Origin: Bacteroidota bacterium
Lineage (GTDB): Bacteria > Bacteroidota > Bacteroidia > Flavobacteriales_E > Vicingaceae
DNA: 64,000 bases
Direction: 5' to 3'
Assembly (NCBI GenBank): GCA_013112545.1
Contig: JABFGJ010000002.1
Location: 124,001 to 188,000, forward strand
Positions within the stretch are counted from its first letter, which is position 1. Every line of letters begins with the position of its first letter. Below, piece after piece: positions 1-64,000 of this stretch. A program made the translations under genes and the position numbers. The notes below the pieces were generated by a model, which had not been told where the DNA came from, made no database searches, and saw only the letters and a list, made by a program, of their open reading frames with translations.

Positions 1-82
1 GGTGGATACAGCTGGTAGAATTGATAAATTCAAAAACAGATACGAGAAATTCAATAAAAAGCCTGCTTCTACAGAAGAGTAA
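1..82 (+). CDS. C-terminal end of an unidentified protein (partial)
   Basis: The reading frame that starts at base 2 stays open for 26 codons and closes with TAA at 80-82, giving a lysine-rich hydrophilic tail that ends KKPASTEE. It is followed 27 bases later by a strong terminator hairpin, which supports a real gene end. The start and most of the gene lie outside the window, and no family can be assigned from so short a tail. Confidence 0.6.
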   Translation, partial: VDTAGRIDKFKNRYEKFNKKPASTEE

Positions 83-108
83 TAGTTTTTAATTAGATTA
101 ATATGTAT

Positions 109-142
109 AAGCCTTTCAAGTTTAAACTTGAAAGGCTTTTTT
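109..142 (+). terminator. Rho-independent terminator
   Basis: Perfect 12-bp arms (AAGCCTTTCAAG and CTTGAAAGGCTT) around a TTTAAA loop are followed by a T-run. It ends the partial gene at the window start. The preceding A-rich stretch could let it also serve the opposing gene at 193-1152. Confidence 0.85.
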
Positions 143-192
143 CGTGCGATAAAATACAGACTAGTAGAAGTTATTGTAAAAATAAAACCAAC

Positions 193-1152
193 CTAATTCA
201 CTACTATTTTTTCAACAAATCTCCTTCCTTTTTCTGTTTGAATAACAATGAAGTAGATTTTATTGAATCCTGGTAATTCTATTTTTTGTGGAATTGTTTC
301 TGAGGATACAATTAATTTGCCTTTAGCATCATACACTTTTATCGTTCCTAATAAATTTAACTTATTAGTAATGAATACTTCTCCATTGCTAGGGTTTGGG
401 TTAAAGCTAAAAGTAAAGTCATTTAATTTGACTTCGTTTAAATTAGTGACTGTATTGCATTGATTTGTGGTTGGGTAAATAGTTTGTCCGCTTAGCTGAA
501 CGCATGCTAAATAGACTTGGCTTGCAGGATGGCAATTATAGTTGTGCTTGCCAATACCATTGCTGCTGCCAATTCCTTCAATTAATTGAGATGGATAAGT
601 GCGCCCAAATAGTGGATTGGTAGGACTAAGGCAGCTTGAGTCGTTAATAATATAAGTTCGTCTTGATTTGTTGCCTAAAAGAATGGAATCTATTCTAGTA
701 ATGATTAAAGGTGCAGAACCCTGTTGATTTAGTTCAATTGCGTAGCTAGGACGAAGCGTGTCGCCAACAGAATAATTGAAGTCGAACCACAAAGAGTCTT
801 GTGTAGTATTAGGAAGCCTTAACCAAACTTTTTTATGGATAGAGTCATTTCGAAAAGATCCAAAAAACTCTTGTTTATAAGTTCTAACTCCTAAAGTACA
901 AGGATAATTAGGCGTTCCTTCATACCTTTCGGTTGATTTAATAAGCTTGTGATAGTTTAGCGAATTAATTAGGGTATCTTTTTCAATCTCAAATGTTTTT
1001 GTTGAGCAAATATTTGTGTTTGTAAAGCTGTACTCCCAAGTATAGTCTTGTTTCCAAATAATATCTTTAGTTGGAAAAGGAGTATAAGATTGAGCTAAAA
1101 GGTTAGTAGATACAAAAAGGGTTAAGAAAACAGAAAATATAAATTTGGCCAT
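193..1152 (-). CDS. Secreted protein with T9SS C-terminal sorting domain
   Basis: A 319-residue exported protein. Residues 1-20 form a signal peptide (MAKFIFSVFLTLFVSTNLLAQ-type, cleaved near AQS). The last ~75 residues carry the type A sorting signal of the type IX secretion system: an FSFNPNPSNGE motif, a beta-rich segment with KVYDAKGKLI, and a terminal FVEKIVVN. T9SS exports such proteins across the outer membrane and removes the tail. The middle (residues ~21-240) has several cysteines and beta-strand character but no domain I recognise, so the biochemical role is unknown. It stands alone, convergent with the partial gene at the window start, with the flavoredoxin-like gene upstream on the same strand. 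Confidence 0.85.
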   Translation of the reverse strand: MAKFIFSVFLTLFVSTNLLAQSYTPFPTKDIIWKQDYTWEYSFTNTNICSTKTFEIEKDTLINSLNYHKLIKSTERYEGTPNYPCTLGVRTYKQEFFGSFRNDSIHKKVWLRLPNTTQDSLWFDFNYSVGDTLRPSYAIELNQQGSAPLIITRIDSILLGNKSRRTYIINDSSCLSPTNPLFGRTYPSQLIEGIGSSNGIGKHNYNCHPASQVYLACVQLSGQTIYPTTNQCNTVTNLNEVKLNDFTFSFNPNPSNGEVFITNKLNLLGTIKVYDAKGKLIVSSETIPQKIELPGFNKIYFIVIQTEKGRRFVEKIVVN

Positions 1153-1178
1153 GATTAACAGTTTAATGTTCTGCTAAT

Positions 1179-2012
1179 TTAAGAAATTAATACTTCCCAA
1201 GCTTCATTTATTTTAGCTGCTATAAGTAGCTTTTGTGCTTTTCTTTGTTTTTCTTCCCAGTTTTCAGAAAATGTTTTTTCAGAAAATTTCGGTAATTCTT
1301 CTACATTGCCGAGCATGCCTAAATCATTTCCAGTTAAAATAGTGCTCTTTCTAATGGGCTCTGGCAATTGGTCTATGCCAATTCCAAGGTTTCGAACTGG
1401 TTTGGGAACTTCGAATAAACAATCTCCAGAAGCTCTAACATAATAATTACCGCCCATTCGGCCAACTAAGTCAATTTTGTGCTGGTCAATTGTGCCGTCT
1501 TCTCCTAGAATAGCTTCATTAATGTGAACCATCACAATCTCACAAATGATTAAATTTCCTGAACCTCCTACATCTCCTAATTCTACTACTTCTCTCACTT
1601 TGCATTCTAACTGTACCGGAGATTCCTTCACCCGAAAGGGTTTGACCAAATCGGAAGCTATTGGAGTTAAACCTGCTTTTACAAATTCATCCACGCCTTT
1701 TTCGTAAGCCGTGCTCGATAAAGACATTTGCTGCACCAGGTCAAAGTTGACAATGTTTATGACCACTTCCATGGTTTCTTTAATGTTGTCGTAAGTGTTT
1801 TTCTGCGTATTGGTTCTGCCGCTTTTGGCAGGAGAAAATATGGCGATAGGAGGGGCGGCGCTGAATACATTAAAAAAACTAAAAGGACTTAAATTCCTAT
1901 TTCCATCTTTATCAATTGTTGATGCAAATGCTATGGGTCTTGGGCCTACTGAGCCTAATAAGTAGTTGTGAAGTTTGCCCATTGAAACTTCTTTGGGGTC
2001 TATTTTTAACAC
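1179..2012 (-). CDS. Flavin reductase-like / flavoredoxin family protein
   Basis: A 277-residue soluble protein of the flavin reductase-like (DIM6/NTAB, flavoredoxin) family, which binds FMN in a split-barrel fold. Diagnostic segments are the N-terminal VGPRPIAFASTIDKDGNRNLSPFSFFN stretch (about residues 22-48), the following APPIAIFSPA, and the central NIVNFDLVQQMSLSS. Members reduce flavin or act as FMN-binding electron carriers; the substrate or partner cannot be inferred here. The length is slightly above the usual ~200 residues because of a hydrophilic C-terminal extension. No operon partner is evident; tRNA-Leu lies on the other strand. Confidence 0.8.
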   Translation of the reverse strand: MLKIDPKEVSMGKLHNYLLGSVGPRPIAFASTIDKDGNRNLSPFSFFNVFSAAPPIAIFSPAKSGRTNTQKNTYDNIKETMEVVINIVNFDLVQQMSLSSTAYEKGVDEFVKAGLTPIASDLVKPFRVKESPVQLECKVREVVELGDVGGSGNLIICEIVMVHINEAILGEDGTIDQHKIDLVGRMGGNYYVRASGDCLFEVPKPVRNLGIGIDQLPEPIRKSTILTGNDLGMLGNVEELPKFSEKTFSENWEEKQRKAQKLLIAAKINEAWEVLIS

Positions 2013-2081
2013 GATTCTTTATTTTTAAAAATGGTCTAACAATGTTACGAAGAAATAGAGATATAAATTTCTTATAATTAG

Positions 2082-2110
2082 TTTGAATTATTAAAAAAAT
2101 ACTACTTTTG
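2082..2110 (+). promoter_or_regulatory. Bacteroidota-type promoter for tRNA-Leu(UAG)
   Basis: TTTG at 2082-2085 and TACTTTTG at 2103-2110 match the TTG / TAnnTTTG consensus of the Bacteroidota primary sigma factor, with a 17-bp spacer. The tRNA starts 40 bp downstream. It may also drive trigger factor by read-through. Confidence 0.6.
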
Positions 2111-2150
2111 CACTCCTGTTTTTAAGGCAGTTGGTTCATTAATATAATTT

Positions 2151-2235
2151 GCGGATGTGGTGAAATTGGTAGACACGCTAGACTTAGGATCTAGTGCCGC
2201 GAGGCTTGGGGGTTCGAGTCCCTTCATCCGCACCA
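2151..2235 (+). tRNA. tRNA-Leu (anticodon UAG)
   Basis: A 7-bp acceptor stem (GCGGATG / CATCCGC), a D arm with AATTGGTAGACAC, a 5-bp anticodon stem CTAGA/TCTAG with loop CTTAGGA (anticodon TAG), a long class II variable arm, a T arm with GGTTCGAGTCC and an encoded CCA end (2233-2235). All class II leucine features are present. Confidence 0.97.
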
Positions 2236-2290
2236 ATTAATGGCGTAAAGGCTCAGCTTTTCCGCCATTTTTTTTAAAATAAAATTTAGA

Positions 2291-3646
2291 ATGGAAGTAG
2301 TAAGAAAAGACATTGATAAGTTAAACGCAGAGATTACTATAATAATCAACGAAGCGGATTACAAAGACAAAGTTGATACAGCATTAAAAACATATCGAAA
2401 ACAAGCAGCTTTGCCTGGATTTAGAAAGGGAATGGTTCCTATGGGCATGGTTAAAAAGATGGTTGGAACGAATATTTTAGTTGACGAAATCAACAAAACT
2501 TTATCTGATCATTTGCATCAATACATCAACGATAATAAATTGGATTTACTCGGAAATCCACTTCCAAAAGCTAATGAAGATGAAAAAATAGATTGGGAAA
2601 CTCAAAAGGATTTTGAATTTACTTATGAAATTGGCTTATCTCCTGAAGTGAATGTGAGTTTGACTGAAAAAGACAAGTTTGAAAAACACAAAGTAAAAAT
2701 CTCCGACAAATTAATTGAAGATCAAATTCAAGAAATCGCTAAGCGATATGGCAAAATGGAAGAGGCAGATGTTTCAAAAGCTGAGGACATGTTGTATGGA
2801 AAATTTGATCAAATAGAAAAAGGAGAAATTAAAGAAGGCGGAATTAGCAATGGGACAGTACTAAATATATCGACCATTGCAAAAGACAAGGACAAAAAAC
2901 AATTTGTAGGCTTAAAACCAGGAGCAACAGTTGATTGCAAACCTCAAGATTTAGCTGCTGATAATTATGTGGCTGCTTGGCTAGGTGTAGATAAATCTTT
3001 AGTTAAAGACATAAAAGCTGAATTTAGATTTACTGTAGAAAAAATCCACAGAACAAGTCCTGCTGATTTGAATCAAGACTTTTTTGATAAGCTATATGGC
3101 AAAGGCCTTGTAAAATCTAAAGAAGAGTTAGGCGAAAAGATAAAAACTGAAATGGAGAAAAGCTTTGCTCAAAGTGCAGAACAATTATTCGAAAGAGATG
3201 TACAAGACTTTCTAATTAAAAACGCAAAACTCAGCCTGCCCGATGCATTCATGAAAAAATGGTTGTTGACAGCGAATGAAAAGCCAATTACCAAAGAGCA
3301 AGTTGATTCGGAATACGAACAATATGCCCTAGGATTAAAATGGCAATTGATTGAAAACAAATTAATCAAAGACAATAAAATTACAGTTACAAAAGACGAA
3401 ATCGTAAACTATACGATTGGCATGATTCAACAGCAATTATCTGGCATGGGACAAAGCATGATGGATGAGGCAGAATTGGAAGAGACAGCGAATCGAGTTT
3501 TGGAGAATCAAGAGGAAGCAAGACGACTGTATGAGCAGCTTTATCAATTGAAATTGAGAGATTTCTATAATAAAACGGTGAAGATTAAAGAAAAGGAAAT
3601 TAGCTATGATGATTTTGTTAAATTAGCGGAGAAAAAGAGAAACTAG
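2291..3646 (+). CDS. tig: Trigger factor, ribosome-associated chaperone
   Basis: A 451-residue trigger factor. It binds ribosomal protein L23 at the exit tunnel and shields nascent chains. The N-terminal ribosome-binding domain (residues ~1-115) contains LPGFRKGMVPMGMVKK, equivalent to the GFRxGK signature. The FKBP-like PPIase region (~150-240) is divergent, as is usual in Bacteroidota, and the C-terminal helical substrate cradle follows (~250-451). The start ATG at 2291 lies 55 bp after the tRNA-Leu gene. It precedes clpP and clpX on the same strand, the order conserved in many bacteria, linking nascent-chain folding with proteolysis. Confidence 0.95.
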   Translation: MEVVRKDIDKLNAEITIIINEADYKDKVDTALKTYRKQAALPGFRKGMVPMGMVKKMVGTNILVDEINKTLSDHLHQYINDNKLDLLGNPLPKANEDEKIDWETQKDFEFTYEIGLSPEVNVSLTEKDKFEKHKVKISDKLIEDQIQEIAKRYGKMEEADVSKAEDMLYGKFDQIEKGEIKEGGISNGTVLNISTIAKDKDKKQFVGLKPGATVDCKPQDLAADNYVAAWLGVDKSLVKDIKAEFRFTVEKIHRTSPADLNQDFFDKLYGKGLVKSKEELGEKIKTEMEKSFAQSAEQLFERDVQDFLIKNAKLSLPDAFMKKWLLTANEKPITKEQVDSEYEQYALGLKWQLIENKLIKDNKITVTKDEIVNYTIGMIQQQLSGMGQSMMDEAELEETANRVLENQEEARRLYEQLYQLKLRDFYNKTVKIKEKEISYDDFVKLAEKKRN

Positions 3647-3711
3647 TTTCTAACGTTCACTAATTATAAAAAACTAGTTTCAGGTAATTGCAAATATTAA
3701 AATTTTACTGA

Positions 3712-4374
3712 ATGGATTTTAACAACGAATTTAGAAAGTACGCTACAAAGCACAAGGGCATTAACAGCATGCATGTAGATCAGTATATCGATGCATCAAT
3801 GACGCCTTATATCATTGAAGAACGTCAGTTAAATGTTGCACAAATGGACGTTTTCTCTAGGTTGATGATGGATAGAATTATCTTTTTGGGAACGGGAATT
3901 AATGACCAGGTGGCGAATATAATTCAAGCTCAATTGCTGTTTTTAGAATCCGCAGATGCCAAAAAAGATATTCAAATTTATTTGAACTCTCCAGGAGGCT
4001 CAGTATATGCTGGACTTGGAATATATGATACCATGCAATATATATCACCAGATGTAGCTACCATTTGTACTGGTATGGCTGCTTCTATGGGAGCTGTTTT
4101 ATTGTGTGCTGGCGCTGAAGGAAAACGAACTGCTTTGCCACATTCTAGGGTTATGATACACCAACCAATGGCCGGAACTCAAGGACAAGCATCTGACATG
4201 GAAATTGCTGTGAAAGAAGTTTTGAAAATGAAAAAAGAGTTGTATGATATCATTGCAAATCACTCAAAACAACCTTTTGAAAAAGTGCAAGAAGATTCTG
4301 ATCGAGATTATTGGATGTCAGCTGTAGAAGCTAAGGAATACGGAATGATAGACGAAGTTCTAATAAGAAAATAA
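3712..4374 (+). CDS. clpP: ATP-dependent Clp protease proteolytic subunit
   Basis: A 220-residue serine peptidase subunit of the ClpXP protease. The catalytic serine is Ser125 in GMAASMGA, the histidine is His150 in RVMIHQPM, and the aspartate lies in the C-terminal DSDRDYWM segment. NSPGGSVYAG is the oxyanion-hole loop. The N-terminal ~30 residues before the conserved YIIEE(R) segment may be a short propeptide or extension. It lies 65 bp after tig and 58 bp before clpX, its ATPase partner, with a terminator-like hairpin in the gap. Confidence 0.97.
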   Translation: MDFNNEFRKYATKHKGINSMHVDQYIDASMTPYIIEERQLNVAQMDVFSRLMMDRIIFLGTGINDQVANIIQAQLLFLESADAKKDIQIYLNSPGGSVYAGLGIYDTMQYISPDVATICTGMAASMGAVLLCAGAEGKRTALPHSRVMIHQPMAGTQGQASDMEIAVKEVLKMKKELYDIIANHSKQPFEKVQEDSDRDYWMSAVEAKEYGMIDEVLIRK

Positions 4375-4397
4375 ATCGTACTTAAATGTTTAAATTT

Positions 4398-4429
4398 GAC
4401 CTCGATAAACTATCGAGGTCATTTTTTTT
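4398..4429 (+). terminator. Terminator/attenuator hairpin between clpP and clpX
   Basis: Perfect 10-bp arms (GACCTCGATA at 4398-4407 and TATCGAGGTC at 4411-4420) with a 3-base loop are followed by eight Ts. The clpX start codon at 4433 comes just 3 bases after the T-run, so the hairpin occupies the whole translation-initiation region of clpX. Confidence 0.8.
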
Positions 4430-4432
4430 GAT

Positions 4433-5662
4433 ATGAAGGAAGGAAAAAAAATCACATGTTCATTTTGTGGAAGAGATAAAAAGGATACAAATGTCTTAAT
4501 TGCAGGCATTTCAGGACATATTTGTGATAATTGCATTGCCCAAGCAGGAGCCATTGTCAAAGAAGAAATATTGCCACCAAAAGAAGATTTGATGAATTTT
4601 AAACTGCTTAAGCCTAAGCAGATTAGAGCTCATTTAGATGAATATGTTATTGGGCAAGATGAAGCAAAAAAAGTGTTGTCGGTAGCGGTTTACAACCACT
4701 ATAAGCGAATTTCGCATTCTACATTAACAGACGATATAGAAATCGACAAATCAAATGTGATGTTAGTTGGAGAAACTGGCACAGGAAAAACCTTGCTAGC
4801 TAAAACGATTGCACGTTTATTGGAAGTTCCCTTTTGTATAGCAGATGCCACCGTGTTGACTGAAGCAGGATATGTAGGCGAAGATGTTGAAAGCATTTTA
4901 TCACGCTTATTACAAGCCGCCGATTTTGATGTTGCTAAAGCAGAAATGGGCATCGTTTTTATCGATGAGGTTGACAAAATTGCGAGAAAAAGCGATAATC
5001 CCTCTATCACTAGAGATGTTTCTGGAGAGGGTGTTCAGCAAGCATTGTTGAAGTTATTAGAAGGAGCTACAGTAAGTGTTCCACCTCAAGGAGGAAGAAA
5101 ACATCCTGAGCAGAAAATGGTTACTATCAACACTCAAAATATCTTATTTATATGTGGTGGAGCTTTTAGCGGCATTGAAAAAATTATTTCTAAGCGATTA
5201 AATACTCACGCAATAGGATATAAGAAAGTAGAGGGAATGGAGAAAGTTGATGAAGATAATTTCTTGAAATACATCACTCCACATGACGTACGCTCATTCG
5301 GGTTAATACCTGAATTAATTGGTAGAATACCCGTATTGGCTCACTTAGATCCACTCGACAAATCGGCTTTAAGAAGAATTTTAACTGAGCCTAAAAACTC
5401 CATTATTAAACAATACATTAAACTGTTTGAACTCGATAATGTAGAATTGAGTTTTGATAAAGGAGTATTGGACTTTATTGTTGAAAAGGCATTAGATTAT
5501 AAGTTAGGAGCTAGGGGATTAAGGTCAATATGCGAGGCAATTATGTTAGATGCCATGTATGAATCTCCTTCAAATACTGGTACTGAGAAGCTAAAAATTG
5601 ATTTAAAATACGCAAACAATAAATTTGATTCTACTTCTTTGAAGAAATTGAAAGTAGCTTAA
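4433..5662 (+). CDS. clpX: ATP-dependent Clp protease ATP-binding subunit ClpX
   Basis: A 409-residue AAA+ unfoldase that feeds substrates to ClpP. The N-terminal C4 zinc-binding domain has Cys9, Cys12, Cys31 and Cys34. Walker A is GETGTGKT, Walker B is VFIDEVDK, and the C-terminal sensor 2 region includes [10 protein letters not shown]. Length and order match the family. It is directly downstream of clpP and converges with folA, with the two stop codons overlapping by 4 bases. A strong hairpin with a T-run lies immediately before the start codon, so its expression may be set separately from clpP. Confidence 0.97.
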
Positions 5663-6147
5663 ATTCTCTCGTAAACTTTAAAGGTAAAGTCAAACACGTG
5701 TTTTTCATCTTTGGGATGATATTCCGAGCTGATTTCTTTCCATTCTTTTCCGATTTCAGGAAATACAGTATCGCCTTCTATAATGGTGTGAACCCTTGTT
5801 AAATAGATTCGATCTGCGAATGGCATGGCCTGTTTATAGATTTCTCCCCCACCGATAATCATCAATTCTTCTTCGCCATTCTTTTGGGCAAACTTAATGG
5901 CATCCTTTAAATCATAAAATATTTCAGCCCCTTCGAATCGGTAATTTTTATCTCGAGTTAAAACGATGTTTGTGCGGTTTGGCAGCAGTTTTCCGAAAGA
6001 TTCTAAGTTTTTTCGCCCAGTTAATATGTGATGACCTTTAGTTGTTCTAACGAAAAACTTCATGTCGTCAGGTAATTTCCACGGCAAGTCATTGTCTTTG
6101 CCAATTACGTTGTTTTCAGAAGCTGCGACAATTAATGAAATTTTCAT
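5659..6147 (-). CDS. folA: Dihydrofolate reductase
   Basis: A 162-residue DHFR, reducing dihydrofolate to tetrahydrofolate with NADPH. Visible motifs are [30 protein letters not shown] at the N-terminus (the [10 protein letters not shown] loop with the substrate-binding Asp in LPDDMKFF), [15 protein letters not shown], and [13 protein letters not shown] for cofactor binding. It follows thyA on the same strand with an 81-bp gap, a classic pairing: thymidylate synthase oxidises methylene-THF to DHF, which this enzyme recycles. Its 3' end overlaps the clpX stop by 4 bases. Confidence 0.97.
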
Positions 6148-6228
6148 TTTAGGCTGCGATTGTATTTTGTAAATATGTTATTCTAAATCCTTGGTTTTTA
6201 TACATGATTTGACAGAATAAGTCGATTG

Positions 6229-7023
6229 CTAAACTGCAACGGCTGCTTTAATATGCGGATGTGGGTCATAATTAACTAATTCAAAATCTTCATATTTAAA
6301 GTCAAAGATATTTTTTACACTGGGGTTTATTTTCATACTAGGTAAAGGCCTGATTGCTCTTGAAAGTTGAAGTTGGGCTTGCTCAAAATGGTTTGAATAC
6401 AAATGTGCATCACCCAATGTGTGTACGAAATCGCCGTATTTTAATCCGCAAACCTGAGCCACCATCATGGTTAATAAGGCATAAGAAGCAATGTTAAAGG
6501 GAACACCCAAAAAGGTATCTGCACTACGTTGATACAGTTGACAAGACAATTTGCCATCGGCAACATAAAATTGGAAAAAGGCATGGCAGGGGGGTAGCGC
6601 CATGTTTTCGACTTCGGCAACATTCCATGCGCTCACAATTATTCTTCTCGAATCTGGGGTGCTTTTTATTTGCTCAATAATTTTTGAGATTTGGTCTATG
6701 CTTCCACCATCAGGTTTTGGCCATGATCTCCATTGAGAACCGTAAACAGGGCCTAAATTCCCCTCTTCATCAGCCCATTCGTCCCAAATACTTACTCCGT
6801 TTTCTTTTAAATATTTAATGTTGGTGTCTCCTGTTAAAAACCACAACAGCTCATGGATAATGGAACGCAAATGCAATTTTTTTGTAGTAATTGCCGGGAA
6901 GCCTTCATTTAAATCAAAACGCATTTGATACCCAAATACACTTCTTGTTCCAGTTCCTGTTCGATCACTTTTATCCGTTCCTTGGTCTATAATGTGCTGT
7001 AATAAGTCGTGGTATTGTTTCAT
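6229..7023 (-). CDS. thyA: Thymidylate synthase
   Basis: A 264-residue ThyA, exactly the length of the E. coli enzyme, making dTMP from dUMP with methylene-tetrahydrofolate. The sequence has [19 protein letters not shown] at the start, [22 protein letters not shown], and the active-site cysteine in [13 protein letters not shown] (about residue 146), followed by [18 protein letters not shown] and GDAHLYSNH. It is upstream of folA on the same strand, so the two probably share a transcript. Confidence 0.98.
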
Positions 7024-7123
7024 TTCTGCCTAAAATAGTTAAAAATCAAATTTACCCCAAATAATACAATAGGAGAGGTGTTTTCTTCGAACTATTTGCA
7101 TTAATACCAATAGAACTTTTAAT

Positions 7124-7156
7124 GAAGCCGTCTCACTTTTACAATGAGACGGCTTC
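7124..7156. terminator. Hairpin, probable bidirectional terminator
   Basis: A 12-bp stem (GAAGCCGTCTCA / TGAGACGGCTTC) with an 8-9 base loop lies between the thyA start and the end of the GNAT-nitrilase gene. T-runs on both sides are short, so termination strength is uncertain. Confidence 0.5.
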
Positions 7157-7179
7157 CTTGTTTTAAGAGCGTAAAGCTT

Positions 7180-7198
7180 ACCCTTCCTTTGGAAGGGT
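7180..7198. repeat. Short palindrome (ACCCTTCC-TTT-GGAAGGGT)
   Basis: An 8-bp perfect inverted repeat just downstream of the minus-strand GNAT-nitrilase gene and 24 bp from the neighbouring hairpin. It may help terminate that gene or be a REP-like element. Confidence 0.4.
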
Positions 7199-7232
7199 TG
7201 GGTTTAATTTCGTTAATATACCTAATCCTACT

Positions 7233-8756
7233 TTAACGTTTCCTCAATTCAAACAAATCTGTTCTTCTATCTTTTAGGTTTCTGACACTTCCAAATTTGT
7301 GTAATTCTCGAAGTAAATCAATGTCCACATCGGCAATTAAAATCATTTCGGTATTGGTAGTAGCTTCTGCTTTGATACCATTTGCCGGAAAAGAAAAATC
7401 ACAAGGTGTAAACACCATGGATTGAGCAAATTGAATGTCCATGTTGTGAACTTTGGGTAAGTTTCCAACGCTGCCGGCTATTGCCACATAACATTCGTTT
7501 TCTATTGCTCTCGCTTGTGCGCAATGCCTCACTCTTGAATAACCATTTTGCGTGTCTGTTAAAAAAGGCACAAATAAAATGTCCATTCCTTCTTCGGCTA
7601 GAATTCTACTCAATTCAGGAAATTCTGAATCGTAGCAAATTAGTATTCCTATTTTTCCACAATCGGTATCAAATGTTTTTAATTGAGTGCCCCCTTGCAT
7701 ACCCCAAACCTTAGCTTCATCAGGAGTAACATGTAGTTTTTCATATCGCTCAAGGCTGCCATCGCGTTTACATAAATAACCAACATTATACAAAAGGTCA
7801 TTTCTAATTTCAGGCATACTACCGGTAATGATGTTGATATTATAAGATATGGCTAACTCCGAAAAACGTTTGACAATGCTTTCTGTATGTTTGGCTAATT
7901 CTCGTATGGCCTCTGGCTCAGATAGGTGATTGTTGTCAGCCATCAGTGGGGCATTGAAAAACTCTGGAAATAAAGCAAAATCAGATCGATAACCAGAAAC
8001 AGCATCAACGAAAAATTCAGCTTGTTGCATTAATTCTTCAAGGTTTTTATACAAACGCATTTGCCATTGAATTAAACCCAAACGAACTATCTTTTTTATG
8101 GTAGCAGTTTCCTTAGACTTCTTTTCATAATAAATGTTATCCCATTCTAATAGAACAGCAAATTCATTAGAGGCTTCATCGCCTTCTAAATAACCTTTCA
8201 ACACTTTAGAAGGATGAAAATCATTAGAAATTTGAAAATTTAAAACAGGATCGTGAATTTCTTTGCGCTTTACTTTTTCAATGTATTCTTTAGGTGATAA
8301 ATCCTGTGAATATTGATGATAGTTTGGTATTCTTCCGCCAAACGCAATACCTTTTAAATTTAATTTTTCAGCCAATTCTTTTCGGTAGTCATACAATCTA
8401 CGACCTAAACGCAAGCCTCTAAAATTGGACTTTATAAATACATCTATCCCGTACAATACGTCACCATTTGGGTCATGAGTAGAAAAAGTATAATTACCTG
8501 TAATTTCTTTATAGGTGTGATGTTCATCAAATTTGTCGTAATCTAATATAATCGATAAAGCACAACCAGCAATTTCATTGTTTATTTTAATAACAACTTG
8601 ACCTTCTGGAAATTTTTTAATTAGCGCATCGATGTGTTCCTCTTTCCAGTAAGAGTTCGGCATGTTAGAATAGGCCTCAATCATGATGCTTTTAAGCTCC
8701 TGATAGTCGCTTAAGGTCAAAAATTGCAATTCGATGTTTTCAATATTATTTGGCAT
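7233..8756 (-). CDS. Bifunctional GNAT acetyltransferase / carbon-nitrogen hydrolase
   Basis: A 507-residue two-domain protein. Residues ~1-215 form a GNAT domain with an acetyl-CoA loop in KSNFRGLRLGRRLYDYRKE. Residues ~225-507 form a nitrilase-superfamily domain with the Glu-Lys-Cys triad: Glu in FALFPEFFNAP, Lys in YEKLHVTPDE and Cys in ILICYDSEFPELSR. Nitrilase-type domains hydrolyse non-peptide C-N bonds in amides or nitriles; the GNAT half could acetylate the same or a linked substrate. This fused architecture is known in Bacteroidota and elsewhere, but the substrate is not settled as far as I know. It is monocistronic in appearance. Confidence 0.88.
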   Translation of the reverse strand: MPNNIENIELQFLTLSDYQELKSIMIEAYSNMPNSYWKEEHIDALIKKFPEGQVVIKINNEIAGCALSIILDYDKFDEHHTYKEITGNYTFSTHDPNGDVLYGIDVFIKSNFRGLRLGRRLYDYRKELAEKLNLKGIAFGGRIPNYHQYSQDLSPKEYIEKVKRKEIHDPVLNFQISNDFHPSKVLKGYLEGDEASNEFAVLLEWDNIYYEKKSKETATIKKIVRLGLIQWQMRLYKNLEELMQQAEFFVDAVSGYRSDFALFPEFFNAPLMADNNHLSEPEAIRELAKHTESIVKRFSELAISYNINIITGSMPEIRNDLLYNVGYLCKRDGSLERYEKLHVTPDEAKVWGMQGGTQLKTFDTDCGKIGILICYDSEFPELSRILAEEGMDILFVPFLTDTQNGYSRVRHCAQARAIENECYVAIAGSVGNLPKVHNMDIQFAQSMVFTPCDFSFPANGIKAEATTNTEMILIADVDIDLLRELHKFGSVRNLKDRRTDLFELRKR

Positions 8757-8905
8757 TTTCTTTAGTGTAAAGGAGTGAGTTTTCCAATTTTAATTTGGGT
8801 CAAAATTAGAATAAATTAAATAGGATTTGTTTTTTTAAAAAATTCAGTACAATAAATAATATAGATACCTTAAAGTCTAGAAGAGCCTATTTTAGGAGAT
8901 TTATT

Positions 8906-10453
8906 TTACCCCAAAATCATTCCTGCAATTGTTGCAGAGATAAGAGAGGCTAATGAGCCGCCGATTAGCGCCTTTAAACCAAACTTTGACAATGTTTTTC
9001 GTTGACCAGGAGCTAGAGAGCCTATTCCTCCAATTTGTATCCCAATAGAAGCAAAGTTTGCAAAGCCACAAAGCATATAAGTCGCCATGATAATTGACTT
9101 TTCGTATTGCAAATGTGCGACATTTGTTACGTCTTTTAATCCTGCTAATTGTATATAACCGATAAATTCACTTGCTGCGAGTTTTATACCTAATAATTGG
9201 CCCATTTGCATCATGTCTTCTTTTGCTACACCAATAAGCCACATTAGCGGAGAAAAAACAGTTCCAAGTATAAATTCTAGCGATAGTCTTTCATAAGAAG
9301 TATTGTTTGCTATTACATCGTTTAGTGAAGTAAAATGCCAGTCTATGTTCAGCCACGCAATCGTGAAACCGTCAAATGAAGCAAGCGCACCTAATCCACC
9401 GTTTATAAGTGCAATAAAGGCCACAAAAACCAAAAGCATGGCTCCAACATTGACAGCTAATTTTAGCCCCTCGGTTGTGCCATTGGCTATAGAATCCAAT
9501 AGATTGGAGCCAATTTTTTCGGTTGAAACTTGAACATCCGTATTGATTTCTTCCGTTTGCGGATAAAGCATTTTTGAAATGATAATAGCTCCAGGAGCTG
9601 CCATAACCGAAGCAGCCAATAAATGTTTAGCAAACATCAGTCGCATTGCAGGGTCATCGCCACCTAAAAATCCTATGTAAGCAGCGAGAACAGCACCAGC
9701 TACAGTTGCCATTCCGCCAATCATAACCAAGAGTATCTCACTCTTGTTCATTTTCTCCAAATATGCTTTAATCAGTAGGGGTGCTTCTGTTTGTCCTAGA
9801 AAAATATTTCCTGCAACACTTAAGCTCTCAGCACCTGAAATTTTCAATAATTTGGTAAGTAACCAGCCAAATGCTTTAACTGCTTTTTGAATAATTCCAA
9901 GATAAAATAGAACTGAAGTTAAGGCTGAAAAGAAAATAATAGTAGGCAGTACTTGAAATGCAAAAATAAAACCGAAGGTATCCATATCAACGACAAGACC
10001 TTCGAATAAGAATTTACTTCCAGCTCGAGTAAACTCTAAAATTTCAACGAAAATCTTACCAATGAATTCAAATATATTTTGGATAAATGGAACTTTTAAT
10101 ACGCCTATTGCAATGATAATTTGAAAGGCTAATCCTATTCCTACCGTACGCCAGTTTATTGCTTTTCCATTAGAGCTAAACAAATAGGCTAAAACAATCA
10201 GACTAAGGAGCCCTATAATGCCTCTCATTAATGATGAAGAACTAAAGCCTTCTGAGGGTTTTATGCTAGGTGTACTAACAATCTCTTGATCGACTAATGC
10301 CTCATCGATTACTTTTTCTATAAAATGATTTAAGCTATCAATTGTGGCAATTGAGTCTTGCTGCGAGAAAGCATTAAAAGAAAGGGATACTAAAACGAAA
10401 AGTAAAAGTGCTTTTGTTTTAGTTGTTTTTGCCAGTACGTTTATTAATTTCAT
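8906..10453 (-). CDS. Concentrative nucleoside transporter (NupC/CNT family)
   Basis: A polytopic inner-membrane protein of the CNT family, importing nucleosides by ion symport. About ten hydrophobic segments are visible. CNT signatures include GLVVDMDTFGFIFAFQVLPTIIFFSAL, GQTEAPLLIKAYL and ATYMLCGFANFASIGIQIGG. Unusually it starts with a secretory-type leader (ALLLFVLVSLSFNAFSQ) and a ~45-residue hydrophilic segment before the core. I prefer the ATG at 10453 (MKLINVLAK) over the upstream ATG at 10498; even so the gene overlaps the end of the nuclease gene by 35 bases, implying translational coupling. It is last in an etfB-etfA-bfn-transporter run. Confidence 0.85.
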   Translation of the reverse strand: MKLINVLAKTTKTKALLLFVLVSLSFNAFSQQDSIATIDSLNHFIEKVIDEALVDQEIVSTPSIKPSEGFSSSSLMRGIIGLLSLIVLAYLFSSNGKAINWRTVGIGLAFQIIIAIGVLKVPFIQNIFEFIGKIFVEILEFTRAGSKFLFEGLVVDMDTFGFIFAFQVLPTIIFFSALTSVLFYLGIIQKAVKAFGWLLTKLLKISGAESLSVAGNIFLGQTEAPLLIKAYLEKMNKSEILLVMIGGMATVAGAVLAAYIGFLGGDDPAMRLMFAKHLLAASVMAAPGAIIISKMLYPQTEEINTDVQVSTEKIGSNLLDSIANGTTEGLKLAVNVGAMLLVFVAFIALINGGLGALASFDGFTIAWLNIDWHFTSLNDVIANNTSYERLSLEFILGTVFSPLMWLIGVAKEDMMQMGQLLGIKLAASEFIGYIQLAGLKDVTNVAHLQYEKSIIMATYMLCGFANFASIGIQIGGIGSLAPGQRKTLSKFGLKALIGGSLASLISATIAGMILG

Positions 10454-11021
10454 CACGAATTTTAGAGGCCATCTCATAGTCTTCGGTATCAATTGCATGT
10501 TGCAATTGTTCTTGTAATTCAGCTAAAGAACTTGGTTTTGGTTCTTGTTTTTCCAAGCTTACTTTCTTCGAAACAGGCTTGTCAAGGCTTATTTCGTCTG
10601 AATTTTCAGTTTCCTCTAATATGATGCCGGCATTGTTTAAAATAAATTCGTAGGTAAATATAGGGCATTTAAACCGAACTGCGATTGCAACCGCATCTGA
10701 AGTTCTGGTGTCAATTTCATGACTAATGCCATCTTTTTCACAAATCAATTTTGCATAGAATATACCTTCAACTAAATTGTAGATAATTATTTCCTTGACT
10801 TGTATTTCAAACGAATCTGCAAAACTTTTAAAAATATCATGAGTTAGAGGACGACTTGGGGTCATGTCCTCTAACTCTATGGCAATTGCTTGCGCTTCAA
10901 ATCCACCGATGATGATTGGTAATCGTCTGCCACCTTCTTGTTCGGCAAGCACTAGTGCATAAGCACCCGATTGTGTTTGACTATAAGAAAGCCCAACGAT
11001 ATCTAATCCAATTTTTTTCAT
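10419..11021 (-). CDS. Bifunctional nuclease (DUF151) with C-terminal UVR motif
   Basis: A 200-residue protein. Residues ~1-135 match the bifunctional nuclease (BFN/DUF151) family: VGLSYSQTQSGAYALVLAEQEG, LPIIIGGFEAQAIAIELE, RPLTHDIF and DARTSDAVAIAVRF-like RTSDAVAIAVRFKCPIF. The tail (~165-198) is a UvrB/UvrC-type UVR motif, ELQEQLQHAIDTEDYEMASKIRDEI. BFN proteins are reported to have DNase and RNase activity; UVR motifs mediate protein contacts. The combination is common in Bacteroidota. It lies 29 bp after etfA and overlaps the transporter gene. Confidence 0.88.
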   Translation of the reverse strand: MKKIGLDIVGLSYSQTQSGAYALVLAEQEGGRRLPIIIGGFEAQAIAIELEDMTPSRPLTHDIFKSFADSFEIQVKEIIIYNLVEGIFYAKLICEKDGISHEIDTRTSDAVAIAVRFKCPIFTYEFILNNAGIILEETENSDEISLDKPVSKKVSLEKQEPKPSSLAELQEQLQHAIDTEDYEMASKIRDEINKRTGKNN

Positions 11022-11050
11022 GTTGAAAAGAAGCTAATTTATTTGTTGCC

Positions 11051-12007
11051 TTATATATTCATGGCTTTAGCAGCCTCAATTAGTTTTGGTACTACTTCAA
11101 AAGCATCACCGACAATTCCATAGTCAGCTGACTTAAAGAAAGGTGCTTCTGGATCTGTATTTATAACGACTATCACTTTGCTTTGATTTACTCCTGCTAA
11201 ATGCTGAATTGCTCCTGATATCCCGATTGCTATGTATAAGTTAGGACGAATAGCAATTCCTGTTTGGCCAACATGTTCGTGATGAGGTCTCCAATCCATA
11301 TCGGAAACTGGTCTTGAACAAGCAGTTGCAGCACCTAATAATTTGGCTAATTCTTCTATCATTCCCCAGTTTTCAGGACCTTTTAAACCTCTACCTGCAC
11401 TAACAACTTTCTCAGCCTCAGTTAATGGAATGTCTGTTGATTCTATTTTTTGTTCGATTACTTTTATTCTAGCTTCTCCCAAGTTAACTGTTGCTTCACT
11501 TTCATTAGCTGATTTTTTGTTTTCAACTTTTTCAACGGCATTAGGATTTACAGAGATAACTTTTTTGTCTGTATTTATTTTAACATGTGCGTATGCTTTT
11601 CCCGAGAAAACGGCTTTTTTAACTATAAATCCATTTTCTGTTTCAGGGATTGCAACTGCACCAGTTACCAATCCAGCTTTCAATCCAACTGCTACTAAAG
11701 GAGCGATGGCTTTGCCTGTTAAATCATGAGAAAAAACTATAATTTTTGAACCTTCTGCTTCAGCTATTTGATTGATGGCTTGTGCCAATAATGAAGGTTG
11801 AAAACTTGATAATTTTGCGTCTTTAACATGTATGATTTTGTCTGCACCATAGTCTGATAAACTACTTATGTTAGTGGCGTCACCAATAACTAAAGCAGTG
11901 ACAGTATCACCAGTTTTTTGAGCAAGTTGACTACCGTAAGAAACTACTTCATAGGCAGATTTGTGAACTTCGTTTTTTGCTGTATTTGCGAATACTAAAA
12001 TTGACAT
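11051..12007 (-). CDS. etfA: Electron transfer flavoprotein alpha subunit
   Basis: A 318-residue EtfA. With EtfB it forms the FAD-containing heterodimer that takes electrons from acyl-CoA dehydrogenases and passes them to the quinone pool through ETF-QO. The C-terminal FAD domain shows VSAGRGLKGPENWGMIEELAKLLGAATACSRPVSDMDW, then GQTGIAIRPNLYIAIGISGAIQHLAGV and VVINTDPEAPFF. It sits 12 bp downstream of etfB. Confidence 0.96.
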   Translation of the reverse strand: MSILVFANTAKNEVHKSAYEVVSYGSQLAQKTGDTVTALVIGDATNISSLSDYGADKIIHVKDAKLSSFQPSLLAQAINQIAEAEGSKIIVFSHDLTGKAIAPLVAVGLKAGLVTGAVAIPETENGFIVKKAVFSGKAYAHVKINTDKKVISVNPNAVEKVENKKSANESEATVNLGEARIKVIEQKIESTDIPLTEAEKVVSAGRGLKGPENWGMIEELAKLLGAATACSRPVSDMDWRPHHEHVGQTGIAIRPNLYIAIGISGAIQHLAGVNQSKVIVVINTDPEAPFFKSADYGIVGDAFEVVPKLIEAAKAMNI

Positions 12008-12019
12008 AATGAGTAGTTT

Positions 12020-12760
12020 TTATAGGATTTTTGCTTCGTTTCTTAATAAGTCTAATAGTTCTGCTGGATTATCAGCACTGATCATTTTGCATGAGCCTTT
12101 TGCAGGTGGCAATTCATAAGTTAACACTTCTGTAGCATTAAAACTTGCACTAGGCTCAACAACGGTTAAAGGTTTTGTTCTAGCCGCCATAATTCCTCTC
12201 ATGTTAGGTATTCTTGCTTCGGCCATACCTTTTGCAGCACTTACTACAAACGGAATGTTTAATTCTAAAACCTCTGTACCGCCTTGAATATCTCTTTCAA
12301 TTGTTGCTGTATTTCCATTCATGTCTAACTTCGTAGCATTAGAGATAAATTCTTGATTTAAGATTGCAGCAATCATTCCGCCCATTTGCGAGCCATTGTA
12401 GTCTATCGTTTCTTTACCACACAACACTAATTCATAGCCATTAGCACTAGCATAATCAGCAATTTGTTGAGCTGCATCCATAGCGTCTTTTGGGTCTAAG
12501 TTAACTCGAACAGCATCGTCAGCACCAATTGCCAATGCCTTGCGAATAGTAGGGTCATTGTCGGCAAGGCCAACATTTATAACAGTTACTGAGCCTCCAT
12601 TTGCTTCTTTCAATTCAAGGGCTCTAACAAGAGCATACCATTCGTCGTAAGGGTTGATTATAAATTGAACCCCATTGGTATCGAATTTAGAATTTCCATC
12701 CGTAAATGCAATTTTTGAGGTAGTATCTGGGACTTTGCTTATGCAAACTAAAATCTTCAT
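12020..12760 (-). CDS. etfB: Electron transfer flavoprotein beta subunit
   Basis: A 246-residue EtfB, the AMP-binding subunit of ETF. It has the family's N-terminal KILVCISKVPDTTSKI, the NPYDEWYALVRALELKE segment, and the central LVLCGKETIDYNGSQMGGMIA followed by LNQEFISNATKL. It is the first gene of the minus-strand operon etfB-etfA-bfn-transporter; a promoter-like -7 box with a leader hairpin lies 66-73 bp upstream. Confidence 0.96.
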   Translation of the reverse strand: MKILVCISKVPDTTSKIAFTDGNSKFDTNGVQFIINPYDEWYALVRALELKEANGGSVTVINVGLADNDPTIRKALAIGADDAVRVNLDPKDAMDAAQQIADYASANGYELVLCGKETIDYNGSQMGGMIAAILNQEFISNATKLDMNGNTATIERDIQGGTEVLELNIPFVVSAAKGMAEARIPNMRGIMAARTKPLTVVEPSASFNATEVLTYELPPAKGSCKMISADNPAELLDLLRNEAKIL

Positions 12761-12803
12761 ATTATACTTTAATATATTGTTTAAACTAAATTTTTATCTC
12801 AAA

Positions 12804-12833
12804 TTTCCCTTTTGTGAAGGGAATACAAAATTA
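12804..12833 (-). promoter_or_regulatory. -7 box and leader hairpin of the etfB operon
   Basis: On the minus strand TAATTTTG (12833-12826) fits the Bacteroidota -7 consensus. Immediately downstream, at the expected transcript start, is a hairpin TTCCCTT-cacaa-AAGGGAA (12822-12804). No good -33 box is seen at 19-21 bp. Confidence 0.5.
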
Positions 12834-12912
12834 ATAAAAAACGACTATAAACGCGGGTAAAACTCAATTTGAAATTACTACTTTCAAGAATGTGAAAATG
12901 TGATTTTTTTAT

Positions 12913-12944
12913 TTTGTTCTACATCTGTTTATTTAATAATTTTG
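12913..12944 (+). promoter_or_regulatory. Promoter of the pyruvate dehydrogenase E1 beta gene
   Basis: TTTG at 12913-12916 and TAATTTTG at 12937-12944 are separated by 20 bp, an ideal match to the Bacteroidota sigma consensus. The start codon follows 48 bp later. Confidence 0.7.
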
Positions 12945-12992
12945 CTGACCCTTGTATATTGGGATATAGCATAAACAAATTAATTGTTTGAT

Positions 12993-13973
12993 ATGAAAAC
13001 ATTACAGTTTAGAGAAGCCTTAAGAGAGGCAATGAGTGAGGAGATGAGAAGAGACGAAAGAGTCTTTTTGATGGGAGAAGAAGTGGCACAATATAATGGA
13101 GCATACAAAGTAAGTCAAGGCATGCTTGACGAGTTTGGTTCTAAAAGAGTAATTGATACACCCATTGCTGAGCTTGGTTTTGCTGGAATCGGTGTTGGGG
13201 CTGCTATGAATGGTTTAAGACCAATTATAGAGTTTATGACTTTCAATTTCTCATTAGTTGCTATCGATCAAGTTATTAATTCAGCTGCCAAAATGCTAAG
13301 CATGTCAGGTGGACAATTTGGTGCGCCAATGGTATTTAGAGGGCCAACAGGATCTGCTGGTCAATTGGCTGCTCAACATTCACAATCATTTGATAGTTGG
13401 TATGCCAACACTCCAGGACTAAAGGTTATTGTGCCTTCAAACCCAGCTGATGCCAAAGGATTATTGAAATCTGCAATTAGAGACGACAATCCAGTTATCT
13501 TTATGGAGTCAGAGCAAATGTATGGTGATAAAGGTGAAATTCCAGAAGGGGAGTACCTTATTCCAATTGGTTCTGCCAAAATTGTACAAGAAGGTACAGA
13601 TGTTACCATTGTTTCTTTTGGAAAAATAATGAAAGTTGCAATTGAAGCAGCTAAAGAATTGGCGAAAGATGGAATTAAAGCCGAGGTTATTGATTTGAGA
13701 ACCATACGACCAATTGATTATGCTACTATCATAAATTCGGTTAAGAAAACGAATAGATTGGTTATTTTGGAAGAAGCTTGGCCTTTAGGAAATATTTCAA
13801 CTGAATTAACTTATATGGTACAACGTAATGCATTTGATTATTTAGATGCACCTATTCGTAGAATCAACACAAAAGACACGCCATTGCCTTATGCTCAGGT
13901 GTTTGTAGATGCTTGGTTGCCAAATGTTAAAGACCTTATGGATGCCGTAAAAGACGTGATGTACGTAAAATAG
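12993..13973 (+). CDS. pdhB: Pyruvate dehydrogenase E1 component, beta subunit
   Basis: A 326-residue E1 beta subunit of a 2-oxoacid dehydrogenase, most like pyruvate dehydrogenase. It starts KTLQFREALREAMSEEMRRDERVFLMGEEVAQYNGAYKVS and contains RVIDTPIAELGFAGIGVGAAMNGLRPIIEFMTF, QLAAQHSQSFDSWYANTPGLKVIVPSNPADAKGLL and the C-terminal RLVILEEAWPLGNIS. It helps bind thiamine diphosphate and decarboxylate pyruvate. I chose ATG 12993 over an in-frame TTG at 12984. The alpha subunit, E2 and E3 are not in the neighbourhood, so E1 is split in this genome. A good promoter lies upstream. Confidence 0.94.
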   Translation: MKTLQFREALREAMSEEMRRDERVFLMGEEVAQYNGAYKVSQGMLDEFGSKRVIDTPIAELGFAGIGVGAAMNGLRPIIEFMTFNFSLVAIDQVINSAAKMLSMSGGQFGAPMVFRGPTGSAGQLAAQHSQSFDSWYANTPGLKVIVPSNPADAKGLLKSAIRDDNPVIFMESEQMYGDKGEIPEGEYLIPIGSAKIVQEGTDVTIVSFGKIMKVAIEAAKELAKDGIKAEVIDLRTIRPIDYATIINSVKKTNRLVILEEAWPLGNISTELTYMVQRNAFDYLDAPIRRINTKDTPLPYAQVFVDAWLPNVKDLMDAVKDVMYVK

Positions 13974-14026
13974 TCAAGCCCAATAAGATATTTAAATTGT
14001 CGATGAATAGTTCGTCGGCAATTTTT

Positions 14027-14058
14027 TTTGCATTTCAATTGAATAAAATATACTTTTG
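14027..14058 (+). promoter_or_regulatory. Promoter of the membrane pyrophosphatase gene
   Basis: TTTG at 14027-14030 and TACTTTTG at 14051-14058 with a 20-bp spacer. The start codon is 46 bp downstream. This is one of the best consensus promoters in the window. Confidence 0.75.
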
Positions 14059-14104
14059 CGCCCTTTAAAAAATAGATAAACAACTGATTAATTATATATA
14101 AACT

Positions 14105-16813
14105 ATGGAAAATTTTTTACTTTATTTAGTTCCTTTTTTAGGAATTATCGGATTGATTGTCATGGCAATCAAGTCAGCTTGGGTGACTAAGCAAGATGCT
14201 GGAGATGACAACATGAAAGAACTTGCATCTCATATTTCTACTGGTGCCATGGCTTTTTTGAAAGCAGAATGGAAAGTAATGGGATACTTTGTCGTTATCG
14301 CGGCGATCTTATTGGCTTGGTCAGGAACTTTGGTTGAACAATCAAGTCCAGTTATTGCCATTGCATTTATCATTGGTGCATTTTTATCTGCTTTCGCAGG
14401 TTATGTAGGGATGAATATCGCTACAAAAGCTAACGTTAGAACTACTCAAGCAGCAAGAACTTCTTTAGCAAAAGCATTGAAAGTTTCTTTTAATGGTGGA
14501 ACTGTTATGGGACTTGGTGTTGCTGGTTTAGCTGTTTTAGGCTTAGGTGGTTTATTCATTGTTCTTTTAGCCATGTTTGGACCAGAAGGTACTATGACAA
14601 CCAAAGGAAGTTATATTATGGCAATAGAAGTATTGGCTGGTTTTTCTCTTGGTGCAGAATCTATTGCGTTGTTTGCGAGAGTAGGTGGTGGTATTTATAC
14701 CAAAGCAGCAGATGTTGGAGCCGATTTAGTAGGTAAAGTAGAAGCAGGTATTCCTGAAGACGATATTAGAAATCCAGCTACAATTGCCGATAATGTTGGT
14801 GATAATGTAGGAGATGTTGCAGGTATGGGTGCTGATTTATTTGGCTCTTATGTAGCAACTATTTTAGCTACTATGGTTTTAGGTGCTGAAGTTGAATTTG
14901 GTTCTCCAGATAAATTTAATGGCCTTTCACCTATTTTATTGCCAATGGTAATTGCTGGTTTAGGTTTAATCTTTTCTATCATTGCAACTTTATTTGTAAA
15001 AATTAAAGGAGAAGATGGTAGTGTTCAAGGTGCATTAAATTTAGGAAACTGGTCATCTGTTATTATGACAGCTATTGCTTCTTATTTCTTGGTTGATTAC
15101 TTAATGGTAGAAAACATGGTTATTAGAGGTTATGCATTAACTTCTATGGACATTTTCTGGGCAATCGTTACAGGTTTAATTGTAGGAGCAATCATGAGTG
15201 TTGTTACTGAATATTACACTGCGATGGGCAAAAAACCAGTTAATTCAATCGTACAACAATCTTCAACAGGTCATGCTACCAACATCATTGGTGGTTTAGC
15301 AGTTGGGATGGAATCTACTGTAATACCTGTATTGGTATTAGCAGCTGGGATATTTATCTCTCACGAATTTGCAGGGCTTTATGGTGTTGCTATTGCAGCA
15401 GCAGGTATGATGGCTACAACAGCGATGCAATTAGCAATTGATGCTTTTGGCCCTATAGCAGATAACGCAGGTGGTATTGCTGAAATGAGTGGTTTGCCAG
15501 AAGAAGTAAGAGAAAGAACTGATACCTTAGATGCCGTTGGAAACACCACTGCAGCAGCAGGTAAAGGCTTCGCCATTGCTTCAGCAGCCTTAACAGCTTT
15601 GGCATTATTTGCCGCTTTTGTTGGTCTTTCAGGAATTGACTCAATTGATATTTACAAAGCGGATGTTTTAGCGGGTTTATTTGTTGGAGCTATGATTCCA
15701 TTTATTTTCTCTGCACTATGTATTTCTGCTGTAGGTAGAGCTGCAATGGACATGGTTCAAGAGGTGAGACGACAATTCAAAGAGATTCCAGGTATCATGG
15801 ATTACAAAGCAAAACCAGAGTATGATAAATGCGTAGAGATTTCAACAAAAGCTTCAATTCGTGAAATGATATTACCTGGTTTAATTGCATTAATTGTTCC
15901 TGTATTAGTAGGATTTACTTTTGGACCAGAAGTATTAGGAGGTTTATTAGCGGGAGTTACTGTTTCAGGTGTTTTAATGGGAATCTTTCAAAACAATGCT
16001 GGTGGTGCATGGGATAATGCTAAAAAATCATTTGAAAAAGGTGTTATGATTAATGGTAAAATGGAATATAAAGGTTCTGATGCTCATGCTGCTTCAGTAA
16101 CTGGAGATACTGTTGGAGATCCATTTAAAGATACTTCAGGTCCATCAATGAACATCTTAATTAAATTAATGTCTATCGTTTCTTTAGTTATCGCACCTCA
16201 TATTTCAGAAGGCGGATCTTCACATCATGCTGCTGAAATGAACACAGTGATTCAATCTGAAATGGAGTTTGATGGAGAAATCATCAGTGGACCTTATCAC
16301 ATTTCTTCAGAAGATAATGCAGCAATTAGATGGTCAGCTAAAAAAGTAGGTTCTGAACATTATGGCGACTTGAAAATTGAAACAGCAAATTTTAATATAG
16401 AAGAAGGCATGATCATGAATGGTGAGATCATTTTTAACATGAATTCTATATCAGTTCTTGATATTCGTGATGCTGATGACAATCAAGATTTAGTTTCTCA
16501 CTTAAAGAGTAATGATTTTTTTGATACCAAGAATCACCCAAACGCTTATTTTAATATACACGAAGGACGAAGAAGTGGAGATGGGTCTCAAGTGTTAATT
16601 GGTGAGTTAAACATTAAAGGTGTTTCTGTTGACAAGAAATTTGATGTTAATGTTAGACAAATTACTGAAAATCAAGTAGAAGTTTCTTTTCAAACTAGTT
16701 TTGACAGAACTAAGTTTGGAATAGTATATAAATCAAAATCAGTAGATGCACTACTTGATAAATTTATCTATGATAATGTAGATGTTAAAGGAAGTATCTT
16801 AGCTAAGATTTGA
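14105..16813 (+). CDS. hppA: K+-dependent ion-pumping pyrophosphatase fused to a YceI-like domain
   Basis: A 902-residue protein. Residues ~1-705 are a membrane-bound pyrophosphatase that couples PPi hydrolysis to H+ and/or Na+ export. Motifs include [72 protein letters not shown] (alanine in place of the lysine of K+-independent enzymes, hence K+-dependent) and [24 protein letters not shown]. The last ~180 residues, after an HHAAE linker, are unlike any pyrophosphatase and resemble the YceI lipocalin-like fold: [34 protein letters not shown] and [16 protein letters not shown]. One uninterrupted frame joins both. With the final helix ending in the periplasm the extra domain would be periplasmic. 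Confidence 0.93.
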
Positions 16814-16830
16814 ATTATTTAAAAGTCATA

Positions 16831-16861
16831 AAAAAAGGGACGCAAATGCGTCCCTTTTTTT
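16831..16861. terminator. Bidirectional terminator between hppA and the dNK gene
   Basis: A 14-bp arm AAAAAAGGGACGCA pairs perfectly with TGCGTCCCTTTTTT around a 2-base loop. A- and T-runs on both sides fit termination of both convergent genes. Confidence 0.9.
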
Positions 16862-16881
16862 ATGACCTTATTTTATTTTAA

Positions 16882-17496
16882 CTAAAATAACCCATGTATT
16901 TCGGCATCAATTTTTTCTATCACTTTTCCTAAGTCATTTGGATTTTCAATAAAGTTAGTATTATCAACATCTACGATTAGTAGTTTGCCTTCACTATAGG
17001 TACTTATCCAAGCTTCGTAGCGTTCGTTTAATCTTTTTAAATAATCTAAACGAATGCTTTCTTCGTATTCTCTTCCTCTCATGCTAATCTGATCTACTAG
17101 CTTTGGAATAGAAGCTCTTAAATAAATTAATAAATCTGGTGGCTGAATAAAAGATTCCATCATTTTGAATAAAGAAAAATAAGATTCAAAATCACGAGAA
17201 GTCATTAAACCCATAGCATGCAAGTTGGGAGCAAAAATATATGCGTCTTCGTATATGGTTCTATCTTGAATTACATTTTGCCCCTTGGTTCTAAATTCTT
17301 GAACTTGGCTAAATCGATTGTTTAAAAAATAAACCTGCAAATTGAATGACCAACGTTGCATGTCATTGTAAAAGTCATTTAAATAAGGATTTTGATCTGC
17401 GTCTTCATAATGCGCTTCCCATTTATAATGTTTTGAAAGTAAAGATGTCAAGGTTGTTTTTCCGGAGCCAATGTTTCCTGCTATCGCTAAATGCAT
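16882..17496 (-). CDS. Deoxynucleoside kinase
   Basis: A 204-residue deoxynucleoside (deoxyadenosine/deoxyguanosine-type) kinase, salvaging deoxynucleosides to monophosphates. The P-loop is AIAGNIGSGKTTLT (residues 4-16). The substrate and lid regions show YEDADQNPYLNDFYND, QVYFLNNRFSQVQEF, and VIQDRTIYEDAYIFA, the DRS-like motif. The arginine-rich MRGREYEESIRLDYLKRLNERYE lid follows. Specificity cannot be settled from sequence. It is convergent with hppA. Confidence 0.9.
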   Translation of the reverse strand: MHLAIAGNIGSGKTTLTSLLSKHYKWEAHYEDADQNPYLNDFYNDMQRWSFNLQVYFLNNRFSQVQEFRTKGQNVIQDRTIYEDAYIFAPNLHAMGLMTSRDFESYFSLFKMMESFIQPPDLLIYLRASIPKLVDQISMRGREYEESIRLDYLKRLNERYEAWISTYSEGKLLIVDVDNTNFIENPNDLGKVIEKIDAEIHGLF

Positions 17497-17559
17497 GTGT
17501 AATTTTTTAGTGCTACTAAAGTAACAATTTTAAGGGTGCATTATCACATAAAATTGGAT

Positions 17560-18351
17560 TTAATTCGTTGAAAAAATTAGTGATTTTTTTGCATTATGAA
17601 AATAAATTCTATCTTTTTCAATACGGTATTGGTTAAGGTTTTTAAAGCTATTTTCTTGGCAAATAGTTTCAAATGTATTTAAGTTATATGAACAAAGTTG
17701 AGACTCATTTAGGTATAAAATATGGTTTTGAAGAATTTGGGGATTTTGCATTTCGTTTATTATTATTTTTTTAATAAAAGTTCCAAAATGATCAAATACA
17801 TAAATTACTTTATTGCTGCAGTACATATATAACTGGTTGTTTTGCTCTACCATATATGTTGGCTGTATTGTTTCACCCAGCCATTGACCAATATTTATCG
17901 AGCTTTTGCTAAGTTCTAAATTTTCGTTCAGTTTAATTAATTGCTGTTTCAGCTGGTCGAAAATCCAAATCCCTTTCTCTCTTGATTGACAAGCAAAACT
18001 AACTTGGTCGTAGCCTAACTCTTGCAAGTCAATTGTTGAGCCATTTGTGCTTAAGTAATTGTCTAGAAAAACGATGAGATTATAATCTTGAAAAAAAACT
18101 AATATTTTATAAGGATCTGTCGCGTCTATATAGGTGATTTCACCATATTTTCTACTGTTAAATTCCCTAAGCGAATCACCTGATTTATTATACATAGTAA
18201 TGCTGTGGTTTCCGACAAGGTATAAGTTGCCTAAGCGATCTGTACTAATAAAATTACATTCTTTATGAATGGTTTTAATCAGTTTATACTCAGTACTCTG
18301 ATTGCTAAAAAAGCCGAAAAACAAGACAAATAACAAGTGCGCTTGTATCAA
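17560..18351 (-). CDS. Exported hypothetical protein, beta-propeller-like
   Basis: A 263-residue protein I do not recognise. Its N-terminus (MIQAHLLFVLFFGFFSNQS) looks like a signal peptide. The rest is rich in repeated beta segments such as LGNLYLVGNHSITMYNKSGDSLREF, KGIWIFDQLKQQLIKLNENLEL and NQLYMYCSNKVIYVFDHFGTFIKKI, which recall the strands of a beta-propeller. Its start overlaps the end of the upstream GH3-family gene by 4 bases, so the two are translationally coupled. Confidence 0.7.
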   Translation of the reverse strand: MIQAHLLFVLFFGFFSNQSTEYKLIKTIHKECNFISTDRLGNLYLVGNHSITMYNKSGDSLREFNSRKYGEITYIDATDPYKILVFFQDYNLIVFLDNYLSTNGSTIDLQELGYDQVSFACQSREKGIWIFDQLKQQLIKLNENLELSKSSINIGQWLGETIQPTYMVEQNNQLYMYCSNKVIYVFDHFGTFIKKIIINEMQNPQILQNHILYLNESQLCSYNLNTFETICQENSFKNLNQYRIEKDRIYFHNAKKSLIFSTN

Positions 18352-19880
18352 ACTTGAATGGGTTTAGGGGTTTCTAAACTTTTAAGTATTTCTTCAATGA
18401 TTTTTCGATCATTGCTAAGCCTAGGTACTTTATTTTGACCGCCAAGCTTGTCTTTGGTTTTTAACCACTTATAAAAAGAGCCTTTACTTACTTGTCTTAA
18501 AATGGGAAATCCCAATGCCATATTGCCTTTTCTTTTAGCTTCATAATCAGAATTTATTTGCATTAGCTTGTGGTCTAATGCTTCTGCGAAAGCATTGATA
18601 TTGGAAGGCGGTTTGCTAAATTCCAAAAGCCATTCGTGTTTTCCAGACTTGTCGTTAGTCAGGTAAACTGGTGCTGCAGTATATTCAACTAATACAGAAT
18701 CACAAGCTTCGCAAGCGTATTTTAAGGCAACTTCAGCGTTGTCAATAATTAGCTCTTCACCAAAGGCATTAATAAAGTGTTTTGTTCTACCTGAAACTTT
18801 TATTCGAAAGGGATACTTTGAAGTAAAACAAACGGTGTCGCCAATTTTATACCTCCACAAACCTGCATTTGTAGAAATAATTATTGCATAGTTCACTCCA
18901 ACTTCAACTTCGTCAAGACTCAATGTTTTAGGGTATTCTTTTTCCCATTCTTCCATAGGAGCGAATTCATAATAAATGCCATAATCTAGCATTAATAGCA
19001 ATTCGTTTTTGGTATTTAGATCTTGAATACCAAAGAAACCTTCAGAAGCATTGTAAGTTTCCATATAACGCATATTTGGCAACGTTATAATTTTTTCAAA
19101 TTGATTTTTATACGGAGTAAAGGCAACCCCACCATGAAAGAAAACTTCTAAGTTAGGCCAAATTTTATCGATGCTGTCTAGCCCTTTGGAGGTTAATATT
19201 TTATTCAATAAAATGAGCATCCATGAGGGAACTCCAGATAGGCTAGTTACATTTTCATTAGCAGTAATGTGAGTCATTTTTTCGAGCTTTAGCTCAAAGT
19301 CTTTCATTAATGCTGTTTCTTGATCTGGTGTTCTTCTAATCTCTGCCCAAAAGGGTAAATTTCGGATGATTATTGATGATAAATCACCATGGTAAGAATC
19401 GATATGAGGGTCAATAGATTGGCTGCTGCCACCCATCATGAGTGTTTTTCCAGTAAAAATTTGAGTGTCTTCATATTGGTCACAATAAAACGAAAGCATG
19501 TCTTTGCCTCCTTTATAGTGACATTCTTCAAGTGCTTCTTTTGTAACAGGTATAAATTTGCTTTTATCATTCGTAGTGCCCGACGATTTCGCAAACCATT
19601 TGGTTTCTGTAGGCCACAATACATTTTGCTCGCCTGCCATAATCCGGCTAATGTATGGCTTTAAATCTTCATAACTTTGGACAGGAACACTTTCTTTATA
19701 CTGTTGCTCGGTTTCTATTTTATGATAATTGTATTTGCATCCCCATTCTGTGTTTCTTGCAGATTGCATTAATTCACCGAACCATTCTCGTTGAACTTCA
19801 TTAGGATACTTAACAAATAAATCTATTTGATGTATTCGTTTTTTCATCCACCACGATAAAATGGAATTAATTATAGGCAT
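18348..19880 (-). CDS. GH3 auxin-responsive promoter family protein
   Basis: A 510-residue protein of the GH3 family, related to acyl-adenylate-forming enzymes. It contains WFAKSSGTTNDKSKFIPVT, the adenylate-binding serine/threonine loop, then SLSGVPSWMLILLNKIL, METYNASEGFFGIQD and WRYKIGDTVCFTS. Plant GH3 proteins conjugate amino acids to jasmonate or auxin; the role of the frequent Bacteroidota homologues is not known to me. The next gene downstream, a small exported protein, overlaps it by 4 bases. Confidence 0.88.
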   Translation of the reverse strand: MPIINSILSWWMKKRIHQIDLFVKYPNEVQREWFGELMQSARNTEWGCKYNYHKIETEQQYKESVPVQSYEDLKPYISRIMAGEQNVLWPTETKWFAKSSGTTNDKSKFIPVTKEALEECHYKGGKDMLSFYCDQYEDTQIFTGKTLMMGGSSQSIDPHIDSYHGDLSSIIIRNLPFWAEIRRTPDQETALMKDFELKLEKMTHITANENVTSLSGVPSWMLILLNKILTSKGLDSIDKIWPNLEVFFHGGVAFTPYKNQFEKIITLPNMRYMETYNASEGFFGIQDLNTKNELLLMLDYGIYYEFAPMEEWEKEYPKTLSLDEVEVGVNYAIIISTNAGLWRYKIGDTVCFTSKYPFRIKVSGRTKHFINAFGEELIIDNAEVALKYACEACDSVLVEYTAAPVYLTNDKSGKHEWLLEFSKPPSNINAFAEALDHKLMQINSDYEAKRKGNMALGFPILRQVSKGSFYKWLKTKDKLGGQNKVPRLSNDRKIIEEILKSLETPKPIQV

Positions 19881-19914
19881 GTATTATTTTTCCCTAAAAA
19901 TAATAAAAAAGCAC

Positions 19915-19945
19915 AAAAAAAGAGCTATAATTTTATAGCCCTTTT
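19915..19945 (-). terminator. Terminator of sppA
   Basis: Read on the minus strand, GGGCTATA pairs with TATAGCTC around an AT loop, followed by a run of seven Ts. It lies 17 bases after the sppA stop. Confidence 0.75.
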
Positions 19946-19961
19946 AAATAGTTTAAGTTGT

Positions 19962-21761
19962 TTACTCTATAATAATATCGACAGGTAATCTAGTATAGAT
20001 TCCTTTAGAATTTAAAACATTTTTTAAATTGCTATAATATTTTTCTGCCATTCCAAATTCAGTTCCAAATATGTTGATTCTTACCTCGTTTGTCAGATCT
20101 TTTATCAATTTTTCGAAAGGATCTTCTTGTTCTGGAAGTTCAGTTACTTTATAATCTTTAATGTCAGCTAAACTAACAGCTTCAGCAATAGCTGCATTTA
20201 AACCCCCAATTTCGTCAACCAAACCAATTTTTAAAGCACTAATTCCACTCCAAACTCTACCTTGTCCTACTGAATCAACTTCAGCTTGTGTCATTCCCCT
20301 GCCATCGGCAACTTTTTGAGTGAAATCACCATAAACATCTTCTATCATTTCTTGGATCGCTTCTCTTTCTTTGTTTTTCATTGGTCTCAATATCGTCAAT
20401 CCATCCGCATAATCATTTGTACCAACTCTATCGATATCAATTCCGATTTTAGATTTTAACATGCCTTCTACATTTGGAATTAATCCAAAAACTCCAATAG
20501 AACCGGTAATTGTAGATTCTTCAGCAAAGATTTTATTAGCTGCACAAGAAATGTAATATCCTCCAGATGCCGCAACTCCACCCATGGAAACAACAACAGG
20601 TTTTACTTCCTTAGCCAAAACCACTTCTCGCCACATAACGTCAGATGCTAATGCACTTCCTCCAGGTGAATTTACTCGTAAAACTATAGCTTTGATCTTA
20701 TCGTCTTTTCTTGCTTTTTTAATAGCCTTTACTATAGTGTTTGAACCCATTTGACCATCTTTACTATCTCCACTAACAATCTCTCCTTCAGCGTAAATGA
20801 CTGCAATTTTGTTTTTAGATTTATAATATTCGCTTGGTGTTTCGCTATCAGTAAGTTCAGTTAAGTTTTTAACTTTTTTATACTTGTTGATGCCGATAAA
20901 TTTTAGCTTCTCTTCAGATTCTACACCTACTTTTTCTTTTAGTATTTCTAGTACTTCATCTTCGTACTTTACTGCATCTACAAACCCCAGACTAACTGCA
21001 TCTTTAGCTGTTCTTATCAATAAGTTGTTGGCAATTTCATTTAATTTAGCAACTTCAATATTTCTAGATTTAGAAATGTTTTCACTCATATCATTCCAAA
21101 TTGAATAAATAAGCGAATTCATTTGCTCTTTGTTAGCTTCACTCATATCTTCTCTGATAAATGGCTCAATAGCACTCTTGAATTTTCCATGTCTAATGAC
21201 TTGCATTTCAATTTCTAATCTGCTTAGCGCATCTTTGAAAAACATTAATTGAGCACCAAGACCTTTAAATGTCATCTCTCCAGCTGGGTTTAAATAAACT
21301 TCATCTGCAACGCTTGAAAGGTAATATTCACCTTGACCAAAATTTTCTGCATAACTCACAATGAATTTTCCGCTTTCTTTAAAATCAAGCAATGCATTAC
21401 GTATTTCTTTTATGCTTGCCATGTTTGCTTGTAAGTATGGCACATCCATGTAAATTCCTTTTATCTTATCGTCGTTTTTAGCTTTAGAAATATTGTCCAA
21501 AATATTTTTTAAACTAAGAGGAGTTTTATTTTCAAAAGTTGAAAAATCAATATTTTCAAAGGGATTATTGGATGGCTGATCTTGAATTGCGTTTTCCAAT
21601 TGTATATGTAAAATGCTGTTGTCAAAAACAGTAGGCTGTTTTTCGCTTTGAGCTGAGGAAATTATACTGCCTATTATTGAAGAGAAAATTAATGCTGCAA
21701 CAATAAAAGATAAGATTACGCCAAACATGGAGGCGAACATAAATTTAAAAAACTGTTTCAT
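19962..21761 (-). CDS. sppA: Signal peptide peptidase SppA, 67K type
   Basis: A 599-residue membrane-anchored serine protease that degrades cleaved signal peptides. The N-terminus has one transmembrane helix (FMFASMFGVILSFIVAALIF). Two S49 domains follow: the first (~80-290) carries the lysine base region RHGKFKSAIEPFIREDMSE, and the second (~320-560) carries the serine nucleophile region VNSPGGSALASD and GGVAASGGYYISCAA. The length agrees with the double-domain 67K class. It diverges from folK; a -7-like TATTTTTG lies at 21785-21778 on the minus strand. Confidence 0.95.
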   Translation of the reverse strand: MKQFFKFMFASMFGVILSFIVAALIFSSIIGSIISSAQSEKQPTVFDNSILHIQLENAIQDQPSNNPFENIDFSTFENKTPLSLKNILDNISKAKNDDKIKGIYMDVPYLQANMASIKEIRNALLDFKESGKFIVSYAENFGQGEYYLSSVADEVYLNPAGEMTFKGLGAQLMFFKDALSRLEIEMQVIRHGKFKSAIEPFIREDMSEANKEQMNSLIYSIWNDMSENISKSRNIEVAKLNEIANNLLIRTAKDAVSLGFVDAVKYEDEVLEILKEKVGVESEEKLKFIGINKYKKVKNLTELTDSETPSEYYKSKNKIAVIYAEGEIVSGDSKDGQMGSNTIVKAIKKARKDDKIKAIVLRVNSPGGSALASDVMWREVVLAKEVKPVVVSMGGVAASGGYYISCAANKIFAEESTITGSIGVFGLIPNVEGMLKSKIGIDIDRVGTNDYADGLTILRPMKNKEREAIQEMIEDVYGDFTQKVADGRGMTQAEVDSVGQGRVWSGISALKIGLVDEIGGLNAAIAEAVSLADIKDYKVTELPEQEDPFEKLIKDLTNEVRINIFGTEFGMAEKYYSNLKNVLNSKGIYTRLPVDIIIE

Positions 21762-21821
21762 ATAAAATATTTTGAATCAAAAATAAGGTGATATTTAAGT
21801 GATTTGAATAGTTTTACACTA

Positions 21822-22334
21822 ATGGTGAAGCATGTTGATAAACGGAGTTTTGAAGTATTTTTAAGCATAGGCTCAAACATTGAAAATCGTGAGTCGAATT
21901 TAATTAATGCTAAAAACTTAATTAAAAAAAGTATAGGCTTAATTGGTCAATCGTCATCTATCTATGAGACTTCTCCATGGGGAGATGATTCACTCCTGCC
22001 TTTTTTAAATTTAGTGTTAAAAGTAACTACAGGATTAAACCCAATAGATTTATTAAGCGCTTGCAAAAAAATAGAACAAGACATGGGTAGAATATTCCAT
22101 GCCAATAAGCAATATAATAATAGAGTAATTGACATAGACATTTTAACTTATGAAAACAGAATTATTAATGAAGAAAACTTGAAAATACCACATCCTTTTT
22201 TAGCCCAAAGGATGTTTGTTTTGCTACCCTTTTCAGAAATTAATAAAAATTATGAAATCGCCGGCTTAAACTCTTCAATAGAAGACTTGTTAAAAGCCTG
22301 TAATGATAAAGGATTGGTGAGGATTTTGATCTAA
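21822..22334 (+). CDS. folK: 2-amino-4-hydroxy-6-hydroxymethyldihydropteridine pyrophosphokinase
   Basis: HPPK, which transfers pyrophosphate from ATP to hydroxymethyl-dihydropterin in folate synthesis. The sequence has FLSIGSNIENRESNL, YETSPWGDDSLLPFLNLVLKVTT, the metal-binding and substrate region NRVIDIDILTYENRI, and IPHPFLAQRMFVLLPFSEI. I prefer the ATG at 21822 (170 residues) over an in-frame TTG at 21804. It diverges from sppA and is separate from the thyA-folA pair. Confidence 0.94.
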   Translation: MVKHVDKRSFEVFLSIGSNIENRESNLINAKNLIKKSIGLIGQSSSIYETSPWGDDSLLPFLNLVLKVTTGLNPIDLLSACKKIEQDMGRIFHANKQYNNRVIDIDILTYENRIINEENLKIPHPFLAQRMFVLLPFSEINKNYEIAGLNSSIEDLLKACNDKGLVRILI

Positions 22335-22447
22335 ATCAATGGTTCAAAAAAAATTGTTTGAAATCAGTTGCAACCCGATACTTTTTTTGCTTGGAAAGGT
22401 AATAATCACTAATATTGCAACATAAAACTAAGAAAGAAATTCAAATA

Positions 22448-24169
22448 ATGAAAAAGCAAAACTTAAGTGTATATGCCTTTGTTGCAATACTATCTGCTAC
22501 GGCAGTGGCTTGTAACCCTTTAAGCAATATGACAAAAAAAGCAGAACAAATTACTTATTCTGTTAATCCTACACCTTTAGAAATGCATGGTGATAGTGTT
22601 GAGGTTACAATCTCAGGAACTATTCCACCTAAGTTTTTTAACAAAAAAGTGGCTGTTGAAATTACACCAACTACCACAGGTGAATCAGGAGATGTTGCGT
22701 TTAAAAAATTAGTTTTAGTTGGAGAAGACTCTGAAGTTGAAGGTCAAAAGATTGCTTTTGAAAAAGGCGGAAGTTTTTCATACAACGATAAAGTAGCCTA
22801 CCAAGACGCTTTAGAAAATGTTACATTAAATGCAGTAGCAGTTGGTACTTATAAAGGAAAAGAAAAAGAATTTCCTGCAAGAAAAATAGGCTCTGGAACT
22901 ATCATTACTCCAAAATGGGTTATGGATGACGACATGGTTATTTTAGGTGCTGATAAGTTTACTAGAGTTGTAAAGAAAGAGTCTTCAGCTACTATTAACT
23001 ACGAGGTTAACAAATCGAATGTATTAAGCAAAGAATTGGTTGATGCTGATATGAAAGCATTAAGTGAGTGGATAAAAGAAATGTCTAAAAATCCAATGTT
23101 TGCTTTTAAAGGTGTTGACGTTTTAGCTTATGCTTCACCTGAAGGAGAACTTTCTTTGAACACAAACTTAGCTGACAATAGAGCAGCAAGTGGAGCTAGT
23201 GCTGCAGGTTCTATTTTAAGTAGAAATAAAGTAAAAACTAGCGGTGAGTTTTTTAATAAAATGGGAAAAGGTGAAGATTGGGATGGTTTTAAAGCAGCAA
23301 TGCAAAAAACTGACATCGCAGACAAAGATCTTATTTTAAGAGTGCTTGAAATGTATCCTGATAAAGCTAAAAGAGAAGCTGAGATTAGAAATATGGCAGC
23401 AACTTTTGAAGTATTACAAGAAAAGATATTACCAAGCCTTAGAAGGTCAGAAATCACTGTTAGAGGTGAATTGACAGCTTATACGGATGAGCAAATTAAA
23501 GATTTCGTTAATTCAGCTCCTGAAAAACTTTCTGCTGAAGAAATTCTTTATGCTGCAACAATGACTGAAGATTTAGATGCTAAAATGACAATCTATAAAA
23601 CCTTTGCAAAACTTCATGCTAAAGATTGGAGAGGTCCTAACAACATTGGATTTATCTTAGTTAAGCAAAACAAAATGGAAGCTGCTAAAGCCGAATTTGA
23701 TAAAGCTAATAGTCTTTCTCCTAATAATCCAGTTGTTAATAACAACCTTGGTGTTTATGAAAGAGCTAATGGTAACGATGATAAAGCCATGGAATATTAT
23801 GCAGCTGCAAAAGGTGCAGGTACTGAAGTTGGAAACAACATGGGTTATTTAGAAATTAAAAGTGGTAATTATGTTGAAGCAGTTTCAAACTATGGTGGAA
23901 CTAAATCATTCAACGCTGCTTTAGCGCAAACCTTAAACAAAGATTATTCTACTGCATTACAAACTATAGATGCTTCTCCTTCGGCTAACACAGCTGCCGG
24001 ATCATATTTGAAAGCTGTTATTGGTGCTAGAATGAAAGACCAATCTTTAATGGTTACAAACTTAAAAGCTGCAATAGCTGCTGATGCTTCTTTAAAAGCA
24101 AAAGCTAAAAAGGACGCAGAATTTGTTGACTACAGAGAGAATGCTGAATTTCAAGCTGCAGTAAACTAA
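22448..24169 (+). CDS. Lipoprotein with OmpA-like region and TPR repeats
   Basis: A 573-residue predicted outer-membrane lipoprotein. From ATG 22448 the leader MKKQNLSVYAFVAILSATAVAC ends in a lipobox with Cys22. Residues ~30-150 are beta-rich; ~170-320 contain an OmpA-like stretch (NYEVNKSNVLSKELV, DVLAYASPEGELSLNTNLADNRA) in which SPEG takes the place of peptidoglycan-domain GHTD-type motifs; the C-terminal third is TPR-like (AKAEFDKANSLSPNNPVVNNNLGVYERANGNDDKAMEYY). Similar proteins are widespread in Bacteroidota envelopes; the precise role is unknown. It ends at a good terminator. Confidence 0.82.
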   Translation: MKKQNLSVYAFVAILSATAVACNPLSNMTKKAEQITYSVNPTPLEMHGDSVEVTISGTIPPKFFNKKVAVEITPTTTGESGDVAFKKLVLVGEDSEVEGQKIAFEKGGSFSYNDKVAYQDALENVTLNAVAVGTYKGKEKEFPARKIGSGTIITPKWVMDDDMVILGADKFTRVVKKESSATINYEVNKSNVLSKELVDADMKALSEWIKEMSKNPMFAFKGVDVLAYASPEGELSLNTNLADNRAASGASAAGSILSRNKVKTSGEFFNKMGKGEDWDGFKAAMQKTDIADKDLILRVLEMYPDKAKREAEIRNMAATFEVLQEKILPSLRRSEITVRGELTAYTDEQIKDFVNSAPEKLSAEEILYAATMTEDLDAKMTIYKTFAKLHAKDWRGPNNIGFILVKQNKMEAAKAEFDKANSLSPNNPVVNNNLGVYERANGNDDKAMEYYAAAKGAGTEVGNNMGYLEIKSGNYVEAVSNYGGTKSFNAALAQTLNKDYSTALQTIDASPSANTAAGSYLKAVIGARMKDQSLMVTNLKAAIAADASLKAKAKKDAEFVDYRENAEFQAAVN

Positions 24170-24189
24170 GAATCACATAATACAATACG

Positions 24190-24221
24190 AAAGCCCTTTC
24201 GAAATTCGGAAGGGCTTTTTA
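24190..24221 (+). terminator. Terminator of the TPR lipoprotein gene
   Basis: AAGCCCTT and AAGGGCTT arms with an extended, partly paired TCGAAATTCGG loop, followed by a T-run, 20 bases after the stop codon. Confidence 0.85.
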
Positions 24222-24237
24222 TTTATATATATAACAG

Positions 24238-24724
24238 ATGAAAATACCTATATTTCTCATTCTTTCCTTTTTTCTATCTGTGTCTGCTGTTAGTGCTTCA
24301 ACAAAAGAGAAGTATCCTAATTCTTATTTCGATTTCGGCTTTGGTATGGGGGTAAACAATGGATTATATGGACTATAACCCGTCGTTGCTTATAAAGGAA
24401 CGAGGCTTTTAATTGGGGTTGGAGCTAAAGATGGTTCTTATAATAGGCAAATTGGCACACAAGTTAGTTATAGGTGGGCTTTTTTTAATTTAGGAAGCGG
24501 TGATATCGGAACTTATAAAGCAGGATATACCAGTGAGAATAAAAGCGCAGAAGGTGTTTTTTTTGTACTAGGTGGAAAAGTTAATTTGAATAAAATGAAA
24601 ACTATTTTTTTGATTTAGGAACAGGAATTTCTGCAAAAAAGAAATTTATTAATTCAGATGGAGATCAAGATTCGGTTGGTGGCTTAACTGTGGGGTAATC
24701 GGGATTGGGTTTAAGATAGGTTGA
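24238..24724 (+). pseudogene. Decayed outer-membrane beta-barrel-like gene
   Basis: Starting at ATG 24238 a signal peptide (MKIPIFLILSFFLSVSAVSAS) leads into SYFDFGFGMGVNNGLYGL and a TAA stop (24377-24379). The same frame continues sensibly as VVAYKGTRLLIGVGAKDGSYNRQIGTQ and AGYTSENKSAEGVFFVLGGKVNLNKMKT. A first frameshift near the T-run at 24604-24610 restores DLGTGISAKKKFINSDGDQDSVGGLTVG, and a second near 24695 restores IGIGFKIG followed by TGA at 24722-24724, the kind of ending seen in small barrel proteins. One nonsense mutation and two frameshifts indicate a pseudogene, unless the sequence contains errors. Confidence 0.7.
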
Positions 24725-24741
24725 TTGCTTTTTTATGTAAA

Positions 24742-24789
24742 ATACTTATAAATGAGTATTTTAATGTCTAATGTTATAGCATATATTTG
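24742..24789 (+). promoter_or_regulatory. 18-bp palindromic operator plus -7 box (site 1)
   Basis: ATACTTATAAATGAGTAT at 24742-24759 is followed after exactly 22 bp by TATATTTG (24782-24789), a consensus -7 box. The lipoprotein start codon is 56 bp after the palindrome. The same arrangement occurs at 56441 and 63267. Confidence 0.65.
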
Positions 24790-24815
24790 ATTGGTAAAAA
24801 TTTAAATATACGGTT

Positions 24816-25697
24816 ATGAAAAAATTTAGAGAGATTGGCATCTTAGCATTAAGCATCTTGGTTCTTTATGGATGCGAAAAAGATAGTAGTCCAAGCAGTA
24901 GTTCTAACCCAACTAACAATTCGGAATCAATCGTTGACCCTAATGACCCCAACGCTTTAACGAAAGTATTAATATTTCCAAGCGGTTCTATGAATCAAAG
25001 TGGAAACCCACCATCTCCTTCGACTTCACCAACGGCACCTGTAGTAGATACAAATAGTGCCATAGTTACTACATCTAATGGTTCAACTGCTCCTTTGTTT
25101 TTTAAGTACCGCAATGTGAATGGAAATCTGGCAGGAAGTTATGCACAAGTTAAAGGAGCAAATAATTATTTTAATATACCTTTTACTGCCAATTCATCAG
25201 ATACAGGTAGTTTGCAATTGCCAATCGGAATACCAACAAATGTAGGGGAAGGTACATTTGAACTGGTATTTTGTGTTTACGACATTAACAATCTAGTAAG
25301 CAATATTATTTTCACGACAATAAATATTTTAAGACTAGGGACTGGGTCTTTGCAAATTAGTCTTTCTTGGGACACAGAAACAGATCAAGATTTATATGTG
25401 ACAGATCCAAGCGGAGAAGTCATTTCATATCAAAATGAATACTCTAATTCTGGAGGTGAGCTTGATAGAGATGATACGGACGGCTTTGGTCCTGAAAATA
25501 TTTTTTGGAAAACAAGTGCCCCAGATGGGAATTACATGGTAAGAGTTCATGATTATGAAGGAACCACAACTACGAATAATTTTTACATTACGATTAGTGG
25601 ACCTAGTGTGAGTCGTAGTTATAGTGGCTCCACGATCAATGGGGATACCGTTTTAGTTACAACTTTTACAAAAAGTGGATCGACTATTAGTTTTTAA
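24816..25697 (+). CDS. Lipoprotein with YfaP/DUF2135-like beta domain
   Basis: A 293-residue exported lipoprotein. The leader MKKFREIGILALSILVLYGC provides a lipobox, followed by a Ser/Asn-rich linker to about residue 45. The C-terminal region (~180-290) matches the DUF2135/YfaP-like type: LQISLSWDTETDQDLYVTDPSGEVISYQN, DRDDTDGFGPENIFWKTSAPDGNYMVRVHDYEG. This fold often precedes or accompanies protease and surface proteins; the ligand is unknown. Its promoter carries the 18-bp palindrome shared with two other exported-protein genes in the window, so it is probably co-regulated with them. Confidence 0.8.
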   Translation: MKKFREIGILALSILVLYGCEKDSSPSSSSNPTNNSESIVDPNDPNALTKVLIFPSGSMNQSGNPPSPSTSPTAPVVDTNSAIVTTSNGSTAPLFFKYRNVNGNLAGSYAQVKGANNYFNIPFTANSSDTGSLQLPIGIPTNVGEGTFELVFCVYDINNLVSNIIFTTINILRLGTGSLQISLSWDTETDQDLYVTDPSGEVISYQNEYSNSGGELDRDDTDGFGPENIFWKTSAPDGNYMVRVHDYEGTTTTNNFYITISGPSVSRSYSGSTINGDTVLVTTFTKSGSTISF

Positions 25698-25871
25698 GTT
25701 AGTGATGTTTGAATAAAGAAAATTTATAAATTTGGTCAATTAATCCTAAGTTTTCTTGTTCATTTTTCTTATAGTTTAATGTGTGTACATACCTTTTACT
25801 CTTCAACAATATGTGAATATTCGTTCAGTTTTCGTAGAATTGCAAAGAGTGTGCTCGATTTAATTTAACAT

Positions 25872-25927
25872 ACCGCAGGGTTACAAACCACTTCGGAACT
25901 ACTTAGTTTTAACGATCATCCTGCGGT
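25872..25927. repeat. REP-like inverted repeat at the Rhs truncation point
   Basis: ACCGCAGG (25872-25879) and CCTGCGGT (25920-25927) face each other across 40 bases. The left arm continues as GGTTACAAACCACT, the wording also found at 28288 and 30628. The truncated Rhs reading frame resumes 6 bases downstream. Confidence 0.6.
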
Positions 25928-25953
25928 GCAGGTATGATTATTACCCTTTTGGA

Positions 25954-27366
25954 ATGGAAATAAATGGCAGAAGCGGAGAGTTTAGTATGGTGAATCATAC
26001 AGAAGATACGCTGAAACTGATTTACGATGGCTTGTTAGAAAGTTGTAATAATTATTCTTTAGTTAAGCGAGATGGAATGACAGATGGAGTGATTAATTGC
26101 AGCTTAGACACCAATGTATTTGGAGAATCTTATGTAGCTTCTTATGAGGCAGGTTATGATAGCACATGGAGTTCTGCATTTTTTATTCAATTACGACCAA
26201 ATATAAACCAGATAATTCCAAATTTAGATTCGGCACAGAAGTATAGAGTAGAAATTCATGTACTAGGCTCAGAAGGGAGGATTGTGAGATTAAATTTAAA
26301 CGGTAATTTAGTGGTAGCTAAAAGTATGAGTGCCGGGCCAAATGCCAATTGGAATGAATTAATGGCAGCAAGTGATATGTATGTTTCGATGGATGTTTAT
26401 GGATGGGAAATTAGTAATTCATTACTAGGTTCAAATTATTACATGGTTTTACGTTGTTCTCCGTTAGCAAATGATACCCTAGCAGGGAAATTGGTAGAGG
26501 TGACAAAACTTAGAGTTTACGAAATACAAGAAAATTCTACCACTCCCATTGCAATGAGAAATGATGCGGCTTACACCTATGGCTTTAGCGGACAAGAACG
26601 GGACGATGAAGTGAGCGGATCAGGTAATATGCTGAATTACAAATTTAGAATGTACAATTCAAGACTTGGGCGGTTTTTTGCAGTGGATCCAATTACAGCT
26701 CAATATCCTTGGTTAACTCCTTACCAACACAGTAGTTTAAATCCTATAGGGAATAACGAAATAGAAGGGCTTGAAGGACGGTCATTTCATAAACCAGGAA
26801 GCCCAGGTGGATTTGATAAAAGTACAAGAAATATAGTAACCGCAACTGATGTAATGACTAATATTCCTATACATTCAACACAGCTTCAACAATTAGTAGA
26901 AAGTGGAAAAATTAATTATTCAAATAACTCTAGCAACTATGAAAGTGGCTTGTCTATTGATTTTGGAATGTCTATTGGAAGTAAAAGTTTTTCGGGGACA
27001 ATAAGTACTGATGGTAAAGTTGGGGTTTCAAGTAATGGTGCTACAATTAGCAGTGGAAGCAATCCAAATAATATAAGTTTTGGCTCTTTAGTTGGATTTG
27101 AAGAATCTACAACTACAACGAAGAAATTAATAACAGGAAAAATGAATGGTGAGCAAATTACCTTTCCACAGGTTACAGAAGAAAGAAGAACAAAACTGAC
27201 TCTGTTTGGAAGAACAGCTGAACAATTAGAGGTAAAAATTAATGGTAATAAACAACCTATTAAACAAAGAGAAGGGCTAAAATTAGAGGTTGGGAAATCT
27301 ATTGGGAAAGCATTGGAATTAAATACTACAATTGAATATAATGGAGATTTTAAAGAAAAAAAATAA
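25954..27366 (+). CDS. 5'-truncated Rhs core/C-terminal (toxin tip) protein
   Basis: A 470-residue fragment of an Rhs/YD-repeat protein. The Rhs signature YDYYPFG is encoded in frame at 25933-25953, immediately upstream of the first ATG, so the long N-terminal shell is missing. A carbohydrate-binding-like insert follows, then the Rhs-associated core FSGQERDDEVSGSGNMLNYKFRMYNSRLGRFFAVDPI ... SSLNPIGNNEIEGLEG (residues ~210-275). The variable tail (~276-470) would be the toxin domain of a polymorphic system; I do not recognise it and it is rich in Ser, Thr and Gly with no clear catalytic signature. The next gene overlaps its end by 35 bases. It may be a silent cassette or orphan tip. Confidence 0.75.
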   Translation: MEINGRSGEFSMVNHTEDTLKLIYDGLLESCNNYSLVKRDGMTDGVINCSLDTNVFGESYVASYEAGYDSTWSSAFFIQLRPNINQIIPNLDSAQKYRVEIHVLGSEGRIVRLNLNGNLVVAKSMSAGPNANWNELMAASDMYVSMDVYGWEISNSLLGSNYYMVLRCSPLANDTLAGKLVEVTKLRVYEIQENSTTPIAMRNDAAYTYGFSGQERDDEVSGSGNMLNYKFRMYNSRLGRFFAVDPITAQYPWLTPYQHSSLNPIGNNEIEGLEGRSFHKPGSPGGFDKSTRNIVTATDVMTNIPIHSTQLQQLVESGKINYSNNSSNYESGLSIDFGMSIGSKSFSGTISTDGKVGVSSNGATISSGSNPNNISFGSLVGFEESTTTTKKLITGKMNGEQITFPQVTEERRTKLTLFGRTAEQLEVKINGNKQPIKQREGLKLEVGKSIGKALELNTTIEYNGDFKEKK

Positions 27367-28165
27367 TTTAATATTGATTATTATATCAGTATTTTTTATA
27401 TCATGCAATACAAATAGTAGTAGAATAGATAAATTAATCGAGAAAGCAAATGTATTGTATTCTGAAAAAGAATATGAACAAGTCATTAAAAATGATAATG
27501 AAATTATTAAACTTAATCCTCAATTACATCAGATTTATTTTCAAAGGAGTTTATCAAAATACAATACAGAGGATCTAAAAGGAGCATTGGAAGACATTAA
27601 TAATGCAATTAACATTAAAAAAGAAGGAGAGTATTTTTATCATAAAGCGAGATTTTTCGAGAAGATGAACAAAATTGATTCAGCAATAGCTTATTATACC
27701 CTTGCAGTTAAATTAGACTCTAATTTATATGAAGCATTTAATAACAGAGGGCTTTTATATAAATCAAATAGAAAGTATCAATTGGCTCTTACCGATTTTA
27801 ATAAAGCACTTGAGCTTGACCCTAACAATTCAATTTTATATAATAACAGAGCAACCCTGTATCAGGAATTAGAAAATCAAGAAAAAGCAATAGAGGACTT
27901 TACTAAAGCAATTAAAATTAACGAATTATCATATTATTATAGAAGTAGAGCTGCATCGTATGCATTTATTAATAAATTTAATAAGGCGTTAAGCGATTTA
28001 AACAAGGCTATTGAACTCGACCCATCTAATTCAATGGCTTTTAATGATAGAGGTCTTTTGAATAACATAAGTGGAGATAGAGTAAAAGCCTGTTCAGATT
28101 GGAAAAAAGCGGAAGAACTTGGCAGCACTGAGGCAAGATATTACATTAATAAATTTTGTTTGTAA
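27341..28165 (+). CDS. TPR lipoprotein, candidate immunity partner
   Basis: A 274-residue lipoprotein starting at ATG 27341 (an alternative ATG lies at 27332). The leader KKKNNLILIIISVFFISC gives a lipobox. It is followed by six or seven tetratricopeptide repeats, for example AFNNRGLLYKSNRKYQLALTDFNKALELDPNNS and AFINKFNKALSDLNKAIELDPSNS, which bind protein partners. It overlaps the Rhs fragment by ~26 bases, the position usually taken by the immunity gene of a polymorphic toxin. TPR lipoproteins are common in Bacteroidota, so immunity is only a hypothesis. Confidence 0.8.
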   Translation: MEILKKKNNLILIIISVFFISCNTNSSRIDKLIEKANVLYSEKEYEQVIKNDNEIIKLNPQLHQIYFQRSLSKYNTEDLKGALEDINNAINIKKEGEYFYHKARFFEKMNKIDSAIAYYTLAVKLDSNLYEAFNNRGLLYKSNRKYQLALTDFNKALELDPNNSILYNNRATLYQELENQEKAIEDFTKAIKINELSYYYRSRAASYAFINKFNKALSDLNKAIELDPSNSMAFNDRGLLNNISGDRVKACSDWKKAEELGSTEARYYINKFCL

Positions 28166-28182
28166 GAGTGGGTAGTGTTCAT

Positions 28183-28533
28183 CAGCTCCGCAGGGTTTGT
28201 AACTTCGTTTCGCAGGATTTACAATCCTGCATTGTCTTTCTAAACTTGTTTGATATTCCAAATATAAATAATTACTTGGTTCTGTTGCCGCAGGGTTACA
28301 AACAACTGCGGGGCTTTCATAAGAACATTCAGCTTTTTAGAACACCCAGCGGAGCAGGGTGTCTTTTTTATAATCAGTGGAAAAAGTATGGGGTTTGGTT
28401 AGGGAAAGAGATAAAACATAATACAATTTGATATTGAAAAAAGAACACTCCAAAGGAACACTCCGCAAATTTTTTCCCAACAAAAAAAGGGACTGTTATT
28501 TCTAACAATCCCTTTATTCACTAAGTACCCGGA
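28183..28533. repeat. Long direct repeat, left copy (R1)
   Basis: About 350 bp with over 90% identity by eye to 30478-30873. Shared landmarks in order are the CTCCGCAGGGTTTGTAA start, GTAGGATT/GCAGGATT-type hairpin with AATCCTGC, CCGCAGGGTTACAAAC-CTGCGG hairpin, AACACCCAGCGGAGCAGGG, the doubled GGAACACTCC motif, a terminator hairpin and the 3' end of a tRNA-Leu-like sequence. R1 lacks a ~45-bp piece present in R2. The two copies enclose the DUF234-type ATPase gene. No protein-coding gene is convincing in 28166-28846. Confidence 0.9.
28288..28311. repeat. REP-like hairpin in R1
   Basis: CCGCAG and CTGCGG flank a GGTTACAAACAA loop. The equivalent in R2 is at 30628-30651. A companion hairpin GCAGGATT-tac-AATCCTGC is at 28212-28230. 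Confidence 0.6.
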
Positions 28534-28590
28534 GTCCCGCTCAAGCGGGACACGATCGCAATGATCACCCGATTTTAAGTATTCGGGTGC
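28526..28590 (-). pseudogene. tRNA-Leu-like degenerate copy in R1
   Basis: On the minus strand this has the acceptor 3' strand TCCGGGTA of the tRNA-Leu(UAA) at 30865, and a long variable arm whose stem changed from GGCC/GGCC to GATC/GATC with pairing kept. The T arm is replaced by an 8-bp palindrome GTCCCGCT-AGCGGGAC with a 2-base loop that cannot form a T loop. The CTTAAAA anticodon loop is present but the stem has a 3-base insertion, and the 5' half of the tRNA is missing. Confidence 0.7.
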
Positions 28591-28792
28591 AGCCGCAAAC
28601 CCTTACATTATGTTACATTTCTATACAAAAGGATGCAAAATAGAACAAAAGAACACTCTAAAGGAACACTCTAGTGTTATGTAGTTTCATTGAAAATTGA
28701 CATCTAAAAAACTAAATTTTTATATCTAACATATTCCTTTACATGATTCAAATACAAAAAAATGGAATACATTTTTAATTATCATTGGTTTT

Positions 28793-28838
28793 ATCCTCAG
28801 CCAAAAACAATAATTGTTTAGTACTTTTGGCTGAGGAT
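28793..28838 (+). promoter_or_regulatory. 14-bp inverted repeat overlapping the ATPase promoter
   Basis: ATCCTCAGCCAAAA (28793-28806) and TTTTGGCTGAGGAT (28825-28838) form a perfect inverted repeat. The right arm overlaps a -7 box TACTTTTG at 28822-28829. The ATPase start codon lies 8 bases after the repeat. It could be an operator, a leader hairpin or the end of a mobile unit. Confidence 0.6.
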
Positions 28839-28846
28839 AGAATATT

Positions 28847-30262
28847 ATGAGCAAAATTATTGGCAGAGAAAAAGAAATTATACAACTCGAAAAATTATTA
28901 GAGTCAAATAAATCAGAATTAGTCGTTATTTATGGTAGGCGTAGAGTTGGCAAAACCTTTCTTATAAGAGAAATATACAAAAAGCATACAATCTTTGAAG
29001 TATCAGGGATCCCAGATGGAAGCTATATAGATCAACTACAAAATTTCTATAATCAAATATGCAGTTTTCAAAAATCATTCACCAAAATAGACGTTCCTAA
29101 AAACTGGTTAGAAGCGTTTAATCTATTGGGTAAATATATAGATCGGAAAAGCAATACAGGGAAGAAAGTGATTTTTATAGATGAATTTCCATGGATGTAT
29201 ACTCATAAATCGAAATTTGTTCAAATGTTTGGTCATTTCTGGAATAGCTACTGCACAAAAAGAAACGACTTAATTGTTGTTATTTGTGGCTCAGCTGCTT
29301 CATTTATGGTTAACAAAGTGATGCAAGATCCAAAAGGATTGCATCATAGGGTAACATTACCAATTAGACTATTACCATTTAACCTTTATGAAACAGAATT
29401 ATTTTTAAAATCTAAAAAAGTAATCCTTGATAGATATTCTTACCTGCAACTATACATGGCAATAGGGGGAATTCCTCATTATTTAGAAAAAATAAATTCA
29501 GGAGACAGTGTTCCCGTTGCAATTGATAATCTGTGCTTTAAAAAGGGGGGATTATTGGTTAATGAATTCAACAATATATTTGCCTCATTATTTGATAATT
29601 CTGAAAATCATATTAAAATTATAGAGGCACTTGCCACATCTCAAAAAGGTATTACTCGTGAAAAATTGATTGCAAAAAGCAAAATTAACTCAGGAGGGAC
29701 TCTGAGCAAAACAATAGAGGAATTAAGTGAATCGGGATTTCTAACTGAATATGAACCGTACAACAAAACCTCTAAAGAAACATTATATAGACTAACTGAT
29801 GAATATTCACTATTCTACCTAAAGTATATAAAAAGTAATAAGGGAGGAAGTTGGAAGACTTTGTTTAGTTCAAGAAGTTATTCATCTTGGAGTGGATTTG
29901 CATTTGAAAATCTTTGTTTAAAACATAACACTCAAATATTAATCGGCTTAGGAATAAACGGAATAGATTCTAACAGTTCAAGTTGGCGAAATAACAATGC
30001 TCAAATTGACCTACTTATTGACAGAAGTGACAGATCAATTAATATTTGTGAATTAAAATTTAGTGAGAGTCAGTTTACCATTAGTAAATCTTATGCTGAT
30101 AACATAAGCAATAAGAAGAAGGAATTCATAGCAGAAATGAAAGAAAGAAAAAATGTATTCGTAACATTTGTGACCACATTTGGAGTAAAGAAAAATAATC
30201 ATAGCTTGAAAGTAATGGATAATCAAATAACCATGGATAGCTTATTTGAAAGAGATAGGTAA
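28847..30262 (+). CDS. ATP-binding protein of the archaeal-ATPase/DUF234 type
   Basis: A 471-residue P-loop ATPase. Walker A is YGRRRVGKTFLI (about residues 29-40), Walker B is KVIFIDEFPWM, sensor 1 region is VVICGSAASFM. A winged-helix segment follows (GITREKLIAKSKINSGGTLSKTIEELSESGFL, ~265-300). The C-terminus (~350-460) is a DUF234-like PD-(D/E)XK nuclease-like region with AQIDLLIDRSDRSINICELKFSE, where D and ELK fit the catalytic positions. These genes spread horizontally and are linked to mobile DNA, but their function is unclear. It is flanked by the R1 and R2 repeats and carries its own palindromic promoter, so it looks like a self-contained cargo gene. Confidence 0.85.
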   Translation: MSKIIGREKEIIQLEKLLESNKSELVVIYGRRRVGKTFLIREIYKKHTIFEVSGIPDGSYIDQLQNFYNQICSFQKSFTKIDVPKNWLEAFNLLGKYIDRKSNTGKKVIFIDEFPWMYTHKSKFVQMFGHFWNSYCTKRNDLIVVICGSAASFMVNKVMQDPKGLHHRVTLPIRLLPFNLYETELFLKSKKVILDRYSYLQLYMAIGGIPHYLEKINSGDSVPVAIDNLCFKKGGLLVNEFNNIFASLFDNSENHIKIIEALATSQKGITREKLIAKSKINSGGTLSKTIEELSESGFLTEYEPYNKTSKETLYRLTDEYSLFYLKYIKSNKGGSWKTLFSSRSYSSWSGFAFENLCLKHNTQILIGLGINGIDSNSSSWRNNNAQIDLLIDRSDRSINICELKFSESQFTISKSYADNISNKKKEFIAEMKERKNVFVTFVTTFGVKKNNHSLKVMDNQITMDSLFERDR

Positions 30263-30482
30263 ACCTTATTGTCAGCCATAAGAATCTATTACTCTATACA
30301 TTTGGCTATGGATAGATTAACTCAAAAATATCTTTTCTGAATTATTTATGTGCCAAATCAGTAAGAAGGAACGTACAGTTTGGCACAGCAATATCTATAC
30401 TTCACAAACCAAAGAAGATAATAGCTAAATCCACTACTTTCGCTTCCTTTTTATGAATTATAAGCGAAAGTACCACTCAGCT

Positions 30483-30505
30483 CCGCAGGGTTTGTAACCC
30501 TGCGG
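30483..30505. repeat. REP-like perfect hairpin
   Basis: CCGCAGGGTT and AACCCTGCGG pair perfectly over 10 bp with a 3-base loop. It is the most complete copy of the CCGCAGGGTT family that also occurs at 25872, 28288 and 30628. Confidence 0.7.
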
Positions 30506-30627
30506 CACATTTATACTTTTATAAATTATGTTCATTTATCAACTTCGTTTCGTAGGATTTACAATCCTGCATTGTCTTTCTAAACTTGTTTGATATTTCA
30601 AATATAAATAATTACTTGGTTCTGTTG

Positions 30628-30651
30628 CCGCAGGGTTACAAACCACTGCGG
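30628..30651. repeat. REP-like hairpin in R2
   Basis: CCGCAG and CTGCGG flank GGTTACAAACCA; the direct counterpart of 28288-28311. Confidence 0.6.
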
Positions 30652-30820
30652 AGCTTTTCATAAGAACATTTTGCTTTTTAGAACACCCAGCGGAGCAGGG
30701 GCTTTTTTATAATCAGAGGAAAAAATATGGAGTTTAGTTAGGGAAAGAGATAAAACATAATATAATTTGATATTGTAAAAAGAACACTCCAAAGGAACAC
30801 TCCGCAAATTTTTTCCCAAC

Positions 30821-30854
30821 AAAAAAAGGGACTGTTATTTCTAACAATCCCTTT
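30821..30854 (-). terminator. Terminator of the tRNA cluster
   Basis: On the minus strand AAAGGGATTGTTA pairs with TAACAGTCCCTTT (one mismatch) and is followed by a T-run. It lies 11 bases past the tRNA-Leu 3' end. A near-identical copy sits in R1 at about 28482-28516. Confidence 0.8.
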
Positions 30855-30864
30855 ATTCATAAAG

Positions 30865-30949
30865 TACCCGGAGCCGGGGTCGAACCGGCACGGCCGCAAT
30901 GGCCACAGGATTTTAAGTCCTGCGTGTCTACCAATTCCACCACCCGGGC
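30865..30949 (-). tRNA. tRNA-Leu (anticodon UAA)
   Basis: Class II tRNA, 85 bases. Acceptor GCCCGGG pairs with TCCGGGT (two G-U pairs), the D arm has AATTGGTAGACAC, anticodon stem CAGGA/TCCTG with loop CTTAAAA (anticodon TAA), variable arm stem GGCC-attgc-GGCC, and T arm CCGG-TTCGACC-CCGG. CCA is not encoded. It is the last gene of the minus-strand tRNA cluster. Confidence 0.96.
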
Positions 30950-31039
30950 ATTGGTACACCTCAATTGATTTACAACAACTAAGGGACACTTCCATTTTAA
31001 CTGATAAATCAGTTTAATTTTTTCAATACAATAAGAACA

Positions 31040-31098
31040 TGATCGCAATGACCATCCCGCTTTAGGCGGGACGTGTCTACCAATTCCACCACCCGGGC
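31040..31098 (-). pseudogene. tRNA-Leu-like degenerate copy with rewritten anticodon stem
   Basis: This copy lies 149 bp upstream of the intact tRNA-Leu(UAA) and shares its 5' flank. The first half is intact: acceptor GCCCGGG and the whole D arm. The anticodon stem is TCCCG/CGGGA instead of CAGGA/TCCTG, still 5 bp, with loop CCTAAAG that keeps TAA at the anticodon position. The variable arm GGTC-attgc-GATC still pairs. After that the T arm and acceptor 3' strand are absent, so a normal tRNA cannot form. Confidence 0.75.
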
Positions 31099-31170
31099 AT
31101 TGGTACACCTCAATTGTTTTACAACAACTAAGGGACAATCCACTTTAATAATCTTCTTAAAAGAAAATTG

Positions 31171-31243
<73 letters not shown>

Positions 31244-31294
31244 TTATATTATTATTTAGAATTCATTCGAATCCTTTTTATTTTAAAGAACCAT

Positions 31295-31365
31295 GCGACC
31301 CCGATTCGCCGCGGCGAACCGTGCTCTTCGACTGAGCCTGTCCGCCTTTGGAGGACTACTCTCGC
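31295..31365 (-). pseudogene. tRNA-Gly-like degenerate unit 1
   Basis: On the minus strand it starts GCGAGAGTAG like the real tRNA-Gly, then has an inserted palindromic GTCCTCCAAAGGCGGAC-type stretch in the D arm, then CTCAGT, then the anticodon arm replaced by the 14-bp palindrome TTCGCCGCGGCGAA (31305-31318), then GGGGTCGC. The T arm and acceptor 3' strand are missing. Confidence 0.75.
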
Positions 31366-31416
31366 TTATATTATTATTTAGAATTCATTCGAATCCTTTT
31401 TATTTTAAAGAACCAT

Positions 31417-31487
31417 GCGACCCCGATTCGCCGCGGCGAACCGTGCTTATCAACTGAGCCTGTCCGCCTTTGGAGGACTACTCTCGC
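31417..31487 (-). pseudogene. tRNA-Gly-like degenerate unit 2
   Basis: Same architecture as unit 1, with the TTCGCCGCGGCGAA palindrome at 31427-31440 and the same D-arm insertion. It differs from unit 1 mainly in TTATCA for CTTCG near the D arm. Confidence 0.75.
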
Positions 31488-31538
31488 TTATATTATTATT
31501 TAGAATTCATTCGAATCCTTTCTATTTTAAAGAACCAC

Positions 31539-31609
31539 GCGACTTCGATTCGCCGCGGCGAACCGTGCTTATCAACTGAGCCTGTCCGCCTTTGGAGGAC
31601 TACTCTCGC
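31539..31609 (-). pseudogene. tRNA-Gly-like degenerate unit 3
   Basis: Same architecture, palindrome at 31549-31562. It carries CACGCGACTTCGA where units 1 and 2 have CATGCGACCCCGA, so it is the most diverged unit and is nearest the promoter. Confidence 0.75.
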
Positions 31610-31657
31610 TTATAAATTCTAATTCTTTCGAATGTTTTTATCTTTTTAAAGAACTAT

Positions 31658-31706
31658 ACCCTTTTTGAAGGGGCTACAAAAGTAATATTTTTTTCAAATT
31701 TTACAA
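31658..31706 (-). promoter_or_regulatory. Promoter of the tRNA cluster with leader hairpin
   Basis: On the minus strand TTG (31706-31704) and TACTTTTG (31684-31677) are spaced by 19 bp, followed directly by a CCCCTTC-aaa-AAGGG hairpin. It would transcribe the three degenerate Gly units, tRNA-Gly, the degenerate Leu copy and tRNA-Leu in one precursor. Confidence 0.65.
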
Positions 31707-31716
31707 CGAAATAAAA

Positions 31717-34410
31717 TTATTTTCCACCAACCATTTTTTTAATTTCATTTAGCTTGAATAAAGCTTCAACTGGGGTTAGTGTATCTATCTCAATTTTAGT
31801 TAACTCTTCCTTTATATTTTCCAAAACAGGGTCGTCAAGTTGGAAAAAACTAAGCTGAAAATCATCTGTTTTTTGACCAACCTCCGCAATTTTATCTTCA
31901 ATTTCGGCAGAAGAGTTCTTTTTTTCCAGCGATTCTAACAATTGATTTGCTCTTCGTATTAGTGAAGCTGGCATACCTGCCATTTTTGCTACGTGAATTC
32001 CAAAACTGTGATTGCTTCCACCCGGAACCAACTTTCTCATAAAAATGATTTTTTTAGCGATTTCTTTTACAGAAACATTAAAGTTTTTAATTCGTTTAAA
32101 ACTTTTAGTCATTTCATTTAGCTCGTGATAGTGGGTCGCAAACAATGTTTTTGGTCGTGCTATTTTGTTTTCATGTAAAAATTCAGCTATTGCCCAGGCT
32201 ATCGAAATTCCATCATAAGTGCTTGTTCCTCTACCAATTTCATCCAGTAGAATTAAACTTCTTGGTGATATATTATTCAAGATGCTAGCCGTTTCATTCA
32301 TTTCTACCATAAAGGTTGATTCGCCTGAAGAGATGTTGTCAGAAGCTCCAACACGTGTAAATATTTTATCAACGAGACCAATTTTTGCATGCTTTGCAGG
32401 CACAAAGCTTCCCAATTGAGCCATGAGGGTGATTAAGGCCGTTTGTCTCAGCAAAGCAGATTTTCCAGACATGTTGGGGCCAGTAATCATAATGATTTGC
32501 TGGCTTTCGTTATCTAAATAAATATCATTTGAAATATATTCTTCGCCTAGTGGTATTTGCTGCTCAATAACGGGGTGTCGCCCTTCTTTTATATCTAAAG
32601 TTAAACTTTCGTTTACCTCGGGCTTTGTGTAATTGTTAAGTTCAGCAATAGTAGCAAAACTTAACAAACAATCGATTCTAGCAATGAGGCTTGCGTTTAA
32701 TTGAATAGGAGAGATGTAGTCTGCGGTTTCAAGTACTAGGTTGTTGTACAAAGAAGTTTCAAGACTTAGAATTTTTTCTTCGGCTCCTAATATTTTTGAT
32801 TCATACTCTTTTAGCTCTTCAGTAATATATCGTTCAGCATTAACAAGTGTTTGCTTTCGAATCCACTCTTCTGGGACTTTGTCTTTATGAGAATTTCGAA
32901 CCTCTATATAATATCCAAAAACATTATTAAAAGCAATTTTCAAAGAGCTAATTCCAGTTCGCTCTATCTCCCTTTGTTGCATGGCAAGTAAATAGCTTTT
33001 ACCTGTTTGTTGTAGGCCTCTTAACTCGTCTAATTCTCTATTTACTCCTTGTTTAATAACATTTCCTTTGGCCACTATTACAGGTGGCTCGTCTTGTAAT
33101 TGCTGTTCAATTTTCTCACGAATACTATGGCAAGGATTTAATTGTTCGGCTATTTTTTTTAATGCAGGGTTTTCAGATTCTTGACATTTTGTTTTGATGG
33201 GTTCAATGGCATTCAGTGCAATTTTTAGCTGCAATAATTCTCTAGGGCTTATACGGGCAACCGAAACTTTAGAAATTAGGCGTTCTATGTCTCCAATTTG
33301 ATGCAATTGATTCCGAATAGAATTCGAAAAATCTTTGTGCTTTAGAAGGTACTCAACAGATGACAAGCGATCTTGTATGGGTTTCAATTCTTTTAAAGGC
33401 AATGCAATCCATCGTTTTAGCATACGCCCGCCCATGGGAGAGATGGTTTCGTCTAAAACATCAATTAAAGTTGTTGCTCCTTCATTAGTTGAAAAAATCA
33501 ACTCCAAGTTTCGAATTGTAAATCGATCAAGCCAAACATATTTATCGGCTTCTATTCTTGAAATTGAGTTTATGTGTTTTAGTTTGTCATGCCTAGTGTC
33601 GGCTAAATAATATAATGCTGCACCAGCAGCAATTATTCCTTCTTCTAGTCTTTCAATACCAAAACCTTTTAGAGATTTTGTTTCAAAGTGTTTTAAAAGC
33701 GTTTCATTTCCAAAGTCTTCTGAAAATACCCAATCTTCTAACATATAAGTAAAGAAACTTGTGCCAAAAGCTTCTTCAAACTGTTTTCTCTTTTGTTTTT
33801 GGAATAAAATTTCACTAGGCTGAAAACTTTGCAATAATTTGTCAATATGTTCTGCATCTCCTTGAGCCAACAAAAACTCCCCTGTTGAAATATCTAAAAA
33901 AGATACACCAATATGTTTGTTGGAAAAGTGAACTGCTGCTAAAAAATTATTCGTTTTTTGGTTTAAAACCTCGTCATTAAATGAAACGCCAGGTGTTACC
34001 ATTTCGGTGATTCCTCGTTTCACTATCGTTTTCGTTTGTTTGGGATCTTCTAATTGGTCGCAAATTGCAACTCTATATCCTGCACGAACTAGCTTAGGTA
34101 AATAAGTATTAATAGAATGATGTGGAAAGCCAGCTAATTCGATTTCGTTTGCAGACCCATTGTGTCGTTTAGTTAAAACTATGCCTAAAACCTTGGAAGT
34201 CTTAATGGCATCTTCTCCAAAAGTCTCATAAAAATCACCAACTCGAAAAAGCAATAAAGCATCCGGATGCTTGGATTTTATTTGATGATATTGTTTCATC
34301 AAAGGAGTTTCGGACTTTGGTTTTTGGGATTTCGCTTTCTTACTCAAATTTAGATTTTTAAGGTGGTCTAAATTAATACAAGCCTTTAAAATTCGAGCAT
34401 TTAAAACCAT
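31717..34410 (-). CDS. mutS: DNA mismatch repair protein MutS
   Basis: An 897-residue MutS, recognising base mismatches. The mismatch-binding domain has [20 protein letters not shown] (Phe and Glu of the FxE motif within it), and the ATPase has Walker [14 protein letters not shown], the MxE-type [10 protein letters not shown], Walker [17 protein letters not shown] and [11 protein letters not shown]. The ATG at 34410 gives a 37-residue lead before MKQYHQIK; a TTG at 34347 ([21 protein letters not shown]) better fits the usual length. Divergent from the SpoU methyltransferase gene. Confidence 0.96.
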
Positions 34411-34475
34411 AGACTTATCAATAGTTTTTCACAATAATTCTAATCAAAGGAATAGGAACTATAAACTTGAATAAA

Positions 34476-34483
34476 TAGATTTG
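34476..34483 (+). promoter_or_regulatory. -7 box of the SpoU methyltransferase gene
   Basis: TAGATTTG matches TAnnTTTG and lies 13-19 bases before the candidate start codons. A -33 box is not obvious. Confidence 0.4.
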
Positions 34484-34495
34484 TAAAAAGGAATT

Positions 34496-35038
34496 TTGCA
34501 GGTGAATAGAAAATTAGCGAATGAAGAATTAGGCCGCCCTAGTGTTGAAGAATTTAAGCGATCTTCAAAAAATCCGATTGTTGTAGTCTTAGATAATGTG
34601 CGTAGTTTTAATAATGTGGGTTCGGTTTTTAGAACTTCAGATGCATTTGCAATCGAATCCATTGCGCTTTGTGGTATTACAGCTCAACCTCCTCATCGAG
34701 AGATAAATAAAACAGCTTTAGGTGCCACCGAATCTGTCGATTGGGAGTATTTTTCCGATACTTTAGACGCTATCAAAGTGCTTAAGAGCAAGGGTTACCT
34801 TGTGTATGCTATAGAACAAGCTGAAAACAGTATTTCTTTAGAGCAATTTAAGGTAAATGTAGGGGAAAAAATTGCCATCATTATGGGGCATGAAGTGAAT
34901 GGGGTTAGCCAAGAAGCGATTAATATGGCTGATGGTGTTATTGAAATTCCACAAGATGGAACAAAACATTCGCTTAATATTTCTGTTAGTGCAGGCGTTG
35001 TTCTATGGGACTTAATAGCTAAAATCAAAAAAGCTTGA
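34496..35038 (+). CDS. SpoU (TrmH)-family RNA methyltransferase
   Basis: A ~180-residue SPOUT-class methyltransferase, using SAM to 2'-O-methylate tRNA or rRNA. It contains VVVLDNVRSFNNVGSVFRTSDAFAIESIALCGI (motif 1 with the catalytic Arg and Asn), IAIIMGHEVNGVSQEAINMADGVIEIPQDGTKHSLNISVSAGVVLWDL (motifs 2 and 3 with the knot). No N-terminal substrate-binding domain is present, so it is the short form. The start is TTG 34496 or GTG 34502; no ATG precedes the conserved region. The next reading frame overlaps slightly if read from 35035. Confidence 0.92.
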   Translation: MQVNRKLANEELGRPSVEEFKRSSKNPIVVVLDNVRSFNNVGSVFRTSDAFAIESIALCGITAQPPHREINKTALGATESVDWEYFSDTLDAIKVLKSKGYLVYAIEQAENSISLEQFKVNVGEKIAIIMGHEVNGVSQEAINMADGVIEIPQDGTKHSLNISVSAGVVLWDLIAKIKKA

Positions 35039-35106
35039 AACAAGTTTTCAATGTAAATCTAATTTTTATGGCACGGACTTTGAAATTATCGTCTAAAATT
35101 TGGATT

Positions 35107-35922
35107 ATGAAAAAGCTAGGGACATTATTATCAGTAATACTTTTATTGAATATTGGAAGTTTTGCAAATGGTCAAGACACTCACGGGGTTGAGCCAAAAT
35201 CTACCCCATTAAGAAATGTAAATCACAGTGCATTTAAGGTAGGAGAAGTTTTAAAATACAAATTAGCATATGGGTTTATTAGTGCAGGTGAAGCAGAGTT
35301 AACTGTAAGCAAGGCAGAAAAGCAAATACAAGGTAGAGATGTTTTACATATGGTTGGAGTAGGAAGAAGTATTAGTGCTTTTGATTGGTTTTTTAAAGTT
35401 AGAGACCGCTATGAAACATATATGGATGAACAAGGCGTTTTTCCTTGGTTATTTGTTCGTAGAATAAGTGAAGGTGGGTATAATAAAGAACAAGACTATA
35501 AATTTTTTCAAAATAACGGTACTGTGATTAATCAAAAAGAGGAAAAATATGATGTACCTCATGGAGTTCAAGACATGTTATCTGCATTCTATTATGCTAG
35601 AACCCTTAATTTTAAACAAGCAAAAAAAGGGCAAATATTTGAATTTCAAGCTTTCGTTGATGAAGAAGTATATCCTGTAAGAATGAAATATGTAGGGACT
35701 AAGAAAGTTAAAATTGGAGTAGGAAAATTCGATTGTTTGGTTTTTAACCCAGCCGTTCAAGAAGGGCGAATATTTGAGAGTGACGAGGACTTAACAGTTT
35801 ACATCACAAACGATGAAAATAAAGTGCCTATTTTAGTGAAAGCAAAAGTTTTGGTAGGCTCCATTCGAATGGAATTGACTGATTATTCAAACCTTGCGAA
35901 TCCTATTGCAAAATTAGATTAA
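35107..35922 (+). CDS. DUF3108 domain-containing exported protein
   Basis: A 271-residue protein starting at ATG 35107, where the signal peptide MKKLGTLLSVILLLNIGSFANGQ begins. The rest matches DUF3108: FKVGEVLKYKLAYGFISAGEAELTVSK, GVGRSISAFDWFFKVRDRYETYMDE, GVQDMLSAFYYARTL and TVYITNDENKVPILVKAKVLVGSIRMELTDY. Family members are periplasmic or outer-membrane associated beta-barrel-like lipocalin folds with no agreed function. A strong terminator follows. Confidence 0.88.
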   Translation: MKKLGTLLSVILLLNIGSFANGQDTHGVEPKSTPLRNVNHSAFKVGEVLKYKLAYGFISAGEAELTVSKAEKQIQGRDVLHMVGVGRSISAFDWFFKVRDRYETYMDEQGVFPWLFVRRISEGGYNKEQDYKFFQNNGTVINQKEEKYDVPHGVQDMLSAFYYARTLNFKQAKKGQIFEFQAFVDEEVYPVRMKYVGTKKVKIGVGKFDCLVFNPAVQEGRIFESDEDLTVYITNDENKVPILVKAKVLVGSIRMELTDYSNLANPIAKLD

Positions 35923-35943
35923 ACACAATATATTGTTAGTAAT

Positions 35944-35969
35944 AAAAGGGCATGAACTCATGCCCTTTT
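35944..35969 (+). terminator. Terminator after the DUF3108 gene
   Basis: AAAAGGGCATGA and TCATGCCCTTTT form a perfect 12-bp stem with a 2-base loop, 21 bases after the stop codon. Confidence 0.85.
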
Positions 35970-36034
35970 GTTGTTTGTGTTATTTTTGTTGTTTGTTTTT
36001 AAGAGGCAAAAGTTAATTTAATTCTAAATTTATA

Positions 36035-37312
36035 ATGATTAAAAAAAAAATAAGACTGGTAAGTAGTGTATTAACAGTTTTGCTAGCAGTTTCTGTTTTT
36101 TTATTTATAAATCGATATAATTCTTCTAATGAACAATTTGAACCTATAATAGAAGACTCTTTGCAAGTGGCCTCTCACTTGCCAATAAATAGAGAGTTTG
36201 GTTTAGCAATTGATTCTTTTGTTGTAACCAAAGAGCGGATCAAACCCAATGAATTTTTAGCTAATATTTTATTACCACATCATATAGATTATGTTACTAT
36301 TGATGCTTTAGCAAAAAAATCGAAACCAATTTTTGATGTAAGAAAAATGGTTGCCGGGAAAACATACACAATACTAGCTAGTAAAGATAGTTTGCAAAAA
36401 GCGCAGTATTTTATTTATCAGCCCAATGCAATTGATTATGTAGTTTATGATTTAAGGGATTCCATATTAATTTATGAGGGACAAAAAGAGGTTGAAATAG
36501 TTGAAAAAACGGCCGCCGGCATAATTAATTCATCGCTTTATTTAACCCTTCAAGAAAATGAAGTTAGCCCAGCTTTGGCAGTTCGTTTGTCTGAAATATT
36601 TGCTTGGTCTATTGACTTCTATAGAATTCAAAAGGGTGATTGGTTTAAAGTTATTTATGATGAAAAATTTGTTGACGGCGAGTCTATAGGCATAGGAGAA
36701 ATAAAGGCTGTTGAATTCAATCACTATAACACTAATTTTTATGCTTTCCATTTTAAGCAAGGAGACAACGATGACTATTTTGATGAGGAAGCAAATAGTT
36801 TGAGAAAAGCATTTTTGAAATCCCCATTAAAGTTTAGTCGATTATCTTCTAGATATACCATGAAACGATTTCATCCAGTTCAAAAAAGATGGAAAGCCCA
36901 TTTAGGAACTGATTACGCAGCTCCAACAGGAACTCCAATTATGAGCACAGGAGATGGAGTAGTTATTGAGTCTGCTCGTAAAAGTGCAAATGGAAATTAT
37001 GTTAAAGTGAAGCACAATAGTGTATATACTACTCAATATTTGCACATGAGTAAACGCAATGTAAAAGTAGGGCAACGAGTCCGTCAAGGAGATATTATTG
37101 GTTTTGTAGGAAGTACAGGGTTAGCCACAGGGCCTCATGTGTGTTATCGCTTTTGGAAAAATGATAAACAAGTTGATCATTTAAAACAAGACTTCCCTTC
37201 TGCAGAGCCTGTATTGGCTGAAAACAAAGCAGCATTTGATTTATATTTAAAAGAGTATAAGCAAAAGTTAGATTTAATAAGGTTACAAATAGACCTTATG
37301 GCTGCAAATTAA
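36035..37312 (+). CDS. M23 family metallopeptidase (murein endopeptidase)
   Basis: A 425-residue membrane-anchored or exported protein with an N-terminal hydrophobic segment (LVSSVLTVLLAVSVFLFINRY). The C-terminal peptidase domain (~285-395) has the M23 zinc ligands in HLGTDYAAPTGTPI, the QYLHMSK histidine motif and GPHVCYRFW, where V/H-x-H is H-V. A regulatory region before it (~40-250) resembles the N-terminal domain of Csd3/ShyA-type endopeptidases. It probably cuts peptidoglycan cross-links during cell-wall growth. Confidence 0.9.
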   Translation: MIKKKIRLVSSVLTVLLAVSVFLFINRYNSSNEQFEPIIEDSLQVASHLPINREFGLAIDSFVVTKERIKPNEFLANILLPHHIDYVTIDALAKKSKPIFDVRKMVAGKTYTILASKDSLQKAQYFIYQPNAIDYVVYDLRDSILIYEGQKEVEIVEKTAAGIINSSLYLTLQENEVSPALAVRLSEIFAWSIDFYRIQKGDWFKVIYDEKFVDGESIGIGEIKAVEFNHYNTNFYAFHFKQGDNDDYFDEEANSLRKAFLKSPLKFSRLSSRYTMKRFHPVQKRWKAHLGTDYAAPTGTPIMSTGDGVVIESARKSANGNYVKVKHNSVYTTQYLHMSKRNVKVGQRVRQGDIIGFVGSTGLATGPHVCYRFWKNDKQVDHLKQDFPSAEPVLAENKAAFDLYLKEYKQKLDLIRLQIDLMAAN

Positions 37313-37328
37313 GGAGGTGCTGTATAAC

Positions 37329-38192
37329 CTATTTGTTATGATGCGGATTTAATTCAGCACTGCAAAATTTGCAATACTTAGCGTTTAAATCGTGTCCCTC
37401 TTTAGAGCACTCAGGGCAAGATTGAGTTGTGATTTCTTTGATTTTATTTCTTTCCAATGCCATTTGGGCTGTTACTATGCCGGTGGGTACAGCTATTATA
37501 CCATATCCAATTAGCATAATGATAGAAGCAATGGATTGGCCAAGTATGGTAAGTGGCGCTATATCACCGTATCCAACAGTAGTAATGGTTACTATAGTCC
37601 AATACATGCTTGTTGGAATGCTTGTAAATCCGTTTTTTGGACCCTCAACAATGTACATTACTGAACCTAGAATAAGTACTAAAACAATAACTCCTCCAAT
37701 AAACACCACGATTTTAACTGCGCTTGCTTTTAAAGCATTTTTAAGTTTATTGGCTTCTGTTACATATCTAGTCAATTTTAAAATCCTAAAGATTCTCAAT
37801 AATCGAATTGTACGAATAACCAACAAATAGTGAGAACCTACAACGATTAAACTTAAGTAAGTTGGAATAAGTGAAAGCAAATCCACCAAGCCCATAAAAC
37901 TAAAAATATACTTAAAGGGTTTGCCAACAGATGCTATTCTTAAGATATACTCAATTGAGAATAGAATAGTAAAAAACCATTCTATCACAAACAGGGCTTC
38001 GCCGTAATTCACCTGTATCGATTCTACTGTTTCCAGCATGACCGCGATTACTGAAAGTAAAATGGCCCATAATAATACTACATCAAAGAATTTACCCCAC
38101 TTAGTGTCGGCTTCAAAAATTATTTCGTGAACCTTAACCTTCCAGTGTGGAGTGTTTTTCTTTTCGATTTCTTTATAACTCGGATTGTCCAT
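37329..38192 (-). CDS. Voltage-gated-type potassium channel with zinc-ribbon tail
   Basis: A 287-residue ion transporter with six membrane segments. The S4-like segment is VIRTIRLLRIFRILKLTRYV with arginines at three-residue intervals. The selectivity filter is TITTVGYGD and the last helix follows (IIMLIGYGIIAVPTGIV). After a hydrophilic linker, the C-terminus has a four-cysteine zinc ribbon, CPECSKEGHDLNAKYCKFC. The core resembles KvAP/Kch-type bacterial channels; the ribbon may sense metal or redox state or mediate assembly. Convergent with the M23 gene. Confidence 0.92.
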   Translation of the reverse strand: MDNPSYKEIEKKNTPHWKVKVHEIIFEADTKWGKFFDVVLLWAILLSVIAVMLETVESIQVNYGEALFVIEWFFTILFSIEYILRIASVGKPFKYIFSFMGLVDLLSLIPTYLSLIVVGSHYLLVIRTIRLLRIFRILKLTRYVTEANKLKNALKASAVKIVVFIGGVIVLVLILGSVMYIVEGPKNGFTSIPTSMYWTIVTITTVGYGDIAPLTILGQSIASIIMLIGYGIIAVPTGIVTAQMALERNKIKEITTQSCPECSKEGHDLNAKYCKFCSAELNPHHNK

Positions 38193-38231
38193 AATTTATG
38201 GGCTAAATTTAGTTAATTTGGATTGGAATTT

Positions 38232-39215
38232 ATGATGAAGTTAAGAACAGAAATACCATCTACAAAATCAGATTTTGATATTGATCATTTTGGGCCAATT
38301 CTATTGCTAGGCTCTTGTTTTGCAGAGAATATTGGGAAAAAAATGGATGCCAATAAATTTAAAACATTGATTAACCCGCTTGGAATTTCTTACAATCCAG
38401 TATCATTAAGCCAATTAATTCTGCGAGAAGAAGTGTTTAATGTTGGTGAATTTGGCTTTTCAAACGAACTCTATTTTAATTACAAGTTACATTCTGAGTT
38501 TTCGGCTATAGAACTTGATACTGCAATTAAAAATGCAAACACTGCTCTGTATAAACAACATGATTTTTTAAAGACTTGCAAAGTGGTATTTATAAGTTTA
38601 GGGACTGCTTGGGTGCATGAGTTAACCTCATCTCGTCAACTTGTAAATAATTGTCATAAACAAGAGGCTGCCTTGTTTCACAAACGATTGCTAGCTATTG
38701 ATGAAATAACTATTGCTTTATCCAATGCAATAAAACACATTAATTCTAAAACGAGACATCAGGTGCAAATTGTATTTACGGTCAGCCCTATTCGACACTT
38801 AAAAGATGGTTTTCATGAAAATCAATTGAGTAAGTCAACATTGCAAATGGCCGTCAATGAAGTTTGTAAGGCTCATGAAAATTGTACCTACTTCCCTTCT
38901 TATGAAATTTTAATTGATGATTTGAGGGATTATCGTTTTTATGAAGCAGATATGGTTCACCCTAATAAATTGGCAATCGAATATATTTGGGAAAAATTGG
39001 CAGAAGTTTATTTCTCAGAAAAAACAAAGAAACTAAATAAGTTAATTCAAGGGTTCAATGCGTCAATAGCTCATCGACCATTTAATCTTGAAACAACTAA
39101 ACATCAGGATTTTATCAAAAATATGATACAACACATTAGTTTATTTCAAGAAAAAGAAAAAATTGATTTTAATTTAGAGTTGATTGAATTAAAATCTAAG
39201 CTACTCTCTCAATAA
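38232..39215 (+). CDS. GSCFA domain-containing protein
   Basis: A 327-residue protein of the GSCFA family, named for its N-terminal motif: here ILLLGSCFAENIGKKMDANKF. Further family features are the LNPLGISYNPVSLSQLI segment, VFISLGTAWVHEL, VFTVSPIRHLKDGFHENQLSKSTL and YFPSYEILIDDLRDYRFYEADMVHPNKLAIEYIW. The Ser of GSCF and the D..H pair resemble an SGNH hydrolase, so an esterase role is plausible. ATG 38232 or 38235 is preferred to an in-frame TTG at 38223. Its end overlaps the SDR gene by 15 bases. Confidence 0.88.
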   Translation: MMKLRTEIPSTKSDFDIDHFGPILLLGSCFAENIGKKMDANKFKTLINPLGISYNPVSLSQLILREEVFNVGEFGFSNELYFNYKLHSEFSAIELDTAIKNANTALYKQHDFLKTCKVVFISLGTAWVHELTSSRQLVNNCHKQEAALFHKRLLAIDEITIALSNAIKHINSKTRHQVQIVFTVSPIRHLKDGFHENQLSKSTLQMAVNEVCKAHENCTYFPSYEILIDDLRDYRFYEADMVHPNKLAIEYIWEKLAEVYFSEKTKKLNKLIQGFNASIAHRPFNLETTKHQDFIKNMIQHISLFQEKEKIDFNLELIELKSKLLSQ

Positions 39216-39959
39216 GTGCGAAGTGTCAGCTTGAGCTGTTGGCATAATTAATAAATCGTTGATATTGACATGCGCAGGTCTTGAGGTTGCAAAATATATT
39301 GCTTCTGCTATGTCTATTGCTTTTAATGGTTGATAACCATCATAAACTTGATCTGCTCTCGCTTGGTTTCCGTCAAAACGAACTTTAGAAAATTCTGTAT
39401 CTACAGCCCCTGGACAAATTGCAGTTACTTTTATTTTGTGAGGTAATAAATCCATACGCATAGCCTTAGTGATGCCTTCTACTGCATGTTTGGTAGAACA
39501 ATATACATTTCCTTTAGAATATACTTCTTTGCCCGCTATAGAGCCAATGTTAACAATATGTCCTTTCCTGTTTTCAATCATAATGGGCATGATTTCCCTT
39601 GATACATAGAGCAAACCCTTTATGTTGGTGTCAATCATAGATTCCCAATCTTCAATTAATCCATCTTGAATGTCATGAAATCCTTTGGCTAAACCTGCAT
39701 TGTTTATTAATACATCAATTTCTCTCCATTCATCTTTCAAGGACGCTATGGCTTTTTTAACGGCTTCTTTATCTTTTACATCAAAATTTAAAGTTTTGAT
39801 TTTAATCCCAAATTGATTTTCAAGTTTGTTTTTGAGCGTTTGCAGTAAATTATCTCTTCTGCCTGTTAAAATAAGGTGGTAGCCATGCTCAGCATACAAA
39901 CGAGCTGTTGCTTCGCCTATTCCTGCGGTAGCACCGGTTATCATGATTCTTTTTTCCAT
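39201..39959 (-). CDS. Short-chain dehydrogenase/reductase (SDR)
   Basis: A 252-residue classical SDR. NAD(P) binding is by TGATAGIGEATARL, followed by NNAG in VLINNAGLAKG. The catalytic residues are Ser in VNIGSIAGKE and the YxxxK pair in YCSTKHAVEG. Close relatives are annotated as NADP-dependent 3-hydroxy acid or serine dehydrogenases (YdfG-like). Its start codon overlaps the end of the pirin gene by one base, so the two are translationally coupled. Confidence 0.93.
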   Translation of the reverse strand: MEKRIMITGATAGIGEATARLYAEHGYHLILTGRRDNLLQTLKNKLENQFGIKIKTLNFDVKDKEAVKKAIASLKDEWREIDVLINNAGLAKGFHDIQDGLIEDWESMIDTNIKGLLYVSREIMPIMIENRKGHIVNIGSIAGKEVYSKGNVYCSTKHAVEGITKAMRMDLLPHKIKVTAICPGAVDTEFSKVRFDGNQARADQVYDGYQPLKAIDIAEAIYFATSRPAHVNINDLLIMPTAQADTSHLLRE

Positions 39960-40711
39960 TATTGCATCATTCTTTTTGCGTAAGTTTTGTAATCCAATTC
40001 TTTTGGGGTAGCCACTACAAATAAAATAGTTTCTTTTAATATTTCAAGTTGAACGGTACTAGAATTTTCAAGGATAAAGAAATCATCGTTTTCTAGAACT
40101 TCTTCATTTATGTTCATGTTGCCCGAAATCAAATAAGCAGAATAAATCTTAGACTCATCCAATTCTATTTGATGCTTGCCGACTTGAAACTCATAATTGT
40201 AAATTTCAACTTCTGGAGCATCCATAAAAAGCGGCGATCCTGCACCTTTATACGTTGTTTTTTTTAGTCCATCTACTTGCTCAATCGGAAACTTATCTAT
40301 GCTATAGTCATCATAGCTAGCTTCCTGTTGTAAGGTTTTGTCTAAATTAGGGTCAAACCAGATTTGGAACATGTGAGCCCCTTCATTTAATTTTTCGGAG
40401 TGAGATATTCCGTTTCCAGCTCTAATGATTTGAGCGGCTCCTTTTTTTAAGCTCAGCCAACGATTCAATTTAGTGTCAAAATGCTCTATAGATCCTTGCA
40501 AAACAAAAGATAAAATTTCAAAACCTTGATGCGGATGTAAACCAATAGTGCTTCCTTTTTCAGACCAAGCATGAGCCCAGTAAAATAAATTGGAATAGGG
40601 TTTTAGCTGACCTCCTTCTCTTGGAAAACCGATGGGTTTGTTTTCTAAAATTTCTCCTCCATTAAACTGACCTGAAGCCTGTTGGTTTTTCTTAATTACG
40701 TTAATATTCAT
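39959..40711 (-). CDS. Pirin family protein
   Basis: A 250-residue bicupin of the pirin family. The N-terminal cupin has FYWAHAWSEKGSTIGLHPHQGFEILSFVLQGSIEHFDT, with the HPHxGFE metal-binding histidines and glutamate, then GISHSEKLNEG and MFQIWFD. Pirins bind iron and some act as quercetinases; the substrate here is unknown. It is the first gene of a two-gene unit with the SDR. Confidence 0.92.
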   Translation of the reverse strand: MNINVIKKNQQASGQFNGGEILENKPIGFPREGGQLKPYSNLFYWAHAWSEKGSTIGLHPHQGFEILSFVLQGSIEHFDTKLNRWLSLKKGAAQIIRAGNGISHSEKLNEGAHMFQIWFDPNLDKTLQQEASYDDYSIDKFPIEQVDGLKKTTYKGAGSPLFMDAPEVEIYNYEFQVGKHQIELDESKIYSAYLISGNMNINEEVLENDDFFILENSSTVQLEILKETILFVVATPKELDYKTYAKRMMQ

Positions 40712-40818
40712 GATTTTAAAAATTAGTAAAACATTGAGTTTGTATTAAACAATTCGTTCTAGCTTTCGTTTAAAAAATTTAATTAACTTCCAATAGCCAA
40801 ATAATTCTAAATTCAACT

Positions 40819-40826
40819 TATATTTG
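40819..40826 (+). promoter_or_regulatory. -7 box of the OmpA/PD40 gene
   Basis: TATATTTG matches the Bacteroidota -7 consensus, 30 bp before the start codon. No clear -33 box. Confidence 0.4.
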
Positions 40827-40855
40827 GACAACGAACTACCCAAAACATAAAAACA

Positions 40856-43315
40856 ATGAAAGTAATTAAGTTATTTCTATTTCTAATAATTTGTACGCCC
40901 ACATATAGTCAGTTGCTAATTCCGCTTTTTGATATTCCCCAAAAAATGGATGTATTAAGTGATGAAGCAGAAGAGGGAACGGCTGTAACTTTTAATAATG
41001 GAGAAGGAATATTCTTTAATCGAAATTATGAGAAAATAACTGAGAAAGTTCAAGAAGTAAAAGCCCAAGATATTTGGTTTGCCGAAAAAGGCAAGAAGGG
41101 CTGGGGAAGGCCGTTTAGACCATTTCGAGATGTTGATTTTACTGAAAGAAATATAATGATTGGCTGTACAAGAGATGGAGAGAGATTATATATCTTAAAC
41201 AGATACATTGATGGAGATTCAATAAAATCTAGGATTATTTATAAAACTAGAAATGGCAGAAGCACATGGAAGGACCCTCAAGAAGTTGTTATTCCCGGTT
41301 TAGATTTGAGTGACCCTCAAACAACAGTTTTTATGCATTCTGATGAAGATGTATTGCTACTTAGTAAGTTAGTAGATACGGCTTCAACTATGATTAATGA
41401 AGATTTATTTTTAGTGTATAAAAAAGAAGATGGCACTTGGTCAGATTTGGTTGACTTAGGGCCCAATATTAATTCTAAGGGTTTAGAGTTTTCACCGTTT
41501 TTGACACATGATAAAAAAGCCTTGTATTTTGCTAGTGATGGGCATGATGGCTTTGGCGAGTCTGATATATTTGTTTCTTACCGCGAGGAAGGAAGATGGG
41601 ATAAATGGTCTATACCATTGAATCTTGGCTTGCCTATTAATTCATCTAGGTTTGAGTCCTATTTTGTGGTCAGCGATACCAATCAGGTTTATTTTGTTTC
41701 CGATAGAGAATCTTTAAATACGAATATATATTTCACAAAAGCCACCGGCGAATATAAAATTGCAAATCTTGGATTGTTGGCTGGGCAACTGTTTAAAGAC
41801 GGTAAACCAGTTGCTTCACAAAAGCTTTTTGTTTATGATTCTTACAAAGACTTTTTAGAAGAAGTTGTCACTGATGAAAATGGGAAGTTTAAATTTTCAA
41901 AACTTGCTGGAGATCAGAAATATTCAATTCGATTGGATAGTACAGAAGAAGGAGAATTATTGGGAGACTTGTTGTACATCGTTGATGAAAAAGGAAACTT
42001 AAAGAAGCGTGTGACTTTTGATAAAACTGGGCAAATGGTAGAGATGGGAAAAAAGCCAGAAAAAGCGATTGTAAAAGGAGTGTTTGAAAGTAAAGGTGTT
42101 GCTATGATGAACACTGCATTGGTAGTATTGGATAAAAACAATTTTCCAATTGACACCATTTATACCAATAACAAAGGAGAGTTTTCTTATGAACGCATAG
42201 CGATGGATAAAGGGTTTAAAATAATACCGAGAGACTTGAATGTAAAAGATGAATCATTGGAATTGTTTTATTTCGATAAATCGGGAAAAAAATCTAAAAC
42301 TTTCAATGACGGTTCGCTAGAAACGGGAAAAGGACGCTTTGTGTTTAATAAATTGCCTGTTGCCAATTCAGTTATAAAAGTTTATGACCTTGAAGGGAAC
42401 ATTATAGAAACAATTGCAGTAAATCAAGATGGTTCTTTTGCTTTCAAAAAATTAAATTTAGAAGAAGAATATAGAATTGTAATTGAAAATGAAGGGGATG
42501 TTGAAATTGTTGATGGAATAATTTATTTCACACAAGATGGAACTAGTAGCTCTAAAAGATATATTGTAAAAGATGGAAATAAAGTAGTGAGTATTGGTTC
42601 AGGTGGAGTTGAAAAAGTATTTGGGAAATATACTTTTGATAAACTACCAGCTGCAAATACTGCGATTGTAGTTTTGGATGAGAATAATATTCCGATTGAC
42701 ACGATTTATACGAATATAGAAGGAATGTTTGTGTATGAAAAACTAAAACTAGATAAAGGCATTAAATTCCTTCCATTAGAAGAAGAAAACCCTGAAGACT
42801 TAATATTGTATTTAACTGATAAAGAGGGTGCTGTTCTAAGCACAATGAATTATGATAAAAAATCTAAAGGCTATATATTAACTAAAAATGAGACTGCGGC
42901 AACTGCTAAGAAAGTAACTACAAAAGTGGAAGATAAAACAGAAGTTAAAACAGAAACTAAGAAAGAGCTTACTGCTGTTCCAACTTTAAACGAGGAAATC
43001 TTGTACTTTGGATTCAATGAAGTTAACTTAAGTAGCAGCAATGTGGTTAAGCTGAAATCATACCTAGCAAAGCTCAATGCTAATTCTGCTTCACAAGCAA
43101 CTATATACGGACATACAGATGATGTAGGAACAGAAGCTACAAACATGAGAATAGCTCAGCAAAGGGCAGATGCAGTTAAAAATTATTTAGTTTCAAAAGG
43201 AATTTCAGTAGATCGAATAAGCACCGAGGCTATGGGAGAATCTAAACCAGCACTTCCTAATGACTCAGAAACTAACAGATCGAAGAATAGAAGAGTTGAG
43301 GTTGTAATCAAGTAA
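40856..43315 (+). CDS. OmpA-family protein with PD40 repeats
   Basis: An 819-residue outer-membrane-associated protein. After a signal peptide (VIKLFLFLIICTPTYSQ), residues ~20-300 contain PD40/WD-like propeller strands (KALYFASDGHDGFGESDIFVSYRE, QVYFVSDRESLNTNIYF). Four repeated carboxypeptidase-regulatory-like modules follow (~310-660), each with VVLDKNNFPIDTIYTNNKGEFSYE-type wording. The C-terminal OmpA domain (~715-819) binds peptidoglycan: YGHTDDVGTEATNMRIAQQRADAVKNYL and NRSKNRRVEVVIK. Such proteins anchor the outer membrane; some support gliding or T9SS. Confidence 0.92.
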   Translation: MKVIKLFLFLIICTPTYSQLLIPLFDIPQKMDVLSDEAEEGTAVTFNNGEGIFFNRNYEKITEKVQEVKAQDIWFAEKGKKGWGRPFRPFRDVDFTERNIMIGCTRDGERLYILNRYIDGDSIKSRIIYKTRNGRSTWKDPQEVVIPGLDLSDPQTTVFMHSDEDVLLLSKLVDTASTMINEDLFLVYKKEDGTWSDLVDLGPNINSKGLEFSPFLTHDKKALYFASDGHDGFGESDIFVSYREEGRWDKWSIPLNLGLPINSSRFESYFVVSDTNQVYFVSDRESLNTNIYFTKATGEYKIANLGLLAGQLFKDGKPVASQKLFVYDSYKDFLEEVVTDENGKFKFSKLAGDQKYSIRLDSTEEGELLGDLLYIVDEKGNLKKRVTFDKTGQMVEMGKKPEKAIVKGVFESKGVAMMNTALVVLDKNNFPIDTIYTNNKGEFSYERIAMDKGFKIIPRDLNVKDESLELFYFDKSGKKSKTFNDGSLETGKGRFVFNKLPVANSVIKVYDLEGNIIETIAVNQDGSFAFKKLNLEEEYRIVIENEGDVEIVDGIIYFTQDGTSSSKRYIVKDGNKVVSIGSGGVEKVFGKYTFDKLPAANTAIVVLDENNIPIDTIYTNIEGMFVYEKLKLDKGIKFLPLEEENPEDLILYLTDKEGAVLSTMNYDKKSKGYILTKNETAATAKKVTTKVEDKTEVKTETKKELTAVPTLNEEILYFGFNEVNLSSSNVVKLKSYLAKLNANSASQATIYGHTDDVGTEATNMRIAQQRADAVKNYLVSKGISVDRISTEAMGESKPALPNDSETNRSKNRRVEVVIK

Positions 43316-43336
43316 AAACTCTTTTTTGAAGGCACG

Positions 43337-43373
43337 AAAGCCCATCTTGTAAGATATACAGGATGGGCTTTTT
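43337..43373 (+). terminator. Terminator of the OmpA/PD40 gene
   Basis: AAAGCCCATC and GATGGGCTTT pair, extended by a partly paired TTGTA/ACAG region, and a T-run follows. It lies 22 bases after the stop. Confidence 0.85.
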
Positions 43374-43624
43374 AATTAAATTAGTAACCTTCATGTTCTC
43401 ACTATTTTGGAATGTTTGAAGGAGCCAAACATGACATTTCTAAGCTTTTTAAAAAGTGTAAGTTCTATTACTTGTAGCACTTGTTCCCTTACTATTATCG
43501 TTGTATTAGGCTAGAGAATTTCAAACCTTCTGAGAAAAAGGATGTTTTAATATTTTAATTTGTTGTGATGTTGCTTATTTTTTTCACACAAATTACATAA
43601 ACCGAATTAAGAATGAACTTTTAG
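43374..43624. other. Intergenic stretch without recognised features
   Basis: The 251 bases between the two convergent terminators hold only very short reading frames (for example 27 codons from an ATG at 43432). I see no RNA gene, repeat or conserved promoter. Confidence 0.5.
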
Positions 43625-43660
43625 CAAAAAAAAGGTGTTTCAATTGCTCAAAACACCTTT
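43625..43660 (-). terminator. Terminator of the ribonucleotide reductase gene
   Basis: Read on the minus strand, AAAGGTGTTT pairs with AAACACCTTT around TGAGCAATTG and is followed by eight Ts, 22 bases after the stop codon at 43682. Confidence 0.85.
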
Positions 43661-43681
43661 TACTCTCAATTTATTTTATTT

Positions 43682-46300
43682 TTAGCCACATTTGCTATAG
43701 CCGCAGTCAGAGCAAGTTAAGCAGCCTTCTTTAAACATTAATCCTTCTTCAGAGCTACATTCAGGGCAAACCTGACCGTTTACCTTTGTTCCATCTGGGA
43801 TGTATTTTTTCAAAGCTCTAGAAACTCCATTTTTCCATGTATTTAAGCTTTCGTCACTCAAGTGCAAGTTGTTTACCATATCCACGACAAAGTTAATTGG
43901 CATACCATGTCTCAATACTCCTGAAATTAGTTTAGCATAATTCCAATACTCTTGGGTGAAGGTTCTAGATAAGCCTTCAATTGTAGTTTTGTAGCCGTCT
44001 CTATCTTCGTATTGAAAATCATACCTTGCTCTGCCATCGTCGGTTTTATTTCTAATAACCCAACCTTTGTCAACATGACTTAAGATTGAGAAAGAGTCTT
44101 CTGCTCTACCGGTAAAGATTTCGTAAGGCCTGCCATCAATTGTGCCCACAACCGCAATCCATTTTTCATGGTTGTTGTTAAACTTAACAATATCAGCTTC
44201 AATTACTTTTGGTCTTGCAGGAGCCTGAGTTTCCATAAAAGTAACAGTTTCTTCTTTTTTACCTTTATCTTCATTGCTAACAAGAACACCGGAGCGAGAA
44301 CCATCTCTATAAACTGTAATTCCTTTACAACCACTTTCCCAGCCTGTTAAATAGATTTTACTCACTAATTCTTCTGAAGTATTTTCAGGAATATTTACTG
44401 TGACGCTAATTGAATGGTCAACCCACTTTTGAATAGCACCTTGCATTTTAACTTTGTTAACCCAGTTTACATCGTTTGCTGTTGCACCAAAATAAGGAGT
44501 TTTAGCAATAATTTTATCTAATTCTTCTTGACTGTATTTTGAAACTTCTTTTGAATCATAGCCGTTTGCATCAAGCCATGTTTTAAAATTGTGGTGAAAA
44601 ACATTGTATTCTTCCCAAGCATCACCAACCTCATCTATAAAGTCAACTTTTATACTTTTATCGTTAGGGTTAACTTTTCTTCTTCTTTTGTAAGAAACCA
44701 TGAAAACTGGCTCTATACCTGAAGAAGTTTGTGTCATTATGCTAGTGGTTCCTGTTGGAGCAATAGTTAATAATGCAATGTTTCTTCTGCCGTATTTTAC
44801 CATGTCTTCATAAAGTGCTGGATCAGCATCCTTAATTCGGTTGACCATTGGGTTTCTTTCTTCTCGAATGGAATCGTAAATTGGGAAAGACCCTCTATCT
44901 CTAGCCATCTCTACAGACGAGCGATAAGCCTCTAGGGCTAAAGTTTTATGAATTTTTACTGAAAAATCTAAGGCCTCATCGGTACCATAAACTTTATTTA
45001 ATCCGGCAAGCATATCGCCTTCTGCTGTAATTCCAACGCCAGTTCTTCTACCTTCTATGCACTTTTGTTTAATCTTTTTCCAAAGGTTTAATTCTGTTCG
45101 TTTAACGTCTAAGCTCTCTGGATCATCAGCTATTTTAGTAATGATAGCATCGATTTTTTCCATTTCTAAATCAACAATATCATCCATGATACGCTGAGCA
45201 TAGGCAGCATGCTTTTTGAATAATGGCATGTTGAAGCTTGCTTCTGGAGTAAACGGCTTTTCTACATAATTAAATAAATTTATTGCCAATAAACGACAAC
45301 TATCATAAGGGCACAATGGAATTTCGCCACATGGGTTTGTTGAAACAGTTTTAAAACCTAAATCTGCATAACAATCAGCAACTGATTCATTAATTATAGT
45401 ATCCCAAAACAATATTCCTGGCTCTGCAGATTTCCATGCATTGTGTACAATTTTATTCCATAAACTTTTAGCGTTTATTTCAGTAGTATAACTTGGATTG
45501 CTAGAATCTACGGGATATTGTTGTTGAAAAGGAGTGTTATTTACAACTGACTTCATGAAATCGTCTGTAATTTTTACAGAAACATTAGCTCCAGTTACCT
45601 TAGTGCCATCCATTTTAGCATCAATAAATCCTTCAGCATCTGGGTGTTTTATCGATACACTTAGCATTAATGCACCTCTTCTGCCATCTTGTGCAACTTC
45701 TCTTGTTGAGTTAGAGTATCTTTCCATAAATGGAACTATACCAGTTGAGGTTAATGCACTATTCATTACGGGTGAGCCTTTAGGTCTTATGTGAGATAAA
45801 TCATGACCAACGCCACCTCTCCTTTTCATTAATTGGACTTGTTCTTCATCAATTTTCATTACGCCACCATAAGAGTCAGCTACGCCTTTATTTCCAATAA
45901 CAAAACAATTTGACAAAGAAGCTATTTGAAAAGGATTTCCAATTCCTGTCATTGGACCACCTTGAGGAACTATATATTTAAAGTCTTTTAATAAATTATA
46001 AATTTCTTCTTCCGACAGGGCATTAGGATACTTTTTTTCGATTCTTGCAATTTCACCAGCCAATCTATGGTGCATATCGTCAGGAGTCTTTTCATAGATA
46101 TTTCCAGCGGAGTCTTTTAGTGCATATTTATTTACCCAAACATTTGCAGCAAGTTCATCACCTCTAAAATAGTTAGTAGCTGCTTTTACAACATCGTCAT
46201 AATTGTAGCTTGTTCTGTTGTTGTCATTTTCTTTAAACTCTGTTCCGGTAGAGGAGTCCACTTTGTTTTCTATTTTCACGGCTGTTTCTTTCATTTTCAA
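43682..46300 (-). CDS. nrdJ: Adenosylcobalamin-dependent (class II) ribonucleotide reductase
   Basis: An 872-residue class II enzyme reducing ribonucleotides with vitamin B12 coenzyme, so it needs no oxygen. Features include NCFVIGNKGVADSYGG, MKRRGGVGHDLSHIRPKGSPV, the catalytic region STNPCGEIPLCPYDSCRLLAINL (Cys-x-Glu with the radical-site NPCGE motif), APTGTTSIMTQTSSGIEPVF, and the C-terminal C4-type zinc ribbon CPECSSEEGLMFKEGCLTCSDCGYSKCG. The upstream 324 bases contain no cobalamin riboswitch that I can see. Divergent from the haem operon. Confidence 0.95.
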   Translation of the reverse strand: MKMKETAVKIENKVDSSTGTEFKENDNNRTSYNYDDVVKAATNYFRGDELAANVWVNKYALKDSAGNIYEKTPDDMHHRLAGEIARIEKKYPNALSEEEIYNLLKDFKYIVPQGGPMTGIGNPFQIASLSNCFVIGNKGVADSYGGVMKIDEEQVQLMKRRGGVGHDLSHIRPKGSPVMNSALTSTGIVPFMERYSNSTREVAQDGRRGALMLSVSIKHPDAEGFIDAKMDGTKVTGANVSVKITDDFMKSVVNNTPFQQQYPVDSSNPSYTTEINAKSLWNKIVHNAWKSAEPGILFWDTIINESVADCYADLGFKTVSTNPCGEIPLCPYDSCRLLAINLFNYVEKPFTPEASFNMPLFKKHAAYAQRIMDDIVDLEMEKIDAIITKIADDPESLDVKRTELNLWKKIKQKCIEGRRTGVGITAEGDMLAGLNKVYGTDEALDFSVKIHKTLALEAYRSSVEMARDRGSFPIYDSIREERNPMVNRIKDADPALYEDMVKYGRRNIALLTIAPTGTTSIMTQTSSGIEPVFMVSYKRRRKVNPNDKSIKVDFIDEVGDAWEEYNVFHHNFKTWLDANGYDSKEVSKYSQEELDKIIAKTPYFGATANDVNWVNKVKMQGAIQKWVDHSISVTVNIPENTSEELVSKIYLTGWESGCKGITVYRDGSRSGVLVSNEDKGKKEETVTFMETQAPARPKVIEADIVKFNNNHEKWIAVVGTIDGRPYEIFTGRAEDSFSILSHVDKGWVIRNKTDDGRARYDFQYEDRDGYKTTIEGLSRTFTQEYWNYAKLISGVLRHGMPINFVVDMVNNLHLSDESLNTWKNGVSRALKKYIPDGTKVNGQVCPECSSEEGLMFKEGCLTCSDCGYSKCG

Positions 46301-46572
46301 CTTATTGGCTAATTAAACGTAGATTGGGTAAATCTGTAATTTTTCTTTGACCAAGGTACTTTCTCATAAGTGTATTTTCAAATAGGTATGCCTCGATTTT
46401 ATTAACAAAACTCTTTTCATTTCAGAGTCATTGTATATCCCTACTTCGCATAATAATCGAATTTTTTTTTAACAATTTATTAAAAAATATTGATATTAAA
46501 TAAATATATGCTATGGGGAAAAGGCAATAAATTTTTATTATGAATCAAATTATTTTTAATTCTAAAATTGGC
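46301..46572. other. Divergent intergenic region of nrdJ and the haem operon
   Basis: Strongly AT-rich. I searched it by eye for a B12-box/cobalamin riboswitch and an NrdR-type palindrome for nrdJ and found neither. No reading frame or hairpin stands out. Confidence 0.4.
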
Positions 46573-46601
46573 TTGTTTTGATTAAGTAATAGTTAATTTT
46601 G
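46573..46601 (+). promoter_or_regulatory. Promoter of the hemAC-hemD-hemB operon
   Basis: TTG at 46573-46575 and TAATTTTG at 46594-46601 are separated by 18 bp. The start codon lies 23 bp after the -7 box. Confidence 0.55.
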
Positions 46602-46624
46602 TTGGCCTCGAAGGAATTTTTTTA

Positions 46625-48811
46625 ATGGATAGAATTGTTGGTATTGAACTCAGTCATCGCTTTGCTCCTATAGCTATTAGAGAGCAACTGGCACTTAATA
46701 AAACACAAACCTCAGAAGCTCTTCAGGCTTTAAAAAAACATTATAAAGAGGTTTTTATAATCTCGACTTGTAATCGTTTGTCCATTTATGCCTATGGGGA
46801 TAATTATTTGTTTTTAGAAAAGTATTTAGAAAAGTTTGGACAATTTAGTCAGTACTTGTCAGTATTGCCTGATACCAAGATTGCTATTAATAATTTATTT
46901 TCTACAGCAGCTGGCTTAGAGTCACAAGCTATTGGAGAACACCAAATCGTAGGTCAGATTAGAGATGCCATGGATTTAGCTCGAAGAGAAAAAACCATAG
47001 GGCCTATTATGGATGAGTTCATTCGCCAGGCTGTGCATGTTGGCAAAAGAGCCCGACTAGAAACTAATATTGGTAAGCATTCGGCTTCATTAGCAACTGT
47101 TGGTTTCGAGTTGATTAACAAGCATAACTACGATTTAAAAGATACATCTATATTGGTTGTTGGAACAGGAAATATGGCCAATCTGGTCAACACTGTTCTA
47201 GATCGTTCTGCAATTAAGGAATTATTCATTGCTAGTCATAATATGCCAAGAGCAAATGAAATGGCTGCTGAGTGGGGTGGAAAAGCAGTGCATGTTTCTG
47301 AACTGCCACATTATTTGGTGCAATCGGATATCATAATCGGTGGGACTCAAGGTGAAGTAAACCTTCTAAGTGAAAAAGAAATAGAAAATAGTAAATGCAC
47401 TCGAGCACAATTCGCAATGAATGCAGATCGCCCAAAATTGTTAATTGATTTTGGTTTACCAAGAAACTTTAATCCGGTATTAAAAGCATTTGAGAATGTG
47501 AATTTATACGACTTGGATGACATTAAAAAAATGACATTTGAAGGTTTGTTGAAAAGACAAAACGAAATACCTTTAGTTAAAAACATAATTTCTGAAGAGG
47601 GTGACAAGTTTATCGAATGGTTTTACCATCGCAAAGCATCACCTATAATTGAGGCATATTGGAATGGCTTGCAAGAAACAAAAGACGAAGAATTAAAATG
47701 GCTTTTGCCTAAGTTAGGAGACTTAAGTCAAGAGCAAGAGATTTTAATTGAACGATTTGCGCATCGCTTAATTCGTAAGGTTTCTAAAAAACCCATGGAG
47801 GAGTTGAATAATTTTGCTCAGAATTTACATCATACAGATAATCCTATAAATACGGTAAAAAAGGTATTTGATTTAGACGATGTAGATATTTTTGTACCAA
47901 AAAGAAGGGTGATAATTGGGACAAGAGGTAGTAAATTGGCTTTGACCCAAACGCATCATATGATAGAAAAGCTTCGTGAAAAAGAGCCTCAAAATGAATA
48001 CATAACTCAAGTAATTAGAACCAGCGGCGATGAAGGCAATATTGAAGTGATGGGAGCCTTTACTTCGGCAATACAACGTGCTCTACTAGATGGAAGGGTT
48101 GATATTGCAGTGCATAGTTTTAAAGATTTGCCAATTGAATCGATACCTGGGTTGCGGTTTGGAGCAATTTCGAAAAGAGAAGATGTTCGAGATGTTTTAA
48201 TTTCAAGAAATGGGGAAAAACTGCATGAGTTAAAAAAAGGAGCTGTTATTGGAACAGGAAGCTTAAGAAGAGAAATACAAATTAAGCAGTTACGCCCAGA
48301 TTTAGAAGTGAAATTTATACAGGGCAATGTTGATGGCAGAATTAAAAAAATGAAAGATGGTGAATACGATGCCATTATTCTAGCTGCTGCTGGATTGAAA
48401 CGCTTAGGAATGTTAGATTATGCTAGCGAAATTCTCTCAGAAGACGACATGATTCCAGCAGTTGGACAAGGTGCTTTAGCGCTTGAAATTAGAGATGGAG
48501 ATAAAAGCACATATAATTTAGTTCATAAATTAAATAATGCAGATACGGAAATTGCTGCTAATTCAGAACGAGTATTTTTAGAAGCATTGGGTGGGGGTTG
48601 TAATTTTCCAATAGCAGCTCATGCTAAAGTAAAAGATAATCACTTTAGCATAAAAGGTTTGTTTGCCACTGCAGATGGTTCAATAGTAGAAATTGGAAGT
48701 ATAGAAGGTCATAAAGGCTCTGCTTTGCAACTTGCTAGACAATTGGCTTATGATTTAAACAATGCTTTGCTTGAAAATAAACGAATCAAAGAACGTGAGC
48801 CAAATTCTTAA
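46625..48811 (+). CDS. hemAC: Fused glutamyl-tRNA reductase / hydroxymethylbilane synthase
   Basis: A 728-residue protein in one frame joining two haem-pathway enzymes. Residues ~1-415 are HemA, reducing Glu-tRNA to glutamate semialdehyde: IGIELSHRFAPIAIREQLAL, catalytic Cys49 in IISTCNRLSIYAYG, GLESQAIGEHQIVGQIRDA and an NADP-binding VVGTGNMANLV. Residues ~428-728 are HemC, polymerising porphobilinogen: IGTRGSKLALTQT, VHSFKDLPIESIPGL, GTGSLRREIQIKQLRPDL, NVDGRIKKM, and the dipyrromethane cofactor cysteine Cys659 in LGGGCNFPIAAHA. The last ~20 residues overlap hemD. The junction (FDLDDVDIFVPKRR) has no stop or start spacing. Confidence 0.92.
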   Translation: MDRIVGIELSHRFAPIAIREQLALNKTQTSEALQALKKHYKEVFIISTCNRLSIYAYGDNYLFLEKYLEKFGQFSQYLSVLPDTKIAINNLFSTAAGLESQAIGEHQIVGQIRDAMDLARREKTIGPIMDEFIRQAVHVGKRARLETNIGKHSASLATVGFELINKHNYDLKDTSILVVGTGNMANLVNTVLDRSAIKELFIASHNMPRANEMAAEWGGKAVHVSELPHYLVQSDIIIGGTQGEVNLLSEKEIENSKCTRAQFAMNADRPKLLIDFGLPRNFNPVLKAFENVNLYDLDDIKKMTFEGLLKRQNEIPLVKNIISEEGDKFIEWFYHRKASPIIEAYWNGLQETKDEELKWLLPKLGDLSQEQEILIERFAHRLIRKVSKKPMEELNNFAQNLHHTDNPINTVKKVFDLDDVDIFVPKRRVIIGTRGSKLALTQTHHMIEKLREKEPQNEYITQVIRTSGDEGNIEVMGAFTSAIQRALLDGRVDIAVHSFKDLPIESIPGLRFGAISKREDVRDVLISRNGEKLHELKKGAVIGTGSLRREIQIKQLRPDLEVKFIQGNVDGRIKKMKDGEYDAIILAAAGLKRLGMLDYASEILSEDDMIPAVGQGALALEIRDGDKSTYNLVHKLNNADTEIAANSERVFLEALGGGCNFPIAAHAKVKDNHFSIKGLFATADGSIVEIGSIEGHKGSALQLARQLAYDLNNALLENKRIKEREPNS

Positions 48812-49565
48812 AGGTAAATCTGTATTAATAACCAGAGCCGCTCATCAATCTAAAGATCTTGTTAAATTAGTTGAAAAACATGGCGGAATAGCGATAGCCA
48901 TGCCTCTAATAGAGCTAGTTGAACTAGAAGATAAATCAGAAATTTACTCGGCTTTCGAACAATTAGAGCATATTGATTGGTTAGTTTTTACGAGTGAAAA
49001 TACCGTGGACTATTTTTTTAAATATGCAGCTGAAAAGGGCGTAAAGTTTTATTTCTATCCAAACTTGAAAATTGCAACAGTAGGAGAAAAAACTAAACTA
49101 AAATTAGAGCAAATGGGTTATCGCACTAATTTTGTTCCTATACAATACACCGCTGCAGTTTTAGCAGAAAACATGGATGAAGAAATTTCTGGAAAAAAGA
49201 TTTTAATTCCTCGGTCAGATATAGCAAGCAACGAATATTTAACTGTTTTTGAAAGTAGGGGAGCTAAGGTTTTTCCGTTGACAGTTTATAAAAATAAAGC
49301 AATTGAATATTCCCTAGAAAAGGTTGAAGAAATCTTGAATCAGAGTATAGATTACCTTACGTTTACTAGCGGATCTACAGTTAGATCTTTTCATACATGT
49401 GTGCAGCATAAAGCAATGAACTTTATAGACAGTAAAACGTATTGTATTGGACCTAGCACTGCCAAAGTTGCAAGCGAGTTAGGCTTTATAATAGATGGCA
49501 TTGCAGAACCGCACACTGTGGATGCATTATTTGAATTGATTATAAAAGACAATAAAGATGTTTAG
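48795..49565 (+). CDS. hemD: Uroporphyrinogen-III synthase
   Basis: About 256 residues, closing hydroxymethylbilane to uroporphyrinogen III. Family features are weak as always, but SVLITRAAHQSKDLVKLVEKHGG, WLVFTSENTVDYFFKY, IATVGEKTKLKLEQMGY, LIPRSDIASNEYL and YLTFTSGSTVRSF fit. I favour GTG 48795 (MSQILKGKSVLITR); an in-frame ATG at 48762 would deepen the overlap with hemAC from 17 to 50 bases. It overlaps hemB by 8 bases. Confidence 0.9.
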   Translation: MSQILKGKSVLITRAAHQSKDLVKLVEKHGGIAIAMPLIELVELEDKSEIYSAFEQLEHIDWLVFTSENTVDYFFKYAAEKGVKFYFYPNLKIATVGEKTKLKLEQMGYRTNFVPIQYTAAVLAENMDEEISGKKILIPRSDIASNEYLTVFESRGAKVFPLTVYKNKAIEYSLEKVEEILNQSIDYLTFTSGSTVRSFHTCVQHKAMNFIDSKTYCIGPSTAKVASELGFIIDGIAEPHTVDALFELIIKDNKDV

Positions 49566-50517
49566 ACCTAGAAGATTAAGAAGTAACCCTCAAATTAGAA
49601 ATTTAGTTCGTGAAACGACATTATCAGTAAACGATTTTATTTATCCTATGTTTATTGAGGAAGGTGAAAACATTCGAAAAGAAATTATTTCGATGCCTGG
49701 AATTTATCGTACTTCTATAGACCGATTAGATGCAGAACTTCAAGAATTAGTTGACTTGGGAATCAATTCGATTATGTTGTTTGGAATACCTAAGAAGAAA
49801 GATGCAATTGGTTCTGAATCTTGGAATTCTGAAGGTGTAGTGCAACAAGCAGCACGATATATAAAAGCCAAGTATCCCCAATTGTATCTTGTAGCTGATA
49901 TCTGCTTTTGCGAATACACCGACCACGGGCATTGTGGTGTGTTAGATGGAGAAACGGTTAATAATGATGAAACATTGTTGAACTTAGAAAAGCAAACTTT
50001 GTCGATGGCCGAAGCTGGATTTGATATGTTGGCTCCTTCAGGCATGATGGATGGGGGAATAGGAGTAATGCGCGATGTGTTAGATTTAAATGGGTATGAA
50101 AATATGCCATTGATGGCTTATGCAGTTAAATATTCATCAGCTTTTTATGGTCCGTTTAGAGATGCCGCAGATTCTGCACCTTCATTTGGCGATCGAAAAA
50201 CTTATCAGATGGATCCCGCTAATCGTTTAGAAGCAATAAAAGAAGCAACGTTGGATTTGCAACAGGGGGCAGATATTTTAATGGTAAAACCAGCACTTTC
50301 TTATTTAGATATTATTCGAGAAGTAAAAGATCAATTTGATGTGCCTATAGCAGCATACAATGTTAGTGGAGAATATGCCATGGTAAAAGCAGCTGCAGCA
50401 AATGGCTGGATTGACGGAGAGAAAGTTATGCTTGAAAAATTGATGTCGATGAAAAGAGCAGGAGCTGATATTATTTTGACCTATCATGCAAAAGAGGCGG
50501 CAAAGTTGCTGATTTAA
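49558..50517 (+). CDS. hemB: Delta-aminolevulinic acid dehydratase (porphobilinogen synthase)
   Basis: A 319-residue HemB, condensing two ALA molecules to porphobilinogen. It shows RRLRSNPQIRNLVRETTLSVNDFIYPMFIEEG, VADICFCEYTDHGHCGVLDG (metal-binding cysteines), MLAPSGMMDGGIGVMR, the first active-site lysine in MAYAVKYSSAFYGPFRDAADSAPSFGDRKTYQMD, and the second in ADILMVKPALSYLDI. The CxCxxxxxGHCG pattern with cysteines indicates the zinc-dependent type. Translationally coupled to hemD by an 8-base overlap. Confidence 0.96.
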   Translation: MFRPRRLRSNPQIRNLVRETTLSVNDFIYPMFIEEGENIRKEIISMPGIYRTSIDRLDAELQELVDLGINSIMLFGIPKKKDAIGSESWNSEGVVQQAARYIKAKYPQLYLVADICFCEYTDHGHCGVLDGETVNNDETLLNLEKQTLSMAEAGFDMLAPSGMMDGGIGVMRDVLDLNGYENMPLMAYAVKYSSAFYGPFRDAADSAPSFGDRKTYQMDPANRLEAIKEATLDLQQGADILMVKPALSYLDIIREVKDQFDVPIAAYNVSGEYAMVKAAAANGWIDGEKVMLEKLMSMKRAGADIILTYHAKEAAKLLI

Positions 50518-50521
50518 AGCG

Positions 50522-50713
50522 ATGGACTATATTTTAACTTTTTTAATTATAGGTGCTATTCTTGGAGTAGCAGCTATTTTCTTACTTGTGTTTACATGGA
50601 ATAAATCTATGGAACCTGACCATACTCGAATCAGTCCACTGTCTAGGTCGATTGCACAAACCCTAATAATTGCTATTTTATTAGCGATAATCACACTTGT
50701 TTTTCTTATTTGA
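50522..50713 (+). CDS. Small membrane protein, two predicted helices
   Basis: A 63-residue protein, ATG 4 bases after the hemB stop. Two hydrophobic segments (YILTFLIIGAILGVAAIFLLVF and TLIIAILLAIITLVFLI) flank a charged loop WNKSMEPDHTRISPLSRSIAQ. I recognise no family. Its position suggests co-transcription with the haem genes. Confidence 0.6.
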   Translation: MDYILTFLIIGAILGVAAIFLLVFTWNKSMEPDHTRISPLSRSIAQTLIIAILLAIITLVFLI

Positions 50714-50727
50714 AAATAAAACTTGAA

Positions 50728-50829
50728 ATGAAACTAAAATTTTTAATTGAAGACATCAAAAAAGTTTCGCCAAGAAACTGGTTTGCTTTGATTGTGGTTT
50801 TATGTATGCTGTATTTGATGTTTCGTTAG
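50728..50829 (+). CDS. Tiny single-helix membrane protein
   Basis: A 33-residue reading frame, ATG 50728 to TAG 50827-50829, 14 bases after the previous small gene. It has a basic N-terminal half (KLKFLIEDIKKVSPRNW) and one hydrophobic helix (FALIVVLCMLYLMF). It converges with the response regulator gene with a 4-base overlap at the stops. Its place in a tight row and its clean helix support it, but it is short. Confidence 0.45.
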   Translation: MKLKFLIEDIKKVSPRNWFALIVVLCMLYLMFR

Positions 50830-51542
50830 GGCGAAACATAATTATTTGACGGATTTAATTGTAAATCCTCTTCGAATTTATATCCAACTCCTTTAACTGT
50901 TTTTATGTAATCGTCTCCAATTTTTGCCCTTATCTTTCGGATGTGAACATCAATCGTTCGATCGTTTACTATTACATCTTCAGCCCAAAGTTCGTTTAAG
51001 ATAGTATCCCTTGTATAAACTCTGCCAGGTTTCATCATTAGAAGTTCGAGAAGTTCAAATTCCTTTTTAGGAAGGTCGATTGGAGTTCCATCTAAAATTA
51101 ATACAAAACGTTCGCGATCTAAAATAATCCTTCCAGATGCTATATTTTCATGTTTGTCGTTCAACTTAGCACCATTCCTTCTTAATAGTGCCTTAATCTT
51201 GCTTATTAAAACACGCGGTTTAATTGGCTTAGTGATATAATCATCAGCCCCTGCTTCAAACCCTGCTATATGGGAATAATCTTCAGATCTAGCAGAAAGG
51301 AAAGTAATGACAGTTTTGCTAAGTGATTCAATTTTTCGTAACTCTATACATGCTTCCATGCCATCCATTACTGGCATCATTACATCTAATATAATTAGAT
51401 CAGGTATAATCTCTTTGGCTAACTTAATCGCTTCGATTCCATCATTAGCACAAAATACATTAAACCCTTCATTTGTTAAATTATAATTGATAAGCTCTAG
51501 GATATCTTGCTCATCATCGACTAATAGAATTTTTTCTTTCAT
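50826..51542 (-). CDS. OmpR/PhoB-family response regulator
   Basis: A 238-residue two-component regulator. The receiver domain (1-120) has KILLVDDEQDILE with the acidic pair, the phosphoacceptor Asp in DLIILDVMMPVMDG, and the conserved Lys in GADDYITKPIKPRVL. The winged-helix DNA-binding domain (~130-230) has LPKKEFELLELLMMKPGRVYTRDTILNELWAEDVIVNDRTIDVHIRKIRAKIGDDYIKTVKGVGYKF. It looks PhoB-like. No histidine kinase gene is adjacent, unusual for this class. It diverges from the lipoprotein-TonB receptor pair. Confidence 0.93.
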   Translation of the reverse strand: MKEKILLVDDEQDILELINYNLTNEGFNVFCANDGIEAIKLAKEIIPDLIILDVMMPVMDGMEACIELRKIESLSKTVITFLSARSEDYSHIAGFEAGADDYITKPIKPRVLISKIKALLRRNGAKLNDKHENIASGRIILDRERFVLILDGTPIDLPKKEFELLELLMMKPGRVYTRDTILNELWAEDVIVNDRTIDVHIRKIRAKIGDDYIKTVKGVGYKFEEDLQLNPSNNYVSP

Positions 51543-51798
51543 ATTGTTTTATAATAAATACTAAATTATTGTTAATGCTTTGCTTTAGGGTTAATTTAAG
51601 ATTAAGTTGATTTTAACTCTAAGTTTCCTATAAATAGAATTGTTGTATCAATTTATGACGGTAATCTATTTGCATCGTGTGTGTTAGGCGTTTGTGTTGT
51701 CAATTAGAAAATTAATTTATTGATAACATATTATTCCATTTAAGCTAATAAGTGAATCTCACATTTGCATCAATATAAAAAACAAAAACTTTTTTAAA

Positions 51799-53166
51799 AT
51801 GAAAAACTTTAGAAACAATGTAACATTAATGATGAGCGCAATTGTAGTGTTTGCCTTTTCAATTAGTATATCATCTTGCAACAAAGATGATGAAACAGAA
51901 ACTCCAAAATCCAATACCCCATCTACAACTACATCTGCTGAAGAAGATGCAGTTGCTATTTCTTTTACAACTAATAACAATACTTTAGAGAATCCTGGAA
52001 TATTATCAGCAAATACATTAATACCGACTAATACGTTATCAACTGGTGAATTACCTCCTCTTGATGGGTTTTATACACAAGTCAATTATAAAGGTGCATT
52101 TGGTTCAACAAATTGGGCTGCAGGTTGGACTTATATATCTGGAGATAAAAGAACATTTGATAATACGAAACCAACAAAAAAAATTAATGATAACTCGCTT
52201 ACAATCAATACAACTTTGAGTAAGGACACGATCTACATTATAGATGGATTGGTATTTATTGGAAATGGAGAAACCTTAACCATTGAAAAAGGGACAGTAT
52301 TAAAAGGAAAACCTGGTTCGGGAGCTTCTGCCTCTGCACTGATCATTGCTAAGGGTGGTATAATTAATGCAATTGGAACGGCTACTGAACCAATAATAAT
52401 GACATATGAAGGAGATGATGGCACTCCTCAACTATCAAATGTAAAAGGGCAATGGGGGGGCTTAATTTTACTTGGGAATGCCCGACTTAACTCAAGCCCA
52501 GGATCAACTCAAATTGAAGGAATACCTACAAATGAACCAAGAGGTATTTATGGAGGGGCTGATGATTCGGATAATTCTGGGACAATTAAATATGTGTCTA
52601 TAAGACATGGGGGAACTGATATAGGAGCAGGGAATGAAATTAACGGACTAACTCTTGGAGGTGTAGGTAGTGGGACAACTATAGAATATATTGAGGTAGT
52701 TTCAAACAAAGATGATGGGCTAGAATTCTTTGGAGGAGCGCCTAATGCGAAACACATAATTACTGCTTTTTGTGGAGATGATTCATTTGATTATGATGAA
52801 GGATTTAGAGGAAAAGGGCAGTTTTGGGTAACTGTGCAGGATGAGGAAAGTGATAGAGGGGGTGAGCATGATGGAGGTACAGACCCTGAAACTGCAACAC
52901 CTTATGCAACACCAGTTATTTATAATGTAACTTATATTGGAAATGGTACTTCTAGAGCAATTACTTTTAGAGACAATGCAGGAGGTGAATATCATAACTC
53001 TATTTTTTACAATTTCGGAAAAGGAATTGATATTGAAGATTTGACTTCAGGGGAAGATTCTTATTCAAGGTTTGTAAATTCGGATTTAAAGCTTAAAGGG
53101 AATATTTTCTATGAGATAGGATCTGGAACAACAGCATATGACATATTTACTATTGCAGCCCAATAG
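51799..53166 (+). CDS. Lipoprotein of the T9SS/TonB-receptor partner type, beta-helix-like
   Basis: A 455-residue lipoprotein. The leader MKNFRNNVTLMMSAIVVFAFSISISSC gives the lipobox and is followed by an acidic, Thr-rich linker (to ~65). The rest has repetitive beta-strand wording of a right-handed beta-helix, e.g. LTIEKGTVLKGKPGSGASASALIIAKGGIINAIGTATEPIIMTYE and LEFFGGAPNAKHIITAFCGDDSFDYDEGFRG. Homologues in Bacteroidota lie next to TonB-dependent receptors, as here, 137 bp upstream. The ligand is unknown. Confidence 0.82.
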   Translation: MKNFRNNVTLMMSAIVVFAFSISISSCNKDDETETPKSNTPSTTTSAEEDAVAISFTTNNNTLENPGILSANTLIPTNTLSTGELPPLDGFYTQVNYKGAFGSTNWAAGWTYISGDKRTFDNTKPTKKINDNSLTINTTLSKDTIYIIDGLVFIGNGETLTIEKGTVLKGKPGSGASASALIIAKGGIINAIGTATEPIIMTYEGDDGTPQLSNVKGQWGGLILLGNARLNSSPGSTQIEGIPTNEPRGIYGGADDSDNSGTIKYVSIRHGGTDIGAGNEINGLTLGGVGSGTTIEYIEVVSNKDDGLEFFGGAPNAKHIITAFCGDDSFDYDEGFRGKGQFWVTVQDEESDRGGEHDGGTDPETATPYATPVIYNVTYIGNGTSRAITFRDNAGGEYHNSIFYNFGKGIDIEDLTSGEDSYSRFVNSDLKLKGNIFYEIGSGTTAYDIFTIAAQ

Positions 53167-53185
53167 TTTAAGAATTTATAACAAA

Positions 53186-53221
53186 AAAATGGGGTGCTAA
53201 GATTATAGCAACCCTTTTTTT
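53186..53221 (+). terminator. Probable terminator between the lipoprotein and TonB receptor genes
   Basis: GGGGTGCT and AGCAACCC pair imperfectly around AAGATTAT and a T-run follows, 20 bases after the lipoprotein stop. It may reduce rather than block read-through into the receptor gene. Confidence 0.6.
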
Positions 53222-53303
53222 GTTAACATTAAATTAACGCATTGATAAAGTTTGATTCAACTGGAGGTGATTTAAATCACACACTTTTGTAAAAAAAAAG
53301 AAG

Positions 53304-56135
53304 ATGAAAAAATCAATATTTTTCTTTGTTATTGCTTTTGTATTTTTTGATTCATTTGCACAAATAACAATAAGTGGAAAAATCACAGGCGGACAGTCTG
53401 GAGAAGAATTAATTGGTGCTTCAGTTTATATTTTAGAAACAAAACAAGGGACTTCAACTGATTTAGACGGAAGCTATCAAATTACTGGTGTTTCTTCGGG
53501 TAAATACACAATTATTACACAATATATTTCTTATAAATCGGATACGTTAAGACAAGTTAGTCTTAGCGATAATCAAGTTTATATTCATAATGTTAAGTTG
53601 CAAGATGCTTCTGTTAAAATGGAAACGGTTACCATTCAAGCGAAAGCTAATAAAGCATCTTCAAATTATATGTTGGCAATGCAAAAAAAAGCTGCAAGTG
53701 TTGTGGATGGCATTACAGCACAACAAATTAAAAAAGCTGGGGATAGTGATGCAGCCGGGGCAGTTAAGCGAATTACTGGTGTTTCTGTTGAGGGTGGAAA
53801 ATATGTTTATATTAGAGGATTAAGTGATAGATATGCCAAAACAACTTTAAATGGTGCTGAAATACCGGGGCTTGATCCTAACCGAAATACAGTCCAATTA
53901 GATTTATATCCAACTAATCTAATTGATAATATAACTGTAACTAAAACTTTTACACCTAATTTGCCAGGTAGTTTTACTGCAGGGTTAGTAGATATTTTAA
54001 CTAAAGATTTTCCTAATAAATTTGATTTTTACTTTTCTTCTACTTTGTCTTTTAATACACAATCTACCTTTAATTCAAATACTCTTTCGCAAGAAAAAAG
54101 TTCAACAGATTGGTTAGGTTTTGATGATGGCAAAAGAGCTATACCAAGTGTCGTTCAAGATAATGAGGTAGTAAGCCCATGTTTTACTTGCGGTATAAAT
54201 CAAGGATCTAATGTTTTGTTGACTAGTCAAACTAAGTCGTTTTCAAAAGAATGGGTTCCTACAAAAAATAGTCCGTTTTTAGATCAGTCATATTCAATAG
54301 GAGTTGGGAATCAAACAACCTTATTTTCGAAATCATTTGGATATAATGTGGGCTTGTCTTATTCTAATAAGAATAGATACTACAATAATGGAATAAACAA
54401 CAGATTTTCTTTAACTGAAAATATAAATGAGGCTAAGAATCTAAATCCTGAAGAGTTGTTAATCGATCAAAAATCAGTTGAAAACACCTTACTTGGTGGT
54501 GTACTAAATTTATCGATGAAATTCAATGAAAATAATAAAATTGGATTTACTATCATTAGAAATCAGAATGGAACAGCAACAACACGAACCTTAACAGGAG
54601 AGATACCTAAAGATGAAATAGGGAGATATATTGAAACACGAAACATACAGTATATAGAAAGAGCTATGACCTCATATCAATTAAGGGGGGGGCATTCTTT
54701 TAAAAATTTCAAGAAATTAAAAATGGATTGGATTGCTGCATATACTTCATCTAATCAAAACACACCAGATTTTAGGATTTTCACAAGTGATTTTTCTTTT
54801 GATTCAAACGGTCAAAAGAAGTATCAACTTTCACCAAACCTTTACCTAGAACCAACACGATACTTTAGAAATATGGAGGAAGTAAATACCGATATTAAAT
54901 TAAATTTTGAATTGCCCTTAACTCAAAACCAAAAGGAATCTAAAATACTTAAATTCGGGATTGCCAATCTTTCTAAATCAAGAGATTTTAGTGAGAAATG
55001 GTTTGTGTTTACAAAAACTGGTGTTTCATTCAATGGAGATCCAGTTGCTTATTTTTCAGATCAAAATATGGTTGTTGGTCAGAATAATGGAAGTACGTTT
55101 AGCTTTATAAATGTAGTTAACGCGACAGATAAACAGAATAGTTATAAAGGGAAGCAAACTATATCTGCTGCCTATGGTATGTTTGACCTAAAGTTGAATT
55201 CTTTGTGGAGAATTATTGCTGGAGCAAGAATTGAATCTACAAATATTGATGTTGAAAGTATGGATCTTGATTTAAAGAAAGGAAAATTAGTCGAGACAGA
55301 TCTATTACCATCTTTAAATATAACTTATAATGTTAATGAGAAATCAAACCTGAGATTTGCTTTAACTAGAACCCTTGCAAGGCCAACATTTAGAGAATTA
55401 GCGCCTTATGCAACATTCGATTTAGAAACAAGATATGTAAAAGTGGGTAATCCCAATTTAGAAAGAACATTAATTGATAATATTGATTTTAGATGGGAAA
55501 CATTTCCAAATTCAGGAGAAATTATTGCTCTTAGTCTTTTCTATAAAAAATTTCATAAACCTATAGAAACAGTCATTAATCCCTTTGCGGCTAACACAGA
55601 AATCACTTGGCAAAATCAAGATTTTGCAAATGTGTATGGTCTTGAGTTGGAAGCTAGGAAAAACTTAGGAAGATTTTCTCCGCATCTAAAAAGTTTCTCA
55701 GCAGGAGCAAATTTTACTTACGTATTCTCAGAGACTCAGATAGGGAAAGATGAATTAATACAAATTAAAGCAACGGATCCCGATGCAAAAACTACTCGGC
55801 AAATGTTCGGTCAATCTCCTTATATAATGAATTCTTATATTTCTTATACAAACGACAGTTTAGACTTAGAGGTTAATCTCTCATTTAATGTATCCGGTCC
55901 TAAATTAATACTTGTAGTTGGAGGTGGGACACCAGATATTTATGAACAAGCAAAACCTTCGCTAAACCTTAATATTTCTAAAGGAATTGCAAAAAAATGG
56001 ACTTTAAAAGCATCGGGTAACAACTTATTGAATTCTCCTACTAGAAGAGTGTATAAACTGAATAGTAAGAGTTATGATTTTCAGCGATATACAGATGGGG
56101 TTAATTTCTCATTAGGTATTACTTATAAGATATAG
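53304..56135 (+). CDS. TonB-dependent receptor with N-terminal carboxypeptidase-like domain
   Basis: A 943-residue outer-membrane receptor. The signal peptide (KKSIFFFVIAFVFFDSFAQ) is followed by a carboxypeptidase-regulatory-like domain (~22-105: ISGKITGGQSGEELIGASVYILETKQGTSTDLDGSYQITGV). The plug (~125-240) has AAGAVKRITGVSVEGGKYVYIRGLSDRYAKTTLNGAEIPGLDPNRNTVQLDLYPTNLIDNI. The remaining ~700 residues are barrel strands (e.g. SNLRFALTRTLARPTFRELAPYATFDLETRYVKVGNPNLERTLIDN). It is neither SusC nor a recognised siderophore receptor; the substrate is open. Its neighbour lipoprotein and divergent regulator hint at regulated nutrient uptake. Confidence 0.93.
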   Translation: MKKSIFFFVIAFVFFDSFAQITISGKITGGQSGEELIGASVYILETKQGTSTDLDGSYQITGVSSGKYTIITQYISYKSDTLRQVSLSDNQVYIHNVKLQDASVKMETVTIQAKANKASSNYMLAMQKKAASVVDGITAQQIKKAGDSDAAGAVKRITGVSVEGGKYVYIRGLSDRYAKTTLNGAEIPGLDPNRNTVQLDLYPTNLIDNITVTKTFTPNLPGSFTAGLVDILTKDFPNKFDFYFSSTLSFNTQSTFNSNTLSQEKSSTDWLGFDDGKRAIPSVVQDNEVVSPCFTCGINQGSNVLLTSQTKSFSKEWVPTKNSPFLDQSYSIGVGNQTTLFSKSFGYNVGLSYSNKNRYYNNGINNRFSLTENINEAKNLNPEELLIDQKSVENTLLGGVLNLSMKFNENNKIGFTIIRNQNGTATTRTLTGEIPKDEIGRYIETRNIQYIERAMTSYQLRGGHSFKNFKKLKMDWIAAYTSSNQNTPDFRIFTSDFSFDSNGQKKYQLSPNLYLEPTRYFRNMEEVNTDIKLNFELPLTQNQKESKILKFGIANLSKSRDFSEKWFVFTKTGVSFNGDPVAYFSDQNMVVGQNNGSTFSFINVVNATDKQNSYKGKQTISAAYGMFDLKLNSLWRIIAGARIESTNIDVESMDLDLKKGKLVETDLLPSLNITYNVNEKSNLRFALTRTLARPTFRELAPYATFDLETRYVKVGNPNLERTLIDNIDFRWETFPNSGEIIALSLFYKKFHKPIETVINPFAANTEITWQNQDFANVYGLELEARKNLGRFSPHLKSFSAGANFTYVFSETQIGKDELIQIKATDPDAKTTRQMFGQSPYIMNSYISYTNDSLDLEVNLSFNVSGPKLILVVGGGTPDIYEQAKPSLNLNISKGIAKKWTLKASGNNLLNSPTRRVYKLNSKSYDFQRYTDGVNFSLGITYKI

Positions 56136-56440
56136 TTAAAAATAAAACCTAATTATTCTAACCAAAATTTGGTAATGTCTAGAGCCAACTTTTTGCCGAA
56201 ACCCTAAAGTAAAAATATTAAGAAAACTGACGTATCTCCCCTATTTGCTTGTTTTATATTGGCAAAAACGATAAAATAGCTTTTACTACTACTGAAGTTT
56301 AAATTGGTCTTATATATGCTTTGTTTGAAAGTTTATTAAGGCAGATAACTCTATTTATACTGTTAGTTTTAAGTGGTTTCAATAATTCAAATATTCTAAA
56401 CATATAAGTTTGTTTAGGATGATTGGCTTTAATTTAAAAT
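56136..56440. other. Intergenic region upstream of the M6 protease gene
   Basis: About 305 AT-rich bases after the TonB receptor. I find no reading frame above 30 codons with a credible start, no RNA gene and no clear terminator. Its last part leads into the palindromic operator at 56441. Confidence 0.4.
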
Positions 56441-56488
56441 ATACCTATAATTGAGTATTTCATGAACCACTATAATGAACTTCCTTTG
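56441..56488 (+). promoter_or_regulatory. 18-bp palindromic operator plus -7 box (site 2)
   Basis: ATACCTATAATTGAGTAT at 56441-56458 is followed after exactly 22 bp by TTCCTTTG (56481-56488), a near -7 box. The preferred start codon of the protease is 54 bp after the palindrome. It matches sites 1 and 3. Confidence 0.6.
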
Positions 56489-56512
56489 TTCTCAAATATA
56501 AAAACTCTAGAA

Positions 56513-59500
56513 ATGAAAAATCTACTAACTGCAGTGCTATTCTCTTCAAGTATTTTGTTAAATGCTCAGCAAAATTCACTTTCTAAAGAGCCTGTTCCTG
56601 AAAAACCACAAAAACCAGAAATTGAGCAAGTCATAGAAGTTAAAAGATTAGATACTTTGCAAGATAAAGCTCCAGATGCTTCAAAAGCAAAAAGCCAAAT
56701 GCAATCATTTCCGACTAAGCCTAAAGTAGAATCAGATACTGAAAAACCAATGTTGGCACCAACAAACTGCAAGGTTTCTCCCGACCCTACCTTAGTTATG
56801 CAAGCTGATGGAAGTCAAATTACCATTTTTGGAAAAGGAACTATGGTAAATTCATGGACAGAGACAATGGATGGTTATAGTGTGGTATTAAATGCTAATG
56901 GAATTTATGAATATGCAGATAAAATAAATGGAAACTTAGTGAATTCTGGAATAAAAGCTAACGATCCTGCATTTAGGACTGTTGCAGAGTTAGGCTACTT
57001 AAATTCGAAACCAAAATCAATAAAACCAAATTTAGATCCCTTAAAACAAGCAGTACTGAATCAGGTTAGAAACCAAGTGCTGTCAAAATCTTTCCCTACA
57101 ACAGGAAATGTTAAAGTATTAGCCCTATTGATTGATTATCCTGACCTTCAAAAAACTTTTACAAAAGCAAACTTTGACAGTTTGATGAACGGCAACAATT
57201 ATCGCAATGGCGATGGAAGCTTTAAGATGTTTTATCAAACTGCATCACACGGACAACTGATTATTGATGTAGATGTTTATGGATGGTATAGAGCATCCCA
57301 TGGCTATGCTTATTATGGCAATAATAATGGCTCTGGAAGAGCTGCAGATTTAGTTCGCGAGGCAGTTAATGCCGCAGAGACTGCGGGAGTTAATTTTGCC
57401 TTATATGACAATAATAATGATAATGCAGTAGATGGAATTTTGGCTGTTCATGCTGGGCCTGGTGCTGAGCAAGGGAGTCAGAATCAATACATATGGTCGC
57501 ATCGCTGGGTGCTAAATGGTGGCACATTGGGTTCTGTTTATTACGATGGAGTTTACATTAATGACTATATGATTAACCCAGAAACTCGAACCTCTGGATC
57601 TAGCCAAAATATTGTTGGAATAGGAGTGATTTGCCATGAGTTTGGGCATAATTTAGGTTTGCCTGATTTGTATGATACTGATAATTCAAATGGAAGTTCA
57701 GAAGGAATAGGAAATTGGGGACTTATGGGAGGCGCTGGATGGTTAGGTGGTGAGCATAGACCAGGTAATTTTTGCGCATGGTCGAAAATTAAAAATAATT
57801 GGGACACCCCGACAATGCTTACAATTGGTCAAAGTGGTTCATATACTATACCGCCAGCAAGCACAAGCCAAAATCAAATATTTAGAATAAATACCAATCA
57901 AAACAATGAATATTTTTTGTTGGAGAATAGGCAAAAAGTTGGAATTGATATCGAATTAAACGGAGAAGGTTTAGCCATTTGGCATATCAATACTTCTAAG
58001 ACGAATGGAGCTGGAAATGGAGTAAACGCAGATGAAAACTTAAAAGGGGTTGATCTTGAAGAAGCAGATGGAAGCAAACATTTGGATAATGGAATCAATA
58101 GAGGGGATAATGGTGATTTGTTTCCTGGTTCTTCAAATAACCAAACGTTTGATGACAATACAAACCCGAATGCGAAGAATTACCTCAATGGAAATACAGG
58201 TTTGCAAATAAGAAATATAACGGAGTCGGGCAACATGGTCTCTTTTGATTTTGGCCCTCCAGTTACTGGAGCTGCACCAGGAGACACTATGTATTTTCAA
58301 GATTTTAACTCAACAACAAACTCTTTGCCTTCGGGCTGGACAACTAGTAATCCAGCTAAACCATCAGCTTTGTGGAAATGGTCAAATTCAGCACCCGGAG
58401 GGCAATACTCTGCAACCGCAGCAGCCTTAAATTCAACTTCTTCAAGCAATGGCTATTTATCATTGCCATCTGATTTTTATAATACACCTACTCCCACAGG
58501 TGGTTTTGTTGCGATGAATGCAAGTGTCACTTCTAATGCAATTAGTATTTCTTCAAGTGCATCCGTTTTAGTTAGGTTTCAACATTCTTTGAGGTTTTGT
58601 TGTAACAATTCGAATGATTTAGTACTTGAAGTAAGCACCAATGGCACAACTTGGACAACTTTTGATGCTAGGGGTTCTGCTTCCTCAGCAAACCTAATAA
58701 GCCCAAATGGAGAGTCAGTTGAAATAGATGTAACAAGTGTATTGGGGAATGCTACAACTGCTTATTTAAGATTTAGACAAACAGGCTCCAGTCATTACTA
58801 TTGGATGATTGACGATGTAGCCATCGTTAATGGATTTGATAACGCACTTGAATTAGAGGGATGGGATGTTGACTTTTGGCCAAATTTTACACGAAGACCT
58901 GAATTTTCTATGATTCCTAAAAACATATTTGATCCAGTTGGTTTTACAGCTCAGATTAGAAACGGAGGTTCTAATGTAGAAACTGGCGTTGGATTTAGGA
59001 CAGAAGTATTTAATAATTTTAGTACCACCCCTATTTATAGTACTAGTGCAACCCTACCGGGAGTAGGAATTTCAAACCCACAACAAGTTGATGTTTTAAA
59101 CATAACTAGCCCTTTGTTTACGGCAAATTATAATGCCAATTTTACAACTCGTTTTACTGCATTTTCAAATTCAGTCAACCAAAGACCTGCAAACGCTACA
59201 GCGGATTATATTTTTTCTTTAACAGATTCAGTTTTGGCTAAAGATTATGGAGTGTTTAATGCAGCCATAGCAACAAATAGTTATACAGGTGGTGGATTCG
59301 TTGGAGATAAACTAGGTACTTTGTTTTCAATAGGGCAAAATGGAGACCTAGCAACTTCTATTTCTGTTTTCGTTGCCAACAATTCGGCGAATATAGGAGC
59401 AGTAATTCAACCGCAATTATATTATTGGAATAATGATTCTGCAGCGGTAGGAGCCAGTATTGGTAATACTTTAAGCTTAATAGGCTCAACTGCTCAAAGT

Positions 59501-62500
59501 ACATATACAGTTTCTAGTATAGATTTAGGTACTTGGATTACAATTCCGTTTAATACTGCCATAAATTTATCTGGCAATAAACAATATGTATTGGCTTATG
59601 AACAAAAAGGGTCAGTTCCTTTAAGAGTTGGTAGAGATATAAGTGTTCAAGATAGAATTATGCCAGTAACAAACTTCGTGTTTGTAGGTGGCGGCTGGGG
59701 ATGGATTGATGCGATTCCTGGTATGCGACTTAACTTTGGAAATGTAGGAAGTACTATCTCAGATGCTAAAATACTAAGTGTAAGCGATCCTTCAGAATAC
59801 ACTAAAATACCAAACTATCATCATGATTATTACACAAACTCTGCATGGGTTAAAAATGTTGGGACTTCAAATTTGACCAATGTAAGAGTGAAGTATAGTG
59901 TTTATCGAAATGCTTCAATTTTTCAAGTTGATAGTACTCCAAGCATAGCAACATTAGTAGTTGGAGATTCAATTCAATTATTTGCCAATAACTCATTTAA
60001 CTATTTCCTTAAAGGCAACTATCAAGTGAATTATGAAGTTGTTTTTAGTGGAACTGATGCAAATCCAAGTGATAATGCAATGTTATCTGATGTATTAGAA
60101 ATTACAGATACAACATTTGCAAGACATGATTTAAATGCAACCAATTCATTGGGTATTACAAATGGGTATGGAGAAATAGGAACTATTTTTGAAACAAGAT
60201 TTCAAGACACATTGACCACAGTTAGAGCTTATTTTACAAACTATAATGGACAAATCTCAAACAAACCACTTAGTATAAATATCAGAGATTTTAATGGTGT
60301 TCCGGGTAGTATTTTGGCTTCTTCAGATACGGTAATCTACAGCAATTCTGGAAGTTCATTTGTAGATTTTACTTTTAATAATATCGGCGGCTATTTAGTT
60401 TTACCAGGTGATACCTTTTTTATTGGAGCAGTCAATCGGGATTCTAATATATCTTTAGGAACTACTCCTAATAAATATTTACCTAAAACAACTTGGGTAC
60501 AAATTGGAACATCAGGGCCATGGCAAAACAATGAGGATTATGGTTTCTTTGTAACTTATGTGCTGGATGCCAATTTTGGGAATGTAAAAAGTACATGTAT
60601 TCAACCAAATGCAAACTTTTCTATTTCATTTAATACAAGCTGTGTTGGCGGTACTGCAACATTAACAAATACATCAACAAATACATCTGCTAATACTATT
60701 TATAAATGGGATATTGGGAATGATGGAACAATAGATTATACTAGTACTTCCGCAAGTCATACGTTTAATACCTCTGGTAGTAAAAGCATTAAACTTCTAG
60801 TTGAAAATGGGGCGTGTAAAGATTCGATTGTTAAGTCTAGAAACATAAGTCCGCTGCCTACAGCTGATGCTGGAAATAATAAATCAATTTGTATAGGCGC
60901 ATCAACAACGATTGGGGGTTCACCAACAGGACCAAGTGGGTCAACCTACTCGTGGAGTGGAGGCTCTAGTTTAAATTCAACAAGTGTAGCTAATCCAACA
61001 GCAAGCCCAACTTCAACAACTACTTATACGGTAACTGTAACAAGCAGCGCAGGATGTACTTCAACAGACCAAGTAATGGTGACAGTAAATCCAATACCTA
61101 CAGCTGATGCTGGAAATAATAAATCAATTTGTATAGGGGCATCAACAACAATTGGGGGCTCACCAACAGGGCCTAGTGGGTCAAGCTACTCGTGGAGTGG
61201 CGGCTCAAGTTTAAGTTCTGCAAGTGCTGCTAATCCAACAGCAAGCCCAACTTCAACAACTACTTATACGGTAACTGTAACAAGCAGCGCAGGATGTACT
61301 TCAACAGATCAAGTAATAGTGACAGTAAATCCAATACCTACAGCTGATGCTGGAAATAATAAATCAATTTGTATAGGGGCATCAACAACAATTGGGGGCT
61401 CACCAACAGGGCCAAGTGGGTCAACCTACTCGTGGAGTGGCGGCTCTAGTTTAAATTCAACAAGTGCTGCTAATCCAACAGCAAGCCCAACTTCAACAAC
61501 TACTTATACGGTAACTGTAACAAGCAGCGCAGGATGTACTTCAACAGACCAAGTAATGGTGACAGTAAATCCAATACCTACAGCCGATGCAGGAGTTGAC
61601 AAGACAATCTGTAATGGAAGTTCTGTAAGTATAGGAGGCTCACCAACAGGGCCAAGTGGATCAAGCTACTCGTGGAGTGGCGGCTCTAGTTTAAATTCAA
61701 CAATTGCGGCTAATCCAACAGCAAGCCCAACTTCAACAACTACTTATACGGTAACTGTAACAAGCAGCGCAGGATGTACTTCAACAGATCAAGTAATGGT
61801 GACAGTAAATCCAATACCTACAGCCGATGCTGGAGTTGACAAGACAATCTGTAATGGAAGTTCTGTAAGCATAGGAGGCTCACCAACAGGGCCAAGTGGG
61901 TCAAGCTACTCATGGAGTGGCGGCTCTAGTTTAAATTCAACAAGTGTAGCTAATCCAACAGCAAGCCCAACTTCAACAACTACTTATACGGTAACTGTAA
62001 CAAGTAGCGTAGGATGTACTTCAACAGATCAAGTAATGGTGACAGTTAATTCTGTTGATAATTCGGTTAGTCAATCTGGGTTTGTGTTAACTGCAAATCA
62101 AGTAGGTGCTACTTACCAATGGATTGGCTGTGGTTCAACTCCCACTGGACCAATTTCAGGTGAAACTGGAAGATCCTTTACACCAAGTATTAATGGTGAT
62201 TATGCAGTTATTGTAAGTTTAGGGAATTGTATTGATACAAGTGCTTGTATTCCTGTAATAGGAGTCGGAATTGAAAAATTTGAAAAAGCAAATTCGATTA
62301 GCATCTTTCCAAATCCTAACAATGGTAATTTTAAGATTGATATGGGTACTTATTATTCGAGCACTGCTTTAGTTTCCATTCGTGATATTCAGGGAAAAAT
62401 GATTTATAAGACAAATGCACTCAATCAAGTGCTTGAAGTGAATTTAAATATTAGTGCAGGAATTTATTTTATTGAAATAAATAGCATAAAAGGAAATGTT

Positions 62501-62524
62501 GTCAAAAAGTTAATTGTGAATTAG
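56513..62524 (+). CDS. Large M6-family metalloprotease with PKD/Ig-like repeats and T9SS sorting domain
   Basis: A 2003-residue secreted protease starting at ATG 56513, where the signal peptide MKNLLTAVLFSSSILLNAQ begins. An earlier ATG at 56462 is only 3 bases from the operator. The M6 domain (~170-560) has the zinc site HEFGHNLGLPDLYD. A choice-of-anchor/jellyroll-like segment (~600-770), a PKD domain (YKWDIGNDGTIDYTSTSASHTF, ~1400-1460) and five 80-residue Ig-like repeats (~1450-1845) follow. The C-terminus is a T9SS type A sorting domain (ISIFPNPNNGNFKI ... GNVVKKLIVN). It is exported to the cell surface or medium, probably to digest protein. Confidence 0.92.
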   Translation: MKNLLTAVLFSSSILLNAQQNSLSKEPVPEKPQKPEIEQVIEVKRLDTLQDKAPDASKAKSQMQSFPTKPKVESDTEKPMLAPTNCKVSPDPTLVMQADGSQITIFGKGTMVNSWTETMDGYSVVLNANGIYEYADKINGNLVNSGIKANDPAFRTVAELGYLNSKPKSIKPNLDPLKQAVLNQVRNQVLSKSFPTTGNVKVLALLIDYPDLQKTFTKANFDSLMNGNNYRNGDGSFKMFYQTASHGQLIIDVDVYGWYRASHGYAYYGNNNGSGRAADLVREAVNAAETAGVNFALYDNNNDNAVDGILAVHAGPGAEQGSQNQYIWSHRWVLNGGTLGSVYYDGVYINDYMINPETRTSGSSQNIVGIGVICHEFGHNLGLPDLYDTDNSNGSSEGIGNWGLMGGAGWLGGEHRPGNFCAWSKIKNNWDTPTMLTIGQSGSYTIPPASTSQNQIFRINTNQNNEYFLLENRQKVGIDIELNGEGLAIWHINTSKTNGAGNGVNADENLKGVDLEEADGSKHLDNGINRGDNGDLFPGSSNNQTFDDNTNPNAKNYLNGNTGLQIRNITESGNMVSFDFGPPVTGAAPGDTMYFQDFNSTTNSLPSGWTTSNPAKPSALWKWSNSAPGGQYSATAAALNSTSSSNGYLSLPSDFYNTPTPTGGFVAMNASVTSNAISISSSASVLVRFQHSLRFCCNNSNDLVLEVSTNGTTWTTFDARGSASSANLISPNGESVEIDVTSVLGNATTAYLRFRQTGSSHYYWMIDDVAIVNGFDNALELEGWDVDFWPNFTRRPEFSMIPKNIFDPVGFTAQIRNGGSNVETGVGFRTEVFNNFSTTPIYSTSATLPGVGISNPQQVDVLNITSPLFTANYNANFTTRFTAFSNSVNQRPANATADYIFSLTDSVLAKDYGVFNAAIATNSYTGGGFVGDKLGTLFSIGQNGDLATSISVFVANNSANIGAVIQPQLYYWNNDSAAVGASIGNTLSLIGSTAQSTYTVSSIDLGTWITIPFNTAINLSGNKQYVLAYEQKGSVPLRVGRDISVQDRIMPVTNFVFVGGGWGWIDAIPGMRLNFGNVGSTISDAKILSVSDPSEYTKIPNYHHDYYTNSAWVKNVGTSNLTNVRVKYSVYRNASIFQVDSTPSIATLVVGDSIQLFANNSFNYFLKGNYQVNYEVVFSGTDANPSDNAMLSDVLEITDTTFARHDLNATNSLGITNGYGEIGTIFETRFQDTLTTVRAYFTNYNGQISNKPLSINIRDFNGVPGSILASSDTVIYSNSGSSFVDFTFNNIGGYLVLPGDTFFIGAVNRDSNISLGTTPNKYLPKTTWVQIGTSGPWQNNEDYGFFVTYVLDANFGNVKSTCIQPNANFSISFNTSCVGGTATLTNTSTNTSANTIYKWDIGNDGTIDYTSTSASHTFNTSGSKSIKLLVENGACKDSIVKSRNISPLPTADAGNNKSICIGASTTIGGSPTGPSGSTYSWSGGSSLNSTSVANPTASPTSTTTYTVTVTSSAGCTSTDQVMVTVNPIPTADAGNNKSICIGASTTIGGSPTGPSGSSYSWSGGSSLSSASAANPTASPTSTTTYTVTVTSSAGCTSTDQVIVTVNPIPTADAGNNKSICIGASTTIGGSPTGPSGSTYSWSGGSSLNSTSAANPTASPTSTTTYTVTVTSSAGCTSTDQVMVTVNPIPTADAGVDKTICNGSSVSIGGSPTGPSGSSYSWSGGSSLNSTIAANPTASPTSTTTYTVTVTSSAGCTSTDQVMVTVNPIPTADAGVDKTICNGSSVSIGGSPTGPSGSSYSWSGGSSLNSTSVANPTASPTSTTTYTVTVTSSVGCTSTDQVMVTVNSVDNSVSQSGFVLTANQVGATYQWIGCGSTPTGPISGETGRSFTPSINGDYAVIVSLGNCIDTSACIPVIGVGIEKFEKANSISIFPNPNNGNFKIDMGTYYSSTALVSIRDIQGKMIYKTNALNQVLEVNLNISAGIYFIEINSIKGNVVKKLIVN
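60856..62050 (+). repeat. Five near-identical 240-bp tandem repeats inside the M6 protease gene
   Basis: The phrase ACAGCTGATGCTGGA (or ACAGCCGATGC) recurs at 60859, 61099, 61339, 61579 and 61819, exactly 240 bp apart. Units 1-3 encode NNKSICIGASTTIGGSPTG and units 4-5 encode VDKTICNGSSVSIGGSPTG. Over most of each unit, DNA identity is above 95% including synonymous positions. Confidence 0.95.
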
Positions 62525-62548
62525 TTTTTATCTGTTAATACTTTTAAG

Positions 62549-62584
62549 GACCTACTTCGAATTTACGGAGTGGGTCTTTTTTTG
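62549..62584 (+). terminator. Terminator of the M6 protease gene
   Basis: GACCTACT and AGTGGGTC pair with one mismatch around TCGAATTTACGG, followed by a run of eight Ts, 24 bases after the stop codon. Confidence 0.75.
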
Positions 62585-62652
62585 TTTGAAAATTTTACAC
62601 CATATAGAAAATCATTATTTCAACAAACTCATTAATTAGGCATTTTAGTTAT

Positions 62653-62710
62653 GGACATTGGATCAAATAACATGTTTTTGCTAATTCAGGTTCAAATCCC
62701 TATATCTGGG
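62653..62710 (+). pseudogene. Possible relic of a tRNA gene
   Basis: A GGTTCAAATCCC T-arm core is followed by ATATCTGGG, which can pair partly with GGACAT at the left end. Between them AACATGTTTTTGCTAATTC could be an eroded anticodon arm with TTG (Gln). The T stem has two mismatches and the anticodon stem does not form, so it cannot be functional. Confidence 0.3.
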
Positions 62711-62801
62711 TTTTATTATAAAAACAAGGAATAGTTATCTATTTGATTATAAAGACATTCAATAAATAAAAATTTTATAAGCAAAAAATCTGAACAAAAA
62801 A

Positions 62802-62819
62802 ATACTAGTTTTTAAGTAT
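62802..62819 (+). promoter_or_regulatory. Weak fourth copy of the palindromic operator
   Basis: ATACTAGTTTTTAAGTAT keeps the length (18 bp) and the ATACT...AGTAT arms of the sites at 24742, 56441 and 63267, and lies 54 bp before the TTG start of a broken gene. The expected -7 box 22 bp downstream is missing. Confidence 0.35.
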
Positions 62820-62873
62820 TTTTTTTTAATAATCTAATATTCAACTTAGCAGTATAGATAATTTGTAAAATAA

Positions 62874-63193
62874 TTGGAGTTGAAGTACCTGCAGATTTTA
62901 TTTCTATTGTTTTGTGTTGAACTGTTTTCACAGCCAAGTATGCAGTTTGATACTATCAATGAAAAATTAAATCAATTAGACTGCCACCCCAAACAAATTC
63001 AAAAGCTGAATAAACAAGTAAACATAAAAAATAAGCGACTATTAGAATCTACTAAAAAATCACAAAATCAGGCTAAACCTATATTGATTAAAAATCGAAA
63101 AAGGACTCCAACGTTCAAATCAAGGATAATGGTGATACTACATTATATTTAATGAGTTCCTATTTAATCCAAACAGATAACCCAAAAGCTTGA
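62874..63193 (+). pseudogene. Frameshifted small exported protein gene
   Basis: From TTG 62874 the frame encodes a signal-peptide-like start (LKYLQILFLLFCVELFSQPS) and a lysine- and asparagine-rich stretch, then runs to TAA at 63150-63152. A different frame from about 63110 reads NVQIKDNGDTTLYLMSSYLIQTDNPKA and stops at 63191-63193, directly at a strong terminator. The second part reads like genuine protein and its end fits the terminator, so I infer one frameshift around 63100-63115. The family is unknown. Confidence 0.45.
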
Positions 63194-63222
63194 AAAAAGA
63201 TAAGCTTTTGGGTTTGTTTTTT
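63179..63222 (+). terminator. Terminator after the broken small gene
   Basis: A perfect 13-bp stem AACCCAAAAGCTT / AAGCTTTTGGGTT with a 10-base loop and a T-run. The left arm overlaps the inferred stop codon of the frameshifted gene. Confidence 0.85.
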
Positions 63223-63266
63223 TTATGCTGTTGATTATTAAATGATTGTTATGCGTATTAATATAT

Positions 63267-63314
63267 ATACTCATAATTGAGTATTTGATAGGTTTTGATT
63301 TTAAACTAGTTTTG
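63267..63314 (+). promoter_or_regulatory. 18-bp palindromic operator plus -7 box (site 3)
   Basis: ATACTCATAATTGAGTAT at 63267-63284 has perfect ATACTC/GAGTAT arms. TAGTTTTG, a consensus -7 box, starts exactly 22 bp downstream (63307-63314). TTG at 63285-63287 could be the -33 box with a 19-bp spacer. The lipoprotein start codon is 55 bp from the palindrome. Confidence 0.7.
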
Positions 63315-63339
63315 AGTTACTAACAAAAAACAATTAATT

Positions 63340-64000
63340 ATGAAAAATTTAACATTAAAGGCAATCATTATTGCTAGTGTCGTTTCTTTAGGTTCTTGCA
63401 GTGAAGACGAAGCGGTGAAACCTGATACCAATAATAATAATGGCAATAATAGCACATCAATTAATAAGTATTCTGGCTCAGCATCTTATGGGGATTTAGT
63501 TACATTTAGTATAGATAAGTCTAATAATACCTATACTTTAAACAATGAAACATTTGCAAACACTGAAAGTGGATCATTTGAAGTTTTGTCAGACACCGTA
63601 TTTGGTGGGGTTTACGGTAATATTTTTGAAGGAATTTATCAAGTTGTTGCAAATAATGATACCTTTTTTGCAGTAGAATTAGACGATAAAATAATCGCTG
63701 CAAATTTCCCTTCTGGAAACTCAAATAATGACATTTCTTTTGGAGTAAGTTCAGAAATAGATAATTCAGGGAGACAGTCTGAAATTGCAGGATCTTATTT
63801 TTATACCAAATTGGGACCATACTTAAATCAAGGATACCCGATGGAATGGGGAATATTTACAGCCGAAGGGGATAGTTTATTTGGTACATGGGTAGATGAA
63901 AAAGCTCCTGTTGATACTGGGTTTTATATTCCATTAACTTCTCAAAACAACGATTCTTCAGGAACAGGGTTTAATTATGTATATTCAATAAATAATGATC
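63340..64000 (+). CDS. Lipoprotein, truncated by the window end
   Basis: The frame from ATG 63340 stays open to base 64000 (220 codons, no stop). The leader MKNLTLKAIIIASVVSLGSC has a clear lipobox with Cys20, followed by an acidic Asn-rich linker SEDEAVKPDTNNNNGNNS. The remainder is beta-rich (SGSASYGDLVTFSIDKSNNTYTLNN, YQVVANNDTFFAVELDDKIIAANF) with no domain I recognise. Its promoter has the best copy of the 18-bp palindrome, suggesting co-regulation with the M6 protease and the YfaP-like lipoprotein. Confidence 0.75.
   Translation, partial: MKNLTLKAIIIASVVSLGSCSEDEAVKPDTNNNNGNNSTSINKYSGSASYGDLVTFSIDKSNNTYTLNNETFANTESGSFEVLSDTVFGGVYGNIFEGIYQVVANNDTFFAVELDDKIIAANFPSGNSNNDISFGVSSEIDNSGRQSEIAGSYFYTKLGPYLNQGYPMEWGIFTAEGDSLFGTWVDEKAPVDTGFYIPLTSQNNDSSGTGFNYVYSINND

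Follow-up and report, generated by a model that had tools for sequence, protein, structure and literature searches.

What are the three tRNA-like units that precede the tRNA-Gly(GCC) gene of this Bacteroidota bacterium: structured RNAs processed from a tRNA precursor, products of a mobile palindrome, or debris of repeated breakage and repair? The window, that is, the whole 64,000-nucleotide stretch of DNA analysed here, contains the following features around the locus, given in minus-strand order:

31717..34410, minus strand: mutS, the upstream neighbour (also the neighbour of this locus in genomes G005 and G007)
31677..31706, minus strand: predicted promoter of the tRNA-Gly/tRNA-Leu operon, TTG-N19-TACTTTTG, of the Bacteroidetes -33/-7 type
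31610..31676, minus strand: original short leader, with hairpin CCCCTTC-AAAA-AGGG and boxA-like GTTCTTTAAAAA
31488..31609, minus strand: unit 3, first transcribed; tRNA-Gly 5′ part, hairpins, variable region and boxA-like spacer
31366..31487, minus strand: unit 2
31244..31365, minus strand: unit 1, adjoining the intact tRNA-Gly(GCC)
31340..31356 (unit 1), 31462-31478 and 31584-31600, minus strand: D-region hairpin GTCCTCC-AAA-GGCGGAC
31305..31318 (unit 1), 31427-31440 and 31549-31562, no strand assigned: TTCGCCGCGGCGAA in the place of the anticodon arm
31170..31243, minus strand: intact tRNA-Gly(GCC)
31040..31098, minus strand: partial tRNA-Leu(TAA) 5′ copy without T arm
30864..30949, minus strand: intact tRNA-Leu(TAA)

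The units (31244-31609) lie head to tail upstream of the intact tRNA-Gly(GCC) and in the same direction; this gene is the only tRNA-Gly with a GCC anticodon found in the genome. A preliminary description of the region had called them three exact 122-bp units. The length and arrangement hold, but pairwise comparison reveals 3, 4 and 7 differences in 122 positions. Each unit reads GCGAGAGTAG [TCCTCCAAAGGCGGA] CAGG CTCAGT..AGCACG [GTTCGCCGCGGCGAATC] GGGGTCGC ATGGTTCTTTAAAA.... and is made of the 5′ half of tRNA-Gly, into which one hairpin has been inserted after position 10, while a second takes the place of the anticodon arm. The retention of the tRNA 5′ start and of CTCAGT, the presence of TTCGCCGCGGCGAA at the anticodon arm and the loss of the T arm are all as previously described. 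The tRNA match extends beyond the palindrome through CGGGGTCGC (the variable region) and ends at the T arm, whose place is taken by an AT-rich copy of the leader; the boxA-like GTTCTTTAAAAA reappears at the start of each unit's spacer. The D-arm palindrome reported as GTCCGCC-TTT-GGAGGAC is indeed a hairpin, but one mismatch makes it fold as an interrupted stem. It is akin to TCCGCC-GGCGGA and to the hairpin of a tRNA-Pro(TGG) array, TCCTCCATAGGCGGA. The partial tRNA-Leu(TAA) between the intact tRNA-Gly and tRNA-Leu genes had escaped notice; in this copy, TCCCGCTTTAGGCGGGA / TCCCGCCTAAAGCGGGA at 31055-31071 replaces the anticodon arm. Perfect palindromes of at least 14 bp arose in 31 of 5000 shuffles of one unit, and a 400-kb sample of the genome yielded a single further palindrome that was as long and had a G+C content of 50% or more.

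Probable transcription of the array and turnover at the Gly-Leu locus

In the relatives, 21 loci have similar promoter motifs no more than 250 nt upstream of tRNA-Gly. The array is likely to be transcribed as part of the tRNA leader, because a conserved predicted promoter precedes it. Its position downstream of that promoter would suit a functional role for the units, as structured RNAs cut from the tRNA precursor or as a structured regulatory leader; the preliminary description had considered the former, as a new type of tRNA-derived RNA. The leader also folds more stably than shuffled sequences (z -6.4, as compared with z -2.0 for a single unit), but tandem palindromes give such stability automatically. 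The units, moreover, are devoid of the acceptor 3′ strand and of the T arm, both used by RNase P and RNase Z. Rfam returned no family except tRNA, and a unit used as query had no match in 99 other genomes.

The succession of tRNA-Gly and tRNA-Leu(TAA) is kept across the family, which allowed the orthologous locus to be compared. Many genomes have nothing extra there (for example, G025, G030, G028, G016, G013 and G015), and others have copies of their own. Genome G005 carries a Gly copy with TTCCGATAGCTATCGGAA, along with GIY-YIG genes downstream of tRNA-Leu; in G007, a Gly copy is accompanied by two Leu copies with CCTGCCTGCCGGCAGGCAGG and, again downstream of tRNA-Leu, by a GIY-YIG gene. In G021, a Leu 3′ copy shows GTCCCGCTATAGCGGGAC in the T-arm place. 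The Gly copy of G002 has its hairpin in the same place as the window's, and the hairpin of a Leu copy in G014 is nearly identical to the window's Leu hairpin; these common positions may reflect common descent. Such fast turnover favours repeated damage and repair and disfavours a conserved RNA.

The conservation at orthologous loci expected of a conserved structured non-coding RNA was thus not found, and no cross-species conservation hints at a product of the units. At tRNA-Met, the version of the palindrome described below has its stem kept in many species, with one stem pair altered on both sides in this genome, as an RNA function might predict; there, however, the hairpin is located at the 3′ terminus of an endonuclease element that encodes a protein. 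The data do not support a new class of RNA, since the units have neither acceptor 3′ strand nor T arm, no homologue elsewhere, and no counterpart at many relatives' loci, which are empty or hold a different copy and hairpin. That the units work as structured RNAs or as a regulatory leader appears quite unlikely.

Short tandem repeats are prone to mis-assembly in draft genomes. Nevertheless, the three units are 3-7 bases apart and the array sits on a 393-kb contig; furthermore, the same architecture recurs in many independent genomes, with the Met element present in a complete chromosome (CP067379.1). We regard an assembly artefact as hardly credible.

Partial tRNA copies and their hairpins

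When each tRNA gene was aligned to its own flanking sequence, partial copies appeared beside at least 12 of the 34 tRNA loci examined in this genome, about a third; Ala(GGC) and Val(GAC) copies were added by eye to these alignment-based 12. In many of them, a perfect or near-perfect hairpin stands in for one of the tRNA arms. The anticodon arm is the one replaced in copies of Leu(TAA), Asn, Ala(TGC), Arg(TCT), Met and Pro(TGG), and the T arm in those of Ala(GGC) and Pro(GGG), while hairpins in the D arm are seen for Gly, Val(GAC), Pro(GGG) and Pro(TGG). The Pro(TGG) locus comprises four tandem 127-bp units that share with the window units both hairpin positions and the lost T arm. Its D hairpin, TCCTCCATAGGCGGA, has the same mismatch as Gly's TCCTCCAAAGGCGGA. 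Two Pro(TGG) copies, with A for T and T for C at the mismatch, carry TCCACCAGAGGTGGA and TCCACAGAGGTGGA (one base missing); these base changes at the mismatch position restore pairing.

Two other loci deserve mention. Directly downstream of the intact tRNA-Ala(GGC) (L022 1576-1925, G000:C1) are nine tandem 38-bp units, each composed of AGAGGTCA, hairpin CCACGCCCAAAGCGTGG replacing the T arm, and TATTCTCCAC (the acceptor 3′ strand). In an rRNA operon spacer (L006, G000:C17), arm-replaced partial copies of tRNA-Ala(TGC) flank the intact tRNA-Ala on both sides; the neighbouring gene is tRNA-Ile, which itself follows the 16S rRNA 3′ end.

Downstream of the Gln, His and Ser(GGA) genes (L024, L025 and L031), 3′ tRNA copies are preceded by the complement of their own T-arm strand and by a GAGAAG motif common to them, with larger palindromes as a result. 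These look like fold-back products at a T-loop break. tRNA genes are known docking sites for large islands, and the downstream duplicates of tRNA 3′ ends (Gln, His, Ser) resemble att repeats. For remnants of attachment sites of tRNA-using integrative elements (tyrosine-recombinase islands), however, the repeats are oddly placed: about 100-350 bp separate them, and this interval holds nothing but a terminator or a GIY-YIG gene. In half of the cases it is the 5′ part that is duplicated, and hairpin-replaced arms are not an outcome of integration. We consider this origin very improbable.

The search for TTCGCCGCGGCGAA in the 3.27-Mb genome gave four sites: the three Gly units and one partial tRNA-Met copy. 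The palindrome was absent from the 46 other genomes searched. At the tRNA-Met locus, a GIY-YIG gene lies 43 nt downstream of the intact tRNA-Met and is followed by TTCGCCGCGGCGAA, the layout being tRNA-Met / terminator / GIY-YIG ORF / GGGCTCATA-hairpin-C..AGGTTCGAGTCC.. (tRNA 3′ half) / terminator. The same layout, with a TCCGCC-N(2-4)-GGCGGA hairpin at the same tRNA position, was found in more than 20 Flavobacterium genomes, as well as in Vicingaceae M30B7 (same contig as G009), Balneolia, Chitinophagaceae, Cyclobacteriaceae and others. Thus, the TCCGCC-GGCGGA hairpin at the end of the tRNA-Met-linked GIY-YIG element is conserved across Bacteroidota and Balneolota. The exact Met junction pattern was detected in 10 of 395 genomes sampled evenly from the phylum and in none with the reversed control. 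Compared with TCCGCC-GGCGGA, the Met hairpin of this genome has one pair altered on both sides, C-G to T-A. As it is the relatives' hairpin with one pair changed on both sides, TTCGCCGCGGCGAA is, judging from the sequences, a local form of the conserved element-end hairpin, common to elements at two tRNA genes.

How the palindrome reached these sites is a separate matter. The suggestion that the unit formed once by palindrome insertion and was then amplified fits the data, since the three units share both hairpins and the joint, and since the palindrome belongs to a hairpin family that recurs at many partial tRNA copies. The accompanying idea that it is an ordinary dispersed REP does not apply to this genome, where the 14-mer is confined to tRNA copies and lacks the many intergenic copies of a REP-like sequence. 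REP/BIME sequences are likewise short GC-rich palindromes repeated genome-wide, and TCCGCCTNAGGCGGA behaves in this way in some Bacteroidia, being dispersed away from tRNAs in, for example, G048 (14 copies) and G023; the palindromes considered here differ from them in being concentrated at the arms of partial tRNAs. The existence of TCCGCC-GGCGGA palindromes away from tRNA genes in other Bacteroidia means that hairpin insertion could be independent of any nuclease. The main rival to the reading we favour (see below) builds on this: dispersed REP-like palindromes would enter non-functional, hairpin-forming DNA, partial tRNAs made by ordinary replication slippage would be tolerant targets, and GIY-YIG genes would be incidental. 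In the window units, GTTC is common to the T arm and to the boxA-like leader, as expected under slippage. On the other hand, TTCGCCGCGGCGAA is limited to tRNA copies in this genome, and wider scans, which covered tRNA-flanking stretches and a 400-kb sample, found the related tRNA-copy hairpin types absent from the latter. The hairpins also occupy fixed tRNA positions in many species, and the tRNA-linked GIY-YIG genes fall into groups according to tRNA type. We therefore consider it rather unlikely that a mobile palindrome inserted itself without a nuclease.

GIY-YIG genes linked to tRNA genes

The genome's PF01541 matches comprise UvrC, a further gene that lies away from tRNAs, and six sequences located 24-386 nt from a tRNA gene; six of the seven small GIY-YIG matches thus adjoin tRNAs (Arg, Pro twice, Met twice, and Asn). 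The Asn-linked copy has an internal stop and one of the Met-linked copies looks decayed. By sequence, the catalytic domain of the linked elements is intact (PF01541, 54-65 bits), and the Y, G, R, H/N and E columns are invariant in 17 proteins. No NCBIfam family was found for three of the GIY-YIG proteins, and the Met-linked protein of this genome had no tblastn match in 50,697 phage records.

Among Met-type loci gathered by a profile search built on the Met subset, 43 of 56 have a tRNA within 400 nt. Within the bacterial family, further GIY-YIG genes are found at Leu, Val, His, Asn, Pro, Ala and Arg. In a 105-sequence tree, which is based on few columns and in which the sampling of the Met group depended in part on its own query, a 99/95 branch sets 44 proteins that have no neighbouring tRNA apart from 61 others, among which are all 44 that are tRNA-linked. 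Several unlinked members of the latter side nevertheless touch partial tRNAs. Within the 61-protein side, lineages follow the tRNA type across genera (Met, Pro, Arg and Leu); the genes lie beside their putative targets, and their lineages are tied to these targets across species. A Gly-specific lineage was not found among the GIY-YIG proteins.

In two relatives of the same bacterial family, GIY-YIG units with partial tRNA-Met copies form very large tandem arrays next to this essential tRNA gene:

L079 1253-5599 (G009:C9): ten units, constant 457-bp spacing, equal scores
L078 1293-4124 (G013:C2): eight units

The window array, in contrast to these, contains no match to a GIY-YIG gene. As a side observation, one GIY-YIG gene away from tRNAs (L041, G000:C13:18321) lies between long GTCATTGCGAGGAGGTACGACGAAGCAATCTG-type repeats, which suggests a second association of GIY-YIG genes with palindromes.

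Breakpoints and a proposed mechanism

Breakpoints are seen at the T loop and at the anticodon arm. In G002 Met, G021 Leu(CAA) and G057, the hairpin falls exactly between GTTC and GA of the T loop, the G002 Met junction being GGGTTC[CCCGCCCGAC..GTTCGGGCGGG]GAGTCCC. The Gln, His and Ser(GGA) 3′ copies of the present genome start exactly after the T-loop TTCG, and upstream-type units (Gly, Leu, Asn, Ala and Pro(TGG)) all have their endpoint inside the T arm or immediately ahead of it. We also considered a universal GTTC microhomology at the joints; it suits Gly and the Asn case of G019 but fails for Pro(TGG), so only the T-arm endpoint is claimed.

Phage T6 SegB, a GIY-YIG enzyme, cuts inside tRNA genes with an enriched motif, RAWTSGAAC, and its nuclease activity is required for the tandem amplification of a tRNA-segB segment, which the authors ascribe to the 5′ region of the tRNA recombining with the 3′ region of segB (PMC13096335). 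This motif is the complement of the T-loop consensus GTTCSAWTY. By analogy, SegB-type amplification is the closest known mechanism: T4/T6 SegB is a free-standing GIY-YIG homing endonuclease with its gene beside tRNA genes, tRNA and endonuclease segments are amplified in tandem, and the cleavage motif complements the T-loop sequence that holds several of the hairpins and breakpoints seen here (PMC13096335). The genes described here differ in being bacterial chromosomal, in encoding 78-93 aa and in having lineages that each keep to a single tRNA type; what is duplicated is half a tRNA in which a hairpin stands for one arm, and cutting is putative. SegB leaves the origin of the hairpins in partial copies unaccounted for. 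Fungal mitochondria provide another parallel, for truncated gene copies lie near free-standing endonuclease genes, as with atp9 in Armillaria; that case concerns mitochondrial protein genes and a LAGLIDADG ORF, and the portion of the report consulted mentions no arm-replacing hairpin (PMC6506933). A literature search of incomplete coverage returned no report of elements such as ours in bacterial chromosomes; priority is not proven.

We propose, with a probability of roughly one half, that tRNA-targeted GIY-YIG endonucleases drive the breakage, hairpin-marked partial duplication and amplification of tRNA loci, the window units being non-functional by-products. Small single-domain endonucleases encoded beside tRNA genes would cut the T loop or the anticodon arm. 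Repair would duplicate one tRNA half together with its flank and leave the short palindromic hairpin that is seen at the break of the partial copy. The cut site would thereby be destroyed in the partial copy while one complete tRNA is retained, the hairpin marking and protecting the site. Further cutting and unequal recombination might then make the flank and half-tRNA repeats grow or shrink. Where the duplicated segment included the endonuclease gene, arrays like those of 8-10 copies at tRNA-Met in relatives would result; where it comprised only leader and tRNA half, an endonuclease-less array would form, as in the window, and would now lengthen the leader of the tRNA-Gly/tRNA-Leu transcript. 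As the window array has no GIY-YIG gene, the nuclease would have acted in trans or since been lost, and for the same reason we file the array as a by-product rather than as a member of a SegB-like element.

Several lines of sequence evidence argue for the endonuclease model: the genome-wide partial copies, the sharing of TTCGCCGCGGCGAA with the Met element, the tRNA-linked genes and the type-wise tree. The T-loop breakpoints matching the SegB motif point the same way by analogy, as do the GIY-YIG genes and different copies at the Gly-Leu locus of G005 and G007, a locus that is empty in many other genomes. Against it stand the array's want of a GIY-YIG gene and of a Gly-specific lineage, as well as the intact tRNA beside the array, which should itself be a target. 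Its weakest point is the hairpin's origin.

More tentatively, the elements could make up an undescribed Bacteroidota class of tRNA-homing elements with small GIY-YIG endonucleases that insert into a tRNA gene, rebuild the tRNA and mark the displaced half with a hairpin. A tRNA-type-specific element would supply the tRNA half, and the hairpin would stand where the T or anticodon arm had been cut; on this view, the window array is an amplified, non-autonomous derivative whose palindrome was exchanged with the tRNA-Met element. We hold this version possible, at somewhat under even odds. The array exemplifies a pattern that is widespread and apparently undescribed, with SegB-type tRNA-linked homing endonucleases as its closest likeness.

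If the endonuclease model is correct, tRNA genes are attacked by very small endonuclease elements that leave hairpin-tagged halves behind while preserving tRNA function. SegB-type tRNA amplification would extend from phages to bacterial chromosomes, families of half-tRNA arrays overlooked by annotation would be accounted for, and a comparative system would become available for how homing endonucleases spare an essential gene. It would also caution against taking every structured tRNA-like array for a new RNA, as such arrays can be scars of recombination.

The window contains two further kinds of repeat. GC-rich hairpins of a different dispersed type lie beyond tRNA-Leu (GCAGGATTTACAATCCTGC, GTCCCGCTCAAGCGGGAC and CCGCAGGGTTTGTAACCCTGCGG; 28212-28230, 28534-28551 and 30483-30505), and a 240-bp tandem repeat in five copies (60857-62050, 93% matches) is found apparently inside a coding region.
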